The notes under the pieces are model-generated. The model was not told the DNA's origin, did no database searches, and saw nothing but the letters and a program-made list of their open reading frames with translations. 64,000 nt of DNA from Akkermansia sp. (lineage in GTDB: Bacteria; Verrucomicrobiota; Verrucomicrobiia; Verrucomicrobiales; Akkermansiaceae), in assembly GCA_030536145.1 (NCBI GenBank), contig JAUNQN010000009.1, forward strand, positions 1 through 64,000. The letters run 5' to 3'. Position numbers and translations under genes: made by a program. This document shows, one piece after another, positions 1-64,000 of this stretch (position 1 is its first letter; the number at the start of each line of letters is the position of its first letter).

Positions 1-196
1 GCTCCTTCTCCTCGTCCGCAATATCCGCCAGCACCTTGCGTGCCAGGTGGTTGTCGGTAGATTCGGCCAGCTGCTCATAGAGCTGGATGGCCTCGTACTC
101 CGCGGCTATCATAAAGCGCACGGCGCGCACCAGCTCGCTGAGCCCCAGCTTGCGCGGGGCCGCGAGTCCACTAAATGCAGATGCAAATTCAGGCAT
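1..196 (-). CDS. Ferritin-like/rubrerythrin-family protein (3' part outside window)
   Basis: The first 65 residues are visible; the gene runs off the left edge. The translation starts MPEFASAFSGLAAPRKLGLS and continues with a helix holding AAEYEAIQLYEQLAES and a second ending ADIADEEKE. Glu residues spaced as in E-Y-E-A and D-E-E-K match the first di-iron ligand helix pair of rubrerythrin/ferritin-like four-helix bundles. Known relatives with the same MPEF...SGLAAPRKL opening are small ferritin-like proteins; some members of that broad group sit next to encapsulin genes, which cannot be tested here because the neighbour is outside the window. The function is inferred to be iron or peroxide handling. 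The ATG at 196 is the first Met of the conserved opening. Confidence 0.72.
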   Translation of the reverse strand, partial: MPEFASAFSGLAAPRKLGLSELVRAVRFMIAAEYEAIQLYEQLAESTDNHLARKVLADIADEEKE

Positions 197-303
197 AGTG
201 CAGCACAGACACCGCCGCGCCGCCGCCCGTTCGGTAACTGTTGGGATTCCCTGCCCGCCCCGCGTGTAAGACACACTAGCCGCGCGCCGCACCGCTTTCT
301 TGC

Positions 304-331
304 TTGCATCCGCGGTGAAATCAGGTAAAAT
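304..331 (+). promoter_or_regulatory. Putative sigma70-type promoter of the PpiD/SurA-like gene
   Basis: A -35 box TTGCAT (304-309) and -10 box TAAAAT (326-331) are separated by 16 bases. The transcript would have a leader of about 45 nt before the ATG at 383, with a 6-bp GGGCGC/GCGCCC stem (332-337 with 346-351) at its start. Confidence 0.45.
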
Positions 332-382
332 GGGCGCGTTAGCCTGCGCCCGCGCGCACATAAATACAGCAGCTTCCATATC

Positions 383-2137
383 ATGAACGCACTCGAATTC
401 ATCCGCAGAAACTCCCTGCTCGTCATCATCGTGGTCGGCGCCCTCGGTGCCGGTTTCCTCTTCATGGACTACGGCGACAAGGGCAACTTGTTCGGCAGCA
501 ACTACTACATCGAGGTGAACGGCACCGGCTACAACTACCCGGAGACCATTGCCCTGGGTGAGAACGGCGAGAGCTACCTGCACTCCCTGTACAGCTCCGC
601 CAGCCAGAAGCTGCGCAACAAGTTCGACACCAACGAGGACGACAACCTGAGCGACGACGAGTCCGCCGCCATGAACGCCTGGCTGCAGGAGCACCCCGCC
701 TACAACGAGTACATGGGCTTCATCGGCAACATCATGCAGGTATGGTCCTTCGGCGTCACCCAGGAATCCGCCACCAACGTGGCCGTGAACCGAGCCGTCA
801 TCCATGAAATCGGCGCAGAGCTCGGCATTGCCCCCTCCAAGGAGCAGGTGGACGCCTACATCAAGGCCATGCCCCCCTTCATCAAGGACGACGGCTCCTT
901 TGACCAGGACCTCTACCACCGCCTGACCGGCTATGCCAACGGCATGGCCAACAACGCCCAGGAGAACGCCTTCCGCAGCGTGGTGGCAGACCTGATGGTG
1001 ATGGAATGCCTGAGCAACATCTTCACCGGTGACATGCACTACCAGACCCAGGCCGTTTCCGACATGGTGGATGCCGTGTACCAGCAGATCAAGGGCAAGA
1101 ACGCTTGGCTGCCCGCAGACAAGGTGGCAGCCCCCGCAGAGCCCACGGAAGATGAGCTGACGACCTACTGGGAGGAGAACAAGGAGAACTACAAGAGCGC
1201 AGAGCGCCGCATCGTCTCCGTGTACACCCTGGTACCCGGCGAGGGTGCCAACACGGAATCCCTGATTGCCACGGCAGACACCCTGATGGAGGACCTCTCC
1301 AAGGCGAACGGCAAGGGATTCGACCAGCTGCTGGAGGCCGCCGCCGCCAACCCGGAGAACGAGCCTTTCACCTACCTGACCGCTGACAACAAGAGCCACA
1401 CCACCACCGCACTCACCACCCTGCAGGATGCCCCCGCAGAGCTGCAGGTGGAGCTGGACCACAACGGCAACTCCACCACCCTGGCCAACATCGCCTTTAC
1501 GGAGGTGACCGCCGCCCCCACCGTGAAGGACTACGAGAGCGCTGCGGCTGCCGGCTCCGTGGAAAAGATTGTGGACCTCAAGCAGGTGCGCGGCTACTTC
1601 CTCACCAAGGACAACAAGCTCATCTTCATCCGCGTGGAGGCCATCGAGGAGCCCGTGGTGCTGGAGTTCGACGCCGCCAAGGACAAGGCCCTGGCCGACC
1701 TGAAGAAGGAGCGAGCCGACAAGGCCGTGGAGATTGCCGCCAACAAGCTCTTTGCAGAGATGGAGGCAGCCCTGCCGGAGGGCGGCGTGAAGGCCGCCTT
1801 CGAGAAGGCGGAAGCCGCCGGCGCCACCGTGCAGGACTTCGGCCCCGTAACCCCCGTGGCCCCCTACTGTGATGTGAAGGGAGTGGACGTGACCGCGCTG
1901 ATGAGCGTGGCCAGCGGCAAGCTTGCCCCCATCGTCATCACGGAGGAAGGTGCCAGCATCACCGCCGTCACCGGCCGCACCATCGTGGACACGGCAGACT
2001 ACGCCGCCGTGAAATCCTTCCGCGCCGTACCCCAGCAGAACGCCAGCCTGCGCAGCGATATCCTGATGGACTGGCTGCAGAACACCTACACGCGCTACAA
2101 GGTCAACTTTGCGGAATCCGTGAAGCGGAACAAGTAA
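383..2137 (+). CDS. Membrane-anchored PpiD/SurA-like periplasmic folding factor
   Basis: The 584-residue protein has a short cytoplasmic N-terminus and one membrane anchor at about residues 9-30 (SLLVIIVVGALGAGFLFMDY), followed by a long, acidic, helical periplasmic part. This is the layout of PpiD/SurA_N_3 proteins, membrane-tethered chaperones that help outer-membrane and secreted proteins fold. Residues about 120-250 resemble the SurA-type chaperone domain. The region after about 260 (EDELTTYWEENKENYKSAERR) matches the linker seen before the parvulin domain, but I cannot recognise a clear parvulin active site, so isomerase activity is doubtful. The gene lies 25 bases upstream of the peptide transporter and may share its transcript. 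Family confidence is moderate because such sequences diverge fast. Confidence 0.68.
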   Translation: MNALEFIRRNSLLVIIVVGALGAGFLFMDYGDKGNLFGSNYYIEVNGTGYNYPETIALGENGESYLHSLYSSASQKLRNKFDTNEDDNLSDDESAAMNAWLQEHPAYNEYMGFIGNIMQVWSFGVTQESATNVAVNRAVIHEIGAELGIAPSKEQVDAYIKAMPPFIKDDGSFDQDLYHRLTGYANGMANNAQENAFRSVVADLMVMECLSNIFTGDMHYQTQAVSDMVDAVYQQIKGKNAWLPADKVAAPAEPTEDELTTYWEENKENYKSAERRIVSVYTLVPGEGANTESLIATADTLMEDLSKANGKGFDQLLEAAAANPENEPFTYLTADNKSHTTTALTTLQDAPAELQVELDHNGNSTTLANIAFTEVTAAPTVKDYESAAAAGSVEKIVDLKQVRGYFLTKDNKLIFIRVEAIEEPVVLEFDAAKDKALADLKKERADKAVEIAANKLFAEMEAALPEGGVKAAFEKAEAAGATVQDFGPVTPVAPYCDVKGVDVTALMSVASGKLAPIVITEEGASITAVTGRTIVDTADYAAVKSFRAVPQQNASLRSDILMDWLQNTYTRYKVNFAESVKRNK

Positions 2138-2162
2138 CCGGACACCCCGCACAGCAGAGGCC

Positions 2163-3800
2163 ATGAGCGCATTCCCCCCGCAGGGCAAGTACATTATCGG
2201 CAACGAGGCGTGCGAGCGCTTCAGCTTCTACGGCATGCGCAGCATCCTCACGCTGTACATGACCAGCATGCTGGCCATGAGCCACCAGGAGGCGGTGGAG
2301 GTGGGCCACATCTTCCTGGCCATCATCTACGTGCTGCCCCTGCTGGGTGCCTGGATTGCGGACAAGTTCCTGGGCCGCTACCGCACCATCCTGTACATCT
2401 CCCTGGTGTACTGCCTGGGCAACTTCATCCTGGCCACCGCTGACTTTGCGGCAGACCTGGAAACGCGCAAGCTCATCCTCTTTGCAGGACTGCTCACCAT
2501 TGCCGTGGGCACAGGCGGCATCAAGCCCTGCGTCTCCGCCTTCATCGGTGACCAGGTGCAGGACCACACGGACAGCAAGACCATGACCCGCGTGTACGCC
2601 GCCTTCTACTGGTCCATCAACCTGGGCTCCTTCTTCGCCTTCCTGGTGATTCCCTGGATACGCCAGAGCATGGGCTACAGCTGGGCCTTCGCAGTACCGG
2701 GCATCTTTATGCTGGTGGCCACGCTGCTGCTGTGGTGCGGCCGCAAGACATACTACCACCGCCAGCCCACGCAGCCGCATTTCCTGCCCAGCCTGCTGTG
2801 CCGCGTGTTCCGCGGGGCAAAGGCCGCCTGTGACAAATACGGGGCGGAGACGGTGAAGCAGACCTCCAACACCGTCATCGGCATAGCCGCCTTCGTGGTG
2901 CTGGCCCCCATCGTCTTCCTGCTCGGCCACTGGGTGAACCAGGGGGCGCAGCAGCTTGCCGCCCTCTCCGGCCTGGGCGACACCGCCGCCGGGCTCTGCG
3001 GCTTGGCTGGCATCATCCTGTACATCATCGCCATGGTCACCGCCGGCCTGCGCCTGGCAGCCGCCACGAGCATGCGCGGCTTCATCGGCGTGTCCGGCAG
3101 CCTCCTCTTCAACCCGCGTGAGCTCACGGAATCACGCTACACGGCAGAGGAGATAGGCGGCGCGCGCAACATGGTGCGCGTGCTGCTGGTGTTCCTGATG
3201 ATCATCCCCTTCTGGAGCCTGTATGACCAAACCACCACCAGCTGGGTGCTGCAGGGGGCCAGGATGCAGGCCATCACCTTCAACATCTTCGGCCAGGCAT
3301 TCGCCTTCGGCGCAGAGGAAATGCAGAGCTTCAACCCCCTGCTGGTCATGATCCTGGTACCCACGGTCACGCTGCTGGTGTACCCGTACATCGGCAAATG
3401 GAGCCGCCCCCTGCACCGCATGGGCACCGGCATTGTACTGGCCGGCCTGGCATACGGCGTGGTGGCATGGCTGCAGGTCCGCATTGATTCCGGGGAGCAG
3501 CTCTCCATCCTCTGGCAGTGCCTGCCATACATTGTCCTCACCGTCTCTGAAATCCTGGTGAGCACCACCGGCCTGGAATACGCCTACACCGCCGCCGGGC
3601 AGAACATGAAGAGCATCGTCCTCAGCTTCTGGTACCTCACCAGCACCATCGGCAACTTCCTCATCGTCTACCTCACTTCCATCGTCGGCGACCCCGCCTC
3701 CACAAGCACCTTCATCCTGTACGGCTCCATGGCCGTGGTCATCGGCATCATCTTCATGCTGGTCACCTTCCGCAAATCCTTCTCCGCAGGGCAGCAGTGA
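2163..3800 (+). CDS. POT/PTR2-family proton-coupled oligopeptide transporter
   Basis: This 545-residue inner-membrane protein belongs to the major facilitator superfamily, POT/PTR branch, which imports di- and tripeptides with protons. The N-terminal helix carries the family signature ExxERF (NEACERFSFYG, about residues 14-24). The second signature region reads GTGGIKPCVSAFIGDQ near residue 120, and FYWSINLGSFF follows. About 12-14 hydrophobic segments are evident, and a QTTTSWVLQGARM-type loop is present as in bacterial dipeptide transporters. Length is normal for bacterial POT proteins (about 450-600). It follows the folding factor gene after 25 bases and is followed by a hairpin at 3806-3830. 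Substrate details cannot be read from sequence. Confidence 0.92.
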   Translation: MSAFPPQGKYIIGNEACERFSFYGMRSILTLYMTSMLAMSHQEAVEVGHIFLAIIYVLPLLGAWIADKFLGRYRTILYISLVYCLGNFILATADFAADLETRKLILFAGLLTIAVGTGGIKPCVSAFIGDQVQDHTDSKTMTRVYAAFYWSINLGSFFAFLVIPWIRQSMGYSWAFAVPGIFMLVATLLLWCGRKTYYHRQPTQPHFLPSLLCRVFRGAKAACDKYGAETVKQTSNTVIGIAAFVVLAPIVFLLGHWVNQGAQQLAALSGLGDTAAGLCGLAGIILYIIAMVTAGLRLAAATSMRGFIGVSGSLLFNPRELTESRYTAEEIGGARNMVRVLLVFLMIIPFWSLYDQTTTSWVLQGARMQAITFNIFGQAFAFGAEEMQSFNPLLVMILVPTVTLLVYPYIGKWSRPLHRMGTGIVLAGLAYGVVAWLQVRIDSGEQLSILWQCLPYIVLTVSEILVSTTGLEYAYTAAGQNMKSIVLSFWYLTSTIGNFLIVYLTSIVGDPASTSTFILYGSMAVVIGIIFMLVTFRKSFSAGQQ

Positions 3801-3805
3801 GACAG

Positions 3806-3830
3806 TGCGGGCGGGCTTGCCCCGCCCGCA
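3806..3830 (+). terminator. GC-rich hairpin after the peptide transporter
   Basis: TGCGGGCGGG (3806-3815) pairs perfectly with CCCGCCCGCA (3821-3830) around a 5-nt loop. There is no T tract, so it may end transcription weakly or protect the mRNA 3' end. Confidence 0.5.
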
Positions 3831-3897
3831 GCACAGGCATGAATTACCATGGCTCATCCGGAATAAGGACAGAGACACCCCCTACCCGCGACTTGTC

Positions 3898-4838
3898 ATG
3901 AAAGCATTTGTTATCCCGCTATATCGTCATCTTCCTCATTTTCTGGCTGGGTCTTACCCTATTGAAATGCCTACCCACGTTCCGGGAGCACTACAGGCAC
4001 AACCCGGAAATCACCTGGCTAAAACTGGAAACCAAGAGGCTAGAACTGATGGAGGCCGAACTACAAGTCAACCTGCTGGGCACCAGGCTGGACCATCACT
4101 CCCTTCGCCCGCCAGGACAGCGCCGCCCCGGGACCGGATACAACAGGGGAAAGGGGCAAGAAACTCGTGAGCCTGCCCCCGGGGGACAGCCTGTTGGTCA
4201 GGGATGAAAAATTCAGCGGTGGCTATGAGGAATACGCCGGCAGTGAACTGGAGAAGCGCACCCAAATCCTTTTTTCCTGGCAATACTGGATTATGAGCTG
4301 TCTCTGCGGGCTCTGCATCCTTACCCGCTTTACCAACAAGTCCGCCAGCGGGCGCACACACTCCATCAGCATCACCTCCGACGACCCGGACGAGTATTTC
4401 ACCTTGGAACCCGGCCAGCGCTGCTCCATCACGCCGTCGGACCTGGTGGCATTTTCCGGCAGCATCAGCATCTCCGCCCGCTGGCGCGCATGGCTCCCTG
4501 CCTAGTGCATGGGGCAGATACGCCACTATGTACTTACCGGCCCAGGCATGGCGGTAGTGCGGGCAGAAGGAGGCATCACCGAGGATGAGGTTCACCCCGG
4601 CAAGGTGGCCATACGCCGCAAGCACTGCCTTATCAGCGCCTCAGAAGGCATACTTCTCCACATACGCCGCACAGAAACCCTCATTCCCTACCTGCTGGGC
4701 ATTACCAGCTTGTTTGACCTGCGCCTGATGGGCAATGGAAAGTACCGCATCAGAAATGTCGTCACCATCCCCCGCAGCGTGGCTGACCGCGCCTCCCACT
4801 TGTTCCTGGAGGGGCTTGGCAAATTCCTGGGATTCTGA
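3898..4838 (+). pseudogene. AIM24-family (TIGR00266-like) gene broken by a frame change and an in-frame TAG
   Basis: Three adjoining reading segments together look like one AIM24-family protein with an N-terminal membrane anchor. Segment one (frame of 3908) begins LLSRYIVIFLIFWLGLTLL and continues to about 4085. Segment two, one frame over, carries LVRDEKFSGGYEEY, then LTRFTNKSASGRTH and YFTLEPGQRCSITPSDLVAF, close to the AIM24 pattern LTRF.N...G and LEPGQ...-P..LVAF. It stops at TAG 4503-4505. The same frame resumes at once with CMGQIRHYVLTGPGMAVV and VHPGKVAIRRKHCLISASEG and ends at 4838, matching the C-terminal AIM24 repeat (GPG.....G). The continuity of the domain across the stop is the key evidence. 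The ATG at 3898 is also out of frame with segment one, so the start may be damaged too. Possible alternatives are sequencing errors or recoding. Confidence 0.72.
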
Positions 4839-4879
4839 CCAGGATTCCACATTTTTCTGTTATGCCCGCAGGATTTTCC

Positions 4880-4908
4880 TTGCCATGGCGGGGGAATGGG
4901 AGTAGATT
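4880..4908 (+). promoter_or_regulatory. Putative promoter of the STAS gene
   Basis: -35 TTGCCA (4880-4885), 17-nt spacer, -10 TAGATT (4903-4908). A second -10-like GATAAT lies at 4914-4919. The ATG is at 4931. Confidence 0.5.
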
Positions 4909-4930
4909 AGCATGATAATCCGAACGCCGT

Positions 4931-5476
4931 ATGTCTGATACCTCCCTTCCCCACCATGAGTTTGACGATTGCCTGTGGATTCGCTGTGCGAACCGGGGCA
5001 GCTTTATCAACAGCCCCACCCTGAAATCCCTGGCAGAGGCCTACCTGGCCAAGGGGGGAATCAACATTGTGGTGGACCTGGAGGTGTGCCCGGGGGTGGA
5101 TTCCACGTTCATGGGCACGCTTGCGGCGCTTTCCCGCAAGGTGCTGGCGGTGGGCGGGCATGCTATGGTGGCATCCCCCACGCAGCGCACGCGCGCAGCC
5201 ATGGAGAGCCTGGGGCTGGATATGCTCATGGAGATTGACCCGCCGGCCCCGTTCTGGCAGGATGACGTGGAGCAACGCCGCGCGCAGCTGGAAACCGTGA
5301 CAGAGGGAGATACGGAGGAAAGCGAGCCGATGAGCGAGCTGGAGCGCACGCGCCACGTGCTGGATGCCCACAACACCCTGCGCTCCATGAACACGAAGAA
5401 CGACCAGACATTCGGCTACGTGTGCGAGACGCTGGAGGAGGACCTGCAGCGCCACAGCCAGGTGGACGACAAGTAA
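4931..5476 (+). CDS. STAS-domain protein (anti-sigma-factor antagonist type)
   Basis: A 181-residue soluble protein whose first 110 residues form a STAS domain: IVVDLEVCPGVDSTFMGTLA (about 46-65) is the hallmark strand-helix with the Asp-Ser pair (D57, S58) that is phosphorylated in SpoIIAA/RsbV-type proteins. In those partner-switching systems a kinase phosphorylates the Ser and a PP2C phosphatase removes it, controlling a sigma factor or another target. The C-terminal 70 residues are charged, helical and not part of the domain. No anti-sigma kinase is adjacent; a PP2C-like sensor protein lies far away at 60238-62064, but that protein has lost metal ligands. The gene stands 27 bases before the DUF2851 gene and probably shares its mRNA. 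Confidence 0.85.
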   Translation: MSDTSLPHHEFDDCLWIRCANRGSFINSPTLKSLAEAYLAKGGINIVVDLEVCPGVDSTFMGTLAALSRKVLAVGGHAMVASPTQRTRAAMESLGLDMLMEIDPPAPFWQDDVEQRRAQLETVTEGDTEESEPMSELERTRHVLDAHNTLRSMNTKNDQTFGYVCETLEEDLQRHSQVDDK

Positions 5477-5503
5477 CTTGACGATTGCAAGGAATCCCAC
5501 CTT

Positions 5504-6883
5504 ATGCCTGACAGCCGCCGCAGGGCGGCGGATGCCTACGGGCGCCTGCTGCATGACGTGTACGCCTACCCAGCCGCAGCGGCGGAGGAGGAAGCGGAGC
5601 CGCCGCATATCACGGAAATGGAGCTGCAGGCGCTGTGGGCGGCGGGCATGCTGGGCCAGGGCGGGCAGACCCGCGGGCACGGCGCGGTGCGGATTCTGGA
5701 TTTCGGCACATGGAACCGCAGCGCGGGGCCGGATTTCCTGAACGCGGAGATAGAGCTGGACGGCGTGCGCCGCCGCGGCGATATTGAACTGGACCCCACC
5801 GCACAGGATTGGGAGAACCACGGCCACGGGGCCAATCCCGGGTTCAACAAGGTGGTGCTGCATGTGGTGTTCCGTGAGCCCCCGGCGGGCTGGTACACGC
5901 GCAATTCCCTGCACCGGGAGGTCCCCGTGCTCAGCATCCCCGCAGAGGTGTGGCAGAAGGCCACCGGCATGCCGCTGAGACGGGATACGGCAGACGTGGA
6001 GCTGTGCCGGGAACCGCTGGCCGCCATGCAGGCGGCGGAGATAGCCGCGCTGCTGCAGGCGGCCGCCGCACACCGGCTGGAGAAGAAGCGCCACCTGTTC
6101 CGCGCCAAGGCGGAGTGCCTGGGGGTGCGCCAGGCGTGGTTCGAGGCTTGGGCGGAGACGCTGGGCTATTCCGCCAACAAGGTGGCCATGCAGATGCTGG
6201 CGCGCCGCGCCCCGCTGAAGGAGCTGGGGCAGCAGGCGGAATCCATCCTCTTTGGCACGGCGGGGTTTCTGGTGCCGGTGCTGCCGGAGCGCGCATCCGA
6301 CGAGGCGCGCGCCTACCACCGCCGCGTGTGGGATTCCTGGTGGGCGCTGCGGGAGCAGTTTGAGCTGGCAAACCCGCACAACCTGCCGTGGACTCTCTCC
6401 CCCGTGCGCCCGCTGAACCACCCGCAGCGCCGCGTGGCCGCGCTGGCGGAAAGCGCCCTGCACTGGCAGCAGATAGAGCCGCACCTGAACGCCGCCGGGG
6501 CCAAGCGCCTGGCGCAGGTGCTGGGCGGCATCTCCCACCCGTACTGGGATACGCACTGCACCCTGCCCTCTGCCCCGCTGGCACGCAAGAACGCACTGGT
6601 GGGCAGACAGCGCATTTCTGATTTCCTCATCAACCACGTGTACGCGCAGGATGATTCCGCCGCAGCGTGGCACTCCTACCTGGCGCTGCCGGGCGGTCCC
6701 ATGGCCACGCGCATCAAGGAGACGGCGGCGCGGCTTTTCGGGGAGCGTGAGGACTTGGGCAGCCTGCTCAGCCAGAGCTATGCCCAGCAGGCGCTGCTGC
6801 AGATAGAGGCGGATTTCTGCGCCGCGCAGCCCTGCGCAGAATGCCTGTTCCCGCGCCAGCTCTGCCAGTGGAAAAAAGGATAA
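5504..6883 (+). CDS. DUF2851-family protein
   Basis: The 459-residue product matches the conserved N-terminal block of DUF2851: ELQALWAAGML, then VRILDFGTWNRSAGPDFLNA (about 62-81), RRRGDIELDPTAQDWENHGH and FNKVVLHVVF. The G-x-x-N-x-x-A-G-P-D-F and GD-I/V-E-x(5)-D-W-x-x-H-x-H motifs are strongly conserved in the family; the His/Asp/Glu residues suggest a metal or nuclease-like site, but the function is unknown. The rest is helical and rich in Ala/Arg, ending with a cysteine set (CAAQPCAECLFPRQLC) that could bind a metal. The gene is cotranscribed behind the STAS gene and meets the L,D-transpeptidase gene tail to tail with only 2 bases between them. Confidence 0.85.
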   Translation: MPDSRRRAADAYGRLLHDVYAYPAAAAEEEAEPPHITEMELQALWAAGMLGQGGQTRGHGAVRILDFGTWNRSAGPDFLNAEIELDGVRRRGDIELDPTAQDWENHGHGANPGFNKVVLHVVFREPPAGWYTRNSLHREVPVLSIPAEVWQKATGMPLRRDTADVELCREPLAAMQAAEIAALLQAAAAHRLEKKRHLFRAKAECLGVRQAWFEAWAETLGYSANKVAMQMLARRAPLKELGQQAESILFGTAGFLVPVLPERASDEARAYHRRVWDSWWALREQFELANPHNLPWTLSPVRPLNHPQRRVAALAESALHWQQIEPHLNAAGAKRLAQVLGGISHPYWDTHCTLPSAPLARKNALVGRQRISDFLINHVYAQDDSAAAWHSYLALPGGPMATRIKETAARLFGEREDLGSLLSQSYAQQALLQIEADFCAAQPCAECLFPRQLCQWKKG

Positions 6884-6885
6884 GG

Positions 6886-7482
6886 CTATTCCACCTCCAC
6901 GGGGGTGCCCGGGGTCACGCAGGAATAGAGGGTCATGCACGCATCCTTGGGAATGCGGATACAGCCGTGGGAAAGCGGGTCGCGCCCCACGTAGCCCACA
7001 TGCATGCCGATGCCGTCATACGTGAGCCGCATGAAATAGGGCATGGACACGTGGTAGATATTGGACGTGTGGTGTACCTGCTTCTCAAGGACCCGGAAGG
7101 AGCCGCGCGGCGTGCGGTCGTCCTTGCCGGTGCAGACCGGGAAATCCATGGCAATCTCACCGTTCACGTACAGCATGCCGCGCTGGTCCGCAATGCTGAT
7201 TTTCACCAGCTTCTCCCCACGGGCATGCAGCAGGGCGGGCTTTTTCCACACCTTGTAGGTAATCGGGTACATGGAGATACGGCGGAACTCGTCGTAATCC
7301 TCCGGAATCCGCGGGTCCTCCCGCTGCAAGCGGTAGGCGGCGCTGGCATAGTACGCGGCCCAGTCCGCAGAGGGATTCTTGCCGCCGGGGCCCCAGTCCA
7401 CATGGGCATGCCCGCCCGTGCCGCCGCACGCAGTCAGCAGCACGGCGGCACACGGGAACAGGAGCGGTAGGTAAGCACGCAT
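6886..7482 (-). CDS. L,D-transpeptidase lipoprotein (YkuD domain)
   Basis: The 198-residue protein starts with a lipoprotein signal peptide ending in LTAC (Cys19 as predicted lipidation site). The C-terminal half is a YkuD L,D-transpeptidase domain: the catalytic motif is H161 (GMHVG) followed by SHGCIR with Cys174 as nucleophile. Such enzymes make 3-3 crosslinks in peptidoglycan or attach proteins to it, in the periplasm. The domain also contains TGKDDRTPRGSFRV, the usual strand before the active site. The ATG overlaps the folD stop by one base (TAATG), so the gene is the last one of the minus-strand operon that begins at the secretin. Confidence 0.93.
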   Translation of the reverse strand: MRAYLPLLFPCAAVLLTACGGTGGHAHVDWGPGGKNPSADWAAYYASAAYRLQREDPRIPEDYDEFRRISMYPITYKVWKKPALLHARGEKLVKISIADQRGMLYVNGEIAMDFPVCTGKDDRTPRGSFRVLEKQVHHTSNIYHVSMPYFMRLTYDGIGMHVGYVGRDPLSHGCIRIPKDACMTLYSCVTPGTPVEVE

Positions 7483-8360
7483 TAGCGGGTAAGCTGGCGG
7501 CAGGCCTTCACGGTGTTTGCCATGAGCATGGCAATGGTCATGGGTCCCACGCCGCCCGGCACGGGGGTGATGGCGGAGCAGCGGTCCTTCACGGCATCAA
7601 AATCCACATCACCCACAATGCGGTAGCCGCGGGGGCGGGTCGCGTCTGCAATGCGGTTGATACCCACATCCAGCACCACGGCGCCCTCCTTGATATGGTC
7701 CGCGCCAATCATGCAGGGACGGCCCACGGCGGCCACCACGATATCCGCCGTGCGGCAGAGGGCGGCCAGGTCCTTCGTGCGGGAATGGGCAATGGTCACG
7801 GTGGCATTGGCCTTCTTGCTCACCAGCAGGTTGGCCATGGGCTTGCCCACAATCATGCTGCGGCCTACCACCACCGCATGGCGGCCAGCGGTCTCTATGC
7901 CGTATGCTTTCAGCAGCTCCATGCAGCCCAGCGGCGTGCAGGGAACAAATCCTTCCTCCTCCTCCAGCACCAGCTTGGCCACGTTGGCCGGGTGGAAACC
8001 GTCCACGTCCTTGCGCGGATCGATGTTCAGGATAACCGCCTCCTCGTTGATATGGGGCGGGGGCGGGCTCTGCACCAGGATACCGTGGATGCGGTCATCC
8101 GCGTTCAGCTTGTGAATCAGCTCCACCAGCTCCTCCTGGGTGGTCTCTGCGGGCAGCTCCCACTTCTGGGAGTACAGGCCCAGCTCCTGGCAGGCCTTCA
8201 CCTTGGAGCCCACGTACACCTGCGAGGCGGGGTCGTTGCCCACCAGCACCACAGCCAGGCCCGGGGTATGCCCGGCAGCTGTCAGCTCCGCAATCTCAGC
8301 CTTCAGGCCCTCGCGCACGCGCGCGGCCACTTCCTTTCCGTCAATCAGGGTCGGTGTCAT
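7482..8360 (-). CDS. folD: Bifunctional methylenetetrahydrofolate dehydrogenase/cyclohydrolase
   Basis: FolD interconverts 5,10-methylene-THF and 10-formyl-THF using NADP, feeding purine and formyl-Met synthesis in the cytoplasm. The 292-residue length is typical. Visible signatures are YVGSKVKAC (49-57) with the catalytic Lys53, the [16 protein letters not shown]-like segment of the first family signature, the nucleotide-binding [17 protein letters not shown], and the C-terminal [14 protein letters not shown]. It sits between the acyltransferase (22 bases upstream) and the L,D-transpeptidase (overlap of one base). Confidence 0.97.
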
Positions 8361-8381
8361 ATCTGTATTCCTGTTGAAAAA

Positions 8382-9065
8382 CTATTGTATCTCCGGGAAA
8401 TCCGGGCGCCCGTTCTTCAGGGCATCGTCCAGCCGCTCCAGGTACTCCGCCAGGGTAGCATCATCCGCATGCGGGGGCACCACAATGCGCTTGCCCCAGC
8501 GCAGCGTGACGCGGGAGAACGGCTTGGGAATGATAAACTTGTCCCATGCCTTGTTGATGCGCCAGCAGGCGGAGAAATCCATGGAAATGGGGATGATGGG
8601 CCTGCCGGACAGGCTGGAGAGGCGCACGGCACCGCCGCGGGACTTGTAGAGCGGGCCCCTGGGGCCATCTGTGGTGATGCAGATGCAGCGCTCTCCCTTG
8701 GCGGTCTGTACCAGCTCCTTGAACGCAGCCGTGCCGCGGCGGTGGCTGGAGCCGCGCACCACCTCCATCTTGTAGTCGCGCAGCAGGGTATCCACCAGCG
8801 CGCCGTCCTTGCTGGCGCTGGCTAGGGCGCACATGGGCAGCTTGCCCTTCAAGATGCGCCTGTAGAAGTACATGGGGATAAAAATGCGGTTGTGCCAGAA
8901 GGCCACGATGACCGCTTCCGTACCCGGGGCCGGATTCCCCTTTTCCGCCTCGTCCTGCACAAACCGCATGCGCAGGGTGCGGCAGTACAGCTCAGAAAGG
9001 AGCCACAGGGCGTGCCCCGCCAGGCGGGCCCACAAGGGGGTTCTCACCTCTGTACTGCTGCTCAT
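8382..9065 (-). CDS. DUF374-type lysophospholipid/lipid A-like acyltransferase
   Basis: The 227-residue protein has the DUF374 pattern: VAFWHNRIFIPMYFYRR (about 48-64), ALASASKDGALVDTLL, VRGSSHRRGTAAFKEL, the ITTDGPRGPLYKSRGGAV block and WDKFIIPKPFSRVTLRWGK. These are the acyl-acceptor and acyl-donor motifs of the lysophospholipid acyltransferase superfamily. Members are inner-membrane-associated and acylate lipid A/Kdo or lysophospholipids; which one cannot be told here. A hydrophobic helix LAGHALWLLSELY lies at the N-terminus. The gene follows the AsmA-like protein by 33 bases in the secretin operon, which fits an envelope role. Confidence 0.87.
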   Translation of the reverse strand: MSSSTEVRTPLWARLAGHALWLLSELYCRTLRMRFVQDEAEKGNPAPGTEAVIVAFWHNRIFIPMYFYRRILKGKLPMCALASASKDGALVDTLLRDYKMEVVRGSSHRRGTAAFKELVQTAKGERCICITTDGPRGPLYKSRGGAVRLSSLSGRPIIPISMDFSACWRINKAWDKFIIPKPFSRVTLRWGKRIVVPPHADDATLAEYLERLDDALKNGRPDFPEIQ

Positions 9066-9098
9066 ACGGTCATGTGTGATGGTGGCCGTACAGCCCGC

Positions 9099-10871
9099 TT
9101 AGAACGGGCTGACGGGGGTGAAGGGGTCGCCGAGTCCGCCGTCCTGCTGCGTGTCCTGTGAGGAATCGCCGAAGGGATTGTCGCGGTCGATATCCTTCAG
9201 GGACTTGCCGCCCTGATTGTTTCCGGGGATAGAGAGGTTGCTGCTGGGCAGAGCCTCGCCGCTGTCGGCAGACGGTTTCTGCACACCGGAATCCAGATTG
9301 GCCTCGCGCGCCATCTTGTCCAGGTCAATGGCGGCAAACTGCATCCTGGCGGGGCGGGACTTGCGCAGCTCCGCGGCACGGGCCTCCAGAACCTCGCTGT
9401 CATCCATGGGGCGGCTGGCGGTACCGCTCAGCTGGGTATTCACCCAAGCGGTGCCATCCGTCTCCGTAAAGATGGGATCAGCCTTGCCATCCGGGTATTC
9501 CGCATGGGTCTTGTAACCGGGGATGCCGTAGCTCATGGCGCCGGAAAGGATATTGTCGCGGTCCACCACCATCTCACCCTTTATGTCGATGACATCACGC
9601 TGGGCGGCCTGGCCCTCTTCAATCTTCACGGAAATGGTGTCGCCCTCCGCTCCCAGGACCACGCGGGCGTGCTCAATGGTGGCAGGCAGGTACTCGCGGC
9701 GCTTGTGCGGCTCCAGGTGTTCCAGCATCTTGGCAAGTGCCGGGAACTCCACCACCGTGAGGTTCTGCACGGAGAACTCACCGGTGAAATGGGGACGGTC
9801 CGTGCCAAACGGCATGAGGATGCGGGCCTGGGACTTATCCTTGGCTCGCTGCACCGCCTCCGACTTGGCGCTCAGGAATGCGGTGAAACGGGAATCCGTG
9901 AACTCGCTCAGCGGCACGTTGTGGGAATCAAAGGTGAAGGGTCCGGCCAGGGAGCCGCCACGGGCCACATGGCCAAAGATGGACAGGTTGGTGGGGCTAA
10001 GCTCGGCGGAGATGTTGCGGCTGTCCGTGGTGCCCATGATGGCAAAGTCGGCCACGGCATCCTTGGTCAGGTTGAACTTGGCCTCGCCGATGTTGATAGG
10101 CCTCCAGCCCTTCATCTTGAACGTGCCGCCGTGCAAGGAGACCACGCAGTTGCTGCGGTCCCCCTTGTTCGGGTAGTACATGTAGGCCGTTGCCTTATCC
10201 ACCAGCACAGGCGTGGTGGCCACACTTCCCACCTGCAGGCTGAAGGTCTCACACTCCACACGGCGGAAATTCCACACGTCATCTCCCTTAGCCTGGGGCA
10301 GGTTCAGGTGGTCCGTACCCTCTTTCAGCTGGATATGGACATTCTGCACCTTCACCAGCTCGCCGCTCAGCACGCCGGAGATGAAGGTGGCGGAATCCAG
10401 CTCGGCAGAAATGCCGCTCATATCCACGCTCTGAACCATGGAATCTTCCGGGAAGCTGATGTTCACGGAATCCAGGCGAAGGATATTGCCGCTCACGCCC
10501 ACGCCGGAGAAGCGCACCTCCGTGGCGCCCCAGCTCTCCTTGAGCGCGGCAGCCTGCTGCTCCAGGTAGGCACTGCCGGCCATGGTGGCCATGCGGTAGA
10601 TAAAGAGACCCACCAGGACGGCAATCACGCAGAAGGAAACCAGCAGGCCGGCCAGGAACTGGCGGCGACCCTTGCGGCGCTTGTCTTTCTCCGATACCAT
10701 GATACGGCGCTTCTTCACCACGCGCACCACCTTGGTACCATCGGCACGTATCACCACCTCCCGGCTTTTCTCCTTGGAAGGCTTGTCCTCGTTAAGCTGC
10801 TTGATAATACTGCGGACCTGGGTCATGCCCTCTTCCTCGTCCGCATACTTGTCGTCTTTGTCCTCGTTCAT
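9099..10871 (-). CDS. Single-pass AsmA-like membrane protein, companion of the secretin
   Basis: The 590-residue protein has a charged cytoplasmic N-terminus of about 75 residues (acidic, then KKRR- and KDKRRKGRR-rich), one membrane helix at about 78-98 (FLAGLLVSFCVIAVLVGLF), then a large periplasmic beta-rich region. The repeated short beta strands and phrases such as VQNVHIQLKEG and MSGISAELDS resemble AsmA/DUF748-type proteins, though I cannot name a family with confidence. The C-terminus is low-complexity with NPFGDSSQDTQQDGG. It starts 9 bases after the secretin stop, so co-expression is nearly certain; a role in assembling or supporting the secretin-based pilus or secretion apparatus is inference. 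Confidence 0.72.
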   Translation of the reverse strand: MNEDKDDKYADEEEGMTQVRSIIKQLNEDKPSKEKSREVVIRADGTKVVRVVKKRRIMVSEKDKRRKGRRQFLAGLLVSFCVIAVLVGLFIYRMATMAGSAYLEQQAAALKESWGATEVRFSGVGVSGNILRLDSVNISFPEDSMVQSVDMSGISAELDSATFISGVLSGELVKVQNVHIQLKEGTDHLNLPQAKGDDVWNFRRVECETFSLQVGSVATTPVLVDKATAYMYYPNKGDRSNCVVSLHGGTFKMKGWRPINIGEAKFNLTKDAVADFAIMGTTDSRNISAELSPTNLSIFGHVARGGSLAGPFTFDSHNVPLSEFTDSRFTAFLSAKSEAVQRAKDKSQARILMPFGTDRPHFTGEFSVQNLTVVEFPALAKMLEHLEPHKRREYLPATIEHARVVLGAEGDTISVKIEEGQAAQRDVIDIKGEMVVDRDNILSGAMSYGIPGYKTHAEYPDGKADPIFTETDGTAWVNTQLSGTASRPMDDSEVLEARAAELRKSRPARMQFAAIDLDKMAREANLDSGVQKPSADSGEALPSSNLSIPGNNQGGKSLKDIDRDNPFGDSSQDTQQDGGLGDPFTPVSPF

Positions 10872-10880
10872 ATCTTGCTA

Positions 10881-13448
10881 TCAGTTGGCGCCATTCAGGA
10901 AGGCACCCGGGCGCTCGCCGGTGTTGGGGTCCTTGCCGGTGGGATCGATGACATCCACCTTGGCGAAGAACAGCAGGGCCTTGCGCACGCTCTCCTTGCC
11001 CTCGGAGCGGAACAGGCGCCCCACCAGGGGCAGGTCCCCCAGGATGGGCAGCTTGTCCTCGAAACGCACCAGCTTGGATTCCTGCATGCCGCCGATAACC
11101 ACCACGGATCCCGGAGCAAGCGTGACCTTGGTGTTCTCCATGCGGCGCTTGAAGATGGGCTGCAGGATCTTGTTGTCCGTAAGCTCAATCTGGGTAAGAC
11201 TCTGGCTGGTGGTTCCATCGGCGTTTCTGCTGCCGGGGGCCCACATGTAGGAATAGATGGGGGAACCCCAGTTGACGAAGCCCTCGAACTCGTTCACCGT
11301 CACGGTAAGGGCGATGGTGATGGAGTGGCCGTCCTCTGAAACCTCTGCGCTGTGTACCTGCAGGATGGATCCCACGCCGCCCACGGCATCCTCAGTCATG
11401 CCGAATCGCAGGAAGCTCTCCGGGTGGGAGGCGGAGGCCACGGTGGCCTGGGTCCGGCCGCCGTTGTTGTTGTTGTTGTTCTGGCGGCCTGTGTTGATGG
11501 ACATGGTGCCAATCTGCGGGGCCTCGTAGGATTCCGGGTAGTACATTTCCCGCACGTTGGCAAACACCACCTGCTCCTCCATGCCGGGGGAGAAGATCAT
11601 GCGGGGATTCTCCATGATGTCCACACCTTTCTTCTGGTCCAAGCCGCGCATCAGCATGGCCACGTCACCGGCGGCCCACACGCCGCGCACGGAGAAGATG
11701 CCGGGAGCCTTGATATTGTTGGAATCCTTCATGGCCGCATTGAACGCGCCGGTGCTGCCGCGGGAAATCAGGCGCTCCATGCTGGAGGTGGAGATAGCCT
11801 GTTCACCGCTGCGGAGGCCGCCAATCACGGGGGTATTGTTGTCACCCATGCCGGCATTCACCATAGGCGTGCCGATGACGGAGGAAATGGTCTGGGTGGC
11901 ATTGCCGCCGCTCAGGATATTGCTGCCGTCGGTGGCCACGTTGAGGTTGAGCATCCACTCGAAACCGAGTTCAGCCAGGTCCGTCTCGCTGACCTCCACC
12001 GCCATCACGCTGAGCACCACGGAATTGTTGTTGGCGGTGAGCGGGGTGGAAACCAGGGCCTCTATCTCTTCCTGGTTGTGGATGGTGTTGCGCACCACCA
12101 GGCGGCGGTTGTTGGCATCGTAGCGGGCATTGGCACCCTCCGGGAAGGAGATTCCCATTCCCTTCAGCAGCTGCACCGGGTTCTTGCGCTTCACCACCAT
12201 GCGGGAGGAGCCGGAGTCGAAGTCGTCGTCATCGGAATCCTCGTCCTCCTCACCGTTGGAATCAAAGAAATGCGGCGGCACGGAGTACACACGCTCCACC
12301 ATGGGGCCGAAATCCTTGCCGGAATAGGCAATCTCCACACCCAGCGGAGTCAGGTAGTAGGATACCTTCATCTGGCGGGAGAGCTGCTCCAGCATGTCGT
12401 ACATGGAGATATCGCTCAGGTCCAGCGTGATGCGGCGAGACATAATCTCCTTGTAGCCCTGGGAATCCACGGGGCCGAAATTGGTGGAGATATTGATATG
12501 GCGCGTGCCGGTCCGGTTCTGGGCCTCGTAGCGCTTCACCTGCGCCTGCAGGGCGTCCACCACGTCCAGGATACTGGCATCGTCGAAAACAATCTTGGGA
12601 ATGGTCATCTCCCGCAGCACGTTGGCCATGCGGGTTTCCTCCACCGCATCCTCCACCACCAGGCCGCCGTTGTACTCGTTGCCGATGGTGTTGGCATTGC
12701 CGTCCAGCGGGGCGGTCTCGTCCTTCATGGTCATGCCGTTGCCGATGCGGTTGTCGTCCCACGTGGCATCCACGTCCGCCATAGCCTTGGCATGAGCCTG
12801 GTCATGGGAGCTGGCCAGATACTTCATGCGGCGCTTCTGCACGGCTTCCAGGCCGCGGTTGGCGGCGGTGTTGTAGGCATCATACGCCTTCACCTGCTTG
12901 AAGGTAGCCTCTGCCTCATCATACTTGCCCAGGTCCAGGTAGCCGTAGCCCAGGGTGAGCAGGCGCTCCACCTCCTCCACATTGCCCACGTGTTCGGGGG
13001 TCAGGGCGGGGTTGTTGCGCACGGGGTCTGCCAGCAGGGCCAGTTCCTGCTTGGCGCGGGCATTGGAGGGGGAAAGCTGCACGGCCTCCTTCAGGAAGGA
13101 GGCTGCCTCGTCGGAACGACCCACGGTCTTGTAATCCAACGCCTTGGCAATCAAGGCGTCAGACAGGCAGTCCTTGATGAACTGCACGTGGCGCTCCGTG
13201 GCCTCCACATGCGGAATCACGGCCAGGGCATTGCGGTAGTGCTCCTCTGCCCGGCTGTACTTCTTCTCCTTGTACGCCTGGCGGGCTTCCTCCACCTGCA
13301 GCATGGCATCTTGCAGCGCTGCCTGGCGGCGGGCGGTTTCACGGGTCGCGGTGGATTCGGTATCCTGCGCCGTGAGGACAGAGACACCGGACAGTACAAA
13401 CGGCACTGCCAGGGAAAGGGTTGCAAAACGCTGGAACGCTTTTTTCAT
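10881..13448 (-). CDS. Outer-membrane secretin with N-terminal TPR region (PilQ-like, Akkermansia type)
   Basis: This 855-residue secretin forms an outer-membrane ring for type IV pilus or type II secretion-like export. It has a signal peptide (MKKAFQRFATLSLAVPFVLS), a TPR-like region at about 35-215 (AYKEKKYSRAEEHYRNALAV; GYLDLGKYDEAEATFKQVKA), periplasmic N-domains, and a C-terminal secretin domain with VTLAPGSVVVIGGMQESKLV and LPILGDLPLVGRLFRS. The TPR-plus-secretin arrangement resembles the Akkermansia Amuc_1098 protein, from memory. I chose ATG 13448 because it starts the signal peptide; an upstream in-frame ATG at 13490 would add 14 residues that spoil it. Acidic DSDDDDFDSG and Asn-run segments are linker-like. 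It heads the minus-strand operon through folD and the L,D-transpeptidase. Confidence 0.9.
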   Translation of the reverse strand: MKKAFQRFATLSLAVPFVLSGVSVLTAQDTESTATRETARRQAALQDAMLQVEEARQAYKEKKYSRAEEHYRNALAVIPHVEATERHVQFIKDCLSDALIAKALDYKTVGRSDEAASFLKEAVQLSPSNARAKQELALLADPVRNNPALTPEHVGNVEEVERLLTLGYGYLDLGKYDEAEATFKQVKAYDAYNTAANRGLEAVQKRRMKYLASSHDQAHAKAMADVDATWDDNRIGNGMTMKDETAPLDGNANTIGNEYNGGLVVEDAVEETRMANVLREMTIPKIVFDDASILDVVDALQAQVKRYEAQNRTGTRHINISTNFGPVDSQGYKEIMSRRITLDLSDISMYDMLEQLSRQMKVSYYLTPLGVEIAYSGKDFGPMVERVYSVPPHFFDSNGEEDEDSDDDDFDSGSSRMVVKRKNPVQLLKGMGISFPEGANARYDANNRRLVVRNTIHNQEEIEALVSTPLTANNNSVVLSVMAVEVSETDLAELGFEWMLNLNVATDGSNILSGGNATQTISSVIGTPMVNAGMGDNNTPVIGGLRSGEQAISTSSMERLISRGSTGAFNAAMKDSNNIKAPGIFSVRGVWAAGDVAMLMRGLDQKKGVDIMENPRMIFSPGMEEQVVFANVREMYYPESYEAPQIGTMSINTGRQNNNNNNGGRTQATVASASHPESFLRFGMTEDAVGGVGSILQVHSAEVSEDGHSITIALTVTVNEFEGFVNWGSPIYSYMWAPGSRNADGTTSQSLTQIELTDNKILQPIFKRRMENTKVTLAPGSVVVIGGMQESKLVRFEDKLPILGDLPLVGRLFRSEGKESVRKALLFFAKVDVIDPTGKDPNTGERPGAFLNGAN
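11463..11480. repeat. GTT(6) microsatellite inside the secretin gene
   Basis: Six perfect GTT units on the plus strand (AAC on the coding strand) encode a run of six Asn in a surface-loop-like segment RQNNNNNNGGR. Unit gain or loss would keep frame. Confidence 0.85.
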
Positions 13449-13547
13449 GCTTAGTGGGGATAATTTAACATATCCGAAACGGGAAGTCACTCACAAAGTG
13501 AGCCACCCGGCACAAAAAAGCGGCACGCAGGGGCGGGCGGAGCCGAG

Positions 13548-15707
13548 TTACAGCCCCTCGTAGTCCCGGATAAGCTCCACAAAATAGCGCAGGTAGCGGT
13601 TGCGGGTATAGGTACCCACCCCCTTCAGGCGGGCGGCCTCATCCAGGGAGTGCGGTTTCACCGTGGCCAGGGCGCGCAGGGTCTCGTTGTGCAGCACGCG
13701 GAAGGCCGGGATATTGTGCTCCGCGGCAATATCACGCCGCATTTCCGCCAGGCGCTCGTACAGCTCCTTGTCCATGCGCCCCTGCTCCACTGCGGCCCAC
13801 ACGGCCTGGGCGCGGCTGGTGCGCGGCTTGGGAGCCACGGGTTCCGCCGCCCAGTTCTTGCGGGATATACGGGCCGGGGCCTTGCCGCGCATCACCTCGT
13901 CCCCCTTGGGGGAGAGGGTTACCAGGGGCATCTCCCCGCCGCTGGTCTGCAGCAGGCCGGCCTGCTGCATGGCACGGAACAGGGCCTTCATCTTGGCCTC
14001 CGTCAGCTCGTCCTTCAGGATTCCATATGTAGACAGGCGGGTCAGGTAGGCGTGCATGTTGGCATTCTTGGAGCCGCGCAGCATGTCCATAATCTTGCCT
14101 TTGCCGTAAATGGGCTCCCATGAGCCGTCTGCCGCGCGGCGGGAGGCGCGGGCCACGCCGGAGAGCGCTTTCAGCAATATCGTCCTTTCATTGCCCTCCA
14201 GCTCCACGGCATCCTCCGGGTCCGCGGCGTTGCACACGTCGCAATGGCCGCAGGGGCCGCTGTCCTTCTCGCCGAAGTAGTGGAGTATCCACTGCTGGCG
14301 GCAGCAGGTGCAGTACGCGTAGTTGCGGATTGCGTCTATCTTCAGGTGGTCCCGCCTGGCCTTCTCCTCCAGCGCGGCGCGGTCTATGTCCAGCATCTGG
14401 AAATTCAGGGAGGGTTCCGTGATACGGGTGCCGCGGGCGTTCCGCCCGGGTATGTCATAGCGGGAGATGGCGCCGGCATGCACCAGGCAGCTCAGGGCAG
14501 AGCCTATGGACATGGGGTTCACCTCCTTCCCCAGGCGGTCGGACATGGCATCCATGGTCATCTCCACGGAGTTGGTGTCCGGGTCGCACTCATCGCGCAG
14601 CAGGTTGTAGAGCGCGCGGATGGTCTGGATGGGCGGGTTGCTGCCCTCAAAGAAGAATTCCTGGGTCTTCAGGTCCACGTGGTTGAACAGCAGCTCGCAC
14701 ACGGAGGGTTCCCCGTCCCGCCCGGCGCGCCCGGCCTCCTGGTAGTAGGCCTCCACACTGCCGGGTATGTCGAAATGCACCACAAACCGCACGTCCGGGC
14801 GGTCTATGCCCATGCCGAAGGCATTGGTGGCCACCACCACATCCGCCCGGCGTGAGATAAAGGCGTTCTGGGAGAATTCGCGCTCCTCGTCCGTCATGCC
14901 GGCATGGTAGGCCACGGCATTCACGCGGCGGCGGGCCAGCTCCTCATACACGCGTATCACGCTCTTGCGCGTGGCGCAGTACACGATACCCTGCCCCCAC
15001 TCCTTCACCACGGCGGCTATGCGCTCATACTTGGCCTGGTGCGTATCACACTGGGTGATGCGGAAATCCAGGTTATCACGCCCGAACCCGCTGACAATCA
15101 CCGCCGGGTCCCGCAGCTGCAGCGTGGCCAGTATGTCGTTCCGCACGGCCTCCGTGGCCGTGGCGGTCAGGGCGATGGTCTGCGGGTAGCCCAGCTCCTC
15201 CCGCACCTTGCCCAGACGCAGGTAGTCCGGGCGGAAATCATGCCCCCACTGGCTCAGGCAGTGCGCCTCATCCACGGCCAACAGGGAGACCTGCATCCCC
15301 TGCAGCGCATTCATGACCCCCTGCTGCCCAAAGCGTTCCGGGGCCACGTACACCAGTTTCAGCTCCCCGCTGCGCAGCGCGCCCATCACCTGGCGGTACT
15401 CCTCCACCCCCAGGGATGAGTTGATGGCCGCTGCGGGTATGTTGCGCGCCTGCAGGGCATCCACCTGGTCTTTCATGAGCGCAATCAGAGGGCTCACCAC
15501 CACGGTGATTCCCTCCCGGCACAGGGCCGGCAGCTGGTAGCACAGGGACTTGCCGCCACCCGTGGGCATAATGGCCAGCGCATCCCGCCCCGCCATCACG
15601 GCTGCCACCACATCGTCCTGCCCGGAGCGCAGCCGGTCAAAGCCGAAATAGCGCTGCAGGTTCTCCTGCACCGCAGTCATCGGCTGGGCTGGCTCTTCAT
15701 CCGGCAT
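13548..15707 (-). CDS. recQ: ATP-dependent DNA helicase RecQ
   Basis: A complete 719-residue RecQ. Motif I is IMPTGGGKSLCYQLPAL, motif II is DEAHCLSQWGHDFRPDYL with the aromatic-rich loop, motif III TATAT, motif V/VI ATNAFGMGIDRPDVRFV and YYQEAGRAGRDG. The RQC zinc site reads CTCCRQQW...CGHCDVC, and an HRDC domain (AFRVLHNETLRALATV) lies near the C-terminus. RecQ unwinds recombination intermediates with 3'-5' polarity. The start at 15707 is supported by a strong promoter whose -10 ends 6 bases upstream. Confidence 0.97.
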   Translation of the reverse strand: MPDEEPAQPMTAVQENLQRYFGFDRLRSGQDDVVAAVMAGRDALAIMPTGGGKSLCYQLPALCREGITVVVSPLIALMKDQVDALQARNIPAAAINSSLGVEEYRQVMGALRSGELKLVYVAPERFGQQGVMNALQGMQVSLLAVDEAHCLSQWGHDFRPDYLRLGKVREELGYPQTIALTATATEAVRNDILATLQLRDPAVIVSGFGRDNLDFRITQCDTHQAKYERIAAVVKEWGQGIVYCATRKSVIRVYEELARRRVNAVAYHAGMTDEEREFSQNAFISRRADVVVATNAFGMGIDRPDVRFVVHFDIPGSVEAYYQEAGRAGRDGEPSVCELLFNHVDLKTQEFFFEGSNPPIQTIRALYNLLRDECDPDTNSVEMTMDAMSDRLGKEVNPMSIGSALSCLVHAGAISRYDIPGRNARGTRITEPSLNFQMLDIDRAALEEKARRDHLKIDAIRNYAYCTCCRQQWILHYFGEKDSGPCGHCDVCNAADPEDAVELEGNERTILLKALSGVARASRRAADGSWEPIYGKGKIMDMLRGSKNANMHAYLTRLSTYGILKDELTEAKMKALFRAMQQAGLLQTSGGEMPLVTLSPKGDEVMRGKAPARISRKNWAAEPVAPKPRTSRAQAVWAAVEQGRMDKELYERLAEMRRDIAAEHNIPAFRVLHNETLRALATVKPHSLDEAARLKGVGTYTRNRYLRYFVELIRDYEGL

Positions 15708-15713
15708 GCGGGC

Positions 15714-15742
15714 ATTGTAGGCATTTCACCGACGCCTGGCAA
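15714..15742 (-). promoter_or_regulatory. recQ promoter, predicted leaderless
   Basis: On the minus strand: -35 TTGCCA (15742-15737), 17-nt spacer, -10 TACAAT (15719-15714), then 6 nt to the ATG. Confidence 0.7.
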
Positions 15743-15806
15743 GGAAAATCCTGCACGCCCGTACGCGCGCAGGATTCTCCGGCAACCAGGCAGCGGCATC
15801 TGGCGG

Positions 15807-15830
15807 GCCCCGCCCCCTACGGGACGGGGC
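15807..15830 (-). terminator. Hairpin after the thioredoxin-fold gene
   Basis: GCCCCGCCC (15807-15815) pairs with GGACGGGGC (15822-15830) with one G-T wobble. It lies just beyond the stop at 15837 on the minus strand; no T tract follows. Confidence 0.4.
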
Positions 15831-15836
15831 ATCCTG

Positions 15837-16421
15837 TTACTTGGAAGGAGGCGGGGGAATGAGCTTGCCGTCCAGCATAATTGGGGCATCGGGCCCCTGC
15901 TGGATCTTGATACGGGCATTGGTGATTTGCTCGATGTATTTCTCCGGCTTCATGGCAGGGCTGTAGCTGAGATTGCAGATAAACTTGCCATCAGGCCCCA
16001 CCAGTGCGCCCATAGGCATACCCTTGTCACACTTGTACTTGGGCAGCGGGGAGGTGGAGCGGTAGCCGACGCACAGCCCCTTGGCGGCCTTGAACTTGCG
16101 GGAGTGGATGATTTTCTTGTCCAGCTCCTTGCACACGGCGCAGGTCTCCGGGTCGGAATACAGCACCCACACGGGCAGGTTGTACTTCTTGGCATCCTCA
16201 AAGGCCTTCTCCTCTTCCGTATACCATTTCACCCGCAGGCTCTCAGACTTTTTCTTGAGCCTTTCCGCCTCAAGCTCCTCTGGGGAGAGCTTGGGCTTGG
16301 CAGGCTTTTTGGCGGCGGGTGCGCCATCGGCCGCGCCAGTGGCGGGTGCAGACTCCTGACAGAAGGCGGGGGATGCCAGCAGGGAGGCAAACATAACTAC
16401 GGAAGCGAGTGTTTTTATCAT
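15837..16421 (-). CDS. Secreted thioredoxin-fold protein with one CxxC
   Basis: The 194-residue protein has a signal peptide (MIKTLASVVMFASLLASPAFC), a Lys/Pro/Ala linker, then a thioredoxin-like domain: WYTEEEKAFEDAKKYNLPVW, LYSDPETCAVCKELDKKI with the C-A-V-C redox pair, GALVGPDGKFI. This resembles thioredoxin_7/DsbD-C-like periplasmic proteins, so thiol-disulfide exchange in the periplasm is likely. A final Cys of the signal peptide could alternatively be a lipobox, but ASPAFC is not a classical one. A much longer open frame continues upstream antisense to dnaE; the true start at 16421 is given by the signal peptide and the promoter at 16431-16459. Confidence 0.8.
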   Translation of the reverse strand: MIKTLASVVMFASLLASPAFCQESAPATGAADGAPAAKKPAKPKLSPEELEAERLKKKSESLRVKWYTEEEKAFEDAKKYNLPVWVLYSDPETCAVCKELDKKIIHSRKFKAAKGLCVGYRSTSPLPKYKCDKGMPMGALVGPDGKFICNLSYSPAMKPEKYIEQITNARIKIQQGPDAPIMLDGKLIPPPPSK

Positions 16422-16430
16422 TGGCGCGGT

Positions 16431-16459
16431 ATTCTGACACTGCAGGCAGCCCCTGTCAA
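16431..16459 (-). promoter_or_regulatory. Promoter of the thioredoxin-fold gene, predicted leaderless
   Basis: Minus strand: -35 TTGACA (16459-16454), 17-nt spacer, -10 CAGAAT (16436-16431), 9 nt to the ATG. Confidence 0.65.
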
Positions 16460-16553
16460 GCGCATTGCATGAGTGCACACGCGCATTTTGCGGCATTGGG
16501 GAAATCCTTGCTTTCCTTGGCTGGGATTTTGGTGTATACTGTGTGCACGCGCT

Positions 16554-19500
16554 ATGGCATTCACACATCTCCACGTTCACACGGAATATTCCCTGCTCGA
16601 CGGCATGATTAAGACCAAGGGCCTTATCAAGCGGTGCGAGGAGCTCGGCATGCACTCCGTGGCCATCACGGATCACGGCAACGTGTTCGCGGCCATCGAG
16701 TTCATGAGCAACGTGAAGAAGCACAACAAGGACATCATCGCCTGGAACAAGGAGCACCCGGAGGAGAAGAAGCCGCTGTTCAAGCCCATCCTGGGCTGCG
16801 AGGTGTACGTGGCGCCCACGCCGCTGGACGTGAAGAAGCAGATACCCGGGCGCAACAAGTACTGCCACCTGGTGCTGCTGTGCGAGGACAACGTGGGCTG
16901 GGCGAACCTGATCAAGCTGGTATCCCGCGGGCACCTGGAGGGGTTCTACTACAAGCCGCGCGTGGACTACGCCACGCTGCGGGAGTTCAGCAAGGGGCTT
17001 ATCTGCCTGACGGGCTGCGTATCCGGCCCCATGCAGGAATGGATACTGAAGGACGAGCCGGAGAAGGCGGAGGAGGTGCTGCTGGAGCTGGTGGACATCT
17101 ACGGCAAGGACCACCTGTACGTGGAGCTGCAAGACCATGAGCTGGAGGAGGAGCGCAAGTGCACCCCGGAGCTGGTGCGCCTGGCCCGCAAGCACGACGT
17201 GCCGCTGGTGGTGACGAACGATGCGCATTTCCTGAAGGCGGACGACCACGATGCGCACGATATCCTGATTTGCGTGGGCACGGGCAACAAGCGCGACGAC
17301 TCCAAGCGCATGCGCTACCCCCGCTCCGTGTACCTGAAGAGCGAGGAGGAGATGCTTGCGCTGTTCCCGGAGTACCCGGATGCGTATGAGAACACCAATG
17401 TCATCGCAGAGCGCTGCAACACCTCCATCAAGCTGGACTCCACCTCCACGGAGCGCTACCCGGAGTTCGCCACGCCGGACGGCTCCCCGCGAGAGGAGTA
17501 CCTGCGCAAGATTTGTTTCGAGGGCCTGAAGGAACGCTACCCGGACGCCACCCCGGAGCGCTGGAAGGAGCTCAGCGAGCGCCTGGACTATGAGCTGAGC
17601 ATCATCAACATGCTCCGCTTCCCCAGCTACTTCCTCATCACGGCAGACTTCATCAACTGGGCGAAGGACCACGACATCCCCGTGGGCCCCGGCCGCGGCT
17701 CCGCCGCCGGCTCCCTGGTGGCGTACGTGATGAAGATTACCAACATCGACCCCTTCAAGTTCAGCCTCATCTTTGAGCGATTCCTGAACCCGGAACGCGT
17801 GAGCCCGCCGGATATCGACATCGACTTCTGCCAGAGCCGCCGCCCGGAGGTCATCGAGTACGTGCGCCAGAAGTACGGCGAGCGCGCCGTGACCCACATC
17901 ATCACCTACGGCACCATGGGTGCCAAGTCCGTGATCAAGGACGTGGCGCGCGTGCTGGACATGAGCTTCTCCGACTCCGACAAGATTGCCAAGCTCATTG
18001 AGAGCGGGCCGGGCGTGACGCTCAAGACCGCCTGGGACAGCAGCGAGGACCTGCGCAACCTGGTGCAGAACGATGCCACCTACGCGGAGATATGGAGCTA
18101 TGCCCAGAAGCTGGAGGGCACGGTGCGCAACGTGGGCATGCACGCCGCCGGCGTGGTGATCGGCGACCGCGGGCTGGACGACTACGTGGCGCTGACGCGA
18201 GACGACCTGAGCAACCCGCAGGGAGAAGTGGTGGCCCAGTGCGACATGGGCGCCATTTACAACGCCGGCCTGCTGAAGATGGATTTCCTGGGCCTGAAGA
18301 CGCTCACGGTCATGAAGGATGCGGAGACCTACGTGCGCTGGCGCGTGCCGGATTTCCGGTATGATACCGTGGATATCCAGGATGCGGACACGCTGGCCCT
18401 GCTGAACCGCGGCGAAACCATGGGCGTGTTCCAGCTGGAATCCGGCGGCATGGTGGATACCTGCAAGCGCTACGGCATCGACAACATCGAGGACATCATC
18501 GCCCTGCTGGCCCTGTACCGCCCCGGCGCCATGCAGTTCATGGATGACATGATTGCCGTGAAGAAGGGGCTGAAGGAGGCGGAGTACGAGCACCCGCTGC
18601 TGGAGACCGTCTCCGGCATCACCTACGGCGTGATGATCTACCAGGAGCAGGTGCAGGCTGCCGCCAAGCTGCTGGCCGGCTACACCCTGGGCGGTGCAGA
18701 CCTGCTGCGCCGCGCCATGGGCCACAAGGACATGCAGGAAATGGCGGAGCAGCGCAAGCGCTTTGTGAAGGGCTGCTGGGAGAACAACCAGATTGACGAG
18801 CCCACCGCCAACGCCATTTTCGACAAGATCCAGAAGTTTGCCGGATACGGCTTCAACAAGTCGCACTCCGCCTGCTACGGCCACATCTCCTACTGGACCG
18901 CCTACCTGAAGGCGCACTACCCGGTGGAATTCCTGTGCGGCCTGATGAGCAACGAGTCCACCAACGAGAAAATCGGCGTGTTCATCCAGGAGGCCACCCG
19001 CATGGGCATCGAGGTGCTGGGGCCCTGCGTGAACCACTCTGCCGTGAAATTCCAGCCGGAAACCATGCCGAACGGCCACCTGGCCGTGCGCTTCGGCCTG
19101 GCCTCCGTGAAAAGCATGAGCTCTGAAACCGTGCGCGTCATTGTAGAGGAGCGTGAAAAGAACGGCCCGTACAAGAGCCTGGAGGACCTGTGCTACCGCA
19201 TTCCCCCCAGCGTGGTGCGCCGCAACCAGATAGAGGTGCTGGTGAAATGCGGCGCCTTCGACTGGATGCACGAGCCCCGCGCCGCCATTTTCGAGACCAT
19301 CGAGCAGTGCATCAACGGCGCAGCCGGCGTACACAAGGACAACGAGGCCGGCCAGATGTCGCTCTTCGACATGACGATGACCACCTCTACCCCCGTGCAG
19401 CAGGCCACCCCGCCGGAGTGGCCGAAGGACCAACGCCTGGCGGACGAGAAGGAGTACACCGGGGCCTATTTCTCCGGCCATCCGCTGGATTCCATGCGCG

Positions 19501-20072
19501 GCATCATCGACGACCCGCGCTACGTGGCCATCGGCACCCTGCCGGACCTGGAGCCGGAGGAAATCCGCAACCAGCGGGAAATGGCGGGCATGATACGCGC
19601 CGTGGTGGTGAAGCTGACCAAGAACAACGACAAGTTTGCCATCATCACGGTGGAGGACTTTACCGGCAGCACGGAGGTGGCGGTGTGGCCCAAGACCTAC
19701 GCCGGAATCATGGACCAGCAGGCAGACATGCTGCAGGTGGGCAACTTTGTGCGCATCCGCGCCCGTATCCAGGAGGATGAGAAGACCGGCGGCAAGAAGG
19801 TGGCCGCCAACGGCCTGGACCTGCTTACCACCAACTCCCGCCGCAGCAACAAGAAGGAGGTGAAGCACTATGAGATTACGCTGAACACCGCCAGGCACGA
19901 CAAGGGGGACCTGGAGCTTATCTCCAAGGTGCTGCAGGAATACCCCGGCAAGGTACCCGTGTACATCCATTTCCGCAACTCCCTGGGCAACCGCGCCACC
20001 ATTGAGCTGGGAGAGCGCTACTGCGTGGCCCCCTGCCCCAAGCTGGACCAGGACCTCTCACTCTTCAGCTGA
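16554..20072 (+). CDS. dnaE: DNA polymerase III alpha subunit
   Basis: The catalytic replicative polymerase, 1172 residues from this ATG. The N-terminal PHP domain opens with FTHLHVHTEYSLLDG. The polymerase core has GRGSAAGSLVAYVM and the catalytic aspartates in PDIDIDFCQSRR (about 417-428). The helix-hairpin-helix and OB regions follow; an OB strand set is AIITVEDFTGSTEVAVWP. The chosen ATG begins the PHP motif; an upstream frame extension (to 16473) has no homology-like content. A -10-like TATACT lies at 16535-16540 without a clear -35. The serpin gene follows after 9 bases. Confidence 0.97.
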   Translation: MAFTHLHVHTEYSLLDGMIKTKGLIKRCEELGMHSVAITDHGNVFAAIEFMSNVKKHNKDIIAWNKEHPEEKKPLFKPILGCEVYVAPTPLDVKKQIPGRNKYCHLVLLCEDNVGWANLIKLVSRGHLEGFYYKPRVDYATLREFSKGLICLTGCVSGPMQEWILKDEPEKAEEVLLELVDIYGKDHLYVELQDHELEEERKCTPELVRLARKHDVPLVVTNDAHFLKADDHDAHDILICVGTGNKRDDSKRMRYPRSVYLKSEEEMLALFPEYPDAYENTNVIAERCNTSIKLDSTSTERYPEFATPDGSPREEYLRKICFEGLKERYPDATPERWKELSERLDYELSIINMLRFPSYFLITADFINWAKDHDIPVGPGRGSAAGSLVAYVMKITNIDPFKFSLIFERFLNPERVSPPDIDIDFCQSRRPEVIEYVRQKYGERAVTHIITYGTMGAKSVIKDVARVLDMSFSDSDKIAKLIESGPGVTLKTAWDSSEDLRNLVQNDATYAEIWSYAQKLEGTVRNVGMHAAGVVIGDRGLDDYVALTRDDLSNPQGEVVAQCDMGAIYNAGLLKMDFLGLKTLTVMKDAETYVRWRVPDFRYDTVDIQDADTLALLNRGETMGVFQLESGGMVDTCKRYGIDNIEDIIALLALYRPGAMQFMDDMIAVKKGLKEAEYEHPLLETVSGITYGVMIYQEQVQAAAKLLAGYTLGGADLLRRAMGHKDMQEMAEQRKRFVKGCWENNQIDEPTANAIFDKIQKFAGYGFNKSHSACYGHISYWTAYLKAHYPVEFLCGLMSNESTNEKIGVFIQEATRMGIEVLGPCVNHSAVKFQPETMPNGHLAVRFGLASVKSMSSETVRVIVEEREKNGPYKSLEDLCYRIPPSVVRRNQIEVLVKCGAFDWMHEPRAAIFETIEQCINGAAGVHKDNEAGQMSLFDMTMTTSTPVQQATPPEWPKDQRLADEKEYTGAYFSGHPLDSMRGIIDDPRYVAIGTLPDLEPEEIRNQREMAGMIRAVVVKLTKNNDKFAIITVEDFTGSTEVAVWPKTYAGIMDQQADMLQVGNFVRIRARIQEDEKTGGKKVAANGLDLLTTNSRRSNKKEVKHYEITLNTARHDKGDLELISKVLQEYPGKVPVYIHFRNSLGNRATIELGERYCVAPCPKLDQDLSLFS

Positions 20073-20081
20073 CCCGCCGCC

Positions 20082-21263
20082 ATGAAACTCACCCGCGCCA
20101 CCATCCCCGTCCTCGTCCTCCTCGGCTTTGCCGGCGGCTTCTTCGTGCCGCGCCTTTGGCAGGATTTCCAGTCCGGGCAGCAGGAGCTCAACCTTCCCCT
20201 GCGGGACATCGCCGTACCCGAAGGCGGCGTGGTGAGCGATTCCTTCTCCCTGCAGCTCTTCCATGCCGTGCTGCAGAGCGGTGAGCAGAATCCCATGGTG
20301 GCCCCCCTGCCCCTTACGGACCTGCTGCTGCACCTGCAGCAGGCAAGCGCCGGAACCACCCGCAAGGAGCTGGAAAACCTGCGCCTTTCCACCGGGGCAG
20401 ACCTGCAGTCCGTACCCGCGCACTACGGCTGCACCCTGGCCGTGAGCGACGACCTGCCCACCGGCACTGTCAACCCGCGCCTGATTACCCGCCTGCCGCT
20501 CAAATCCAGCCTGCCCCTCTCCCTTTCCCTGTTCAACGGCATGATCTGCCAGGCGGCCGACAACCCGGACGGCCAGATGGTGGACAGCACCAGCCTGAAC
20601 GCGGATACACGCCTGCTGGCTGCGGCGGCCATAGGTTTCACCGCGCAGTGGCAATACCCTTTCCAGCCCGGTGATACGGACAACAAGGCGGATTTCTACA
20701 ATGCGGACGGCGGCATTCCCCAGGTAGAGATGATGCACCTGCGCGCACCCCTGCGCTATGCCCGCGCCGCAGACGGCAGCTGGGAGGCCGCAGCCCTCTT
20801 CTTCAAGCCCCAGGGCAAGGGCACCCCGCTCGCCTTCATCGCCATCCTTCCCGCCGGGAACGCGCGCGAATTCGGCATAGCCCTCACCCCCGCACAGCTC
20901 AGCGAGATACGCACCGCCCTGGTTCAGGCGGAGCCCACGGATACCTCCCTGGCCATGCCGCGCATCTCCAGGAACACCCCCACGCGGGATTTCGCAGACC
21001 TCTTCCGCCGCATGGGGGCCGGTGCCATGTTTGACCCCGCCAAGGCGGATTTCTCCCCCATCACCCCCGCCAAGCTCAAGCTGGATGCCCTGCTGGACAA
21101 GGAGACCATCCACCTTGCAGAGACCGGCACCCGCCACACCCCGGACGGAACAGTCTCCCAGGGCCTGCAGAAGCTCACCCTGGACAAGCCCTTCATCTGG
21201 CTCGTCGCGGACCTCACTTCCCCCATGCCCCCGCACTTTATGGGGCTGGAGGAAAACCGCTGA
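20082..21263 (+). CDS. Serpin-family protein, membrane-anchored or secreted, with degenerate reactive loop
   Basis: The 393-residue product starts with a hydrophobic helix (TIPVLVLLGFAGGFFVPRL) that is a signal or anchor. The body matches the serpin fold: SFSLQLFHAVLQSGEQNPMVAPL (h-A/s6B region), GFTAQWQYPFQPGDTDNKADF, EMMHLRAPLRYA, then DFADLFRRMGAGAMFDPAKADFS, which is the diagnostic helix-F/strand region, and KPFIWLVADLTSPMPPHFMG at the end. Serpins trap serine or cysteine proteases. In the reactive-centre region only E-x-GT survives (LAETGTRHTPDG); the small-residue hinge is replaced by Arg/His/Pro/Asp, so protease inhibition is doubtful. It follows dnaE by 9 bases. Confidence 0.83.
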   Translation: MKLTRATIPVLVLLGFAGGFFVPRLWQDFQSGQQELNLPLRDIAVPEGGVVSDSFSLQLFHAVLQSGEQNPMVAPLPLTDLLLHLQQASAGTTRKELENLRLSTGADLQSVPAHYGCTLAVSDDLPTGTVNPRLITRLPLKSSLPLSLSLFNGMICQAADNPDGQMVDSTSLNADTRLLAAAAIGFTAQWQYPFQPGDTDNKADFYNADGGIPQVEMMHLRAPLRYARAADGSWEAAALFFKPQGKGTPLAFIAILPAGNAREFGIALTPAQLSEIRTALVQAEPTDTSLAMPRISRNTPTRDFADLFRRMGAGAMFDPAKADFSPITPAKLKLDALLDKETIHLAETGTRHTPDGTVSQGLQKLTLDKPFIWLVADLTSPMPPHFMGLEENR

Positions 21264-21307
21264 CACGGAACCTGTGGAAGAAGAACCCTAGCCTCCCCCT
21301 ATGACCC

Positions 21308-22378
21308 ATGGACTATACAATCGATACCATACGCCCGTTCATCTGCTTTGAAAGCGTGGCCGGCAGCCATGCGCACGGCCTGGCCAGGCCCGGGAGCGAC
21401 GAGGACCTGAAAGGCGTGTACCTGGCCCCGCTGCAGGATATCCTGACCGGCACGGCCCCCCGCGTGGTGAGCGATGAGAAGCAGGACCGCCAGTACACGG
21501 AGATGGGGGAATTCTGCCGCCAGCTCATGCTGAACAACAGCGGGGCCCTGGAGCTGCTGGGCTGCCTGGGGCAGGAGCAGCAGCTGCATGCCGCCCCCTG
21601 GTTCACAGATTTCTTCCGCCGCCACAATTTCCTTTCCCGCAAGTGCCTGCACACCTTCACGGGCAATGCCGAGGCCCAGCTCAAGCGCGTGCTCAGCACG
21701 CACGCCAAGGCCGTATCCCCGCCGGACGAGAGCCTGGGCCTGGCGGATTTCTGCCGCGTGGCCCAGGGAGCGGGCTCCCTGCCCCTGCCCACTTGGCTGG
21801 CCGCGCGCGGGCTTGGCATGAACCAGGTGTGCGCCGCCCCGGTGGCGGACTGCCCGCAGCTCTTCGCCCTGTTCCGGCGGGATACGGCAGCCGGCCTGCT
21901 GGGCCGTACCGGTGCCGCCGTGGCCACCCCGCAGCTGGACGGCACAGAGCCTTTCCTGGCCCACATGCAGGTGCTGGCAGAGGCGTACTCCCGCCACTGC
22001 CGCGCCGTGGCCCAATACCGCCGGTGGCAGCAGGAGCGCAACGGCAAGCGCCTGCAGACGGAGCTGGATGCAGAGCGCGGCGGTGCATACGACTGCAAGC
22101 ACATGGGCCACGTGATACGCCTGCTGCACATGGCGCGGGAGATTGCCGAAAGCGGGGAAATCCGCGTGAAACGCACGGAGGATGCCGCCCACCTGCGCGC
22201 CATACGCGCCGGGGCCGTGCCGCTGGACGACCTGCTGGCAGAGGCCCGCGCCTGCATGGATGCCCTGCCTGCCCTGTATGCAGCCTCACCCCTGCCGGAC
22301 ACACCCTGCCCCGGCGACTGGGAGCAGGACCTGGCCCGAATCCGCATCAAACTCCACACCATGATCAGCCATGAGTGA
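21308..22378 (+). CDS. RlaP-type nucleotidyltransferase domain protein (first of a pair)
   Basis: A 356-residue soluble protein with a polymerase-beta-like nucleotidyltransferase start: FESVAGSHAHGLARPGSDED, where G-S-x(5)-G and the acidic D-x-D-type pair (SDEDLKGVY) form the metal/NTP site. This pattern fits the RlaP/COG3541 family (RNA-repair-associated predicted nucleotidyltransferases). The central and C-terminal regions are helical, with DCKHMGHVIRLLHMAREIAE typical of the family's second half. Substrate is unknown. Its last 8 bases overlap the next gene, a second family member, so the two are probably translationally coupled. Confidence 0.82.
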   Translation: MDYTIDTIRPFICFESVAGSHAHGLARPGSDEDLKGVYLAPLQDILTGTAPRVVSDEKQDRQYTEMGEFCRQLMLNNSGALELLGCLGQEQQLHAAPWFTDFFRRHNFLSRKCLHTFTGNAEAQLKRVLSTHAKAVSPPDESLGLADFCRVAQGAGSLPLPTWLAARGLGMNQVCAAPVADCPQLFALFRRDTAAGLLGRTGAAVATPQLDGTEPFLAHMQVLAEAYSRHCRAVAQYRRWQQERNGKRLQTELDAERGGAYDCKHMGHVIRLLHMAREIAESGEIRVKRTEDAAHLRAIRAGAVPLDDLLAEARACMDALPALYAASPLPDTPCPGDWEQDLARIRIKLHTMISHE

Positions 22379-23147
22379 CATCATTCCCCAAATCCACGCC
22401 CGGCTGGATGCCCTGCAGCGCCACCACGGGTGCAGACTGCTGCTGGCCGCAGAATCCGGCAGCCGCTCCTGGGGCCACGCCTCGCAAGACAGCGACTACG
22501 ACGTGCGCTGCGTCTACTACCACCCGCAGGAAACCTACCTCTCCCTCACCCCGCCGCGGGACACCATCGAATGGGAGCTCAACCCCGTGTTCGACATCAC
22601 CGGCTGGGACCTGCGAAAGGCCCTGCAGCTGGCTCTCAAATCCAACATCAGCGTGTACGAGTGGGCGCACTCACCCATCCTGTACCGCAGCTCCCCCTGG
22701 CTGGAGGAATACCGGGCCGTGGTGGAGGGCGTGATGCAGCCCAGGCGCCTGGCCGCACGCTATGCCGGCATGGCCGCCAGCACCCGCAAGCGCTACCTGG
22801 GCCGCGCCGTGGTGCCCTACAAGGAGTATTTCTACGCCATACGCCCCCTGCTGGCCGCCCGCTGGGTGCTGCAAGAGCGCACCCACGCACCCGTGCGTTT
22901 TGCAGAGCTGCGCGCCGCCCTGCTCCCCGCAGACATGCAGGAGGAGGTGGACACCCTGCTGCACCTGCGCGCCGCCGGCAAGGAGAAGGCCGCCGGCCCC
23001 GCACGCCCCCTGGCAGAATCCTTCATCGACCGCGAACTCCAGTCCATCACCGACTCCCTGGCCGCCACCCCCATGCCGGACCTGCCGGACCCCGCCCCGC
23101 TGGACGACTTTTTCCGCCGCGTCATTAGGATGACGCCCACAGCCTGA
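22371..23147 (+). CDS. RlaP-type nucleotidyltransferase domain protein (second of a pair)
   Basis: A 258-residue protein with the canonical PF10127-like opening AAESGSRSWGHASQDSDYDV (about 25-44): G-S-x-x-W-G and D-x-D catalytic acids. YHPQETYLSLTPPRDTIEW and DLRKALQLALKSNISVYEWA also match this family. Relatives are small predicted nucleotidyltransferases found singly or near RNA-repair genes; no RNA ligase is visible here. It overlaps the preceding paralogue-like gene by 8 bases, and the AT-rich leader of the defence-type island begins shortly after its stop. Confidence 0.87.
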   Translation: MSDIIPQIHARLDALQRHHGCRLLLAAESGSRSWGHASQDSDYDVRCVYYHPQETYLSLTPPRDTIEWELNPVFDITGWDLRKALQLALKSNISVYEWAHSPILYRSSPWLEEYRAVVEGVMQPRRLAARYAGMAASTRKRYLGRAVVPYKEYFYAIRPLLAARWVLQERTHAPVRFAELRAALLPADMQEEVDTLLHLRAAGKEKAAGPARPLAESFIDRELQSITDSLAATPMPDLPDPAPLDDFFRRVIRMTPTA

Positions 23148-23276
23148 CACGGAACTGCCATCTTTACGTCCGGCGGGCGGATACACCTTCTTTTACCACC
23201 GGGAAATCGCCTATTTGTATTTTTATACATTCTAATATAATCATAAGACATTGTAGCTGTGCAGTGTGCAACCGCT

Positions 23277-23302
23277 AATTGTAATACACTTGTATTACAA
23301 TT
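23277..23302. promoter_or_regulatory. 26-bp near-perfect palindrome upstream of the RADAR-like island
   Basis: The 12-nt arm AATTGTAATACA (23277-23288) is the exact reverse complement of TGTATTACAATT (23291-23302), with only 2 central bases. It lies about 10 bp before a putative -35 (TTGATT, 23312-23317) and 87 bp before the first gene. There is no T tract placement that would make it a normal terminator for the preceding gene, so a dimeric repressor site is the more natural reading. No regulator gene is present in the island. Confidence 0.7.
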
Positions 23303-23311
23303 AAAAAGTGC

Positions 23312-23343
23312 TTGATTTTCAAAGCACCAAGGTGCATTATAGT
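23312..23343 (+). promoter_or_regulatory. Putative promoter of the HsdR-like/rdrA/rdrB genes
   Basis: TTGATT (23312-23317) is followed by CATTAT at 23335-23340 (17-nt spacer) or TATAGT at 23338-23343 (20-nt spacer). A GCACC-AA-GGTGC inverted repeat (23324-23335) lies in the spacer. The leader before the ATG at 23389 would be about 40 nt, unlike the leaderless layout of the surrounding host genes. Confidence 0.4.
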
Positions 23344-23388
23344 AGGGATTAAGGCATTATTCACCTAACCTCCAACTGTTACTCAACC

Positions 23389-24483
23389 ATGGACCTCATC
23401 GATACACTCACCCAGCTCTCCGGGCGCATCTCACGCCTGCAGGAGACTATTGAAACGGAAGAAGCCACCAAGAACGCCCTTATCATGCCCGTTATCCAGG
23501 CCCTGGGTTACAACGTGTTCGACCCGTTTGAGGTGGTGCCCGAATTCACCGCAGACGTGGGAACCAAGAAGAACGAGAAGGTGGACTATGTCATCATGCA
23601 GGACGGCAAGCCCTCCATCCTCATTGAATGCAAGTGCATCAACGCTCCGCTGAGCATCAACCACGCCAGCCAGCTCTACCGCTACTTTGCCTGCACGGAA
23701 GCACGCATCGCCATCCTGACCAATGGTATAGACTATCTCTTCTACACCGACATAGAGGCACCCAACGTAATGGACGACAAGCCCTTCTTCGAGTTCAACA
23801 TGCTCAGCATAGACCCCAAGAAAGTAGCCGAACTCAAGAAATTCTCCAAGAGCGCCTATGATTTGGGAAACATCCTCAGCAACGCCTCCGAACTCAAGTA
23901 CAAGAAGCAAATCCACCAGCTGCTGGACGCAGAGCTGGAATCCCCGACCGACGAGTTTGTGCGCCACTTTGCCAAACAGGTGTACAGCGGCATGCTCACC
24001 CCGGAGCGCCGCGCCCAGTTCTCTGCCATCGTTGGCCAGGCCTTCCGGGAGTGGGTGAACTCACTCGTCAGCCGCAGGCTCCAGAATGCCCTGGACGGGG
24101 TCTCCCCGGATATTCTGCCCGCCGCTCCCGCCGCCCCGCCTGCCGCAGCAGCCGAATCTCCCGATGCCTCCTCCGAGGACGAGAAGGATGACGGCATTGT
24201 CACCACGGAGGAGGAACTGGAAGGCTACCGCATCGTCCGCGCCATCCTGGCCCAAGTGGTAGATCCCGCCCGCGTTTTCCTGAAAGACACCAAGAGCTAC
24301 TGCGGCGTCCTCCTGGACCACAACGTCCGCAAGCCCCTCTGCCGCTTCCTCTTTACCAACACGCAGACCACCCTCATCCTGCTGGACAAGGAGCGGAACG
24401 AAAAACGCATCCCCATGGAGTCCGTACTGGACCTCTACAAGCACGCAGAAGAACTTATCGAGTACGCCAAGCTGTACCTGTAA
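23389..24483 (+). CDS. HsdR N-terminal-type nuclease domain protein (no helicase)
   Basis: A 364-residue soluble protein. Residues about 25-140 carry the type I restriction HsdR-N nuclease signature: D66 (KVDYVIM), then E80-x-K82 in ILIECKC, a PD-(D/E)xK site, and the Q95-x3-Y99 motif (SQLYRYF) seen in HsdR nucleases. There is no SF2 helicase, unlike full HsdR (about 1000 residues), and no HsdM or HsdS gene nearby. A Pro/Ala-rich linker (about 240-265) leads to a C-terminal domain of about 100 residues (GYRIVRAILAQVVDPARVF). Related stand-alone proteins are widespread and poorly characterised. It precedes the rdrA-like gene by 107 bases on the same strand and may be an accessory part of the island or an independent defence gene. 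Confidence 0.83.
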   Translation: MDLIDTLTQLSGRISRLQETIETEEATKNALIMPVIQALGYNVFDPFEVVPEFTADVGTKKNEKVDYVIMQDGKPSILIECKCINAPLSINHASQLYRYFACTEARIAILTNGIDYLFYTDIEAPNVMDDKPFFEFNMLSIDPKKVAELKKFSKSAYDLGNILSNASELKYKKQIHQLLDAELESPTDEFVRHFAKQVYSGMLTPERRAQFSAIVGQAFREWVNSLVSRRLQNALDGVSPDILPAAPAAPPAAAAESPDASSEDEKDDGIVTTEEELEGYRIVRAILAQVVDPARVFLKDTKSYCGVLLDHNVRKPLCRFLFTNTQTTLILLDKERNEKRIPMESVLDLYKHAEELIEYAKLYL

Positions 24484-24590
24484 CAACATAAACAAACACG
24501 TAGAATACCATCCACACAAAATTGCGCTGGTAAGCCCCCAGCATTTCTACCGTAACATCATCACCATCAAACAAAACCGTCCCCCTCGAT

Positions 24591-27500
24591 ATGAGCACAA
24601 TCACAATTAACCTGGACACACTCGATAGCACAGAAGCTCTGCAAAAGGGCGAACTGATTTTCCAAGAAGAATGCAACCATCTTGTCAAAAAAATCCAAGA
24701 CAAGGTTTGCGAAAACTATACTAAAACATCTTCCAATTCTTCCCGCAACAACAGCCACGGCACAATTACCGATGAAGCACGAAATATTCCGAGCTGCTTC
24801 TTCATTGACGGCGCGCGAGGATCAGGGAAATCCACACTACTGCGCGCCGTACGCGCAGCCCTATTAAATAACGACGACAACAAGACTCCCTCCATATACC
24901 CTCTTGCCGATGTAGATCCTACGGAGTTGGGAAAGGGCGAAAATTTCTTCATCCATCTTCTGGGGAGGGTGTACAAGATTCTCGAAGACAGCTTCAAGGA
25001 ATGGAATATCAATGAAGAGAAAAAAGAAAAGATCCACGCTGCCTTGGAAAATCTGAGACAAATGTCTAGCGGTCTACAGGTACTGATGGATGCAGATGAA
25101 GCCCTGAAGAAAAGCGACACTCCAGATTTTTTTCTGGAAAACTGCATAGACAAATGCGCAAGCAGCGTACACTTGCGGAAAAAGTTGGATGAACTGCTTG
25201 ACCACCTTTCCAAAATCACGCGCGCCGATGTATTCCTTGTCACCATTGATGATGCCGATCTTAATTTCAGCAAATGCGAGGATGTGCTGGAATACATAAG
25301 AAAATACATGCAAAGCCCGAGGCTCATCTTCATCTTTGCCGGGGACATGCAATTATATTCCCATATTGTGAGAGGGATGCAACTGAACAATTTTGGTGAA
25401 AAACTGCTCAACCATGACACTGCAGCTCACAATGACATGCGGAACATGCTTTTAGACAGCATGGAGGAACAATATCTGATGAAAATCTTCCCCGTTGACA
25501 ACAGGATCAAGATACAAAATTTGAAAGACATATTAGAAAACTCGTCAGAAATATATGTCAAATACAAAGGAGGAAAGGAAGATAAAACGCGTATACAAGA
25601 CTTGATTCAAGAGCTAATGGTTAGCCAACTCAACGTCGATTCAGCGCAAATATTTTCAGACTTGATCTATGCACTCCCCCTGCGTTCGTTCCTTTTTCTT
25701 CTGAGATACCTGACTAACAATCCAGAAAACCCAAATTCTCCGGAATCAGCCCAATATATATGGAAAGGAATACAGGAAGTCGCCACCCAGTCCCTTAACA
25801 AATTCAATATCAATTTCACACAAGAAGGAGCAGGAGACATTGAATCCTTGTACAAAAATATATTTCGGTATTATTCGGCTACATTCCAGTCGAATTCGGA
25901 TTTGGCATTGCGGAGAGTGGAGGGCGATGATAGCGTGAGACGAGTTGCCCTATTTTTAAGCGGAGCTGTAAGCCAAGCGACGAAATCTCTAAGTTCCAAG
26001 CTAAAATATTGGTGCTCCGTATTTCCCGTATGGCAGCGAATACGCGCCAACCGCCCTGGTAACCCAAGTTTCACTCGGGTGCTTATTGAACACTACTCAA
26101 AGCAGGAAAAGACACCCTGGGAAAACCTGGCCTGTTCTGCCATGATACCAGAAAATGGTCAACTTCCCGCATATCAAAACGGGCTCATCTGCTTACTCAA
26201 TGAAAATAGTGTCCAGGATTTCGAAAAGGGAACCGAAGGCAAGATAGGATTCCAGGAATTGGACAAAGAGTTACTCAACTACGAGACACCTTCAAATGCA
26301 TCAGAATTACTATATATTGCAGGTATCAATGCATGCCTCTGCCGCGTCGATGACAACACAGGGTCTTTTTTCCATCTCTCCATATACCACCTGTTGATGC
26401 ATATTGCCGAATGGCTGGATTTATATTCCAACATCGAAAACGGGACTAAGGATGAGGAGGTCAGGGCAAGCGCGCTAGCTGCTATCAAGGCAAAGCTAAG
26501 CAGCAAGCATACGGCCCCGGCCATCATAAGAATCCAGGACTGGAACATCAATGACACGAGAAACAGATCTTCCGATGGCACAACACACGTATTCAATAAC
26601 TCGTATCCTGACAATGCCACGAGAAACAGATCTTCCGAAACACACGTATTCTATAACTCGTATCCTGAAAATGTATACGAAGCCCCGGCAGAGGAGATAT
26701 ACCAGTGGCTTCAGAAATACGGCTCCGAATCATATACCTCTTTTGCATATGATTTCCAACAAGCTTGGGATGTCTTTATATCTCAGTGCGCAATGAAAGC
26801 GAACAATTACTCTGTTCAGTACCGGAATGACGAAAAACACCCCAAAGCGGGGAAGATTCTAAAAGATTTCATGACTTCTGTGCATCAGGCATTGGGATGT
26901 TTAAAGCAGACAATAGATTCCCCACAAAAAGACAACACACAGACGGTCTCCTCGCTGGCCGACAGCGTGAAAGCCTTCCCCATGTGGAAGGCTCTCATGG
27001 AAAAAAACAAAAAATTGAATGATATATTGGATACAGCCAATATCGGAGACATGGTGGACCTCACCAAGAAAGAGCACGTTCTTAAACTTAAGCGATTAAA
27101 AGGGGAAATTACCACAAAGGTAGAAGGATGTAAAAAGGTTGTAGAAACGCAGCAGTCTCTCGTAAACCAAACCCAACGGGAGATAGAAGAATTGGAAGAA
27201 CAAACACGATTGGCAGAAGAAGAAATTATGGCAACGGGAAAGGAACTTGACAGATTAGAAGAAGAAGCAGCGGGCTATAGAGAAAGAAGTAACAGGTATG
27301 AACAACAGGCTACGCAAGCATCTAAGAAATTAATAGAATTGTCAAGACTAGCCGCCCTTATAGAAAAGAGCGAAGGAGCAACATCGCCTGACATAGCCCC
27401 GGCACGCCGTGATGAGATACGGGCCCAGCTCAGCATGATAGCAGAAGAGCGCAGAGCTGCCCGTCTGGACATAAGAGAAACAGAGAAAAGCATTTCAGAG

Positions 27501-27737
27501 ATACGGATGCATATGGAGCCATACCGCAGGGAGGTGAATAGGAACAGACAACAAATCAGGCGAAACACCTATATATTAACCTCAAAGAAAAAAAACTTGG
27601 AGCATCAATTGGCCGAACACGAAACGGCAATCAAAAGACTGGCCAGGATGCAGAGAATGGAAAAGAAATATTTCCAGCTCTATCTCAAGGCCAAAAACAA
27701 TCTCTGTCTCAATACTCAAAACAATAAACAGCAGTAA
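24591..27737 (+). CDS. rdrA: RdrA-like P-loop ATPase of a RADAR-type anti-phage system
   Basis: The 1048-residue protein has Walker A GARGSGKST (74-82), Walker B VFLVTIDDAD (214-223) and a sensor-like strand LIFIFAGD (245-252), as in KAP/AAA+-like ATPases. It ends 5 bases before a very large adenosine-deaminase-like gene; this ATPase-deaminase pair is the defining layout of RADAR, where RdrA forms a ring that associates with RdrB. Residues about 480-820 are helical with no domain I recognise, and about 830-1045 form a long coiled coil rich in Glu/Lys/Arg. A tandem 19-21-residue repeat sits near residues 654-693. Base composition is clearly more AT-rich than neighbouring genes, indicating transfer. 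The RdrA name rests on the Walker motifs, size and partner, not on an alignment. Confidence 0.8.
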   Translation: MSTITINLDTLDSTEALQKGELIFQEECNHLVKKIQDKVCENYTKTSSNSSRNNSHGTITDEARNIPSCFFIDGARGSGKSTLLRAVRAALLNNDDNKTPSIYPLADVDPTELGKGENFFIHLLGRVYKILEDSFKEWNINEEKKEKIHAALENLRQMSSGLQVLMDADEALKKSDTPDFFLENCIDKCASSVHLRKKLDELLDHLSKITRADVFLVTIDDADLNFSKCEDVLEYIRKYMQSPRLIFIFAGDMQLYSHIVRGMQLNNFGEKLLNHDTAAHNDMRNMLLDSMEEQYLMKIFPVDNRIKIQNLKDILENSSEIYVKYKGGKEDKTRIQDLIQELMVSQLNVDSAQIFSDLIYALPLRSFLFLLRYLTNNPENPNSPESAQYIWKGIQEVATQSLNKFNINFTQEGAGDIESLYKNIFRYYSATFQSNSDLALRRVEGDDSVRRVALFLSGAVSQATKSLSSKLKYWCSVFPVWQRIRANRPGNPSFTRVLIEHYSKQEKTPWENLACSAMIPENGQLPAYQNGLICLLNENSVQDFEKGTEGKIGFQELDKELLNYETPSNASELLYIAGINACLCRVDDNTGSFFHLSIYHLLMHIAEWLDLYSNIENGTKDEEVRASALAAIKAKLSSKHTAPAIIRIQDWNINDTRNRSSDGTTHVFNNSYPDNATRNRSSETHVFYNSYPENVYEAPAEEIYQWLQKYGSESYTSFAYDFQQAWDVFISQCAMKANNYSVQYRNDEKHPKAGKILKDFMTSVHQALGCLKQTIDSPQKDNTQTVSSLADSVKAFPMWKALMEKNKKLNDILDTANIGDMVDLTKKEHVLKLKRLKGEITTKVEGCKKVVETQQSLVNQTQREIEELEEQTRLAEEEIMATGKELDRLEEEAAGYRERSNRYEQQATQASKKLIELSRLAALIEKSEGATSPDIAPARRDEIRAQLSMIAEERRAARLDIRETEKSISEIRMHMEPYRREVNRNRQQIRRNTYILTSKKKNLEHQLAEHETAIKRLARMQRMEKKYFQLYLKAKNNLCLNTQNNKQQ
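26549..26668 (+). repeat. Two-copy in-frame tandem duplication inside rdrA
   Basis: Copy 1 (26549-26611, 63 bp) and copy 2 (26612-26668, 57 bp) encode TRNRSSDGTTHVFNNSYPDN and TRNRSSETHVFYNSYPEN. They differ by a 6-bp deletion and a few substitutions, so the frame is kept. Confidence 0.9.
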
Positions 27738-27742
27738 CAACA

Positions 27743-30292
27743 ATGTCCTCCATCCTGAGCACAGTTCCGCTCTATGTCCTGTCCAACTCCATGGCGCTTA
27801 ACAAATGGCTGGACAATGAGGGAAACAGCATCGACTGGAAGCTGCCTGCATATATTGCCTTTGAGCAGCGCGATTCGTCCCGTCCCGAGCATGTATTCTC
27901 GCAAAGGTGGAGCGAGTTTGATAGGAGATACATGGGAACAAAAACCATCAGCCTGATGCAAGCCATCAGGCTGATGGCGGAGGGCTACCTGGAATTTGCC
28001 AACAGGCGCCTGTACGTACGCAACCAACAGGAAGAGGGAGAAGAAGACAGACCAGGCGACGGCCATTTGAGGTACGGCAAGTCCGCGCACTTCTCCCGCT
28101 GGCAGAATATCCGGGCCAGAATGACTACCTGGCCTATCAAGCTGTATATGCTGCACAAGCACCACTGCCCGGCATGTTATTTCCTGGCGCACCCGTTGGA
28201 ACCGGTGGTGGCAGATTTCATACGCACAGACGGGCTTAACGAGACGCACCTACACCTTAACGGCTGCCGATACCCAGAGGAAGAGTGGTTGCACGACCTG
28301 TATGCTATCCGTGCTTTTGTGGAGCGGGAAACCAAGGATTTCAAGAAGTCCCGTTTCAAGGAGCACTATGCGTTGGTCAATCCGGAGCTCACTCCCAAGC
28401 TGCTGGGCAACCGCATGAAACTGGCACGCGTGCTGCGCGAGAGCATCATCAGCCTGGTGGAATGTGATACAGGCAGGGGAGTTCACTCAGGAAGGGCAGA
28501 GAAAATCATAGGAGAAGCCCAAGCTACAACCAGGCGCTATTCACTCAAACCGGACTTTTTCACGGTTGATGCTCCAGCGGTCCTGGCACCTCAAAGCCTG
28601 AAGGCGCGTATGCAGCAGGAAATGCACATGTGGATGGATGCCTTCCGGCTGCTGGAGAACGCGAGCACATTCCCATACAAGCAGCCCCTGCAGACCATGC
28701 TGCACCTGTACCTGCTCATGCAAAACGAGCATATTGCGCTAAACAGCCATACGGAGCACCGCAAGGGATTCGAGGCATTCTCTGTCAGCAACGACCACCA
28801 GAAACTATCCGTCGGGAATGCAGAGTACTATGAGAACACCTTCTACAATATGATAAAAACCGCCGCAGGGGATCGCAATTACATAGAAGTCAGGCTTACG
28901 CCAAAGGCCCTGAGAGAAAAGAAAGGGCTCTTTCTGCGCTCCTGTTCACGTGCATGGAACAAGCGGCAGGGAGAACTGAAGAAGGAAATGCAGATGAGGG
29001 GAGATCTGCTGCCGCAGTCTCTTCCACAACCCCAACTGGTACTGGTGGGCCATATGATCAAAACGCCACCCAAGCAAAACAAAGTCCTGCTGCAATCTCC
29101 CCTGTTTGAAGCAGAGTTCCGGACCCACATGAACGAGGCAGCCCTGATGTCGGAAGACGCCCGCTACCTGATGGAGCGGGACCGCATTCCGGTAGGTATT
29201 GACGCAGCCAATTCTGAAATGAACCAACCGCCGGAGGTATTTGCCCCGGCATACAGGCTTTTTGAACAGAAGAGCGGCATATCACACAAGACATACCACT
29301 GCGGGGAGGATTTCCTGCATCTCATCAGCGGCATACGCGCCGTGTACGATTCCGTCACCTTTCTGGACCTCCGAAACGGCAACCGCATCGGCCACGGCAT
29401 ATCCATCGGCATTCACCCCGGTGAATGGGTAGGTTCCATGCCGTCCAAGCTGCTGCTCACCATGAGGGAGTGGCTGCTGGACATGATATTTGTATGGAAA
29501 CTGCTCCACGAACACAATCCGGCAGCCGCAGCCAAGGCGGAGCACGAGGCCCTGCGCGTGGCAGGGCTGGTGTTTGAATCGGCAACAAAGGGAAGAAATT
29601 TGCCATACGGCACCATTCACACCCTGGCGGATTTCTTTGATATGCGGCAGTTTGTACCCACACACGTCAAGAAGAATCTGGACACGGAGCTTCCTATCAG
29701 TGAGTTCCAAGAATCAGAGCACAAGCTTATCAGCAAGAGGATTGAACAGCACGGCAATACCCCGGCGGAGCTGTACTGGCTATGGAGTACAAACAGCGAG
29801 TGCAGGAAAGAGCAAGAAAAGACGATAGAGGTGAAAACCGATTTTCTGGGCATACCGGAGCTGCTGGAACTGCAGCAGCGGGTCCAGCAGCTCATAGCGG
29901 TCAGGGATGTTGTGATAGAGACGCTTCCTGTCAGCAACCTGCGCATCGGGCAGATCCGCCACATCCAGGATCACCACGTACTGCGCTGGCTGAAGGTGGA
30001 CGGCTACACCGTGGAGGGCGATGCAGACATGAATATCTGCATGGGGTCCGATGATCCGGGAGTGTTTGCCACAAATATCAAAAACGAGTACTACCACCTG
30101 TACATGGCCCTGCGCAACGCGGGGCTCCCGGCGCATGAAGCCATAGGAAAACTCCGCCGCGTGAACGACGCAGGCCGCATATACGCCTTTCGGGAACTGC
30201 CGGACATGAATCCCACACCGTTCAAGCTCACCAGCCTGCTGAACAATATTCCTAGGAAGAAGAGCCTTTGGGAACGCATGAAGACTGACTGA
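27743..30292 (+). CDS. rdrB: RdrB-like adenosine deaminase-fold protein of a RADAR-type system
   Basis: The 849-residue protein is about twice the size of metabolic adenosine deaminases but keeps their zinc-site motifs in order: H169-L-H171 in NETHLHLNG, H519-C-G-E522 (YHCGEDF; classical HAGE), H551 in RIGHG, and D770-D771 in GSDDPG (classical S/T-DDP). Long inserts lie between them, and HHCPAC (140-145) may add a metal ligand pair. RdrB proteins of RADAR are such enlarged deaminases; they form large shells and convert adenosine to inosine in nucleotides or RNA during infection, leading to growth arrest. All catalytic positions visible here are intact, apart from Asp-to-Asn in the HxHxDG motif. 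The gene starts 5 bases after rdrA and its last 41 bases overlap the convergent hemC end. Confidence 0.88.
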   Translation: MSSILSTVPLYVLSNSMALNKWLDNEGNSIDWKLPAYIAFEQRDSSRPEHVFSQRWSEFDRRYMGTKTISLMQAIRLMAEGYLEFANRRLYVRNQQEEGEEDRPGDGHLRYGKSAHFSRWQNIRARMTTWPIKLYMLHKHHCPACYFLAHPLEPVVADFIRTDGLNETHLHLNGCRYPEEEWLHDLYAIRAFVERETKDFKKSRFKEHYALVNPELTPKLLGNRMKLARVLRESIISLVECDTGRGVHSGRAEKIIGEAQATTRRYSLKPDFFTVDAPAVLAPQSLKARMQQEMHMWMDAFRLLENASTFPYKQPLQTMLHLYLLMQNEHIALNSHTEHRKGFEAFSVSNDHQKLSVGNAEYYENTFYNMIKTAAGDRNYIEVRLTPKALREKKGLFLRSCSRAWNKRQGELKKEMQMRGDLLPQSLPQPQLVLVGHMIKTPPKQNKVLLQSPLFEAEFRTHMNEAALMSEDARYLMERDRIPVGIDAANSEMNQPPEVFAPAYRLFEQKSGISHKTYHCGEDFLHLISGIRAVYDSVTFLDLRNGNRIGHGISIGIHPGEWVGSMPSKLLLTMREWLLDMIFVWKLLHEHNPAAAAKAEHEALRVAGLVFESATKGRNLPYGTIHTLADFFDMRQFVPTHVKKNLDTELPISEFQESEHKLISKRIEQHGNTPAELYWLWSTNSECRKEQEKTIEVKTDFLGIPELLELQQRVQQLIAVRDVVIETLPVSNLRIGQIRHIQDHHVLRWLKVDGYTVEGDADMNICMGSDDPGVFATNIKNEYYHLYMALRNAGLPAHEAIGKLRRVNDAGRIYAFRELPDMNPTPFKLTSLLNNIPRKKSLWERMKTD

Positions 30293-31211
30293 AACCGCCC
30301 TGCAAGGCGGTGAAGACGGCGGCGGCCACTTCCTCCGGGGAGTCTGCCGCCGTTCCTGTGTGGGCCAGTTTCACGGCAGGGCCGTGGGGCGGGTAGTAGA
30401 CCACGCGGAGGGTCATGCAGCCATCCGCCTCCGTGGCATAGCCGGCCACCGGCACGGAGCAGTCTGCCTGCAGCAGGTCCAGGAACCGGCGCTCCGCGCG
30501 GATACAGCGGCTGGTGGGGGCATGGTTCACCGCAGCCACCAGGGCGGTGGCCTGCGGGTCTGCCGCGCGGGTTTCCAGGGCAATGGCCCCCTGCCCCAGC
30601 GCGGGCGGGAAATCCTGTACCGCCAGGGTACGGAAGGAAAGCGTGCGGCCGCCCAGCTCCATCTGCGGGGCGGTATAGCCCAGGCGGTTCAGCCCGGCGC
30701 GAGCCAGCAGGGTGGCCGTGGCCTCTGCGGATTCCGCCAGCTTGCGCAGGCGGGTGGCCACATTGCCGCGCACGGGAACAGTGCGGGAACCGGGCCATAC
30801 ATCCTGCACCAGGCGGGCGCGGCGCACGCTGCCCGTGGCCACCACCAGGCGGTCCATGTCGGCATCGTCGCGGCACACCAGCACATCCTCCACCTGCTCA
30901 CGCGGCAGCACCGCCGCCAGGCAGAAACGCGGGTCCAGCGTACCGGGCATGTCTTTCAGGCTGTGTACGGCGCAGTCAATCTCCCCGGCGGCCAGCGCGT
31001 CCTCGATGGCAGCGATGAACACCCCCTTGTCCGCCGTGCCGGTGGCGCGGTTCACCTCATTCAGGGGAATATCCGTGCGGCGGTCACCCGCGGTGTGGAT
31101 GATATGCAGCTCACACTCCAGCCCGGGGTGTGCCGCCTGCAGGGTCTCCGCCGCCTGGCGCGCCTGCGCCAGTGCCAGCTCACTGCCTCTTGTTCCTATC
31201 CTGATCAGCAT
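30252..31211 (-). CDS. hemC: Hydroxymethylbilane synthase (porphobilinogen deaminase)
   Basis: HemC joins four porphobilinogens into hydroxymethylbilane, an early haem-pathway step. The 319-residue protein opens MLIRIGTRGSELALAQARQ, contains VHSLKDMPG (the catalytic Asp region), DVLVCRD, ATGSVRRARLVQ and VRGNVATRLRKL, and the dipyrromethane-cofactor Cys lies in QADCSVPVAGYA-like DCSVPV. The start is fixed by the conserved N-terminus and by the promoter (31222-31250), 10 bases before the ATG; in-frame upstream codons are noise. The C-terminal tail (after about residue 300: GGFSQSSCVPKGSSS) is encoded by bases antisense to the end of rdrB, suggesting the original 3' end was replaced when the island arrived. 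Confidence 0.95.
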   Translation of the reverse strand: MLIRIGTRGSELALAQARQAAETLQAAHPGLECELHIIHTAGDRRTDIPLNEVNRATGTADKGVFIAAIEDALAAGEIDCAVHSLKDMPGTLDPRFCLAAVLPREQVEDVLVCRDDADMDRLVVATGSVRRARLVQDVWPGSRTVPVRGNVATRLRKLAESAEATATLLARAGLNRLGYTAPQMELGGRTLSFRTLAVQDFPPALGQGAIALETRAADPQATALVAAVNHAPTSRCIRAERRFLDLLQADCSVPVAGYATEADGCMTLRVVYYPPHGPAVKLAHTGTAADSPEEVAAAVFTALQGGFSQSSCVPKGSSS

Positions 31212-31221
31212 GTCTGCCGCC

Positions 31222-31250
31222 ATTGTACACCAGAACCGCCGCCTTGTCCA
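31222..31250 (-). promoter_or_regulatory. hemC promoter, predicted leaderless
   Basis: Minus strand: -35 TGGACA (31250-31245), 17-nt spacer, -10 TACAAT (31227-31222), 10 nt to the ATG at 31211. Confidence 0.65.
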
Positions 31251-31273
31251 TGCAAGAACAGGGCGGCGGGCGC

Positions 31274-31301
31274 AAAAAAGCCGGGCGGTTTCCCGCCCGG
31301 C
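31274..31301 (-). terminator. Rho-independent terminator of the first prepilin-like gene
   Basis: On the minus strand a perfect 9-bp stem (GCCGGGCGG 31280-31288 with CCGCCCGGC 31293-31301, loop of 4) is followed directly by six T residues (31279-31274). Confidence 0.85.
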
Positions 31302-31329
31302 TTGGATACGATTGTTTGCACGCTGGATA

Positions 31330-34300
31330 TCAGATATCCCAGGCATCCAGCCACTTGAAGGCCACCACGCGCATCTTGCGGCCCAGGCGGCGGTTCACTT
31401 CCGTCAGCCCCTTGTCGCGGGTGCCGTCGGACTTGTACTCCGCCACGGAGGGCGCGTTCACCGGGCTCACGTAGTCGATGGTGCGCTGCACGGTGGCCTC
31501 GCACCAGGCCTGGGCCAGGATACGCTTGTCTGCAGCACGCACGCAGCCGTATGCACGCACGGTGAAGGTGTCGTCTCTCACGGTCAGGATATTGCCCAGA
31601 GAGGCCAGCACATCAGACTGGATGAGGTAGCCGGGGGCAGCGGTGTGCATGGAGCCCTCATCCGCCTGCGGGAACTTGAACAGGCGGCCTGCGCCGGGGG
31701 CGGAGAGCATCACCTCGTTGAAATCGGCGTTGATGTCCGTGGCATCGATGGCGGCCTGCAGGGCACCCTTCAGGGCATCCTCGCCGCCCTCGCTGTCCAG
31801 GCGGCGGTTGATGAAGTCCGACATGCTCAGGAAGGGACCGCGCTTGCGGACCTGCTTCACCATCTCCTCCGCCAGGCGGGCGATGGAGTTCTCATCCAGC
31901 TTGCGGACCTCGCCCCAGGCGGAGGTCATGCCGGTGTTGGAGCGGAGGGAGGAGGACCCCTCCATCACACTGTAGCCGCCCAGGGAATCCAGGCTCTTGT
32001 CCGTGGTGGAGGCCATGAAGCGGGAGAAGATGACATCGGAATCGTTCTTGCCGGGTTCCACCAGGGACATCTTGCCATCCTTCAGGCAAACCAGCTTGCG
32101 CTTGGCCAGCCCCTGCAGGGTGGCGGTCCAGGCAGCCACGGAGGTGGAGTTCACGTTGAACCCGCCGTCAATCATCAGGTACTGGGCAATGTACTTCCAG
32201 CCGTCGCCGGCCATGAGCTGGTTGATAATCTGCTCATCGCGGTAGGGGGTGTTGGACTTCTTGTAGCGGGCCACGGGCAGCGTCTCGGTCCCCTTCATGA
32301 ACTTGGAGAGGGTATCCTGGGCCTGTACCTTCTTGCCCGCGCCAGGCATATCGGAAACGGAGGAGCAGAACCAGGTATCCCACATGGCGTCATTAATCAG
32401 CAGGCCGTGGTCAAAGAAATCACCGAAAATGTGGACGTTGCCCGTGATGGAGGAGGAGAGCTCCTTCTGCTCAAAGTAGGCGTACACATCACCGGCGGGG
32501 ATGCAGGGATCCGCAAAGGCATTGCCGATGCCCACGCCGGGCACGCCGGCCTGGTACTGCATGCGGCGCAGCTGGGCCATACCGCCGCGGTCACCGCCGT
32601 TGGTCTTGTACCAGCCGGGCTGCAGGCGCATGCCGGAGAACCCGGCCAGGGAGAACGGGGGATGCACGGGCAGCTCCATCACGGAGGCGAAGGAAACCTG
32701 CTCACCGCCATCACCGGAGATACCCAGGATACCGTTGCCGCCGATGTTGTCCAGCGGGGCGGAGGAAAGGCCGGAACCCACGTTCAGGGAAGCGAACTGG
32801 TACGGGTGGTAGCGGCGGGTCTGGTCATCCGGGTCCAGGATGGCGGAGCCCCAGAACGCGGGGCTCGAGTGCTGCCATATCTTGGTACGGAAATCCTTGT
32901 TGGGGTACACCTTGGTATCCAGGGTAACATTGGCAGACTTGGCACCCACGCCCAGCGAGCAGAAGTAGTACGGGTTGCTGGTATCGTTCATACGGTCGCT
33001 CCAGAACTCGCGGTTGCTGACGGAGAAGTGCTTCTTGACCACATTCTCGTCCGGGTCGGCGTTCGTCTCAGTCTGAGCGTCCTCCGGGGAGAACCAGCCG
33101 AGCAGCACACGCTGTGGAGACATGCCGCCCTTGTCGTTCAGGGCAGCGGAATCGGAGGGGTCAGGCGTTTCCGTCTCCTCCATGCCGCCGAAACCGGCCA
33201 CAATGGTAAGGCAATCGGCACGCCCCGGGGCCAGGGACCAGCCGTGCGGGTCCGCCGGCAGCTTCAAGGCATCAGTCTTGCCCGGCACAAAATCACCGCT
33301 GCCGATGGCCAGCTCCGTGTTCCAGAGGGCCTTGCCGCCGTCATCGGTGGCCAGCTCCTTGCCGGAGACGTTGGAGTACAGGCGCATGGCATAGCCGGAG
33401 ACGGCAGAGGGATTGTAGCCCACGCGCCAAGGGTTGGTGCGCACGTCCTGTCTCCTGTCCACGGTACGCCCGGTGGCAGGGGAGAAGAAAAGGATTTCGC
33501 CGGGCTGGAACACCAGTTCCCCCATGCCGCCGCTGCCGGCCTCGAAGAAGTCGCCGCTGTCTCGGCCAAAGCTGAAGGTGCCGGTAGCGGCACGCTGTCT
33601 CACCATTTCCTGCCAGCCGGGAGCCAGGGCCATGTTGTCCATGTCACGGATACCGTTGAACTTGCGGAGCCAGACCTGGCGGTAGGGGGCGGAGAAGGAC
33701 CAGAGCTTGTGGGCGGGGATGCGCATGGGCACATTGTAGGGGTTCCACCACAGCACCATGGGGGCATAGGCAATGCACAGGTTGTAGGTCAGGTTCTTGG
33801 GGTCCGTGTTCTGGGGCTCGGAAACCAGGGCGTAGTTGCTGACGAAAGCCAGCATCACGGGGGTACGGGCGTAGCCGGCTGTCTCGCTGCCGGCATCCAT
33901 CATGGCGCGGGAGTCATAGAAGGACTGCCTGCCGCCGGTTTCCGGTGTGGGCTGCGTGGCTGCGTTGATATCCGTGGCGCTGCCGCTCATGCGGGTGAAG
34001 AGGTTGCCGTTCAGGGAGCCCTGCAGGCGGGCGGCAAATGCGTCGTCCGTCTTGGAACCGTCCGGCCAGCAGTTGTAGTAGGCGTACAGGTTCTGCCATG
34101 AGCCGATGGGCATGGCATCCTCCGTACCCTTGGGCACGTCCTCGCCCTCTGCAATGGGGCAGTCCTGGCTACTGCGGCAGGCGTATTCCGTATCGCTCAG
34201 GCTCTTCTTGTTGAGCAGCAGGCACAGGTCCTGCTTCAGGCCGCCGGTGCGGGCATTCGTGGGCAGGGAGTAGGAGCTGACCGTGGCATCAAAGAAATAC

Positions 34301-35166
34301 GGCATGCCGGCGGGCTTGGTGGTACCGGCCAGCAGGGGGAGGCTGGGCATGGTGAGCACGCGCTCCGGGCGGTCCGCCTGCTCCGGCAGGAAATTCAGCT
34401 CGGAATCCGGGGAAAAGACGGCCGTGGGCGTGCTCCAGGTGCGGTGCAGCACCTCCACGGGGTCGCTGGTCTTCTCCGGCTCCTTCAGGGCCACCTTGGC
34501 CTTCTGGTTCTCACCGCACACCCACCAGGCATACAGGCTGGTGTTGGGATCATGCTTGCTCAGGGCCGGCATGGGAATCATGTCCGCATACACGTACTCG
34601 GAGGGGGAAACGCGGTTGCCCAGCGTACCCTCGCCCACCAGGCAGATGCGCTTGCCGGGCTTGCGGGCGCTCAGCTGGGAGGCGGAGCTGATGGAGCGGA
34701 CATCATCCGGCTCATTGGAGGAGATGAGCCAGCGGCGGAACATGCTGCTGCGGTGGTTGGAATAGGTGGACTGGATCCTGCCCTTACCGGAAAGGCTCTT
34801 GCCGTAGATGGGGCCGTCGAAGCTGTTCCACACGCCCAGCAGGTGGCTACCGGGGGCAGAGCCCTCATCCGTAAGAATGGAGGAGCTGGCGGAGACACGC
34901 TGGTCCGGGCCGAGTTCGATCTGCAGCTGGGCCACGGCGGCATCCAGCCCCACCAGGGCCTGCTGGCGCGCCTGCGCCTGCAGCACCTCCTGCATGGAGA
35001 CACGGTTCTGGGATGCGGACATGGCCAGGATGCCTACCGACAGCAGGGCCAGCAGCATCATCAGGGTCAGGGTGGCAATCAGGGCAAACCCCTTGCGCTT
35101 CCTGGCCTTGGGTTTGGAAGAAAGCTGTCTTTTCAGTCGCGCGTATGGAACACTTGTATAACGCAT
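31330..35166 (-). CDS. Giant PilX/GspK-like prepilin protein, Verru_Chthon cassette A type (copy 1)
   Basis: A 1278-residue protein beginning with a class III-like prepilin signal: basic SKPKARKRKGFALIATLTLM, then LMMLLALLSVGILAMSASQNR. Cleavage after KG and anchoring by the hydrophobic helix are expected; position +5 is Ile-Ala rather than Glu, as in PilX/GspK-type minor pilins. The rest is a large periplasmic region full of aromatic, Gly and Asn residues. RKRGPFLSMSDFINRRL near residue 1130 resembles the GspK-like helical repeat. Size and N-terminus fit Verru_Chthon cassette protein A, but B, C and D cassette genes are not adjacent. ATG 35166 was chosen over one at 35187 because the paralogue begins at the same residue (MRY) and a promoter lies 7 bases before it. 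Confidence 0.8.
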   Translation of the reverse strand: MRYTSVPYARLKRQLSSKPKARKRKGFALIATLTLMMLLALLSVGILAMSASQNRVSMQEVLQAQARQQALVGLDAAVAQLQIELGPDQRVSASSSILTDEGSAPGSHLLGVWNSFDGPIYGKSLSGKGRIQSTYSNHRSSMFRRWLISSNEPDDVRSISSASQLSARKPGKRICLVGEGTLGNRVSPSEYVYADMIPMPALSKHDPNTSLYAWWVCGENQKAKVALKEPEKTSDPVEVLHRTWSTPTAVFSPDSELNFLPEQADRPERVLTMPSLPLLAGTTKPAGMPYFFDATVSSYSLPTNARTGGLKQDLCLLLNKKSLSDTEYACRSSQDCPIAEGEDVPKGTEDAMPIGSWQNLYAYYNCWPDGSKTDDAFAARLQGSLNGNLFTRMSGSATDINAATQPTPETGGRQSFYDSRAMMDAGSETAGYARTPVMLAFVSNYALVSEPQNTDPKNLTYNLCIAYAPMVLWWNPYNVPMRIPAHKLWSFSAPYRQVWLRKFNGIRDMDNMALAPGWQEMVRQRAATGTFSFGRDSGDFFEAGSGGMGELVFQPGEILFFSPATGRTVDRRQDVRTNPWRVGYNPSAVSGYAMRLYSNVSGKELATDDGGKALWNTELAIGSGDFVPGKTDALKLPADPHGWSLAPGRADCLTIVAGFGGMEETETPDPSDSAALNDKGGMSPQRVLLGWFSPEDAQTETNADPDENVVKKHFSVSNREFWSDRMNDTSNPYYFCSLGVGAKSANVTLDTKVYPNKDFRTKIWQHSSPAFWGSAILDPDDQTRRYHPYQFASLNVGSGLSSAPLDNIGGNGILGISGDGGEQVSFASVMELPVHPPFSLAGFSGMRLQPGWYKTNGGDRGGMAQLRRMQYQAGVPGVGIGNAFADPCIPAGDVYAYFEQKELSSSITGNVHIFGDFFDHGLLINDAMWDTWFCSSVSDMPGAGKKVQAQDTLSKFMKGTETLPVARYKKSNTPYRDEQIINQLMAGDGWKYIAQYLMIDGGFNVNSTSVAAWTATLQGLAKRKLVCLKDGKMSLVEPGKNDSDVIFSRFMASTTDKSLDSLGGYSVMEGSSSLRSNTGMTSAWGEVRKLDENSIARLAEEMVKQVRKRGPFLSMSDFINRRLDSEGGEDALKGALQAAIDATDINADFNEVMLSAPGAGRLFKFPQADEGSMHTAAPGYLIQSDVLASLGNILTVRDDTFTVRAYGCVRAADKRILAQAWCEATVQRTIDYVSPVNAPSVAEYKSDGTRDKGLTEVNRRLGRKMRVVAFKWLDAWDI

Positions 35167-35173
35167 ATTCCCT

Positions 35174-35203
35174 AGAATACACACCAAGGGGCACCGCCGT
35201 CAA
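35174..35203 (-). promoter_or_regulatory. Promoter of prepilin-like copy 1, predicted leaderless, overlapping a hairpin
   Basis: Minus strand: -35 TTGACG (35203-35198), 18-nt spacer, -10 TATTCT (35179-35174), 7 nt to the ATG. The -35 sits inside an inverted repeat (CCGCCGTC 35194-35201 with GACGGCGG 35217-35224) that is followed by five T on the plus strand. Confidence 0.6.
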
Positions 35204-35254
35204 GCCAAAACAGGCTGACGGCGGCAATTTTTAGTGATATTCAGGGAAAGCGTA

Positions 35255-38200
35255 TCAGATATCCCAGGCATCCAGCCACTTGAAGGCCACCACGCGCATC
35301 TTGCGGCCCAGGCGGCGGTTCACTTCCGTCAGCCCCTTGTCGCGGGTGCCGTCGGACTTGTACTCCGCCACGGAGGGCGCGTTCACCGGGCTCACGTAGT
35401 CGATGGTGCGCTGCACGGTGGCCTCGCACCAGGCCTGGGCCAGGACGCGCTTGTCTGCGGCGCGCACGCAGCCGTAGGCACGCACGGTAAAGGTATCGTC
35501 TCTCACGGTCAGGATGTTGCCCAGGGAGGCCAGCACATCTGACTGGATGAGGTAGCCGGGGGCAGCGGTGTGCATGGAGCCCTCGTCCGCCTTGGGGAAC
35601 TTGAAGAGCTTGCCGGCATCCGGGGAGCTCAGCATCACCTCGTTGAATTCGGCGTTGATATCCGTGGCATCGATGGCGGCCTGCAGGGCGCCCTTCAGGG
35701 CTTCCTCGCCGCCCTCGCTGTCCAGGCGACGGTTGATGAAGTCCGACATGCTCAGGAAGGGGCCGCGCTTGCGGACCTGCTTCACCATCTCCTCCGCCAG
35801 GCGGGCGATAGAGCTCTCGTCCAGCTTGCGGACCTCCCCCCAGGCGGAGGCCATGGAGTTGCTCATCTTGCGGAGCTGGGAGGAACCTTCCATCACGCTG
35901 TAGCCGCCCAGGGAATCCAGGCTCTTATCCGTGGTGGAGGCCATGAAGCGGGAGAAGAGCACCTCGTCGTCGCTCTTGCCGGGCTCCACCAGGGCCAGCT
36001 TGCCGTCCTTCAGGCAGACCAGCTTGCGCTTGGCCAGGCCCTGCAGGGTGGCGGTCCAGGCGGGAACGGAGACGGAGTTCACGTTGAAACCGCCGTCAAT
36101 CATCAGATACTCGGCAATGTACTTCCAGCCGTCGCCGCCCATGAGACGGGCGATAACCTGCTGGTCACGGTAGGGGGTGTTCGTCTTCTTGTAGCGTGCC
36201 ACGGGCAGCTGCTCCGTGTTGGACATGAACTTGGCGAGGGTGTCCTCTGCCTTGACCTTGTTGCTGCTGCTCGGCATATCGGAGACGGAGGAGCAGAACC
36301 AGGAGTCCCACAGGTTGTCGTTGATCAGCAGGGCGTGGTCAAAGAAATCACCGAAGATGTGGGTGTTGCCGGTCACGCCGCTGGCCATCTCCTTCTGCTC
36401 AAAGTAGGCGTACACGTCACCTGCGGGGATGCAGGGATCCGCAAAGGAGTTGCCGATGCCCACGCCGGGCACGCCGGCCTGGTACTGCATGCGGCGCAGC
36501 TGGGCCACACCCACCTTGTCATTGCCGCTGGCCTTGTACCAGCCGGGCTGCAGGCGCATACCGGCAAAACCAGCCAGGGAGAACGGGGGATGCACAGGCA
36601 GCTCCAGCACGGAGGCGTAGGATACCTGTTCGCCGTCGGAGGTAATGCCCAGCAGGCCGTTGTTGCCCACGTTGTCCAGCGGGGAGGCGCTCATGCCACC
36701 GCTGGTGGAAAGCATGGCCAGCTGGTAGGGGTGGTAGCGGCGGGTCTGGTCATCCGGCTCCAGCAGAGCGGAACCCCAGAAGGCGGGGCTGGAATGCTGC
36801 CAGATCTTGGTGCGGAAATCCTTCTCGGGATAGATGCGGGTATCCACATTCGTGTTGGAGGACTTGGCCACCACACCCAGGGCCGTCACAAAGTACGGCA
36901 TCTTGGGGTCGTTCATGAACTCGCCGAAGGTATCGAGCTCACTGATGGGAATGGAAACGCAGTGGCGGGGATTTGCCACATTGATAGCCTTGTCGTTGAA
37001 TTCCTCCCGGCGACCATCCTCCGGGGAAATCCAGTCCAGCAGCATACGCTGGGGAGACATGCCGGCCTTGTCGTCCAGGGCAGCCTCGTCCGTCGCGGGA
37101 ACATTGTTGGACTCGGACATGCCGCCGTAACCGGAAACCACGGTGAAGGCCTGGGCATGGCCGGGAGCAAGTTTCCAGCCGTGCGGGTCCACATAGTTGC
37201 CGCTGTAGTCCCTGGCACCGGGTTCATAGGTATCCAGACCGATGCCCAGCTGGAAGCAATAGCGGCCGGGGCGTGAGCCGTCCGCCGTACGCAGGGAATT
37301 GAACGGCAGGTAGTTGCCGGCACCCATGCGGTAGCCGGAGATGGCATTGACATGGCAGCCAACGGACCAGGGGTTGCAGTGTACCATGTCCTTCTTGTCG
37401 TCCGTACGGGCAGCAGAGGGAGAGAAGAAGAGAATCTCACCGGGCTGGAAGACGATTTCACCGTTGCCGCCACCCTCTGCCTGAAAATAGTCACCACCAT
37501 CCACACCGAAGGTATCACCCTTCAGCACGGCGTAGTTGTATTCCTGGTTGTGGAATTCATCCCAGAAGTCGGAAACAATCTGGCCGGCATGCTTGCGGAG
37601 CCAAATCTGGCGGAAAGGCACGGAGAAAGCCCAGAGCTTCTTGCCGGAGACTCGCATGGGCACGTTGTAGGGGTTCCACCACAGCACCAGCGGGGCGTAA
37701 GACACGAAAGCGCCATGGGGCGTACCCTGGGTCCAGTATTCCCTTGTGCCCCCGTAGAAATACATCATGGTGTAGATGGCTCCACCGGAAGTTGCCTGCG
37801 TGTGGGGGTCGTTCGGGTCTAGGGGAGACACGGCCATGGCGTAGCTGCTCACAAAGGCAAGCATGACCGGGGTACGGGCATAGCCGGAGGCGGTGGAGGT
37901 GCCGGAATCCAGCAGGGAGCGGCTGTCAAAGTAGGACTTGCGGCCGTTGGTATCCGGGGACGGCAGGGAAGCACCGGTATCATCCGTGGCGCTGCCGCTC
38001 ATGCGGGTGAAGAGGTTGCCGTTCAGGGAGCCCTGCAGGCGGGCGGCAAATGCGTCGTCCGTCTTGGAACCGTCCGGCCAGCAGTTGTAGTAGGCGTACA
38101 GGTTCTGCCATGAGCCGATGGGCATGGCATCCTCCGTACCCTTGGGCACGTCCTCGCCCTCTGCAATGGGACAGTCCTGGCTGCTGCGGCAGGCGTACTC

Positions 38201-39178
38201 GGTATCTGTCAGGGTCTTCTTGTTGAAGAGCAGGCAGAGGTCCTGCTTCAGGCCGCCGGTGCGGGCATTCGTGGGCAGGGAGTATGAGCTGACCGTGGCA
38301 TCAAAGAAGTACGGCATACCGGCGGGCTTGGTGGTGCCGGCCAGCAGGGGGAGGGAGGGCATGGTGAGCACGCGCTCCGGGCGGTCCGCCTGCTCCGGCA
38401 GGAAGTTCAGCTCGGAATCCGCGGCAAACTTGGCAGAAGGGGTGTTCCAGGTGCGGTGCAGCACCTCCACGGGGTCGCTGGTCTTCTCCGGCTCCTTCAG
38501 GCCCACCTTGGCCTTCTGGTTCTCACCGCACACCCACCAGGCATACAAGCCAGTATTGGGGTCATGCTTGCTCAGGGCCGGCATGGGAATCATGTCCGCA
38601 TACACGTACTCCGAGGGGGAGACGCGGTTGCCCAGCGTGCCCTCTCCCACCAGGCAGATGCGCTTGCCGGGCTTGCGGGCGCTCAGCTGGGAGGCGGCGT
38701 TGATGGAGCGGGTGTCTTCCGGCTCGTTGGAGGAAATGAGCCAGCGGCGGAACATGCTGCTGCGGTGGTTGGAATAGGTGGACTGTATCCTGCCCTTGCC
38801 GGAAAGGCTCTTGCCGTATATGGGGCCGTCAAAACTGTTCCACACGCCCAGCAGGTGGCTGCCGGGGGCGGAGCCCTCCTCCGAGAGGATGGCGGAGCTG
38901 GCAGAGACACGCTGGTCCGGGCCGAGTTCAATCTGGAGCTGGGCCACGGCGGCATCCAGCCCCACCAGGGCCTGCTGGCGCGCCTGCGCCTGCAGCACCT
39001 CCTGCATGGAGACACGGTTCTGGGATGCGGTCATGGCCAGGATGCCTACCGACAACAGGGCCAGAAGCATCATCAGGGTCAGGGTCGCAATCAGGGCAAA
39101 GCCCTTGCATTTTCTGGCCTTGGGTTTGGAGGAAAGCTTTTTCTTGAGACGCGCGTACGCAATACTATTGTAACGCAT
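35255..39178 (-). CDS. Giant PilX/GspK-like prepilin protein, Verru_Chthon cassette A type (copy 2)
   Basis: A 1307-residue tandem paralogue of the preceding gene, with the same prepilin-like start (KARKCKGFALIATLTLM; LMMLLALLSVGILAMTASQNR). The N-terminal third and C-terminal third are almost identical to copy 1, while about residues 395-690 differ in sequence and length (net 29 residues longer here), including SGGAIYTMMYFYGGTREYW and DEFHNQEYNYAVLKG, absent from copy 1. The two could form one cell-surface or pilus-tip complex or be alternative versions of one component. The promoter at 39188-39215 is its own, so each copy seems separately transcribed. Confidence 0.8.
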   Translation of the reverse strand: MRYNSIAYARLKKKLSSKPKARKCKGFALIATLTLMMLLALLSVGILAMTASQNRVSMQEVLQAQARQQALVGLDAAVAQLQIELGPDQRVSASSAILSEEGSAPGSHLLGVWNSFDGPIYGKSLSGKGRIQSTYSNHRSSMFRRWLISSNEPEDTRSINAASQLSARKPGKRICLVGEGTLGNRVSPSEYVYADMIPMPALSKHDPNTGLYAWWVCGENQKAKVGLKEPEKTSDPVEVLHRTWNTPSAKFAADSELNFLPEQADRPERVLTMPSLPLLAGTTKPAGMPYFFDATVSSYSLPTNARTGGLKQDLCLLFNKKTLTDTEYACRSSQDCPIAEGEDVPKGTEDAMPIGSWQNLYAYYNCWPDGSKTDDAFAARLQGSLNGNLFTRMSGSATDDTGASLPSPDTNGRKSYFDSRSLLDSGTSTASGYARTPVMLAFVSSYAMAVSPLDPNDPHTQATSGGAIYTMMYFYGGTREYWTQGTPHGAFVSYAPLVLWWNPYNVPMRVSGKKLWAFSVPFRQIWLRKHAGQIVSDFWDEFHNQEYNYAVLKGDTFGVDGGDYFQAEGGGNGEIVFQPGEILFFSPSAARTDDKKDMVHCNPWSVGCHVNAISGYRMGAGNYLPFNSLRTADGSRPGRYCFQLGIGLDTYEPGARDYSGNYVDPHGWKLAPGHAQAFTVVSGYGGMSESNNVPATDEAALDDKAGMSPQRMLLDWISPEDGRREEFNDKAINVANPRHCVSIPISELDTFGEFMNDPKMPYFVTALGVVAKSSNTNVDTRIYPEKDFRTKIWQHSSPAFWGSALLEPDDQTRRYHPYQLAMLSTSGGMSASPLDNVGNNGLLGITSDGEQVSYASVLELPVHPPFSLAGFAGMRLQPGWYKASGNDKVGVAQLRRMQYQAGVPGVGIGNSFADPCIPAGDVYAYFEQKEMASGVTGNTHIFGDFFDHALLINDNLWDSWFCSSVSDMPSSSNKVKAEDTLAKFMSNTEQLPVARYKKTNTPYRDQQVIARLMGGDGWKYIAEYLMIDGGFNVNSVSVPAWTATLQGLAKRKLVCLKDGKLALVEPGKSDDEVLFSRFMASTTDKSLDSLGGYSVMEGSSQLRKMSNSMASAWGEVRKLDESSIARLAEEMVKQVRKRGPFLSMSDFINRRLDSEGGEEALKGALQAAIDATDINAEFNEVMLSSPDAGKLFKFPKADEGSMHTAAPGYLIQSDVLASLGNILTVRDDTFTVRAYGCVRAADKRVLAQAWCEATVQRTIDYVSPVNAPSVAEYKSDGTRDKGLTEVNRRLGRKMRVVAFKWLDAWDI

Positions 39179-39187
39179 GGTTCCTAA

Positions 39188-39215
39188 AATATATCAACTT
39201 CCCCGCAGGAGTCAA
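39188..39215 (-). promoter_or_regulatory. Promoter of prepilin-like copy 2, predicted leaderless
   Basis: Minus strand: -35 TTGACT (39215-39210), 16-nt spacer, -10 TATATT (39193-39188), 9 nt to the ATG. Confidence 0.6.
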
Positions 39216-39280
39216 GGCAGAAAGGGCAAATCCAACAAAAAATAATCGGCACCGCAGCGGGACATAGCCTAAAAACAAGG

Positions 39281-39309
39281 TTGAACCGCGGCGGCGCATG
39301 TGGTAGAAT
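39281..39309 (+). promoter_or_regulatory. pheA promoter, predicted leaderless
   Basis: -35 TTGAAC (39281-39286), 17-nt spacer, -10 TAGAAT (39304-39309), then ACGCGCGAG and the ATG at 39319. The stretch TAGAATACGCGCG is identical to that before the fumarase gene. Confidence 0.75.
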
Positions 39310-39318
39310 ACGCGCGAG

Positions 39319-40383
39319 ATGACATTGCCGGAACTCAGGGAAGAAATCGACCGCATTGATGCCGAACTGGTGGAGCTGCTGAAGCGGCGCGCCGCGTGCG
39401 TGCATGAGGTGGGGCAGATCAAGAAGGCGGAGAACGCTCCCATCTTTGTGCCGGAGAGGGAGAGCCTGCTGCTGGACAAGCTGATGAAGCTGAATGCGGG
39501 CGTGCTGCCGGAGAAGGGGCTGCTGAGCATCTGGCGGCAGATTGTGAGCTGCTCCTTCAGCCTGGAGGGCGACATGAAGGTGGGCTACCTGGGGCCGGAG
39601 GGCACCTGGAGCCACCAGGCCGCGCTCGGCCGCTTCGGGGACAGCGTTTCCCTGCTCCCCTACCCCAGCTTTGCGTACATCTTCTCCGCCGTGGAGCGCG
39701 GCGAGGTGGATTACGGCGTCATTCCCATCGAGAACAGCACGGACGGTTCCGTATCCCAGGCCATGGACAATTTTGCCCACACCACGCTGCGCATCTGCGC
39801 CCAGGTGGAGCAGGATGTACAGAACTGCCTGATGGCCAACATACCGGAGGGAGAAATCCGCACCGTCTACTCCCACCCGCAGGTGCTGGGGCAGTGCCGG
39901 GACTGGCTGCGCCGGGAGTTCCCGGATGCCATGCAGATACCCACGGCCTCCACCGCGGTGGCGGCGCAGATGGCGGTGGAGAACGCCGCAGAGGGAGCCG
40001 CCGCCCTGGGCTGCCCCGTAGCGGCAGAGCACACCGGGCTGCGCGTGCTGCGGCACAATATACAGGACAAGGCCGTGAACACCACGCGATTCGCCATCAT
40101 CGGCAACCAGAAGACGCAGCCCAGCGGGCGGGACCGCTCCACCATCTGTTTCACCGTGCCGCACGTGGCCGGCGGGCTGGTGGATGTGCTGCAGCATTTC
40201 AAGGCGCACGGCATCAATATCCTGAACCTGGATTCCCGCCCCACGCGGGACACGGCGTGGGAATACCTGTTCTATGTGGACGTGGAGGGGCATGAGGATG
40301 CGGAGCCGCTGGCTGCCTGCCTGGCAGAGCTGCGGGCGCAGTGCCCCATGTTCAAGGTGCTGGGCTCCTACCCAGAAAGCTGA
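39319..40383 (+). CDS. pheA: Bifunctional chorismate mutase/prephenate dehydratase (P-protein)
   Basis: A 354-residue P-protein of phenylalanine synthesis. Residues 1-85 are an AroQ-type chorismate mutase (LREEIDRIDAELVELLKRRA). Residues about 90-270 are the prephenate dehydratase: VGYLGPEGTWSHQAAL, VIPIENSTDGSVSQ, TASTAVAAQMA, and the catalytic NTTRFAIIG. Residues about 278-350 form the ACT regulatory domain, with LNLDSRPTRDTAWEYLFYVD in the Phe-binding region, so feedback inhibition by phenylalanine is expected. It heads a plus-strand operon with holB, yicC, gmk and two TMEM43-like genes. Confidence 0.96.
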   Translation: MTLPELREEIDRIDAELVELLKRRAACVHEVGQIKKAENAPIFVPERESLLLDKLMKLNAGVLPEKGLLSIWRQIVSCSFSLEGDMKVGYLGPEGTWSHQAALGRFGDSVSLLPYPSFAYIFSAVERGEVDYGVIPIENSTDGSVSQAMDNFAHTTLRICAQVEQDVQNCLMANIPEGEIRTVYSHPQVLGQCRDWLRREFPDAMQIPTASTAVAAQMAVENAAEGAAALGCPVAAEHTGLRVLRHNIQDKAVNTTRFAIIGNQKTQPSGRDRSTICFTVPHVAGGLVDVLQHFKAHGINILNLDSRPTRDTAWEYLFYVDVEGHEDAEPLAACLAELRAQCPMFKVLGSYPES

Positions 40384-40401
40384 TTTGCCGGAGGAAGCGC
40401 C

Positions 40402-41376
40402 ATGTCATTCACGTACGCCCAGGCAGAGAAACTGATGCTGCACGCCATACGCAGCGGGCGCATGCCGCATGCGGTGCTGCTTACCGGCACACCGGCGGCG
40501 GGCACGCACCGGCTGGTGCTCAGCCTGGCGCAGGAGCTGAACGGTGCGCGGGCGGAGAGCGTGGAAACCCTGCGCCACCCCATGTGCCGCGTGCTGCGCC
40601 CCGGCTCCAAGAGCCGCCGCATCCTGATAGAGGACATCCGCCGCGTGGAGCCCTTCCTTTCCCTGAAGGCGGAGGAGCAGGATACCAAGCTGGTGGTTAT
40701 CCTGGAGGCGGACCGCATGATGGAGGAGGCAGCCAACGCCTTCCTGAAAACACTGGAGGAGCCGCCGCCGCAAACCCTCATCATCATGGTCACGGAGCAG
40801 CCCAGCCGCCTGCTGGCCACCATCCTTTCCCGCTGCGTGCGCCTGAACATGCGCCCGGAGAGCAGCGCCCTGAACCTGAGCGAGGTGCAGCGCCTTTTCC
40901 TGCCCAGCCTGGCCGCCATCCTGCCCCAGATAGGCTCTGACGTGGCGGCACTGGCCCTGCGCGCGGATTTCCAGGCCCTGCTGGCCAAGCGCCGGGAAAG
41001 CATAGCGGATGCGCTGAACGCCGCCGTGAAGGCGGAGGCCAAGGCCATTGCCGCCGGAACGGATATCAAGGACTGGGAGGCGCGGCAGAAGGATGCCACG
41101 GCGGCGCTCATCGAGACGGAATACCTGGCGGAGCGGGAGCAGATGCTGGAGCTGCTCTCCCTGTGCTTTGGCCAGGCGGTGCTGGTGGCCAGCCATGCGC
41201 CGGATGTGCAGCCGCTCACCCCGGAGATAGTGCAGCTGGCGCAGACCCGCCCGGTGGAGGATATCCTGCGCCGCATGCGTGAGCTGGATGCCCTGCGCTC
41301 AGACCTGAACTTCAACGTGAACGAGGCGCTGGTGCTCGATGCCCGCCTCCTCGACATCATCGGTACCCCCTTATGA
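40402..41376 (+). CDS. holB: DNA polymerase III delta' subunit-like clamp-loader protein
   Basis: A 324-residue protein of the RFC/DnaX clamp-loader family: MPHAVLLTGTPAAGTHRLVL near the start, EDIRRVEPFLSLKAEEQDTK (the delta' helix), VVILEADRMMEEAANAFLKTLEEPPPQTL and PSRLLATILSRCVRL with the SRC sensor motif. The P-loop is degenerate (GTPAAGTH lacks the Lys-Thr/Ser pair), which is normal for non-ATPase delta', and the usual four-Cys zinc site is missing. It loads the sliding clamp in replication. The stop overlaps the yicC start by 4 bases (ATGA). Confidence 0.88.
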   Translation: MSFTYAQAEKLMLHAIRSGRMPHAVLLTGTPAAGTHRLVLSLAQELNGARAESVETLRHPMCRVLRPGSKSRRILIEDIRRVEPFLSLKAEEQDTKLVVILEADRMMEEAANAFLKTLEEPPPQTLIIMVTEQPSRLLATILSRCVRLNMRPESSALNLSEVQRLFLPSLAAILPQIGSDVAALALRADFQALLAKRRESIADALNAAVKAEAKAIAAGTDIKDWEARQKDATAALIETEYLAEREQMLELLSLCFGQAVLVASHAPDVQPLTPEIVQLAQTRPVEDILRRMRELDALRSDLNFNVNEALVLDARLLDIIGTPL

Positions 41377-42248
41377 ACAGCATGACCGGATTCGGAGCGG
41401 CAACCGCTCCCCTGGGCCACGCCGCCGTGCGCGTGGAAATCGGCGGCGTGAACCGCAAGCAGACTGAAGTGGCCGTGGCCCTGCCCCGCGCCTGGGCAGA
41501 GCTGGAAACCTCCGTGCGCGAGCAGGTGGCCGGCGCCGTCTCCCGCGGCCGCGTGAACGTGAGCATCTCCCTGGCCCGCCAGGCCGGGGCCTCCGCCGCC
41601 ATCGGCATCTGCCAGGAGCGGCTGGATGCCCTGCGCCAGGGCCTGGCCACCCTGCAGGATGCCCTCGGCAAGCCCATAGAGCCCACGCTGGATGCCCTGG
41701 TGCGCCTTGGCGTCATCGGTGAGCAGACGGAGGCGGACATCACCGCAGAAGAAGCCGCCCCCGCCGTGGCCGCCGCCGTGCAGGAGGCCCTGGCCGCATT
41801 CCTGGCCCTGCGCGCGCAGGAGGGAGCCAACATGAAGCAGGACCTGCTGGCCCGCATAGCCACCCTGCGCAGCTACCGCGGGCAGCTGGCGGAGCGCGCC
41901 GCAGGCGTGCCGCAGCGCTACCGGGAGAACCTGCTCAAGCGCCTGGAGGAGAGCGGCCTGCCCCTGCCGCTGGACGACGAGCGTCTGGTGAAGGAGATTG
42001 CCCTCTTTGCAGACCGCTGCGACGTATCCGAGGAGATGACGCGCCTGGTTTCCCACCTGGACCAGTTTGAGAAGATTTGCGCCAAGGACGAGCCCGTGGG
42101 CCGAACGCTGGATTTCATGTGCCAGGAAATATTCCGTGAGCTGAACACCACCGGCTCCAAGGCGAACGACGCCGGGCTGGCCCAGATTGTGGTCAACGCC
42201 AAGACGGAACTGGAAAAAGTGCGCGAACAGGTGCAGAACATCGAATAA
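41373..42248 (+). CDS. yicC: YicC-family endoribonuclease
   Basis: 291 residues, the normal length for this family of metal-dependent endoribonucleases/RNA-turnover proteins. The N-terminus MNSMTGFGAATAPLGHAAVR and EIGGVNRKQTEVAVALPRAW, and the C-terminal block EMTRLVSHLDQFEKICAKD followed by GRTLDFMCQEIFRELNTTGSKANDA (quoted in parts), are highly diagnostic. It overlaps holB by 4 bases and precedes gmk by 20, the common yicC-gmk pairing. Confidence 0.95.
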   Translation: MNSMTGFGAATAPLGHAAVRVEIGGVNRKQTEVAVALPRAWAELETSVREQVAGAVSRGRVNVSISLARQAGASAAIGICQERLDALRQGLATLQDALGKPIEPTLDALVRLGVIGEQTEADITAEEAAPAVAAAVQEALAAFLALRAQEGANMKQDLLARIATLRSYRGQLAERAAGVPQRYRENLLKRLEESGLPLPLDDERLVKEIALFADRCDVSEEMTRLVSHLDQFEKICAKDEPVGRTLDFMCQEIFRELNTTGSKANDAGLAQIVVNAKTELEKVREQVQNIE

Positions 42249-42268
42249 CCCCCACTCTATACACTATT

Positions 42269-42850
42269 ATGCTTGGAACACTGCTTATCGTCTCCGGCCC
42301 CTCCGGCTGCGGAAAGACCACCCTTTGCCGCCACGCGGAATCAGACGGCCTGACAGCCTACTCCATCTCCTGCACCACCCGCGCACCCCGCCCCGGGGAG
42401 CAGGACGGCGTGGACTACCATTTCCTGAGCCGCGAGGACTTTGACGCCAAGGTGGCCGCCGGGGAATTCCTGGAGCACGCCACCGTACACGGCAACTCAT
42501 ACGGCACCCTGCGCGCGGATATCGTGGCCCTGCTGGAGCAGGGCAAGAACGTGGTCATGGACATCGACGTGCAGGGCGCGGCCAGCATCCGCGCCTGCCA
42601 GGATTCCGTCATCCGCCGCGCGTATGCGGACGTGTACGTGTACCTGCCCTCCGCAGAGCTGGAGGCCCGCCTGCGCGGCCGCCAGACAGATGCGGAGGAG
42701 GTGATTCAGCTGCGCCTGAAAAACGCCGCAGAGGAAGATGCCCGCATGGGCGAGTACGCCCACGTTCTGCAATCCGCAGACCGGGAGCACGACTACGCCT
42801 GCTTCACCGCCCTGCTGAAGGCGCTGGGCATGCGCACGCAGCTCCGCTGA
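42269..42850 (+). CDS. gmk: Guanylate kinase
   Basis: Phosphorylates GMP to GDP with ATP in the cytoplasm. The 193-residue length is typical. The P-loop is SGPSGCGKTTL (about 8-18), followed by the GMP-binding SISCTTRAPRPGEQDGVDYHF and AGEFLEHATVHGNSYGT, then VVMDIDVQGAASIR. It is in an operon behind yicC; the next gene begins 22 bases on. Confidence 0.96.
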   Translation: MLGTLLIVSGPSGCGKTTLCRHAESDGLTAYSISCTTRAPRPGEQDGVDYHFLSREDFDAKVAAGEFLEHATVHGNSYGTLRADIVALLEQGKNVVMDIDVQGAASIRACQDSVIRRAYADVYVYLPSAELEARLRGRQTDAEEVIQLRLKNAAEEDARMGEYAHVLQSADREHDYACFTALLKALGMRTQLR

Positions 42851-42872
42851 TTCCCCCTGCCACCGCCGCCGT

Positions 42873-44072
42873 ATGGATGTCATCGGCAAGTCACGGCTCC
42901 CGCTCTGGGCAGATATCCTCCTGCTGCTCCTGCCGGGGCCTGTGATGATGCTTGCGACCCTGGGGCTCCTGGTCTTCGAGCCGCAGGATTCCGCGGATGC
43001 CATCATCAAGCGGCGGGAGCTGGATGCCAACCTGGTACACGGCAACTCCGTGCGCATCAACCCGGAGATGGAGGGCAAACCCGTGCTGCTCCACGGCACC
43101 GTGCATACGGCGGACACCCTGGAGGACACCGATTACGGAGTCTCCGCGCAAACCCTGCAGCTCTGCCGCCACGTGCAATACTACACCCCGGACGGGTGGG
43201 TCTGCGCCGACGAGCTGCCTAAAGACGCCCCGGAGCCTTGCATCACGGAGACTGAGATAGTCATCACCTCCCAAAACTGCATGTTCGATGCATACCGGCT
43301 GGACACGGACCTGCTGCTGCAAGAGGAGGATACAGAGGGAGACGACACCGATGAAGTCGACGATACTGCCGACGATGAAGCCGACACCGATGAAGCCGAC
43401 GAGGCCGGAGAGGATTACGTATACGTGCTGAGCGGCCGCAAGCAAGTGGAGCTGGCCGGGTACACCATTCCGCAGGGGCTGCGTGACCGTGCAGTAGTCA
43501 AGGACAACAGCCTGTACATAGGGCAACCCGGTTCCCAGCCGGATCCGGACAATCCCCGGCCGGGGGATGTGAGCCTCTCCTGGACCCTCGCCTGCGACTT
43601 GGACCGGTACAGCATCGGCATGTTCCAGGGAGACAGCCTGGTACCTTATGAATACCATGATTCAGAGGGGGAATTCTTCGGTCTGAAACCCTACTGGCCA
43701 CACAGGCCGGATGGCAGGGAAGCGTGGAAGGACGTGTGGTTCTGCCGCATTGCCGGCACGCTTTGCCTCATGGAAATCCTCTGCTGGTGCCTGCAGGTGG
43801 CGGCGCGCAGCCGCCGCGTGGCCGCCCGCCTGCCGCGGGTACACCTGCGCGCGCTCTCTTTCTTCATCAGCTGCTCCCTCTGCGCCATGAGCATCATCTG
43901 CGTCCGCCCCTCCCCGGAGCCCACGGAAACGGACCGCTGGCTGTTTGCCGCCCTGACGGCCACCCTGGGCTACATGGTCATGGAATACTACCGCGCCCAG
44001 GCCCGCCGCCGGGAGCAGCTGCAGGAATCCATTGACCGCATCAAGGATGAAGACCCAATCGACACACCATGA
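42873..44072 (+). CDS. TMEM43-family membrane protein (first of a pair)
   Basis: A 399-residue membrane protein with one N-terminal helix (ADILLLLLPGPVMMLATLGLLVF) and two or three C-terminal helices (about 290-370). The middle, outside region contains EGKPVLLHGTVHTADTLEDTDYG followed by LQLCRHVQYY, matching the TMEM43 pattern of V/I-x-G... then F/YG-V...L-R-x-V-E-x-Y, but the YQW core is degenerate. An acidic Asp/Glu/Thr repeat (about 150-185) is inserted. The function of bacterial TMEM43-like proteins is unknown. The stop overlaps the next family member by 4 bases (ATGA). Confidence 0.72.
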   Translation: MDVIGKSRLPLWADILLLLLPGPVMMLATLGLLVFEPQDSADAIIKRRELDANLVHGNSVRINPEMEGKPVLLHGTVHTADTLEDTDYGVSAQTLQLCRHVQYYTPDGWVCADELPKDAPEPCITETEIVITSQNCMFDAYRLDTDLLLQEEDTEGDDTDEVDDTADDEADTDEADEAGEDYVYVLSGRKQVELAGYTIPQGLRDRAVVKDNSLYIGQPGSQPDPDNPRPGDVSLSWTLACDLDRYSIGMFQGDSLVPYEYHDSEGEFFGLKPYWPHRPDGREAWKDVWFCRIAGTLCLMEILCWCLQVAARSRRVAARLPRVHLRALSFFISCSLCAMSIICVRPSPEPTETDRWLFAALTATLGYMVMEYYRAQARRREQLQESIDRIKDEDPIDTP

Positions 44073-45370
44073 CCATACACAAGGAAGATTTGGACGATGA
44101 GGATTCCCTGCTCACCCCGGAGGTCAGGGCCGCCCTGCGCGAACGGCAGGAGCAGGAAGGACAGGATGACGACGGGGAATACGACGACGGGGACGATGCC
44201 GGAGAGGAGGAGGACGACGACACCGGGGACGGGGAGGATGACGGGGAGCAGCAGGACACGCCCCCACCCGCGGACGATGACGACATGCCCTGGTTCGTAA
44301 CCCTGGTCAAATGGCTGGTGGCCGCCCCCATCTGCCTGCTGCTGGCGTACCTGGGCCTGGTGTTCAACGAGCAGGAATCCGCCACCAGGCGCAACGCCCT
44401 GAACCGCCTGGCGCAGGAGACCACGGAGCTGCAGGATATCTCCACCGTGACCCCCGCGCTGAACGGCAGGCCCGTGTACATTCACGGCACCCCGCAAACG
44501 GACAAAGTGCTCACGGACCCGGAGTTCGGCATCCGCGTGCCTACCGTGAAACTCTGCCGCAACGTGGAATACTACCAGTGGACGGAAACCCGCCATACCT
44601 CCAAGAAGAAGGACGAGGACGGCAGGGAATACACCACCACCTACTACACCCACTCCAAGGAATGGGTATCACACCCCGTGAACAGCCGCCTGTTCAAGGA
44701 AAGCAGCCGGAGCTACACCAACACCTGCGCCTGCAGGAAGGATGCACTCTCCGGCGTGGCTGCTGACGCCCGCCTGGGCGCCTTCCCGCTGGACAAGGCA
44801 TGGCTGGAGGACATTCCCTGCACCACCAACGTGGACCCCGCCACCGTCAAGCTCCCGGAGGATATACGCCCCCGCAGCCTGGCGCATGACAAGTACATCT
44901 ACGTGGGCACCGCCCCCCCCAAGCCCCGCCAGCCCCGGGTGGGTGATGTGCGCATCTGGTGGAGCTATGTGCCGCAGGATGCCTCCATGGGCATCATCGC
45001 GCAGCAGGACGGCACAGACCTGGTTCCCATCCCCTGCCCGGACCTGGAGGAGGACGTGTTCAAGGTTTCCTTCCCCGGGGATGACAAAGTGAAGATGCTG
45101 GGGGAATACACCCTGTCCCGCTGGGAGCTCTGGGTGTACCGCCTCCTGGGTGCGCTGGCACTCATCCCCGTGCTGGCCTGGGTGCCCGGCGTGGGCAGGC
45201 TCATCCCCCGCATGGGCAACTGGAGCACCGCCTGCGTGCTGGCCTGCGCCGTATCCGGCATCTGCCTGCTGCTGTTTGAGACAGACCGCCCCGCAGACGC
45301 AGCCATAGATTCCGCCGCCTTCTTCCTGGCAGCCCTGCTACTCTGGCGCAAGCTGCGCTCCCCGTTCTAG
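44069..45370 (+). CDS. TMEM43-family membrane protein (second of a pair)
   Basis: A 433-residue protein. A very acidic N-terminus (about 1-75, Asp/Glu tracts) precedes a helix (TLVKWLVAAPICLLLAYLGL). The outer region carries the clear TMEM43 signature: FGIRVPTVKLCRNVEYYQW, then TETRHTSKKKDEDG, TYYTHSKEWVSHPVNSRLF and LGAFPLDKAWLEDIP. C-terminal helices (about 355-425) close the protein. It is paralogous in plan to the previous gene and translationally coupled to it, suggesting a hetero-oligomer; that is inference. Confidence 0.82.
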   Translation: MTIHKEDLDDEDSLLTPEVRAALRERQEQEGQDDDGEYDDGDDAGEEEDDDTGDGEDDGEQQDTPPPADDDDMPWFVTLVKWLVAAPICLLLAYLGLVFNEQESATRRNALNRLAQETTELQDISTVTPALNGRPVYIHGTPQTDKVLTDPEFGIRVPTVKLCRNVEYYQWTETRHTSKKKDEDGREYTTTYYTHSKEWVSHPVNSRLFKESSRSYTNTCACRKDALSGVAADARLGAFPLDKAWLEDIPCTTNVDPATVKLPEDIRPRSLAHDKYIYVGTAPPKPRQPRVGDVRIWWSYVPQDASMGIIAQQDGTDLVPIPCPDLEEDVFKVSFPGDDKVKMLGEYTLSRWELWVYRLLGALALIPVLAWVPGVGRLIPRMGNWSTACVLACAVSGICLLLFETDRPADAAIDSAAFFLAALLLWRKLRSPF

Positions 45371-45406
45371 GCCCCGCCCCGCAGATGCCTGTGCCGCAGG
45401 GAAGCC

Positions 45407-46384
45407 TCAAACCGGAGTCCCGGCGGAGAAGATGCCGAGGTAGGCCCGGGCATCATCCGCAAGGCGGGCCCAGGGTATGTGGGCGCGGTTCCGCAGACCG
45501 GGCATGCCGAAGTGGGGTGTGTTCATGGTGCAGAGGTAGCGGTGGGGGTGGCCCCCGGCCAACAGGCGGGGGATATCCGGCACGGATGCCGGAATGGGGC
45601 ATGGTGCCGTAACCGGCACGGTATCCGCCAGGCGGAATCCGGCGGGGTTCCCCCGCTCACGGTGGAGGAAGTATACGCCCCGCGCGGTGTCGGTCTCCCG
45701 GGCCAGTTCCATGAAGGGGGCAAGGGATTCCCGGTTGAGCGGCATGGGACTGCGGCGGGTTCCCCGCATCATGAACACGATTGCCCCGTAGGGTGCCATG
45801 TCTCCCAGCGGTGCACCCACCCACAGCACACTCAGCGCTTCCTTGCGGAAATACGTCTTCCGCAGCCATTCCAGCTGGATTTGCATGCTGCGGTTGCGGC
45901 GGCGGGCGTCTGCCGTATCATGCGGGTGCAGGGGAAATAGCGCGATGCTATTGGCCTTGTCCAGGTAATGCCGCATGGGGTGAATAGCACGGCACCGGGC
46001 ACCGGTAAGCCCGGACAGGAAAGCGCCCGCATCCTCCAGGGCTACCGTTTCTTCCCGGAAAGAGGCTCCCCGCCTCTGCACTTCCTGCCGCACCGGGTCT
46101 ATAAAATAGGGGCGGGTGCTTTCCACGCCGCCCGGCACCGACACCGGGAAACTCATGCGGCTGCAGTGGTCCGGAGTCAGATGCTCCGTGGGAGAACAGA
46201 GCAGCAGCGCGCCATACGGCGCCCATTCCCCGAACGGGCGCAGGTACCAGGCGTGTACCTCAAACACCGGGAAACAATACATGGCCACATACCCGCGCCA
46301 ATACCCGTAGAGTTTCCGATTGATGGCGCGGGTGGCGAACATGGGCAGCAGCACGGCAGTGCGGTAGGGAGTCAGGTTCATCAC
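45407..46384 (-). CDS. Hypothetical protein, aromatic-rich, no recognised family
   Basis: A 325-residue protein (324 if the second ATG at 46381 is used). It has no signal peptide, membrane helix or motif I recognise. Two internal segments look alike: RPFGEWAPYGALLLCSPT (about 49-66) and WVGAPLGDMAPYGAIVFMM (about 197-215), each followed by a SxxMPL/SRMSFP phrase, so it may consist of two related halves. A -10-like TATACT lies only 3 bases before the first ATG, which favours 46381. Base composition matches the host. It is convergent with the TMEM43 operon. Confidence 0.7.
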   Translation of the reverse strand: MMNLTPYRTAVLLPMFATRAINRKLYGYWRGYVAMYCFPVFEVHAWYLRPFGEWAPYGALLLCSPTEHLTPDHCSRMSFPVSVPGGVESTRPYFIDPVRQEVQRRGASFREETVALEDAGAFLSGLTGARCRAIHPMRHYLDKANSIALFPLHPHDTADARRRNRSMQIQLEWLRKTYFRKEALSVLWVGAPLGDMAPYGAIVFMMRGTRRSPMPLNRESLAPFMELARETDTARGVYFLHRERGNPAGFRLADTVPVTAPCPIPASVPDIPRLLAGGHPHRYLCTMNTPHFGMPGLRNRAHIPWARLADDARAYLGIFSAGTPV

Positions 46385-46469
46385 TATAGTATAGGGATGA
46401 ACCGCCCCGGGATTAAGCCCGGACTACCGTTTTTTTTTCAAGCCTGCCTGTCCTGCTGCGCGCCCTGTG

Positions 46470-47312
46470 CTAGTCGCAAATATCTGAGATGAACTTGATG
46501 AAGCCGGGATCGTAGTGGTTGCAGATGGAGAACGTGCCGTCATCCAGCTTGGCAAGCTGCGCCATCTGGGCATCCGTGAGCTCAAAGTCAAAGATGTTCA
46601 TATTCTCCCGCATGCGCTCCACATGGGTGGTCTTGGGAATGCAGACGATACCGAGCTGGGTGAGGTAGCGCAGGGCCACCTGGGCAGCGGTCTTGCCGTG
46701 CGCAGCTCCGATGCGCATAAGCACGGGGTTGCGGAAAATATCGTTCTTGCCCTCTGCCAAGGGGCCCCATGACATGAGGGCGGTTCCGTAGCGCGCCATC
46801 TGGTCCTGCAGGGCGGCCTGCCGGCGGAACACGTGGGTTTCCACCTGGTTCACGGCCGGCACCTCTCCGCCGAACTCCACCAGGTCCTGGTAGCGGTCTC
46901 GCATGAAATTGGATACGCCGATGGCGCGCACCTTGCCCGCCTTCTTGGCCGCCTGCATGGCGCGCCACGTGCCGTAGTAGTCGCCGTACGGTTGGTGGAT
47001 GAGCAGCAGGTCTATGTAGTCCGTGCGCAGCTTTTCCAGGGATTCCTCTATACTGGCGGCGGCGCGTTTCTCCCCGGCATTGCTCACCCAGACCTTGGTG
47101 GTCAGGAACACGTCCTCACGCGGCATACCGCTGGCGGAGAGAGCCTGCCCCACGCCTTCCTCGTTTTCGTACGCCTGGGCGGTGTCTATGGAGCGGTAGC
47201 CGCATTCCAGTGCGCTGGTCACGCAGCGGGCGCATTCTGCGGGGGGAACCTGAAACACGCCGAAGCCAAGCAGCGGCATGCTGATATGTCCTTTGAGTGT
47301 AGCATATTCCAT
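46470..47312 (-). CDS. Aldo/keto reductase (2,5-diketo-gluconate reductase-like)
   Basis: A 280-residue NADPH-dependent oxidoreductase with the full catalytic tetrad: D43 and Y48 in YRSIDTAQAYENE, K73 in LTTKVW, H106 in LLLIHQP. Further family marks are IGVSNF, NQVETHVFRRQ and IPKTTHVERMREN in the cofactor-binding loop. The size and ENEEGVGQAL wording fit the AKR5-like prokaryotic branch. Substrates cannot be assigned. The start is fixed by the promoter at 47319-47347, whose -10 ends 6 bases before the ATG. Confidence 0.94.
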   Translation of the reverse strand: MEYATLKGHISMPLLGFGVFQVPPAECARCVTSALECGYRSIDTAQAYENEEGVGQALSASGMPREDVFLTTKVWVSNAGEKRAAASIEESLEKLRTDYIDLLLIHQPYGDYYGTWRAMQAAKKAGKVRAIGVSNFMRDRYQDLVEFGGEVPAVNQVETHVFRRQAALQDQMARYGTALMSWGPLAEGKNDIFRNPVLMRIGAAHGKTAAQVALRYLTQLGIVCIPKTTHVERMRENMNIFDFELTDAQMAQLAKLDDGTFSICNHYDPGFIKFISDICD

Positions 47313-47318
47313 ACTCCC

Positions 47319-47347
47319 ATCCTATCCCCTCTGCGCTGCCGTGTCAA
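47319..47347 (-). promoter_or_regulatory. Aldo/keto reductase promoter, predicted leaderless
   Basis: Minus strand: -35 TTGACA (47347-47342), 17-nt spacer, -10 TAGGAT (47324-47319), 6 nt (GGGAGT) to the ATG. Confidence 0.75.
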
Positions 47348-47380
47348 GCACGCTTTTTCCAGTTTTCTGCCGCACGGCGC

Positions 47381-47409
47381 TTGACAGTCCATGCCCGCAG
47401 CAGTACCAT
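47381..47409 (+). promoter_or_regulatory. Promoter of the ABM lipoprotein gene, predicted leaderless
   Basis: -35 TTGACA (47381-47386), 17-nt spacer, -10 TACCAT (47404-47409), 6 nt to the ATG at 47416. It is divergent from the aldo/keto reductase promoter. Confidence 0.75.
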
Positions 47410-47415
47410 ACTGGC

Positions 47416-47880
47416 ATGCAGGGAAACCACAAGGAAGCAGCCCGGGCGCTGCACCCGGTACGGGCGGGAGCCGCCATGCTGCTGGCCCTGGCCACTGCCG
47501 GCTGCGGACAGGATACCCGCCGCACGCCGCAGCCCGCACAGGATACACCCATGGCCATCACAGTCAACATCTACTACACCGGGGAGAACGGCTCTGCCAG
47601 GCAGTTTGCCGAAGAAATGATTTCCAGCGGCACCGTGGACAAAATCCGCCGGGAGCCGGGCAATCTCAAGTACGACTACTTTTTCCCCATGGGAAACGGG
47701 GAGACGGTACTGCTCATCGACAGCTGGGAGAACCAGGCCGCCATCGACGCCCACCACGGGACACCCATGATGAAAACCATCATGGAACTGCGGGAGAAAT
47801 ACAACCTGCACATGAGGGTGGAACGCTATCTCTCCGACAGCGGGATTCCCGACGGCGACCGCAAATACATACGCCACTGA
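47416..47880 (+). CDS. Lipoprotein with antibiotic-biosynthesis-monooxygenase-like (ABM/YgiN) domain
   Basis: The 154-residue product has a lipoprotein signal ending LALATAGC (Cys30), then an ABM-like dimeric alpha/beta-barrel domain: ITVNIYYTGENGSARQFAEE, GNLKYDYFFPMGNGETVLLI and the DSWENQAAIDAHHGTPMMKT motif typical of YgiN-like quinol monooxygenases and related stress proteins. Most relatives are cytoplasmic; a lipoprotein form is less usual. The ATG at 47416 is chosen because it begins the signal peptide and sits 6 bases after a good -10; a long upstream frame to 47278 is noise. It is divergent from the aldo/keto reductase. Confidence 0.82.
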   Translation: MQGNHKEAARALHPVRAGAAMLLALATAGCGQDTRRTPQPAQDTPMAITVNIYYTGENGSARQFAEEMISSGTVDKIRREPGNLKYDYFFPMGNGETVLLIDSWENQAAIDAHHGTPMMKTIMELREKYNLHMRVERYLSDSGIPDGDRKYIRH

Positions 47881-47890
47881 GCGGCTGCCC

Positions 47891-49378
47891 CTACAGCTGC
47901 CGGGAGAAGGGCATGGCGGGCAGCTTGTCGCGGTTGATGAGGTTGGGCTCCGCATGCGGGGCCCACAGGTAGCGCACGTAGACGGGGTCGTCCACAAAAT
48001 CCGCTTTCAGGCGGATGGTCTTGCCGTTGATGACGGCGCGGGCGGGTTCAAACTGGCGGCTCTTGTCCGCCAGCTCAAAGCCGGCGGGTGCCTTGCCATC
48101 CGTGGTCTGCAAGCCGTCCGCGTAGTTGAACACCAGCTCCACCGTCTCGCCGTCCGCCTTGGCCTTGCGCAGCTCCGGCCCGCGGCAGGGCACGCGGCGG
48201 CCGTACACCATGGAAAGGGCGTGCGCTGCCAGGCGCGCGGCCACGGCATCCTTGTTGCGCGGGTGCACGTTCGTATCCTTGCTGCCCAGGTCTATGGTAC
48301 ACACGCAGCCCACCTTGGGCAGTTTTTCCGCCACCTGGTGCTGCAGCCGGCGGTACTCCGGCCACCCGGCGCGCAGGCCGTCCTTGGTGTCCTTGATACG
48401 CGGCAGCTGCACCATGATGAAAGGCAGCGGGTCCTCCGGGGCGGTGCTTTCCTTCCGCCAGCCCTCGATGAGGTGCGTGAGCAGCTTCTTGGACTGCTTG
48501 GCGTCCTGCAGCTCCGCATCGGCCTCTCCCTGGTACCAGATGACCCCGGCCAGGCTCATGTGCAGCCAGGGGTCTATGCCGGTGCGGTACAGGTAGCCGG
48601 GCTTGAAGGGGTGGGCATTGGTGACGTTCTCGCCCAGGTTGGCCTCTGCGCAGGTGCGGTGCCAGGGGGTGAGGAAGGGACTGCGCGGCCAGGAGTTGTC
48701 CATCACCTCCATATACTCCGCCTTCAGCACGGAGGGCGGGGTCCAGCAAATCATCTCCGCCCCGCCGACGGCGGCGGTCACGATACCCACGGGCACTTTC
48801 AGCTCCTGCTGCAGGCGGTTGGCAAAGAGGTAGGCCACGGCAGACATGCGTTTCACGCTGTCCGGGCTGCACACGGCCCAGGAGCCGCTGAACATGCGGC
48901 CCTCCTGCAGCAGTTTCAGCTCACTCTGCGGGAAAGGCTTGTCTGCCAGGTAGGGGCGGGGCTCCCCGTGGTGCAGGCGCAGCAGGTTGTTCCCCGCGGC
49001 GGGTATGATGGCGGCGGCGTTCTCCGTCTCGTCCACGCGGAAGAGCATGTTAGACTGCCCGGCGGCCAGCCACAGCTCACCGATGAGCACATCCTCCACC
49101 CCGGCCTTGCTGCTCCCCTGCTCCACCACCAGCCCATGCCCGCGCGCAGAAGCTGCCATGGGCGGCAGCTCCGCCAGCCAATGGCCCTTGGTCACCACGG
49201 CGGTGGCGCGCTTGCCGTTGAAACGCACGGTCACGGGCGTATCGTCGTCATCCGTGGTTCCAAAGACATACAGGGGCTTTTTCTGCTGCACCACCATGTG
49301 GTCGCCGAACACGGGGTCCAGCTCCACGGCGGCAAAGGCGCAGCCAGCGCACAGGCTCAGCAAGGCTAATCTCATCAT
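47891..49378 (-). CDS. Secreted sialate O-acetylesterase-type SGNH hydrolase
   Basis: A 495-residue protein with a signal peptide (MMRLALLSLCAGCAFA). FGDHMVVQQKKPLYVFG and the beta-sandwich segment are the usual start of this family. LWLAAGQSNM holds the catalytic Ser block, GIVTAAVGGAEMICWTP and GVIWYQGEAD follow, and NVHPRNKDAVAARLA carries the C-terminal catalytic His. Such enzymes remove 9-O-acetyl groups from sialic acid, which would suit a mucin or glycan degrader. The long open frame upstream of 49378 is antisense to the acyltransferase gene and was rejected; the promoter at 49386-49414 supports this start. Confidence 0.9.
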   Translation of the reverse strand: MMRLALLSLCAGCAFAAVELDPVFGDHMVVQQKKPLYVFGTTDDDDTPVTVRFNGKRATAVVTKGHWLAELPPMAASARGHGLVVEQGSSKAGVEDVLIGELWLAAGQSNMLFRVDETENAAAIIPAAGNNLLRLHHGEPRPYLADKPFPQSELKLLQEGRMFSGSWAVCSPDSVKRMSAVAYLFANRLQQELKVPVGIVTAAVGGAEMICWTPPSVLKAEYMEVMDNSWPRSPFLTPWHRTCAEANLGENVTNAHPFKPGYLYRTGIDPWLHMSLAGVIWYQGEADAELQDAKQSKKLLTHLIEGWRKESTAPEDPLPFIMVQLPRIKDTKDGLRAGWPEYRRLQHQVAEKLPKVGCVCTIDLGSKDTNVHPRNKDAVAARLAAHALSMVYGRRVPCRGPELRKAKADGETVELVFNYADGLQTTDGKAPAGFELADKSRQFEPARAVINGKTIRLKADFVDDPVYVRYLWAPHAEPNLINRDKLPAMPFSRQL

Positions 49379-49385
49379 ACCCCCT

Positions 49386-49414
49386 ACCATACAGGATAAC
49401 GCGCGCGGGGTCAA
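49386..49414 (-). promoter_or_regulatory. Sialate O-acetylesterase promoter, predicted leaderless
   Basis: Minus strand: -35 TTGACC (49414-49409), 17-nt spacer, -10 TATGGT (49391-49386), 7 nt to the ATG. Confidence 0.7.
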
Positions 49415-49428
49415 CCACGTTTTTCTGC

Positions 49429-49458
49429 TTGCAAGGTGCGGGGAAAATCCGCTACACT
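49429..49458 (+). promoter_or_regulatory. Acyltransferase-3 promoter, predicted leaderless
   Basis: -35 TTGCAA (49429-49434), 18-nt spacer, -10 TACACT (49453-49458), 10 nt to the ATG at 49469. Confidence 0.6.
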
Positions 49459-49468
49459 GGCGGCAGAC

Positions 49469-50464
49469 ATGGCAACAGGCACACAGGGGCCCGCAGCGCG
49501 GGAAGCGTACTGGGATATCGTAAAAGGGCTGCTCATCATCCTGGTGGTGGCGGGGCATGCCGTGCAGTACTGCTGCAACGGCAATTTCTGGGGGCACCCG
49601 GTGTTCAAGGGCATCTACCTGTTCCACATGCCGCTCTTTGTACTGGTGAGCGGGTATTTTGCCCACGGCAGCATACGCCGCCACGGGTGGCTGTACCCGC
49701 TGCGCAATGTGCGGCACCTGCTGCTGCCCGCCGCCACGGCGGGCCTGGTGTTCATCGCCACGCACAATGCCTGGCCGGAGTATTTCAACGATTACACGGA
49801 CTGGTACCCGCTGCTGCTGGGCATCTGGTTCCTGTACGCCATCTTTGAGTACGGGCTGTTCCTGTGCATCCTGGAGAGCCTGCGGAGCATGCTGTGGCGG
49901 GTGCTGTGGATAGCCGCCCCCATGCTGCTGGCCCTGTGGTGGGAGGACCTGCCCTTCCGCAACCAGTTCACCTTCCTGTACCCGTTTTTCCTGCTGGGCG
50001 CGTGGGTGGCCGCCCGGCGGCCGAACCTGGCGCACCCGGCCATAGGGCTGGCGGCGCTGGCGGTGTATGCGGCGGTGTTCTGCTGTTTCGACGACACGTG
50101 GTACGTGTACCGCAAGCCCTGGGTGGCACTGGATGCCCCGGCGGAGATTTACAACATATACGCCATCCGCACCCTGGGGGCGCTGGCGGGCTGTTTCCTG
50201 TTCCTCTTTGCAGCCAAGCGGCTGGAGCGCTGGCTGAACCGCAGCCTGCTGCGCCGCCTGGGCTCTGCCACCATGGCCGTCTATATCCTGCAGGCGTATT
50301 TCTGGGACTTTGCCAGGGTGGAAAGAATCATGCAGGTGAACACCGCCGCAGCCATGGCCATAGCCGCCGCCTTGCTGGCCCTGTGCTACGGCCTGTACCG
50401 CCTGATGGCCAAATCCCGCATCCTGGCCCTGCTCAACTTCGGGGAATGGAAAAGGCGCGGCTGA
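49469..50464 (+). CDS. Acyltransferase-3 family integral membrane protein
   Basis: A 331-residue multi-pass membrane protein (about 9-10 helices). It begins with the acyltransferase-3 motif YWDIVKGLLIILVVAGHAVQ (the conserved His in GH), then LFHMPLFVLVSGYFAHGS. Members O-acetylate exopolysaccharides, lipopolysaccharide or peptidoglycan in the periplasm, using acyl-CoA from the cytoplasm. A GTG at 49436 in frame would add 11 residues, but the promoter position favours 49469. It is divergent from a sialate O-acetylesterase, giving an acetylation/deacetylation pair whose link is speculative. Confidence 0.88.
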   Translation: MATGTQGPAAREAYWDIVKGLLIILVVAGHAVQYCCNGNFWGHPVFKGIYLFHMPLFVLVSGYFAHGSIRRHGWLYPLRNVRHLLLPAATAGLVFIATHNAWPEYFNDYTDWYPLLLGIWFLYAIFEYGLFLCILESLRSMLWRVLWIAAPMLLALWWEDLPFRNQFTFLYPFFLLGAWVAARRPNLAHPAIGLAALAVYAAVFCCFDDTWYVYRKPWVALDAPAEIYNIYAIRTLGALAGCFLFLFAAKRLERWLNRSLLRRLGSATMAVYILQAYFWDFARVERIMQVNTAAAMAIAAALLALCYGLYRLMAKSRILALLNFGEWKRRG

Positions 50465-50481
50465 CCTTGCGGAGCCGCGCC
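50454..50481 (-). terminator. Shared hairpin between convergent genes
   Basis: A 9-bp stem GGCGCGGCT (50454-50462) with AGCCGCGCC (50473-50481). On the minus strand it is followed by CTTTTCC, a modest T tract, so it probably ends the Pro-rich lipoprotein transcript. Confidence 0.6.
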
Positions 50482-50505
50482 GGAGGAAAGGGATTGCCCT
50501 GCCCC

Positions 50506-51252
50506 TTAGTGTACCGGGGATACGTACACGGGCTGGCCGTCCAGGTTCACCTGGTACTGCCCGCCGGGGATGACGGAGATGTTCAGGTTGCGGTTGGCGT
50601 AGTCCACCGGGGTGTTCACCTTGTAGCGGCGGATTTCAGGCGCACCGGGCTGGTCCGGGTCGCGCACCACCACGGTGATGGGCCACTTGATGGGGTCCGC
50701 CTTGGTCATGGGCGTGTTCCAGGTCTTGTTCGGTGCCATGGGGCCGCAGGGGTAGATGGTTCCGGCGGCATCCTGCGCCTCTACAAAGAGCTGGCCCTGC
50801 GTCTTGTTGGAAATGGAAACCGTGTAGTCGATGGGCTGGCCGGCCACGGGCTGGTTGGCGCTCACGGGCACCTGGGCGCTGGGCTGCAGGTGCTGCACCG
50901 GCTGCGGCGCGGGCGCGGCCTGCACCGGCTGCGGCTCAGGAATATTCACATGCGCACGCTGGGGGATGGTGGTGTTCTGGGCACCGGGCGTGGGGTCCAT
51001 CACCGGCGGCTGGTAGCCGTCGTCCGCCGGCTGGGAGGCGGCGGGGCGGGTCTTGGCGCGGGCGTACTCTGCGGCCTGCTGCTCAAAGGCGGCATCCGGG
51101 TCATCGCTCACCTTGCGGAGCTGGGCCAGCTTGTTGGTCTGCTTCAGCTTGGCGGCAGGCTGCTCCGGCTGCGGCTTGAACTCCGGCAGGGTCTGTTGGC
51201 ATGATACCAACCCGGCGGCCAATGTGATGCCTATGGTCGTGATGTGCTTCAT
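50506..51252 (-). CDS. Pro/Gln-rich lipoprotein of unknown function
   Basis: A 248-residue lipoprotein with signal MKHITTIGITLAAGLVSC (Cys18). Residues about 25-135 are disordered, rich in Pro, Gln and Ala (PEPQPVQAAPAPQPVQ). The C-terminal 110 residues look beta-rich and folded: PIDYTVSISNKTQGQLFVEA, YPCGPMAPNKTW, WPITVVVRDPDQPG, ending in QYQVNLDGQPVYVSP. This may be a domain that binds peptidoglycan or the envelope, but I do not recognise it. It is convergent with the acyltransferase gene. Confidence 0.75.
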   Translation of the reverse strand: MKHITTIGITLAAGLVSCQQTLPEFKPQPEQPAAKLKQTNKLAQLRKVSDDPDAAFEQQAAEYARAKTRPAASQPADDGYQPPVMDPTPGAQNTTIPQRAHVNIPEPQPVQAAPAPQPVQHLQPSAQVPVSANQPVAGQPIDYTVSISNKTQGQLFVEAQDAAGTIYPCGPMAPNKTWNTPMTKADPIKWPITVVVRDPDQPGAPEIRRYKVNTPVDYANRNLNISVIPGGQYQVNLDGQPVYVSPVH

Positions 51253-51352
51253 GGCGGTGTCTTTATACCATACAGGCGCACCACTTGCAAGACTTTGTCT
51301 CCCGCGTGCGCGCGGCGCTCAAAAAAAATCCGATATTTTTGAAAAATTAAGC

Positions 51353-51380
51353 TTGCCAAAACGCAAAATGCGTGTATAGT
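51353..51380 (+). promoter_or_regulatory. rpmI promoter, predicted leaderless
   Basis: -35 TTGCCA (51353-51358), 16-nt spacer, -10 TATAGT (51375-51380), 9 nt to the ATG at 51390. The upstream A/T-rich tract (51321-51349) could act as an UP element. Confidence 0.7.
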
Positions 51381-51389
51381 ACCTGCACC

Positions 51390-51599
51390 ATGACCCGCAA
51401 AGGTGGTATCAACAAGACACGTAAGGCTGTTGCCAAGCGTTTCAAGGTGACCGGCACGGGCAAGGTTCTGCGCCGCAAGCAGGGTAAGCGTCACATTCTC
51501 CAGAAGAAGTCCAGCAAGCGCAAGCGTCAGCTTGGCAAGCCGGCTCTGGTGGACAGCACCCAGGTTTGGGCCGTCAAGCAGAATCTGCCCTTCGCTTAA
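51390..51599 (+). CDS. rpmI: 50S ribosomal protein L35
   Basis: 69 residues, typical for bL35: TRKGGINKTRKAVAKRFKVT near the start, then VLRRKQGKRHILQKKSSKRKR. L35 sits on the large subunit. The start codon follows a strong promoter by 9 bases. infC, which usually precedes rpmI, is not here, so the infC-rpmI-rplT operon is split in this genome. The upstream in-frame extension to 51372 lies inside the promoter and was rejected. Confidence 0.96.
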   Translation: MTRKGGINKTRKAVAKRFKVTGTGKVLRRKQGKRHILQKKSSKRKRQLGKPALVDSTQVWAVKQNLPFA

Positions 51600-51629
51600 G
51601 CCGAGGAACATGGCAATCAAGCCAAGAAC

Positions 51630-51648
51630 CCGCCCGCATACCGGGCGG
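51630..51648 (+). promoter_or_regulatory. Stem-loop in the rpmI-rplT intergenic leader
   Basis: CCGCCCG (51630-51636) pairs with CGGGCGG (51642-51648), loop of 5. It lies in an unusually long 146-nt gap before rplT and may be an attenuator or an L20-binding control element. Confidence 0.4.
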
Positions 51649-51745
51649 CCTCTATGCAGCCTTCCCCTCTCTATGGGGATAGAACGGACGAGACTGCAGG
51701 AGGTGAGGAAGAACAGTCCGCTCACAATAGAATAGACAATAGACT

Positions 51746-52129
51746 ATGGCACGTGCTACAAATGGGCCGGCTTCCCGCGCCCGCCGCAAGCGCATCCTGC
51801 AGCGCGCCAAGGGCTTCCGCGGTTTCCGCAGCAAGCTCTTCCGCTACGCCAAGGATGCTGTGTACAAGGCATGGCAGTATGAGTACCGCGACCGCAAGAG
51901 AAGGAAGGGTCAGTTCCGCCGTCTCTGGACCGCTCGTATCTCCGCCGCCTGCCGTCCTCTCGGCCTGACCTACTCCCGCTTCATGGAGGGTCTCAAGGCT
52001 GCCAACATCGAACTGGACCGCAAGTCTCTCTCCGAGCTTGCCATCGCCAACCCGGAAGGCTTCAAGGCCGTTTTCGAGCAGGCGAAGAAGGCCATCGATG
52101 CCAAAGAGGGTGCAACCATTGCGAAGTAA
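51746..52129 (+). CDS. rplT: 50S ribosomal protein L20
   Basis: 127 residues, bL20. The N-terminus RARRKRILQRAKGFRGFRSK with KAWQYEYRDRKRRKGQFRRLW and the C-terminal SELAIANPEGFKAVFEQAKK are diagnostic. L20 is an early assembly protein of the large subunit and in other bacteria represses its own operon. An AGGAGGTGA at 51698-51706 lies 39 bases upstream, too far to serve this start. Confidence 0.97.
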   Translation: MARATNGPASRARRKRILQRAKGFRGFRSKLFRYAKDAVYKAWQYEYRDRKRRKGQFRRLWTARISAACRPLGLTYSRFMEGLKAANIELDRKSLSELAIANPEGFKAVFEQAKKAIDAKEGATIAK

Positions 52130-52153
52130 ACCCGAGTAAACAACCTCAATTCA

Positions 52154-52190
52154 GACAGGCTGCCGGAAATCCGGCAGCCTGTCCTGCTTT
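52154..52190 (+). terminator. Rho-independent terminator of rpmI-rplT
   Basis: A perfect 13-bp stem: GACAGGCTGCCGG (52154-52166), loop AAAT, CCGGCAGCCTGTC (52171-52183), followed by CTGCTTTTTA. Confidence 0.9.
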
Positions 52191-52324
52191 TTACGGAAGC
52201 GCAAGAGCGCAGCAGGACAAATAGAAGCGGCAAGCATTAGCAAAAGGCGCGCTACCCCCATCCGGATGGTTCCAACGACCGGAGTGCGGGCACAGGGAAG
52301 CAGCCTCCTGTGATGATATACGCC

Positions 52325-54706
52325 TTATCGGCGGGCGGTTGCGGCCTTCTTGGCAGCAACAACCTTGGTGGCGGGTTTGGCCGCAGGCTTGAGCACGGGC
52401 TTGGCGTGGGTCTTGGCCTTGGCCGGGGATTTGGCGGCGGGCTTGGCCTTGCCCTTGGCCGCAGCGGGCTTGGCGGAAGCGGCGGCAGCGGGCTTGGCTG
52501 CGGGTTCCGTGGCACCGATGAAGGCCTGGGGGAAGAACTGCCTGGCACGCGGCAGGGCATCCTGGATGCCGGCCTTGGCCGGAGCCACGCCGCGCTCGCC
52601 GTCAAAGTTCACGGCACGGCGGAAGATGGAGGGATCCACACCGAACACCATGTAGCGGTGGATGAGCATGGGGTTCTCCGTGCAGGTGGCCTTGGCTTCC
52701 TCCACGGTGAAGGCGGCCTGATACTTGGCGGCGCGCAGGGTATCCACCATGGGCGGGGTGTTGTAGCCGCCCGGGTAGCAGTAGGTGGAGCACAGGCCGA
52801 AGAGGTCGATGAGTTTCTGGCGGGACTGCACCAGCTCCTTGTCCAGCTGCGCCTTGTAGGGCTCGGACTCCATACCGTAACGCTTCCAGTGGCGGGGGTA
52901 CAGGTGGGTGGTGGAGTGGCTGCCGATGGTGGCGCCGTGCGCGCGCATCTCGTCAATCTGCCTGGTAGTCATGGAATCCCCGTACACGCCGATGTAGGTG
53001 GTGTACAGGAAGAGGGTGAAGGGGTAGCCGTACGCGCGGAGCACGGGGTAGGCATCCGTGTACACGCTCTTCCAGCCGTCATCAATGGTGATGAGGATGC
53101 AGCGCTCCGGCAGGCAGCGGGTGCCGTTCAGCCACTCCAGGAAATCCTGCATGGTGATGACGCTCAGCCCGGCATCCTTGATATACTGCATCTGCTGGCA
53201 GAACTCAGAGGTGCGCATGCGCATCTCCGTAGTCTGTTTCACGTTGCTGAAATTGTGGTAGCCCAGCACAGCCACGCGGGTTTTCTCTCGCGGCACCACG
53301 GGAGCGGCAAAGCGGGAGGTGACCCAATCCCCCTGCCCGCCACGCTTGCCCAGTGCGGCATACAGGGGCTCCACGGCGGGATAGGCGGGGTCCTCCGCCT
53401 GCTGTACCACGGGATCGGTTGCAGGGGCGGGAGCAGGAGCCGCAGCGGGTGCGGGTTCCTCGTCCTCCACATCCTCGGCGTAGTCGTCATCCTCCAACCC
53501 GGCAATGGCGGGCTGAGCCGGGGTAGCGGGGGTATCCGTCTCCGCCACAGAGGGCGTGGACGGGGCGGGTTCCGCAGGAACGGCAGCCTGGCCTGCGGGT
53601 TCCGGCTCCGGCAGGGTGGCAGGCAGCGGCGCGGGTGTCTCCTTGCCGGGAAGCTGCACCAGGGCGGGAGCGGGGGAAACGTATTCCGGGGTATCCTCCT
53701 CGGTCTCGATGGGCACCAGCAGGTTGTCATGCAGCGGAGCCGGGGCGGGCACATTTGCCTCCACGGGAGCAGGCAGCGGCGCGGGGGCAGGCTTGCTGCT
53801 TGTCAGCTCCAGCAGCACCTCCTGCGCCTCTGCCGGGGTGCCGAAGTTCACAGCACGGGAGAAGGACTCGTCATCCTTCACCATAAAGCGGTTCATGGCC
53901 ATGGGGTCGGTGGCATTGTGTACCTTGCCGCCCTGCCCGCCGAAAGCGGCGCGGTAGCCGTAGAAGGGCAGCGCGTGGGAGATATTGCTGTCCACATAGC
54001 CGCGGGGGAAGGAGAAGGCACGGCAGGAGCCGAAGGCGGCGGCGATATCCCGCGCGGGCTCACCCAGCTCCGCGTTGGCCAGCTTGCCGTAGTCTGCATC
54101 ACCGGAAAGGGCGGCGAACTGCCACTCGTAGCTCTCCGGGCGGGTGGCGGTGGCGCAGCCTATCTCTGCACCGTTGCGCTGCATGGTACGCAGCTGTTCC
54201 AGGGTGGCGCGGCCGGCGCAGCCCGCGCCAAAGTTGCGCTTGTCCACAAACACCACGCTGGGGTAGTGGTGGTCTGCCAGCACCTTGCCGGCCAGTTCGC
54301 AGGTCTCACGGTCCGCATCATCCAGCGTAATCAGCACGCTGTGCGGCGGCAGGGAGCGCTTGCCCTCCTTCCAGTCCAGGTAGCTCTGCAGGGAAATGGG
54401 GCGCAGCCCGTGGCTCATCAGGTAATCCATCTGGCGGCTGAACGCAGTGGCGGAAAGCGTGCCGGCGGCGCCGGAGCCGCTTACCTTGCCATAGCCCAGC
54501 ACGGCAATCTGCGGGGAACCGGCGGGGATGGAATCCGCTGCCTCTGCCGCACGCGCGGGAGCGGAGGTCTCTACCACCAGGGGGAACTGCGGCAGCCCCG
54601 TATCCGGCACGGCGCGGCGGTCAAGCCCGCTGCCCTGTGCCGCGGCCTGGGAGGCCAAGCCAGCCATACATGCAAATCCTGTGTAGAGAATGCGCCTATC
54701 TTTCAT
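52325..54706 (-). CDS. Secreted protein with two polysaccharide-deacetylase (NodB) domains and a basic Ala/Lys/Pro tail
   Basis: A 793-residue secreted protein: signal peptide (RRILYTGFACMAGLASQAAA), NodB-like domain 1 at about 65-310, an acidic Pro/Ala-rich linker (about 315-460), NodB-like domain 2 at about 470-715, then a tail of about 60 residues of KPAAKSPAKAK type. Domain 2 keeps metal-site motifs ITIDDGW and IGSHSTTH (Asp plus His-x3-His) and so may deacetylate peptidoglycan or another N-acetyl glycan. Domain 1 keeps LITLDDADR but has IGCATATRPES in place of S-H-x3-H, so it is probably inactive. The tail resembles histone-H1-like or cell-wall-binding basic repeats. The start is set by the signal peptide and the promoter at 54716-54743. 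Confidence 0.88.
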   Translation of the reverse strand: MKDRRILYTGFACMAGLASQAAAQGSGLDRRAVPDTGLPQFPLVVETSAPARAAEAADSIPAGSPQIAVLGYGKVSGSGAAGTLSATAFSRQMDYLMSHGLRPISLQSYLDWKEGKRSLPPHSVLITLDDADRETCELAGKVLADHHYPSVVFVDKRNFGAGCAGRATLEQLRTMQRNGAEIGCATATRPESYEWQFAALSGDADYGKLANAELGEPARDIAAAFGSCRAFSFPRGYVDSNISHALPFYGYRAAFGGQGGKVHNATDPMAMNRFMVKDDESFSRAVNFGTPAEAQEVLLELTSSKPAPAPLPAPVEANVPAPAPLHDNLLVPIETEEDTPEYVSPAPALVQLPGKETPAPLPATLPEPEPAGQAAVPAEPAPSTPSVAETDTPATPAQPAIAGLEDDDYAEDVEDEEPAPAAAPAPAPATDPVVQQAEDPAYPAVEPLYAALGKRGGQGDWVTSRFAAPVVPREKTRVAVLGYHNFSNVKQTTEMRMRTSEFCQQMQYIKDAGLSVITMQDFLEWLNGTRCLPERCILITIDDGWKSVYTDAYPVLRAYGYPFTLFLYTTYIGVYGDSMTTRQIDEMRAHGATIGSHSTTHLYPRHWKRYGMESEPYKAQLDKELVQSRQKLIDLFGLCSTYCYPGGYNTPPMVDTLRAAKYQAAFTVEEAKATCTENPMLIHRYMVFGVDPSIFRRAVNFDGERGVAPAKAGIQDALPRARQFFPQAFIGATEPAAKPAAAASAKPAAAKGKAKPAAKSPAKAKTHAKPVLKPAAKPATKVVAAKKAATARR

Positions 54707-54715
54707 GCGGGGAAG

Positions 54716-54743
54716 ATACTACGCCTTTTTTCCCGTTTTTCAA
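54716..54743 (-). promoter_or_regulatory. Deacetylase gene promoter, predicted leaderless
   Basis: Minus strand: -35 TTGAAA (54743-54738), 16-nt spacer, -10 TAGTAT (54721-54716), 9 nt to the ATG. Confidence 0.65.
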
Positions 54744-54774
54744 GCCGAATGTTACGGAAAGCCGTAGAATATGT

Positions 54775-54803
54775 TTGCCTAACAAGACCCGGAATGGTAT
54801 CAT
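54775..54803 (+). promoter_or_regulatory. Promoter of the octaheme cytochrome gene, decides its start
   Basis: -35 TTGCCT (54775-54780), 17-nt spacer, -10 TATCAT (54798-54803), 7 nt to the ATG at 54811. An upstream in-frame ATG (54802) lies inside the -10, so 54811 is the start. Confidence 0.7.
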
Positions 54804-54810
54804 GTGCGGC

Positions 54811-56874
54811 ATGAAGACTAGCGGTATCATGGCTTGCGCAGCGGCAGGGCTTCTCCTTGTATCATGCGACGGCGGCGCCAAAAAGGCGCACAAGTACACC
54901 GGGCACAGCGGGCACTGGGACCAAGACGCCGTACCCGTCTCCCTGCAGTGCGCGGCCTGCCACGCCAAGCAGTTCGAGGAATGGGCCGGCAGCGACCACG
55001 CCTGGGCCATGCGCACCATGAAGAAGGAGCTGGACGCGCCCGCGTTCAGCGGTCAGAAGATAACCGCCCACGGGGAGACCCTGCACTTCCTGACCGCGCC
55101 GGACGGCAACCAGCACATCGGTTTCCTGAAAGACGACGGCACGGAGACACACTCCGTACAGCCCGCCTATGCCATCGGCAAAACCCCGCTGGTGCAATAC
55201 CTGGTAAAGGGCAAGGACGGCGGCTACCAGGTGGCCAGCGCCGCCTGGGATTCCGGCATCCGCGGCCGCGCGGGGCTGCGGGCGCAGGACAAGGAGCACG
55301 GCAACCAGTGGTTCGACGTGTTCCGCGACGACGCCCGCCAGAGCGCCAACGGCATGGGCGAGCGCAAGCCCGGCGAGTGGGGCCACTGGACCGGCCGCGG
55401 CATGAACTGGGATTCCCAGTGCGCCTGGTGCCACATGAGCGGTTTCCACAAGAACTACGACCCGGAGAAGGACACCTACAGCGCCACCTGGCAGGAGATG
55501 GGCGTGACCTGTATCCAGTGCCACAAGCTGGCGGACAAGCCCGCCGCAGACGGCTGCATGGTGGCCCCGCAGGACCGCAAGCTCTCCCCCAAGAAAGTGC
55601 ATGACAACTGCGCCTCCTGCCACGCCCGCAGGGAGGAACTGGACGACAATTTCACCGTGGGAGACCGTTTCGACGACCATTTCCGCCTGGAGCTTCCGCG
55701 CGTGCCGGGCGTGTTCCAATCCAACGGTGTGCAGCTGGACGAGGACTACTGCGAGACCGGGTTCCGCCTGAGCCGCATGGGCATGACGGGCGTGACCTGT
55801 ATAGACTGCCACAACGCCCACACGGGGGCCCTGCTCTACCCGGCGGAGAACAACGAGCTCTGCCTGCGCTGCCACGCGGAGCATGAAAAGGTAAACGGCG
55901 TGGAGGCTCCCTACGTGGCCCGCACGGACACCTTCACCTGCCCCGCCGGGACCACCGGCCACCAGTGCGTGGAATGCCACATGCAGGAGAACACCTACAT
56001 GGGCCGCGATGTGCGCCGGGACCACACCCTGCTGCCACCCGACCCTCGCCTGAGCCAGGAAACCGGCACGCCGAACGCCTGCGTAACCTGCCACAAGGGC
56101 AAGGACAACGAATGGGCCGCACAAGCCGTGGAGAAGCGCTACGGCAAGGTCTCCTGGCTGGAGGGCTACCGCCCCCGTTTCCGCGCCGTGGCCGCCGCCA
56201 TGCGCGGGGAGCACAACCAGGAGCAGATGCTGGCCGCCTACGCCAAGGAGGAGAACCCCGCCTGGCGCGCCACCATGCTGGGCCTGCTCGCGCAGATGCC
56301 CCGCACAGAGGCCGTGATGCAAGTCGCCATGCAGTCCGCGGAGGACGCCAGCCCCATGGTGCGCGCCGCCGCCGCAGAGGTGCTGCGGGAGCAGTGCCCG
56401 CAAAAGCTGTTTACGGATTCCTGCCGCTCCGTGCGCCACAGCGCCGTGCGCGCCGCCCTGCCGAACGTGCCCGCGGATTCCCCCGCCCTGAAGGAATATG
56501 AGCAGACCCTGCGCCTGCAGGCAGACCAGCCCGCCGGAGCCATGCAGTTGGCCCAGCTGGCCCTGCACCGCCGTGATACCGCCGCCGCAGAGGCCCAGTA
56601 CAAGCGCGCCATCGCCCTGGACCCCGCCTCCATGGTGCCGCGCATGGACTACGCCGTGCTGCTGGACCAGCTGAACCGCCCGGTGGAGGCCCTGCAGCAG
56701 ATGCTGGACTGCGCCAGGGAACACCCGCAGGAGGCAGAGGTGCAGTACCGCCTGGCCCTGGTGCTGGCAGAGGTGGGGCAGCGGCAGGCCGCCGCCCACG
56801 CCGCCAAGAAGGCGCTGGAGCTCAACCCGCAGCACGGCGGCGCGGCGCAGCTGCTGCAATCCCTGCCGCACTAA
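54811..56874 (+). CDS. Octaheme c-type cytochrome lipoprotein with HEAT/TPR-like C-terminus
   Basis: The 687-residue protein has a lipoprotein signal (MKTSGIMACAAAGLLLVSC, Cys19) and eight CxxCH haem-binding motifs starting at residues 47, 204, 234, 267, 330, 351, 386 and 424 (CAACH, CAWCH, CIQCH, CASCH, CIDCH, CLRCH, CVECH, CVTCH). The cytochrome part ends at about 430. About 450-560 looks like HEAT repeats (alpha-helical, AAMRGEHNQEQMLAAYAKEE), and about 580-685 are TPRs (AEAQYKRAIALDPASMVPRM; EALQQMLDCAREHPQEAEVQ). Similar multihaem-TPR proteins occur in Planctomycetota/Verrucomicrobiota and are poorly studied. Periplasmic electron transfer is the inferred role; the redox partner is unknown. 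The next gene follows after 7 bases. Confidence 0.9.
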   Translation: MKTSGIMACAAAGLLLVSCDGGAKKAHKYTGHSGHWDQDAVPVSLQCAACHAKQFEEWAGSDHAWAMRTMKKELDAPAFSGQKITAHGETLHFLTAPDGNQHIGFLKDDGTETHSVQPAYAIGKTPLVQYLVKGKDGGYQVASAAWDSGIRGRAGLRAQDKEHGNQWFDVFRDDARQSANGMGERKPGEWGHWTGRGMNWDSQCAWCHMSGFHKNYDPEKDTYSATWQEMGVTCIQCHKLADKPAADGCMVAPQDRKLSPKKVHDNCASCHARREELDDNFTVGDRFDDHFRLELPRVPGVFQSNGVQLDEDYCETGFRLSRMGMTGVTCIDCHNAHTGALLYPAENNELCLRCHAEHEKVNGVEAPYVARTDTFTCPAGTTGHQCVECHMQENTYMGRDVRRDHTLLPPDPRLSQETGTPNACVTCHKGKDNEWAAQAVEKRYGKVSWLEGYRPRFRAVAAAMRGEHNQEQMLAAYAKEENPAWRATMLGLLAQMPRTEAVMQVAMQSAEDASPMVRAAAAEVLREQCPQKLFTDSCRSVRHSAVRAALPNVPADSPALKEYEQTLRLQADQPAGAMQLAQLALHRRDTAAAEAQYKRAIALDPASMVPRMDYAVLLDQLNRPVEALQQMLDCAREHPQEAEVQYRLALVLAEVGQRQAAAHAAKKALELNPQHGGAAQLLQSLPH

Positions 56875-56881
56875 GCCACCC

Positions 56882-57667
56882 ATGGACAACACCACCATCA
56901 TCGCCACCGTTGTCGGCATCATCCTGGCCGCCATCCTGGTATTCTCCCTGCTGAAGGGGTTTATCCGCATGCTGCTGCTGGCCGTGGCCGTGATTGCCGC
57001 GGCGGGGCTGTGGATCCTGATGCAGAAGCACGGGGACACCTTCCTCTCCTTTATCATGGATTCCCCGCAGCCGTGGATGGTGCAGGTGCTCTCCTGGGGC
57101 ACTGCCCTGTTCTGCCTGATGGTGGGATTCCACGCCATGCGCTGGTTCTCCCAGGTATTCTCCTTCCGCAAGCACGGCGGCCCCACAGGCGTCATCACCA
57201 CCATCCTCATGTGCTGCGTCATGCTCTGGGTCATGGTGGTGGGGCTCTCCTACTACGGGGACGTGTGCCGCATTGCATACTACCATGACCTGGGCCTGGC
57301 CCAGATGAACGGCACCCCCCAGCCGGAGAAACCCTGGAGCACCGCCATGAAGGATGCCATACGCACCAGCTCCCTCACCGCCTGGCTGGAGTACATAGAC
57401 CCCATGGAGAACCCAGCCCAGACCAACCTGGCCTGCCTTGTAGCCTTCGGCTGCGCCCTGGACGAACCCACCTGCGAGGCATTCTTTTACAACCAGCTGG
57501 ACAACCGCGGCATTCCCCACGCCTTCCGGCTCCTGGACCTCTTCCGCGACCCCGGCCTGCGCACCATCGTATCCGAGGGCCGCTACGTCACCCTGCTGGA
57601 AAACGAGCGCCTGACCACCTTCCTGCAGTTCAAGAACACGGAGGAGCTGATGCGGAATATCCTGTAA
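56882..57667 (+). CDS. CvpA-like membrane protein
   Basis: A 261-residue protein with at least four membrane segments: about 7-25, 29-47 (MLLLAVAVIAAAGLWILM), 66-85 and 103-124. The first half resembles the CvpA (colicin V production) fold, with a two-helix start IIATVVGIILAAILVFSLLK and GFIRMLL. The C-terminal 130 residues are soluble and contain LTAWLEYIDPMENPAQTN and a helical end. The function of CvpA-type proteins is not settled; they are linked to envelope stability. It follows the cytochrome gene by 7 bases and is probably cotranscribed with it. Confidence 0.66.
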   Translation: MDNTTIIATVVGIILAAILVFSLLKGFIRMLLLAVAVIAAAGLWILMQKHGDTFLSFIMDSPQPWMVQVLSWGTALFCLMVGFHAMRWFSQVFSFRKHGGPTGVITTILMCCVMLWVMVVGLSYYGDVCRIAYYHDLGLAQMNGTPQPEKPWSTAMKDAIRTSSLTAWLEYIDPMENPAQTNLACLVAFGCALDEPTCEAFFYNQLDNRGIPHAFRLLDLFRDPGLRTIVSEGRYVTLLENERLTTFLQFKNTEELMRNIL

Positions 57668-57679
57668 GCGGCCACTGCC

Positions 57680-60241
57680 TTATTCACCGCCCGGAAGCCC
57701 GGCCAGCACACGCTGCACGTCCTGCATTCGGCGGCGCAGGGCGGGGGTGAGGCGGGCGGACTGCTTTTCCATGGATTCCAACAGGTTGAGGGCGTGGGCG
57801 ACGCGGGCGCGGCAGTCTTCTGCCTTGCCCCGGGCATGGGACATGGTGGCGGCATCTGCCAAGGCGGCGGCATAGCTGCAGGTAAACTCCAGGGATTCCA
57901 GGGTCAGGCGGTGCAGACTGCCGAAGGTGGCCAGGGCGGCGGAGAATTCTGCAGCAGAGCCTTCCATGGTGCCGGAGCCCAGCATGCCGGCACAGCCTAG
58001 GATTTGGTGGCCGCGCGCCAGGACCATGAGAACAGCCGGGTCATCCACCTGGCGTTCCAGCAGGGGAGTGAGGCAGCCCACCACGCTGGTGGCCAGGCGG
58101 GTAGCCTCGTTCACCCGGCCGCGGGCCAGGTAGATTTGCGCGGCATTGGTACGGGCGGTGCTGCCCATCAGGGTGTAGCCGGTGTGGTAGCTGTTCAGGC
58201 GTTCCATCTCCGCGCACAGGGATTCCAGGGCGGCGTACTGCTCCAGCGCGCGGTCCTCATGCCGGGCGGCGGTCTCGCGGTCTGCAGCGGCGGCGGCCAG
58301 GGAATCTTCCAGCTCTGCCCGGGCCAGCACGGTTTTGGCCAGTGATTCCATGGGGGAGAGGCGGTAAGGATTCTCTGCGGACAGTCTGCGGCAGATGGCG
58401 GCTGCTTCCTCCAGGCATTCGGCAGCCTGCTGCGGCTGCTCATGCTGCGTGTACCAGATTCCCTGGTTGCGCAGGGTATGGGCCACCTCCAGGGGCGGCT
58501 CCAGGTTATCCGGGCAATCCGCGGCCATCTGCCGGTAGTGCGCCAGTGCGGCGGCATACTGCGGGGGCGGCGTATCGGCGGGCGCATTCCTGTTCTCCAT
58601 CCAGGCCTCCGCCAGCATCACCTGGCCGCAGAGCATCCTGTGTTCCACCTCCTTCTCGGCACGCTCGCGGTTATCATCCAGCAGGCGGCTCAGGGCCGCC
58701 ACCCATTTCTGCATTTGCGCCGTATCATGGCGGCTGGCGGCCACGTACATCAGGCCGCGGTAGGAGCGCGCCAGGTCCACCTCATACACGGCATCCTCCG
58801 GGTGCTCCTCCATCAGGCGGGAGAAGATATCCACCGCCTTGCCGTACTCACGGGCGGCGGCGGTGGTTTCCGACCGCTGCAGGTAGATGCGCCCCAGGGT
58901 GCGGTGCACCACGCCGATGGCGCTGACCAGCTTCTCATCCCCGCCCCCCATAAGCTCCATGGTGCGCAGGTAGTTCTGAATACGCTCACCCATGCGCAGC
59001 TGCAGCTTGGTGGCGTTCGGCGTATCCTGCAGGAGCTGGTTGTAGTTGCGCTGCAGGCCGTCTGCAAAAACCAGGCTGTTGCGGTAGAGCCGCAGCGCAT
59101 CATTCCGCTGGCCTACTGCCCAGAACGCCAGGGAGCCCATGGCGGCCAGGGCTGCGCCGCCGCCTATGCACAGGCGGCGCAGGCGCGCGCGGTACTGGCG
59201 TGAGAGCAGCATCTGCCCGGAGCGTATGGCCGCCTTCCATTCCCCAGCGCTCTGCCAGCGGTCCTCCGGGTTGAGCTCCAGCGCCTTGTCCACCGCCGCC
59301 AGGAAGGCGGGCTCATAGTAGTCCTCCAAGTCCGGGTGCCCGGCCAGGTAGAGATAGGGATCCGGCTTTCCCTTCACGCGCTGGTCCGGACGCGGCGGCA
59401 GCATGCGCATCATGAAATAATACGCCACCACGCCCAGGGAATACAGGTCGGTCCACGGGCCTAGGCGCGCTGCCAGCTCCTCGTCCGTGCGGGCCAGGCA
59501 CTGCTCCGGGGAGGCAAAGGCGGGGGTATAGATATTGGTGAAGGACTTGCTGTTTCCCATCTGGCGTGCGGAGCCGAAATCCAGCAGCACGGGCCAGCCC
59601 TCCTCCGTTATGATGATATTCTCCGGCTTGATATCACGGTGCACCACGCCGTTCTGCCCCAGGTACTCCAGCGTATCCAGCATGGCCAGCAGGTGCTTGC
59701 GGATCAGGCGCGCCTCTCGCCGCCGCTCCTTGGGCTCCAGGTACAGGCTGCGGGAGGGGTGCGGGGTCACGCCCTGCACATGCGGCATCACGTAATAGAT
59801 GGTGCCGTTTGCCGCCAGGCTGCCCAGGATGGGCACAATCCCGGGGTTGCGCAGCGCCATGAGCACGGCCATCTCCTTCAGGAACTCGTCCTTGCTGGCC
59901 TCCAGACGGATTTCCGTCTCCGGCCCGGCGGGCTGCACGCTGCGGCCATCCTGCCCGCGCACGGCCAGGCCCAGGGGAATGTGCTCCTTGATGACCACGC
60001 GGGCACCGGTCACGCTGTGGTGCGCCAGGTAGGTGATGCCGAACCCGCCCTCGCCCATCTTGGCCAGGATATTGTATTCCCCCACGGGGGAACCGGCAGG
60101 CAAGGCAAAGCGCGGGGAGGTGCGCGCCTGTTCCCCGCCCTTCTTCCCTGCCGGGATGCGGAGGATACTGCGGTGCGTGGAGCTCGTCTCCCGTTCGGCG
60201 GAAGCCTCACCGGGCAGGGGCGGCGGAGTCAGGCTGCTCAT
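57680..60241 (-). CDS. PknB-type Ser/Thr protein kinase with membrane helix and TPR region
   Basis: An 853-residue kinase. The kinase domain (about 55-345) has the glycine loop GEGGFG (63-68), Lys85 in VVIKEH, the catalytic HRD (201-203) in VVHRDIKPENII, DFG (221-223) and ASPEQ in place of APE. A membrane helix lies at about 357-377, and the remaining 470 residues are outside the cytoplasm: helical TPR-like repeats (EYGKAVDIFSRLMEEHPEDA; AECLEEAAAICRRL). The product would sense signals outside and phosphorylate Ser/Thr inside. ATG 60241 overlaps the stop of the PP2C-like gene by 4 bases; the upstream in-frame extension to 60277 was rejected. Confidence 0.92.
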   Translation of the reverse strand: MSSLTPPPLPGEASAERETSSTHRSILRIPAGKKGGEQARTSPRFALPAGSPVGEYNILAKMGEGGFGITYLAHHSVTGARVVIKEHIPLGLAVRGQDGRSVQPAGPETEIRLEASKDEFLKEMAVLMALRNPGIVPILGSLAANGTIYYVMPHVQGVTPHPSRSLYLEPKERRREARLIRKHLLAMLDTLEYLGQNGVVHRDIKPENIIITEEGWPVLLDFGSARQMGNSKSFTNIYTPAFASPEQCLARTDEELAARLGPWTDLYSLGVVAYYFMMRMLPPRPDQRVKGKPDPYLYLAGHPDLEDYYEPAFLAAVDKALELNPEDRWQSAGEWKAAIRSGQMLLSRQYRARLRRLCIGGGAALAAMGSLAFWAVGQRNDALRLYRNSLVFADGLQRNYNQLLQDTPNATKLQLRMGERIQNYLRTMELMGGGDEKLVSAIGVVHRTLGRIYLQRSETTAAAREYGKAVDIFSRLMEEHPEDAVYEVDLARSYRGLMYVAASRHDTAQMQKWVAALSRLLDDNRERAEKEVEHRMLCGQVMLAEAWMENRNAPADTPPPQYAAALAHYRQMAADCPDNLEPPLEVAHTLRNQGIWYTQHEQPQQAAECLEEAAAICRRLSAENPYRLSPMESLAKTVLARAELEDSLAAAAADRETAARHEDRALEQYAALESLCAEMERLNSYHTGYTLMGSTARTNAAQIYLARGRVNEATRLATSVVGCLTPLLERQVDDPAVLMVLARGHQILGCAGMLGSGTMEGSAAEFSAALATFGSLHRLTLESLEFTCSYAAALADAATMSHARGKAEDCRARVAHALNLLESMEKQSARLTPALRRRMQDVQRVLAGLPGGE

Positions 60242-62064
60242 GCGCCCTCCTTTCCACGCCCGCGGTACTCCAGGCACAGCAGGGTGATACCCGCCTGCAA
60301 TTCCGTGTCTGCCATGTAGCCGCAGAAGGCATCATTCACCGTGCGTACCACCTCATACGGGGAACCCTGCACCGCAGCCTGCCCCAGCGCCGCCTGCAGG
60401 GTGCCTGCGCCGAAGGCCTGCCCGGCGGCATTCAGGGCGGTGGTCACCCCCTGCGAGGTCAGGAACAGCCTGTCCCCCGGCTTCAGCTCCAGGCGGCAGG
60501 GGGTGTACCCGTCCGCCTGCATGCCCAGGTACACGCCCTTTTCCACGGGTACAGGCTCAAAGACGCCCTGCCCCGCACGGCACAGCAGGGGCGGGTTCTG
60601 CGCAGCATTCACCAGCGTGAGCCTGCCGGTGGAAAGCTCCAGCTCCCCATACGCAAGCGCTATATCCATATCCGGCATGCCGGAATCTCCCAGCGTGCCG
60701 CCTACGGCGCGCACGGTTTCCACTGGTCCCGCCCCGCTGCGCGCCTGCCGCCGCAGCAGGGATACGGCGCGCATGAGCAGCAGCGCCGCCGCCATGCCGC
60801 GGATGGTGGTATTGCCCACAAAGAACACCAGGTGGTCGCCGTCCACCAGCAGGTAGTCGTAAAAATCGCCGTCGATGAGCTTGCTGTGGTTCTGGCGGGC
60901 ATAGATGTCAAACTCCGGCCGCTCCGGGAATGCGGGGAACTGCTGCGGCATCATGTTGCCCTGGATACAGCGGGCCACGCTCAGCTCCTTGCGGGCGCGC
61001 TCGCTCTCTGATTCCAGGCGGTTGTGCAGGGAATCGCACAGGTAGTTGATTTGCGCGGAAAGCCGGCGTATGCGGCCCACGCGGCCCACCTGCACGCGGC
61101 GGGAGAAATGCCCGGCGGCTATGGCGGCCAGCACCTGGTTGATGGAATCTATATCCTGCGTGTAGTACCGCCGCAGGAGCCACCAGCCCGCCAGCAGCAG
61201 CGGCAGCCCCACCAGCAGCACATCCGCCAGCAGGTCACGCAGCCGTGCATACAGCGGGGCCTGCACCTCCGCCAGCGGGTACAGCGCCGCCACGGCGTAC
61301 GGCCCTGCGGTCTCCATGTATGCCAGGTAGCCCGTGTTGTAGTACGCTATCTCCTGCACCACGCGCGTGGGCAGCAGCGCCAGCCCCGCACAGGAGGATA
61401 TGGACACGCCGCGGTTCATCACCTCCCCGTCCTTGAAAAGGCGTATGGTGAGCTTGCGCCCGGCCATAATCCGGCAAATATCGCTCAGAAGCTCACGCTG
61501 GTTGCGCGCGCAATCCAAGGAATGCCGGTGCCCCAGCACCAGCAGCCCCGGCGCATCCCTGCGCGGCATGCATGTATAGGTGAACAAGCTGCCCAGCCGC
61601 GAGACATTCGTGGCACGGTAGCCCGCGCCGCCCAGCTCCCCGGAAACGGCAAAGGGGCGCGTGTACTCGAACTCGTCCAGCCGGTGCCCCGTATACTCCT
61701 CAGGCACACCCGCCACCACGCAGCCCGCCGCATCCGCCAGCAGCAGCTCCTCCGCCCCGGCTGCATTGCACAGGCCGCGCAGGGCCTCTCCGTCATGCAG
61801 CACTGCCGGGTTGGCACGCATATACTCCGCCACGGTGCGCAGCAGGTTGCCCCCCTGCACCTTCACGGGCGTATCCCCGGGGCCGGATACGGAGTTTTCA
61901 TGGTCTGCCACCAGCTCCTGCACGGCATGCACCGTTTCCACCAGCTCTTGCTCTGCCGTCCGCCTGTTCGCAGCCATGGCGGCATACAGACATCCGCCCC
62001 CGGCCGCCGCCACGGCAACCAAGGCCAATCCCCACAACCAAAACCTGCGGTTCATTCCCATCAT
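60238..62064 (-). CDS. Membrane sensor with HAMP-like linker and PP2C/SpoIIE-type domain lacking most metal ligands
   Basis: A 608-residue two-helix membrane protein (helices about 8-30 and about 278-298) with a periplasmic sensor region, a HAMP-like linker (VLAAIAAGHFSRRVQVG) and a C-terminal RsbU/SpoIIE-like PP2C domain. Fold motifs are clear: LSVARCIQGNMMPQQFPAF, SKLIDGDFYDYLLVDGDHLV, LKPGDRLFLTSQGVTTALN and TELQAGITLLCLEY. However, the usual metal ligands change: the GD-V-S-G Asp is Asn (FVGNTTIRG), the T-D-G Asp is Gln (TSQG), and the final DD-x-T is AG-I-T; only DGDFYD keeps its Asp. So a pseudophosphatase is likely. The stop overlaps the kinase start by 4 bases, tying the two together. 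Confidence 0.87.
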   Translation of the reverse strand: MMGMNRRFWLWGLALVAVAAAGGGCLYAAMAANRRTAEQELVETVHAVQELVADHENSVSGPGDTPVKVQGGNLLRTVAEYMRANPAVLHDGEALRGLCNAAGAEELLLADAAGCVVAGVPEEYTGHRLDEFEYTRPFAVSGELGGAGYRATNVSRLGSLFTYTCMPRRDAPGLLVLGHRHSLDCARNQRELLSDICRIMAGRKLTIRLFKDGEVMNRGVSISSCAGLALLPTRVVQEIAYYNTGYLAYMETAGPYAVAALYPLAEVQAPLYARLRDLLADVLLVGLPLLLAGWWLLRRYYTQDIDSINQVLAAIAAGHFSRRVQVGRVGRIRRLSAQINYLCDSLHNRLESESERARKELSVARCIQGNMMPQQFPAFPERPEFDIYARQNHSKLIDGDFYDYLLVDGDHLVFFVGNTTIRGMAAALLLMRAVSLLRRQARSGAGPVETVRAVGGTLGDSGMPDMDIALAYGELELSTGRLTLVNAAQNPPLLCRAGQGVFEPVPVEKGVYLGMQADGYTPCRLELKPGDRLFLTSQGVTTALNAAGQAFGAGTLQAALGQAAVQGSPYEVVRTVNDAFCGYMADTELQAGITLLCLEYRGRGKEGA

Positions 62065-62105
62065 TCCATCTGCCGGCGTCTCCGCGCAGGCTCCAATCTC
62101 CCGTC

Positions 62106-62134
62106 AGGATAGGCCACTCCCCTGCCAAAGTCAA
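62106..62134 (-). promoter_or_regulatory. Promoter of the PP2C-like/kinase operon
   Basis: Minus strand: -35 TTGACT (62134-62129), 17-nt spacer, -10 TATCCT (62111-62106). The ATG at 62064 lies 41 nt beyond the -10, so this transcript has a leader, unlike most genes here. Confidence 0.65.
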
Positions 62135-62174
62135 CAATTTTCATCATTTGTTAGGCCGCAGCCCCCTTTTAGGC

Positions 62175-62203
62175 TCGCCATGCGGCGGCGGCGGTGCTAG
62201 AAT
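62175..62203 (+). promoter_or_regulatory. Fumarase promoter, predicted leaderless
   Basis: -35-like TCGCCA (62175-62180), 17-nt spacer, -10 TAGAAT (62198-62203), 9 nt to the ATG. TAGAATACGCGCG is shared exactly with the pheA promoter. Confidence 0.6.
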
Positions 62204-62212
62204 ACGCGCGTT

Positions 62213-63865
62213 ATGGCAACACCTCCCTTTGTCTACCAGGAAATGTTCCCCATGGGGGAAGATACCACCAAGTACCGTCTGCTCACCAAGGACTATGTCA
62301 GCGTGGGCGAGTTTGAAGGCAAGCCCATCCTCAAGGTTGAGCCGGAAGGCCTGCGCCTGCTGGCGGAGACCGCCTGGCATGATGTGGCGTTCTACCTGCG
62401 CCCGGAGCACCTGCAGATGGTGCAGGGCATCCTGAGCGACCCGGAAGCCTCCGAGAACGACAAGAGCGTGGCGCTCACCATGCTGCGCAACGCAGAGGTG
62501 GCGGCCATGGGCGTGCTGCCCCTGTGCCAGGACACCGGCACCGCCATCTGCGTGGGCAAGAAGGGCCAGCAGGTGTGGACCGGCTGCAACGATGCCGAGC
62601 ACATCTCCCGCGGCGCCTACGACTGCTACACCAAGAACAACCTGCGCTACTCCCAGAACGTGGCACTGGACATGTACAAGGAGGTGAACACCCGCACCAA
62701 CCTGCCCGCCCAGATTGACCTCTTTGCCACGGACCACGGCATGGAGTACACCTTCCTCTTCATTGCCAAGGGCGGCGGCTCCGCCAACAAGACCTACCTG
62801 TACCAGGAGACCAAGGCCCTGCTCAACCCGGATTCCCTGAAGAAGTTCATGGTGCAGAAGATGAGCACCCTGGGCACCGCAGCCTGCCCGCCGTACCACG
62901 TGGCATTCGTGGTGGGCGGCACCAGCGCGGAGCTCTGCCTGAAGACCGTGAAGCTGGCCTCCACCAAGTACTATGACAGCCTGCCCACCTCCGGCAACGA
63001 GCACGGCCGCGCTTTCCGCGACGTGGAGCTGGAGAACGAGCTGAAGAAGGAGGCGGAGAAGCTGGGTCTGGGTGCCCAGTTCGGCGGCAAGTGGTTTGCG
63101 CTGGATGTGCGTGTGGTGCGCCTGCCCCGCCACGGTGCCTCCTGCCCGGTGGCCCTGGGCGTGTCCTGCTCCGCAGACCGCAACGCCAAGGCCAAGATCA
63201 CCCCGGAGGGTATCTTCATCGAGGAACTGGAGTACGATCCCGGCAAGTACATCCCCGCAGAGCTGCGCGAGACGAAGAGCGCAGGCGTGCCCATCGACCT
63301 GGACCGCCCCATGCCGGAGGTGCTGGCTGAGCTCACCAAGTACCCGGTGAAGACCCGCCTTTCCCTGAGCGGCACCATCATCGTGGGCCGTGACATTGCC
63401 CACGCCAAGCTCAAGGAGCTGCTGGATGCCGGCAAGGACCTGCCCCAGTACATCAAGGACCACCCCATCTACTACGCCGGCCCGGCCAAGACCCCGGAGG
63501 GCTATGCCTCCGGCTCCTTCGGCCCCACCACCGCCGGCCGCATGGACCCGTATGTGGACCTGTTCCAGAGCCACGGCGGCAGCATGATCATGATTGCCAA
63601 GGGCAACCGCGCCCAGTGCGTCACGGATTCCTGCCAGAAACACGGCGGCTTCTACCTCGGCTCCATCGGCGGCGTGGCTGCAGACCTGGCCAAGAACTGC
63701 ATCACCTCCATCGAGTGCGTGGAATACCCGGAGCTCGGCATGGAGGCTATCTGGAAGATTACGGTGAAGGACTTCCCCGCCTACATCCTGGTGGATGACA
63801 AGGGCAACGACTTCTTTGCCGATATCCGCGCCGGCTGGGCATGCGGTGCCTGCGGCGCACACTAA
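62213..63865 (+). CDS. Class I (iron-sulfur) fumarate hydratase
   Basis: A 550-residue class I fumarase of the FumA/FumB type, which interconverts fumarate and malate in the TCA cycle. The three [4Fe-4S] cysteines are evident in [10 protein letters not shown] (about residue 105), [11 protein letters not shown] (about 224) and [22 protein letters not shown] and [10 protein letters not shown] are further conserved blocks, and the C-terminal beta domain holds [20 protein letters not shown] and [13 protein letters not shown]. The Fe-S cluster is oxygen-labile, which suits an anaerobic or microaerobic habitat. The start is supported by the promoter 9 bases upstream and a terminator follows the stop. 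Confidence 0.96.
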
Positions 63866-63879
63866 ACACCACACACCAG

Positions 63880-63915
63880 GGCCCGCCCCGCAGCCAATGC
63901 GGGGCGGGCCTTCCC
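63880..63915 (+). terminator. Strong hairpin after the fumarase
   Basis: A perfect 13-bp GC-rich stem: GGCCCGCCCCGCA (63880-63892), loop GCCAA, TGCGGGGCGGGCC (63898-63910), followed by TTCCCC. The T tract is weak. Confidence 0.7.
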
Positions 63916-63938
63916 CCTACCTCTCCTGCTATAGACCC

Positions 63939-64000
63939 ATGAGCGACAAGCTGAAGACCTTCTTTGCCCGCCTGTTCAGCACGGTTATCCTGCTGGGCCT
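63939..64000 (+). CDS. Start of a membrane protein, possibly phosphatidate cytidylyltransferase (cut by window end)
   Basis: Only about 20 residues are visible: MSDKLKTFFARLFSTVILLG. A short basic N-terminus followed by R-L-x-S-T-V-I-L-L is how CdsA proteins commonly begin (first membrane helix). CdsA makes CDP-diacylglycerol for phospholipid synthesis. The sample is too short for a firm call. No good promoter was seen between the fumarase terminator and this ATG. Confidence 0.35.
   Translation, partial: MSDKLKTFFARLFSTVILLG

What the first reader, a model, noticed from the sequence alone, without database searches (positions are those of the whole stretch)
24591..30292. RADAR-like anti-phage pair (rdrA-rdrB) in an Akkermansiaceae-like genome
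A 1048-residue P-loop protein (Walker A 74-82, Walker B 214-223) is followed after 5 bases by an 849-residue adenosine-deaminase-fold protein with all catalytic motifs (HLH 169-171, HCGE 519-522, H551, DD 770-771). This is the gene order and size class of RADAR, a defence system in which RdrB deaminates adenosine in nucleotides or RNA. The long C-terminal coiled coil of RdrA (about 830-1045) and the low GC of rdrA are notable.
Basis: partly seen in the sequence, partly recalled or inferred. Interest (0 to 1): 0.9.

Follow-up and report, generated by a model that had tools for sequence, protein, structure and literature searches.

The report
RADAR anti-phage gene pair in Akkermansia
An Akkermansia gut bacterium carries an intact two-gene RADAR anti-phage system (a ring-forming ATPase plus a deaminase that probably spoils the cell's ATP pool on infection); the system is already known, and the one unusual part is a long coiled-coil arm on the ATPase.

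Summary
The finding is correct. Window 24591-27737 encodes an RdrA (1048 aa) and 27743-30292 an RdrB (849 aa), with 5 bases between them. Sequence search, fold search and phylogeny all place both proteins in RADAR, and RdrB lies far from metabolic adenosine deaminases. Every catalytic residue checked against the solved E. coli RADAR is kept or conservatively changed (Thr to Ser in Walker A). The pair scores below NCBIfam's RdrA/RdrB cut-offs, but so does E. coli RADAR that matches the solved structures, so the cut-offs do not discriminate.

This is a standalone rdrAB system in an Akkermansia species. It lies in a low-GC block missing from its two nearest relatives, so it is accessory and probably horizontally acquired. 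RADAR occurs in 9 of 76 Akkermansia species examined, in two divergent clades.

The one distinctive feature is the RdrA C-terminus: a predicted coiled-coil hairpin of about 225 residues with no detectable homolog in 52 other RdrA proteins or in 288 other genomes of the phylum. RdrA C-termini are known to vary widely, so I rate this a new member of a known kind. Function is inferred from homology; no experiment was run.

The parts
24591..27737 (+). rdrA, 1048-aa AAA+ ATPase of RADAR
   Evidence: phmmer to E. coli RdrA 8hr7 E=4e-38; NF041743 E=3e-36; PADLOC RdrA E=9e-27; Foldseek to 8hr8 E=3e-29
24810..24836 (+). RdrA Walker A, GARGSGKST (residues 74-82)
   Evidence: G79/K80/S81 align with E. 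coli G81/K82/T83; G74, R76, G77, G79 and K80 invariant in 52 RdrA
25230..25259 (+). RdrA Walker B, VFLVTIDDAD (residues 214-223)
   Evidence: D220/D221 align with E. coli D221/D222; invariant in 52 RdrA
26549..26673 (+). in-frame tandem repeat (57-base period, 2.1 copies) in a low-confidence loop of RdrA
   Evidence: TRF; pLDDT under 50 at residues 665-686
27054..27731 (+). RdrA C-terminal coiled-coil hairpin (residues 822-1047; predicted helices 822-878, 884-929, 937-997, 1003-1047)
   Evidence: AlphaFold2 model; no homologous tail among 52 other RdrA or 288 other genomes of the phylum
27743..30292 (+). rdrB, 849-aa adenosine-deaminase-fold subunit of RADAR
   Evidence: phmmer to E. coli RdrB 8fnv E=7e-94 over residues 116-818; NF041744 E=1e-27; Foldseek to 8hr7_B E=1.4e-36
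28247..28255 (+). RdrB zinc ligands H169 and H171 (HLH)
   Evidence: align with E. coli H152/H154; invariant in 56 RdrB
29297..29308 (+). RdrB HCGE: zinc ligand H519 and catalytic E522
   Evidence: align with E. coli H498/E501; invariant in 56 RdrB
29393..29395 (+). RdrB H551
   Evidence: aligns with E. coli H530; invariant in 56 RdrB
30050..30055 (+). RdrB D770-D771
   Evidence: align with E. coli D748/D749; D770 invariant, D771 nearly so, in 56 RdrB

Best explanation
This is an intact standalone RADAR (rdrAB) anti-phage operon, probably horizontally acquired by an Akkermansia species. Inferred from characterised homologs: RdrA forms an AAA+ ring (heptameric in E. coli) that docks as a funnel on an RdrB shell (dodecameric in E. 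coli). An unknown signal of phage infection, possibly sensed by the variable RdrA C-terminus, activates the complex. RdrB then deaminates ATP and dATP to ITP and dITP, which stops phage replication. In this protein the C-terminus carries a long coiled-coil hairpin that most likely projects from the ring as a sensor or partner-docking arm. Shown here: gene order, homology, fold and intact active sites. Inferred: assembly, substrate, trigger and the role of the arm.
For: RdrB E=7e-94 and RdrA E=4e-38 to E. coli proteins of solved structure. Predicted folds match RADAR structures above all else. Catalytic residues conserved. Gene order rdrA-rdrB with a short gap is shared by nearly all of the 80 best relatives. 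RdrB nests inside the RADAR tree with full support for its clade. E. coli RADAR matching the solved structures gets similar PADLOC and NCBIfam scores. Accessory status: both flanks align to near relatives but the block between them does not, and GC is low. Mechanism from PMC9994260.
Against: Scores fall below the curated NCBIfam cut-offs of 600 and 800 bits, though the E. coli reference fails them as well. The glutamates E595-E597 at the three-fold interface of E. coli RdrB are not kept, but they are also absent from most RdrB outside the E. coli lineage. No expression or phage data exist. The function of the arm is unsupported beyond its shape.
Confidence: 0.93

Rival explanations
1. A RADAR homolog whose main action is adenosine-to-inosine editing of RNA, with RdrA threading RNA to RdrB, as first proposed for the Citrobacter system.
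For: The original description proposed RNA editing (summarised in PMC7699616). Some RdrA structures are titled 'RNA-loading state'.
Against: PMC9994260 found little editing but a massive ITP and dITP rise, and the RdrB active site resembles mononucleotide deaminases. The window keeps that same site.
Confidence: 0.07
2. The pair is a degraded or domesticated RADAR that no longer defends.
For: Single copy with no close relative (at most 40% RdrB identity), and a tandem duplication inside rdrA.
Against: Both frames are intact, all catalytic residues are kept, and the repeat is in frame in a loop of low predicted order.
Confidence: 0.06
3. A metabolic adenosine or AMP deaminase next to an unrelated KAP or STAND ATPase by chance.
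For: Pfam alone names only A_deaminase, AAA_22 and KAP_NTPase above cut-off.
Against: RdrB aligns to RdrB over about 700 residues, beyond the deaminase core, and metabolic deaminases score far worse. The adjacency is conserved across phyla.
Confidence: 0.01

Closest known systems
E. coli RADAR (RdrA 947 aa, RdrB 799 aa; PDB 8fnt, 8fnv, 8fnw, 8hr7-8hrc)
   Same: Gene order, both folds, all catalytic residues, two-gene form
   Different: About 20% (RdrA) and 30% (RdrB) identity; E. coli RdrA has no long C-terminal hairpin (its tail after the conserved P797-equivalent is 99 aa, against 252 here); three-fold-axis glutamates not kept
Akkermansia sp. RGIG6177 (L024), Akkermansia sp. RGIG1758 (L025) and Clostridia RGIG7280 (L023) RADAR
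   Same: Fully supported RdrB clade with the window; rdrA directly upstream of rdrB in L024 and L025 (the L023 contig ends upstream of rdrB)
   Different: Only 35-40% RdrB identity; RdrA tails unrelated (L024 long but different, L025 only 31 aa from P797 on; L023 RdrA not on contig)
Second Akkermansia RADAR clade (L027, L030, L037, L039, L043, L046, L047, L059)
   Same: rdrA-rdrB pair in the same genus
   Different: Separate RdrB clade, RdrB about 890-930 aa, short RdrA tails; seven of the eight loci sit inside polysaccharide gene clusters
S. suis RADAR (RdrA 8fnu)
   Same: RdrA architecture found by fold search (E=6.8e-9)
   Different: More distant from the window than E. coli RADAR is, yet reported to be functional (PMC9994260)

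Membership tests
RADAR (rdrAB) | RdrA homology with Walker A, Walker B, sensor 1 and sensor 2 | tested here: met
RADAR (rdrAB) | RdrB homology with His tetrad and catalytic Glu | tested here: met
RADAR (rdrAB) | rdrA and rdrB encoded in tandem | tested here: met
   5-base gap; same arrangement in nearly all of 80 relatives
RADAR (rdrAB) | RdrB groups inside the RADAR family tree | tested here: met
RADAR (rdrAB) | NCBIfam curated cut-offs NF041743 / NF041744 | tested here: not met
   125 and 97 bits against 600 and 800; E. coli RADAR matching the solved structures also fails with 129 and 119 bits, so this is a database threshold and not a defining property
RADAR (rdrAB) | Three-fold interface glutamates (E595-E597 in E. 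coli RdrB) | tested here: not met
   Aligned residues A614, R618, N619; also missing in most RdrB outside the E. coli lineage, so not defining
RADAR (rdrAB) | Heptameric RdrA docked on dodecameric RdrB | not testable with these tools
   needs purified proteins and cryo-EM
RADAR (rdrAB) | ATP/dATP to ITP/dITP conversion and phage protection | not testable with these tools
   needs an assay
Csx27- or SLATT-associated RADAR subtypes | Accessory membrane-protein gene beside rdrAB | tested here: not met
   No accessory gene: an HsdR_N gene lies upstream and hemC converges downstream; hence the standalone subtype as described in PMC7699616

The most novel reading that the evidence does not exclude
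The RdrA C-terminal coiled-coil hairpin (two arms of roughly 105 residues, about 15 nm if fully extended) is a lineage-specific sensor or docking arm that takes over the usual C-terminal lobe function and activates RADAR through a phage or host partner not used by E. coli RADAR.
Probability: 0.15. Interest if true: 0.5.

Novelty: new member of a known kind. Interest (0 to 1): 0.3.

Why it matters
How RADAR senses phage is unknown, and the RdrA C-terminus has been proposed as the sensor (PMC9994260). This protein keeps the ATPase core but carries an unrelated coiled-coil C-terminus, which makes it a natural test case for tail-swap experiments in laboratory strains. RADAR in 9 of 76 Akkermansia species examined, against a published rate below 1% of genomes, suggests it is commoner in gut Akkermansia than surveys imply.

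Tried and rejected
Viral contigs and phage records gave no relative; plasmids gave three distant ones. The HsdR_N gene upstream (23389-24483) was considered as a third subunit and rejected: 74-75% identical copies stand at other loci in three other Akkermansia, with no RADAR gene found beside them. The RlaP pair upstream was rejected as part of the system because it is conserved in near relatives that lack RADAR. A home for the coiled-coil tail was sought in 289 genomes of the phylum, in PDB sequences and in 52 RdrA; nothing significant was found. A first tail search used an out-of-frame reference and was repeated correctly. Two paper searches for RADAR in Akkermansia found nothing.

Full report
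Observation. The two ORFs exist exactly as described: 24591-27737 (1048 aa) and 27743-30292 (849 aa), + strand, 5 bases apart. rdrA has 43.9% GC and rdrB 54.5%, in a window of 62.5%.

Identity of the proteins. RdrB matches the E. coli RdrB of solved structure with E=7e-94 over residues 116-818. RdrA matches E. coli RdrA with E=4e-38. AlphaFold2 models were built on alignments of 56 RdrB and 52 RdrA (RdrB pLDDT 88, pTM 0.90; RdrA pLDDT 79, pTM 0.67). Both match RADAR structures above anything else: RdrB E=1.4e-36 with TM about 0.82, metabolic adenosine deaminases following at about 5e-5; RdrA E=3e-29, with the first 20 matches all RdrA from E. coli or S. suis. The models used alignments that contain RADAR relatives, so the fold match is not wholly independent of the sequence match.

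Catalytic residues. Alignment with the E. coli operon L168 (E. coli MSI001, whose proteins match the PDB chains over their full length at more than 1850 bits) shows that the RdrA Walker A and B, sensor 1 and sensor 2 residues and the RdrB His tetrad and catalytic Glu named in PMC9994260 are all kept, apart from a Thr-to-Ser change in Walker A. Most are invariant or nearly so across the family.

Database thresholds. NCBIfam scores are below cut-off (125 of 600 bits, 97 of 800). The E. coli reference scores 129 and 119, and its PADLOC scores (74 and 89 bits) resemble the window's (92 and 65 bits). The cut-offs therefore reflect narrow models, not a failed membership test.

Distribution. A scan of GTDB genomes found 330 places that encode relatives; the best 80 were kept, and nearly all of those have rdrA directly upstream of rdrB (exceptions are mostly contig ends). 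Searched with the RdrA, 9 of 76 Akkermansia species carry it, at 11 loci. In a sample of 388 genomes of the phylum, 7 matched the RdrB family, 3 of them from this genus. PMC9994260 reports RADAR in 270 of about 38,000 genomes. The RdrB tree puts the window with two other Akkermansia and one Clostridia sequence at full support; a second Akkermansia clade of 8 is separate. That tree used the quick method (SH-aLRT support only), and several rows have unusual letter composition.

Genomic setting. In the two nearest relatives, hemC and the pilin-like gene beside it are conserved on one side and the RlaP genes on the other, but on separate contigs; nothing matches the stretch between about window 23122 and 30304. 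The HsdR_N-rdrA-rdrB block is therefore accessory. No virus-like contig or phage record carries it. There is no tRNA in the window, and I saw no integrase beside it. How it moved is unknown.

The coiled-coil arm. Residues 822-1047 are predicted as four long helices with breaks at 879-883 and 998-1002 and a turn at 930-936, which fits an antiparallel hairpin. Hydrophobic periodicity near 3.5 residues is significant for two helices, marginal for one and absent in one, so the coiled-coil reading is good but not uniform. From the conserved P797 on, the window has 252 residues, the longest of the 53 RdrA compared; E. coli has 99 and the second Akkermansia clade under 90. L061 and L024 have tails of similar length (243 and 242) but no detectable homology to it. 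Because RdrA is poorly conserved outside the ATPase core (PMC9994260), this is a variant domain in a known protein, not a new system.

Mechanism. Established for homologs (PMC9994260): RdrA heptamer on RdrB dodecamer, ATP/dATP to ITP/dITP on infection, both active sites needed. For this locus the mechanism is inferred. The E. coli three-fold-interface glutamates are not conserved here, so details of shell assembly may differ.

Verdict. A genuine, complete, probably functional standalone RADAR; a divergent new member of a known kind with an unusual RdrA tail.

Noticed in passing
L017-L020, L163-L165 (other Akkermansia): Seven RADAR loci of a separate Akkermansia clade sit inside polysaccharide or nucleotide-sugar gene clusters (GT2, GtrII, cytidylyltransferase, HMGL-like aldolase, HAD phosphatase). 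A defence system sitting among surface-glycan genes seems unusual.
   Followed up: partly
L163:11909-14632: A KAP-family ATPase weakly similar to QatA directly follows rdrB in one Akkermansia genome.
   Followed up: no
G014 (L017, L020) and G443 (L166, L167): Two Akkermansia genomes each carry two RADAR loci; in G443 they belong to the two different clades.
   Followed up: partly
window 23389-24483 (+): Solo HsdR_N-domain gene of 364 aa; 74-75% identical copies at unrelated loci in three other Akkermansia. Possibly a separate defence gene.
   Followed up: partly
window 21308-23147 (+): Two adjacent RlaP-family nucleotidyltransferases (RNA repair), conserved in near relatives without RADAR.
   Followed up: partly
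window 31330-39178 (-): Two tandem paralogs of about 1300 aa with a pilin-like hydrophobic N-terminus and no NCBIfam match; one homolog beside hemC in relatives.
   Followed up: no
window 26549-26673 (+): In-frame tandem duplication (57-base period) inside rdrA, in a loop of low predicted order.
   Followed up: no
window 27944-27978: Near-perfect inverted repeat (15 pairs) inside the start of rdrB, terminator-like on the - strand.
   Followed up: no
window 30252-30292: The 3' ends of rdrB (+) and hemC (-) overlap by 41 bases in a convergent arrangement.
   Followed up: no
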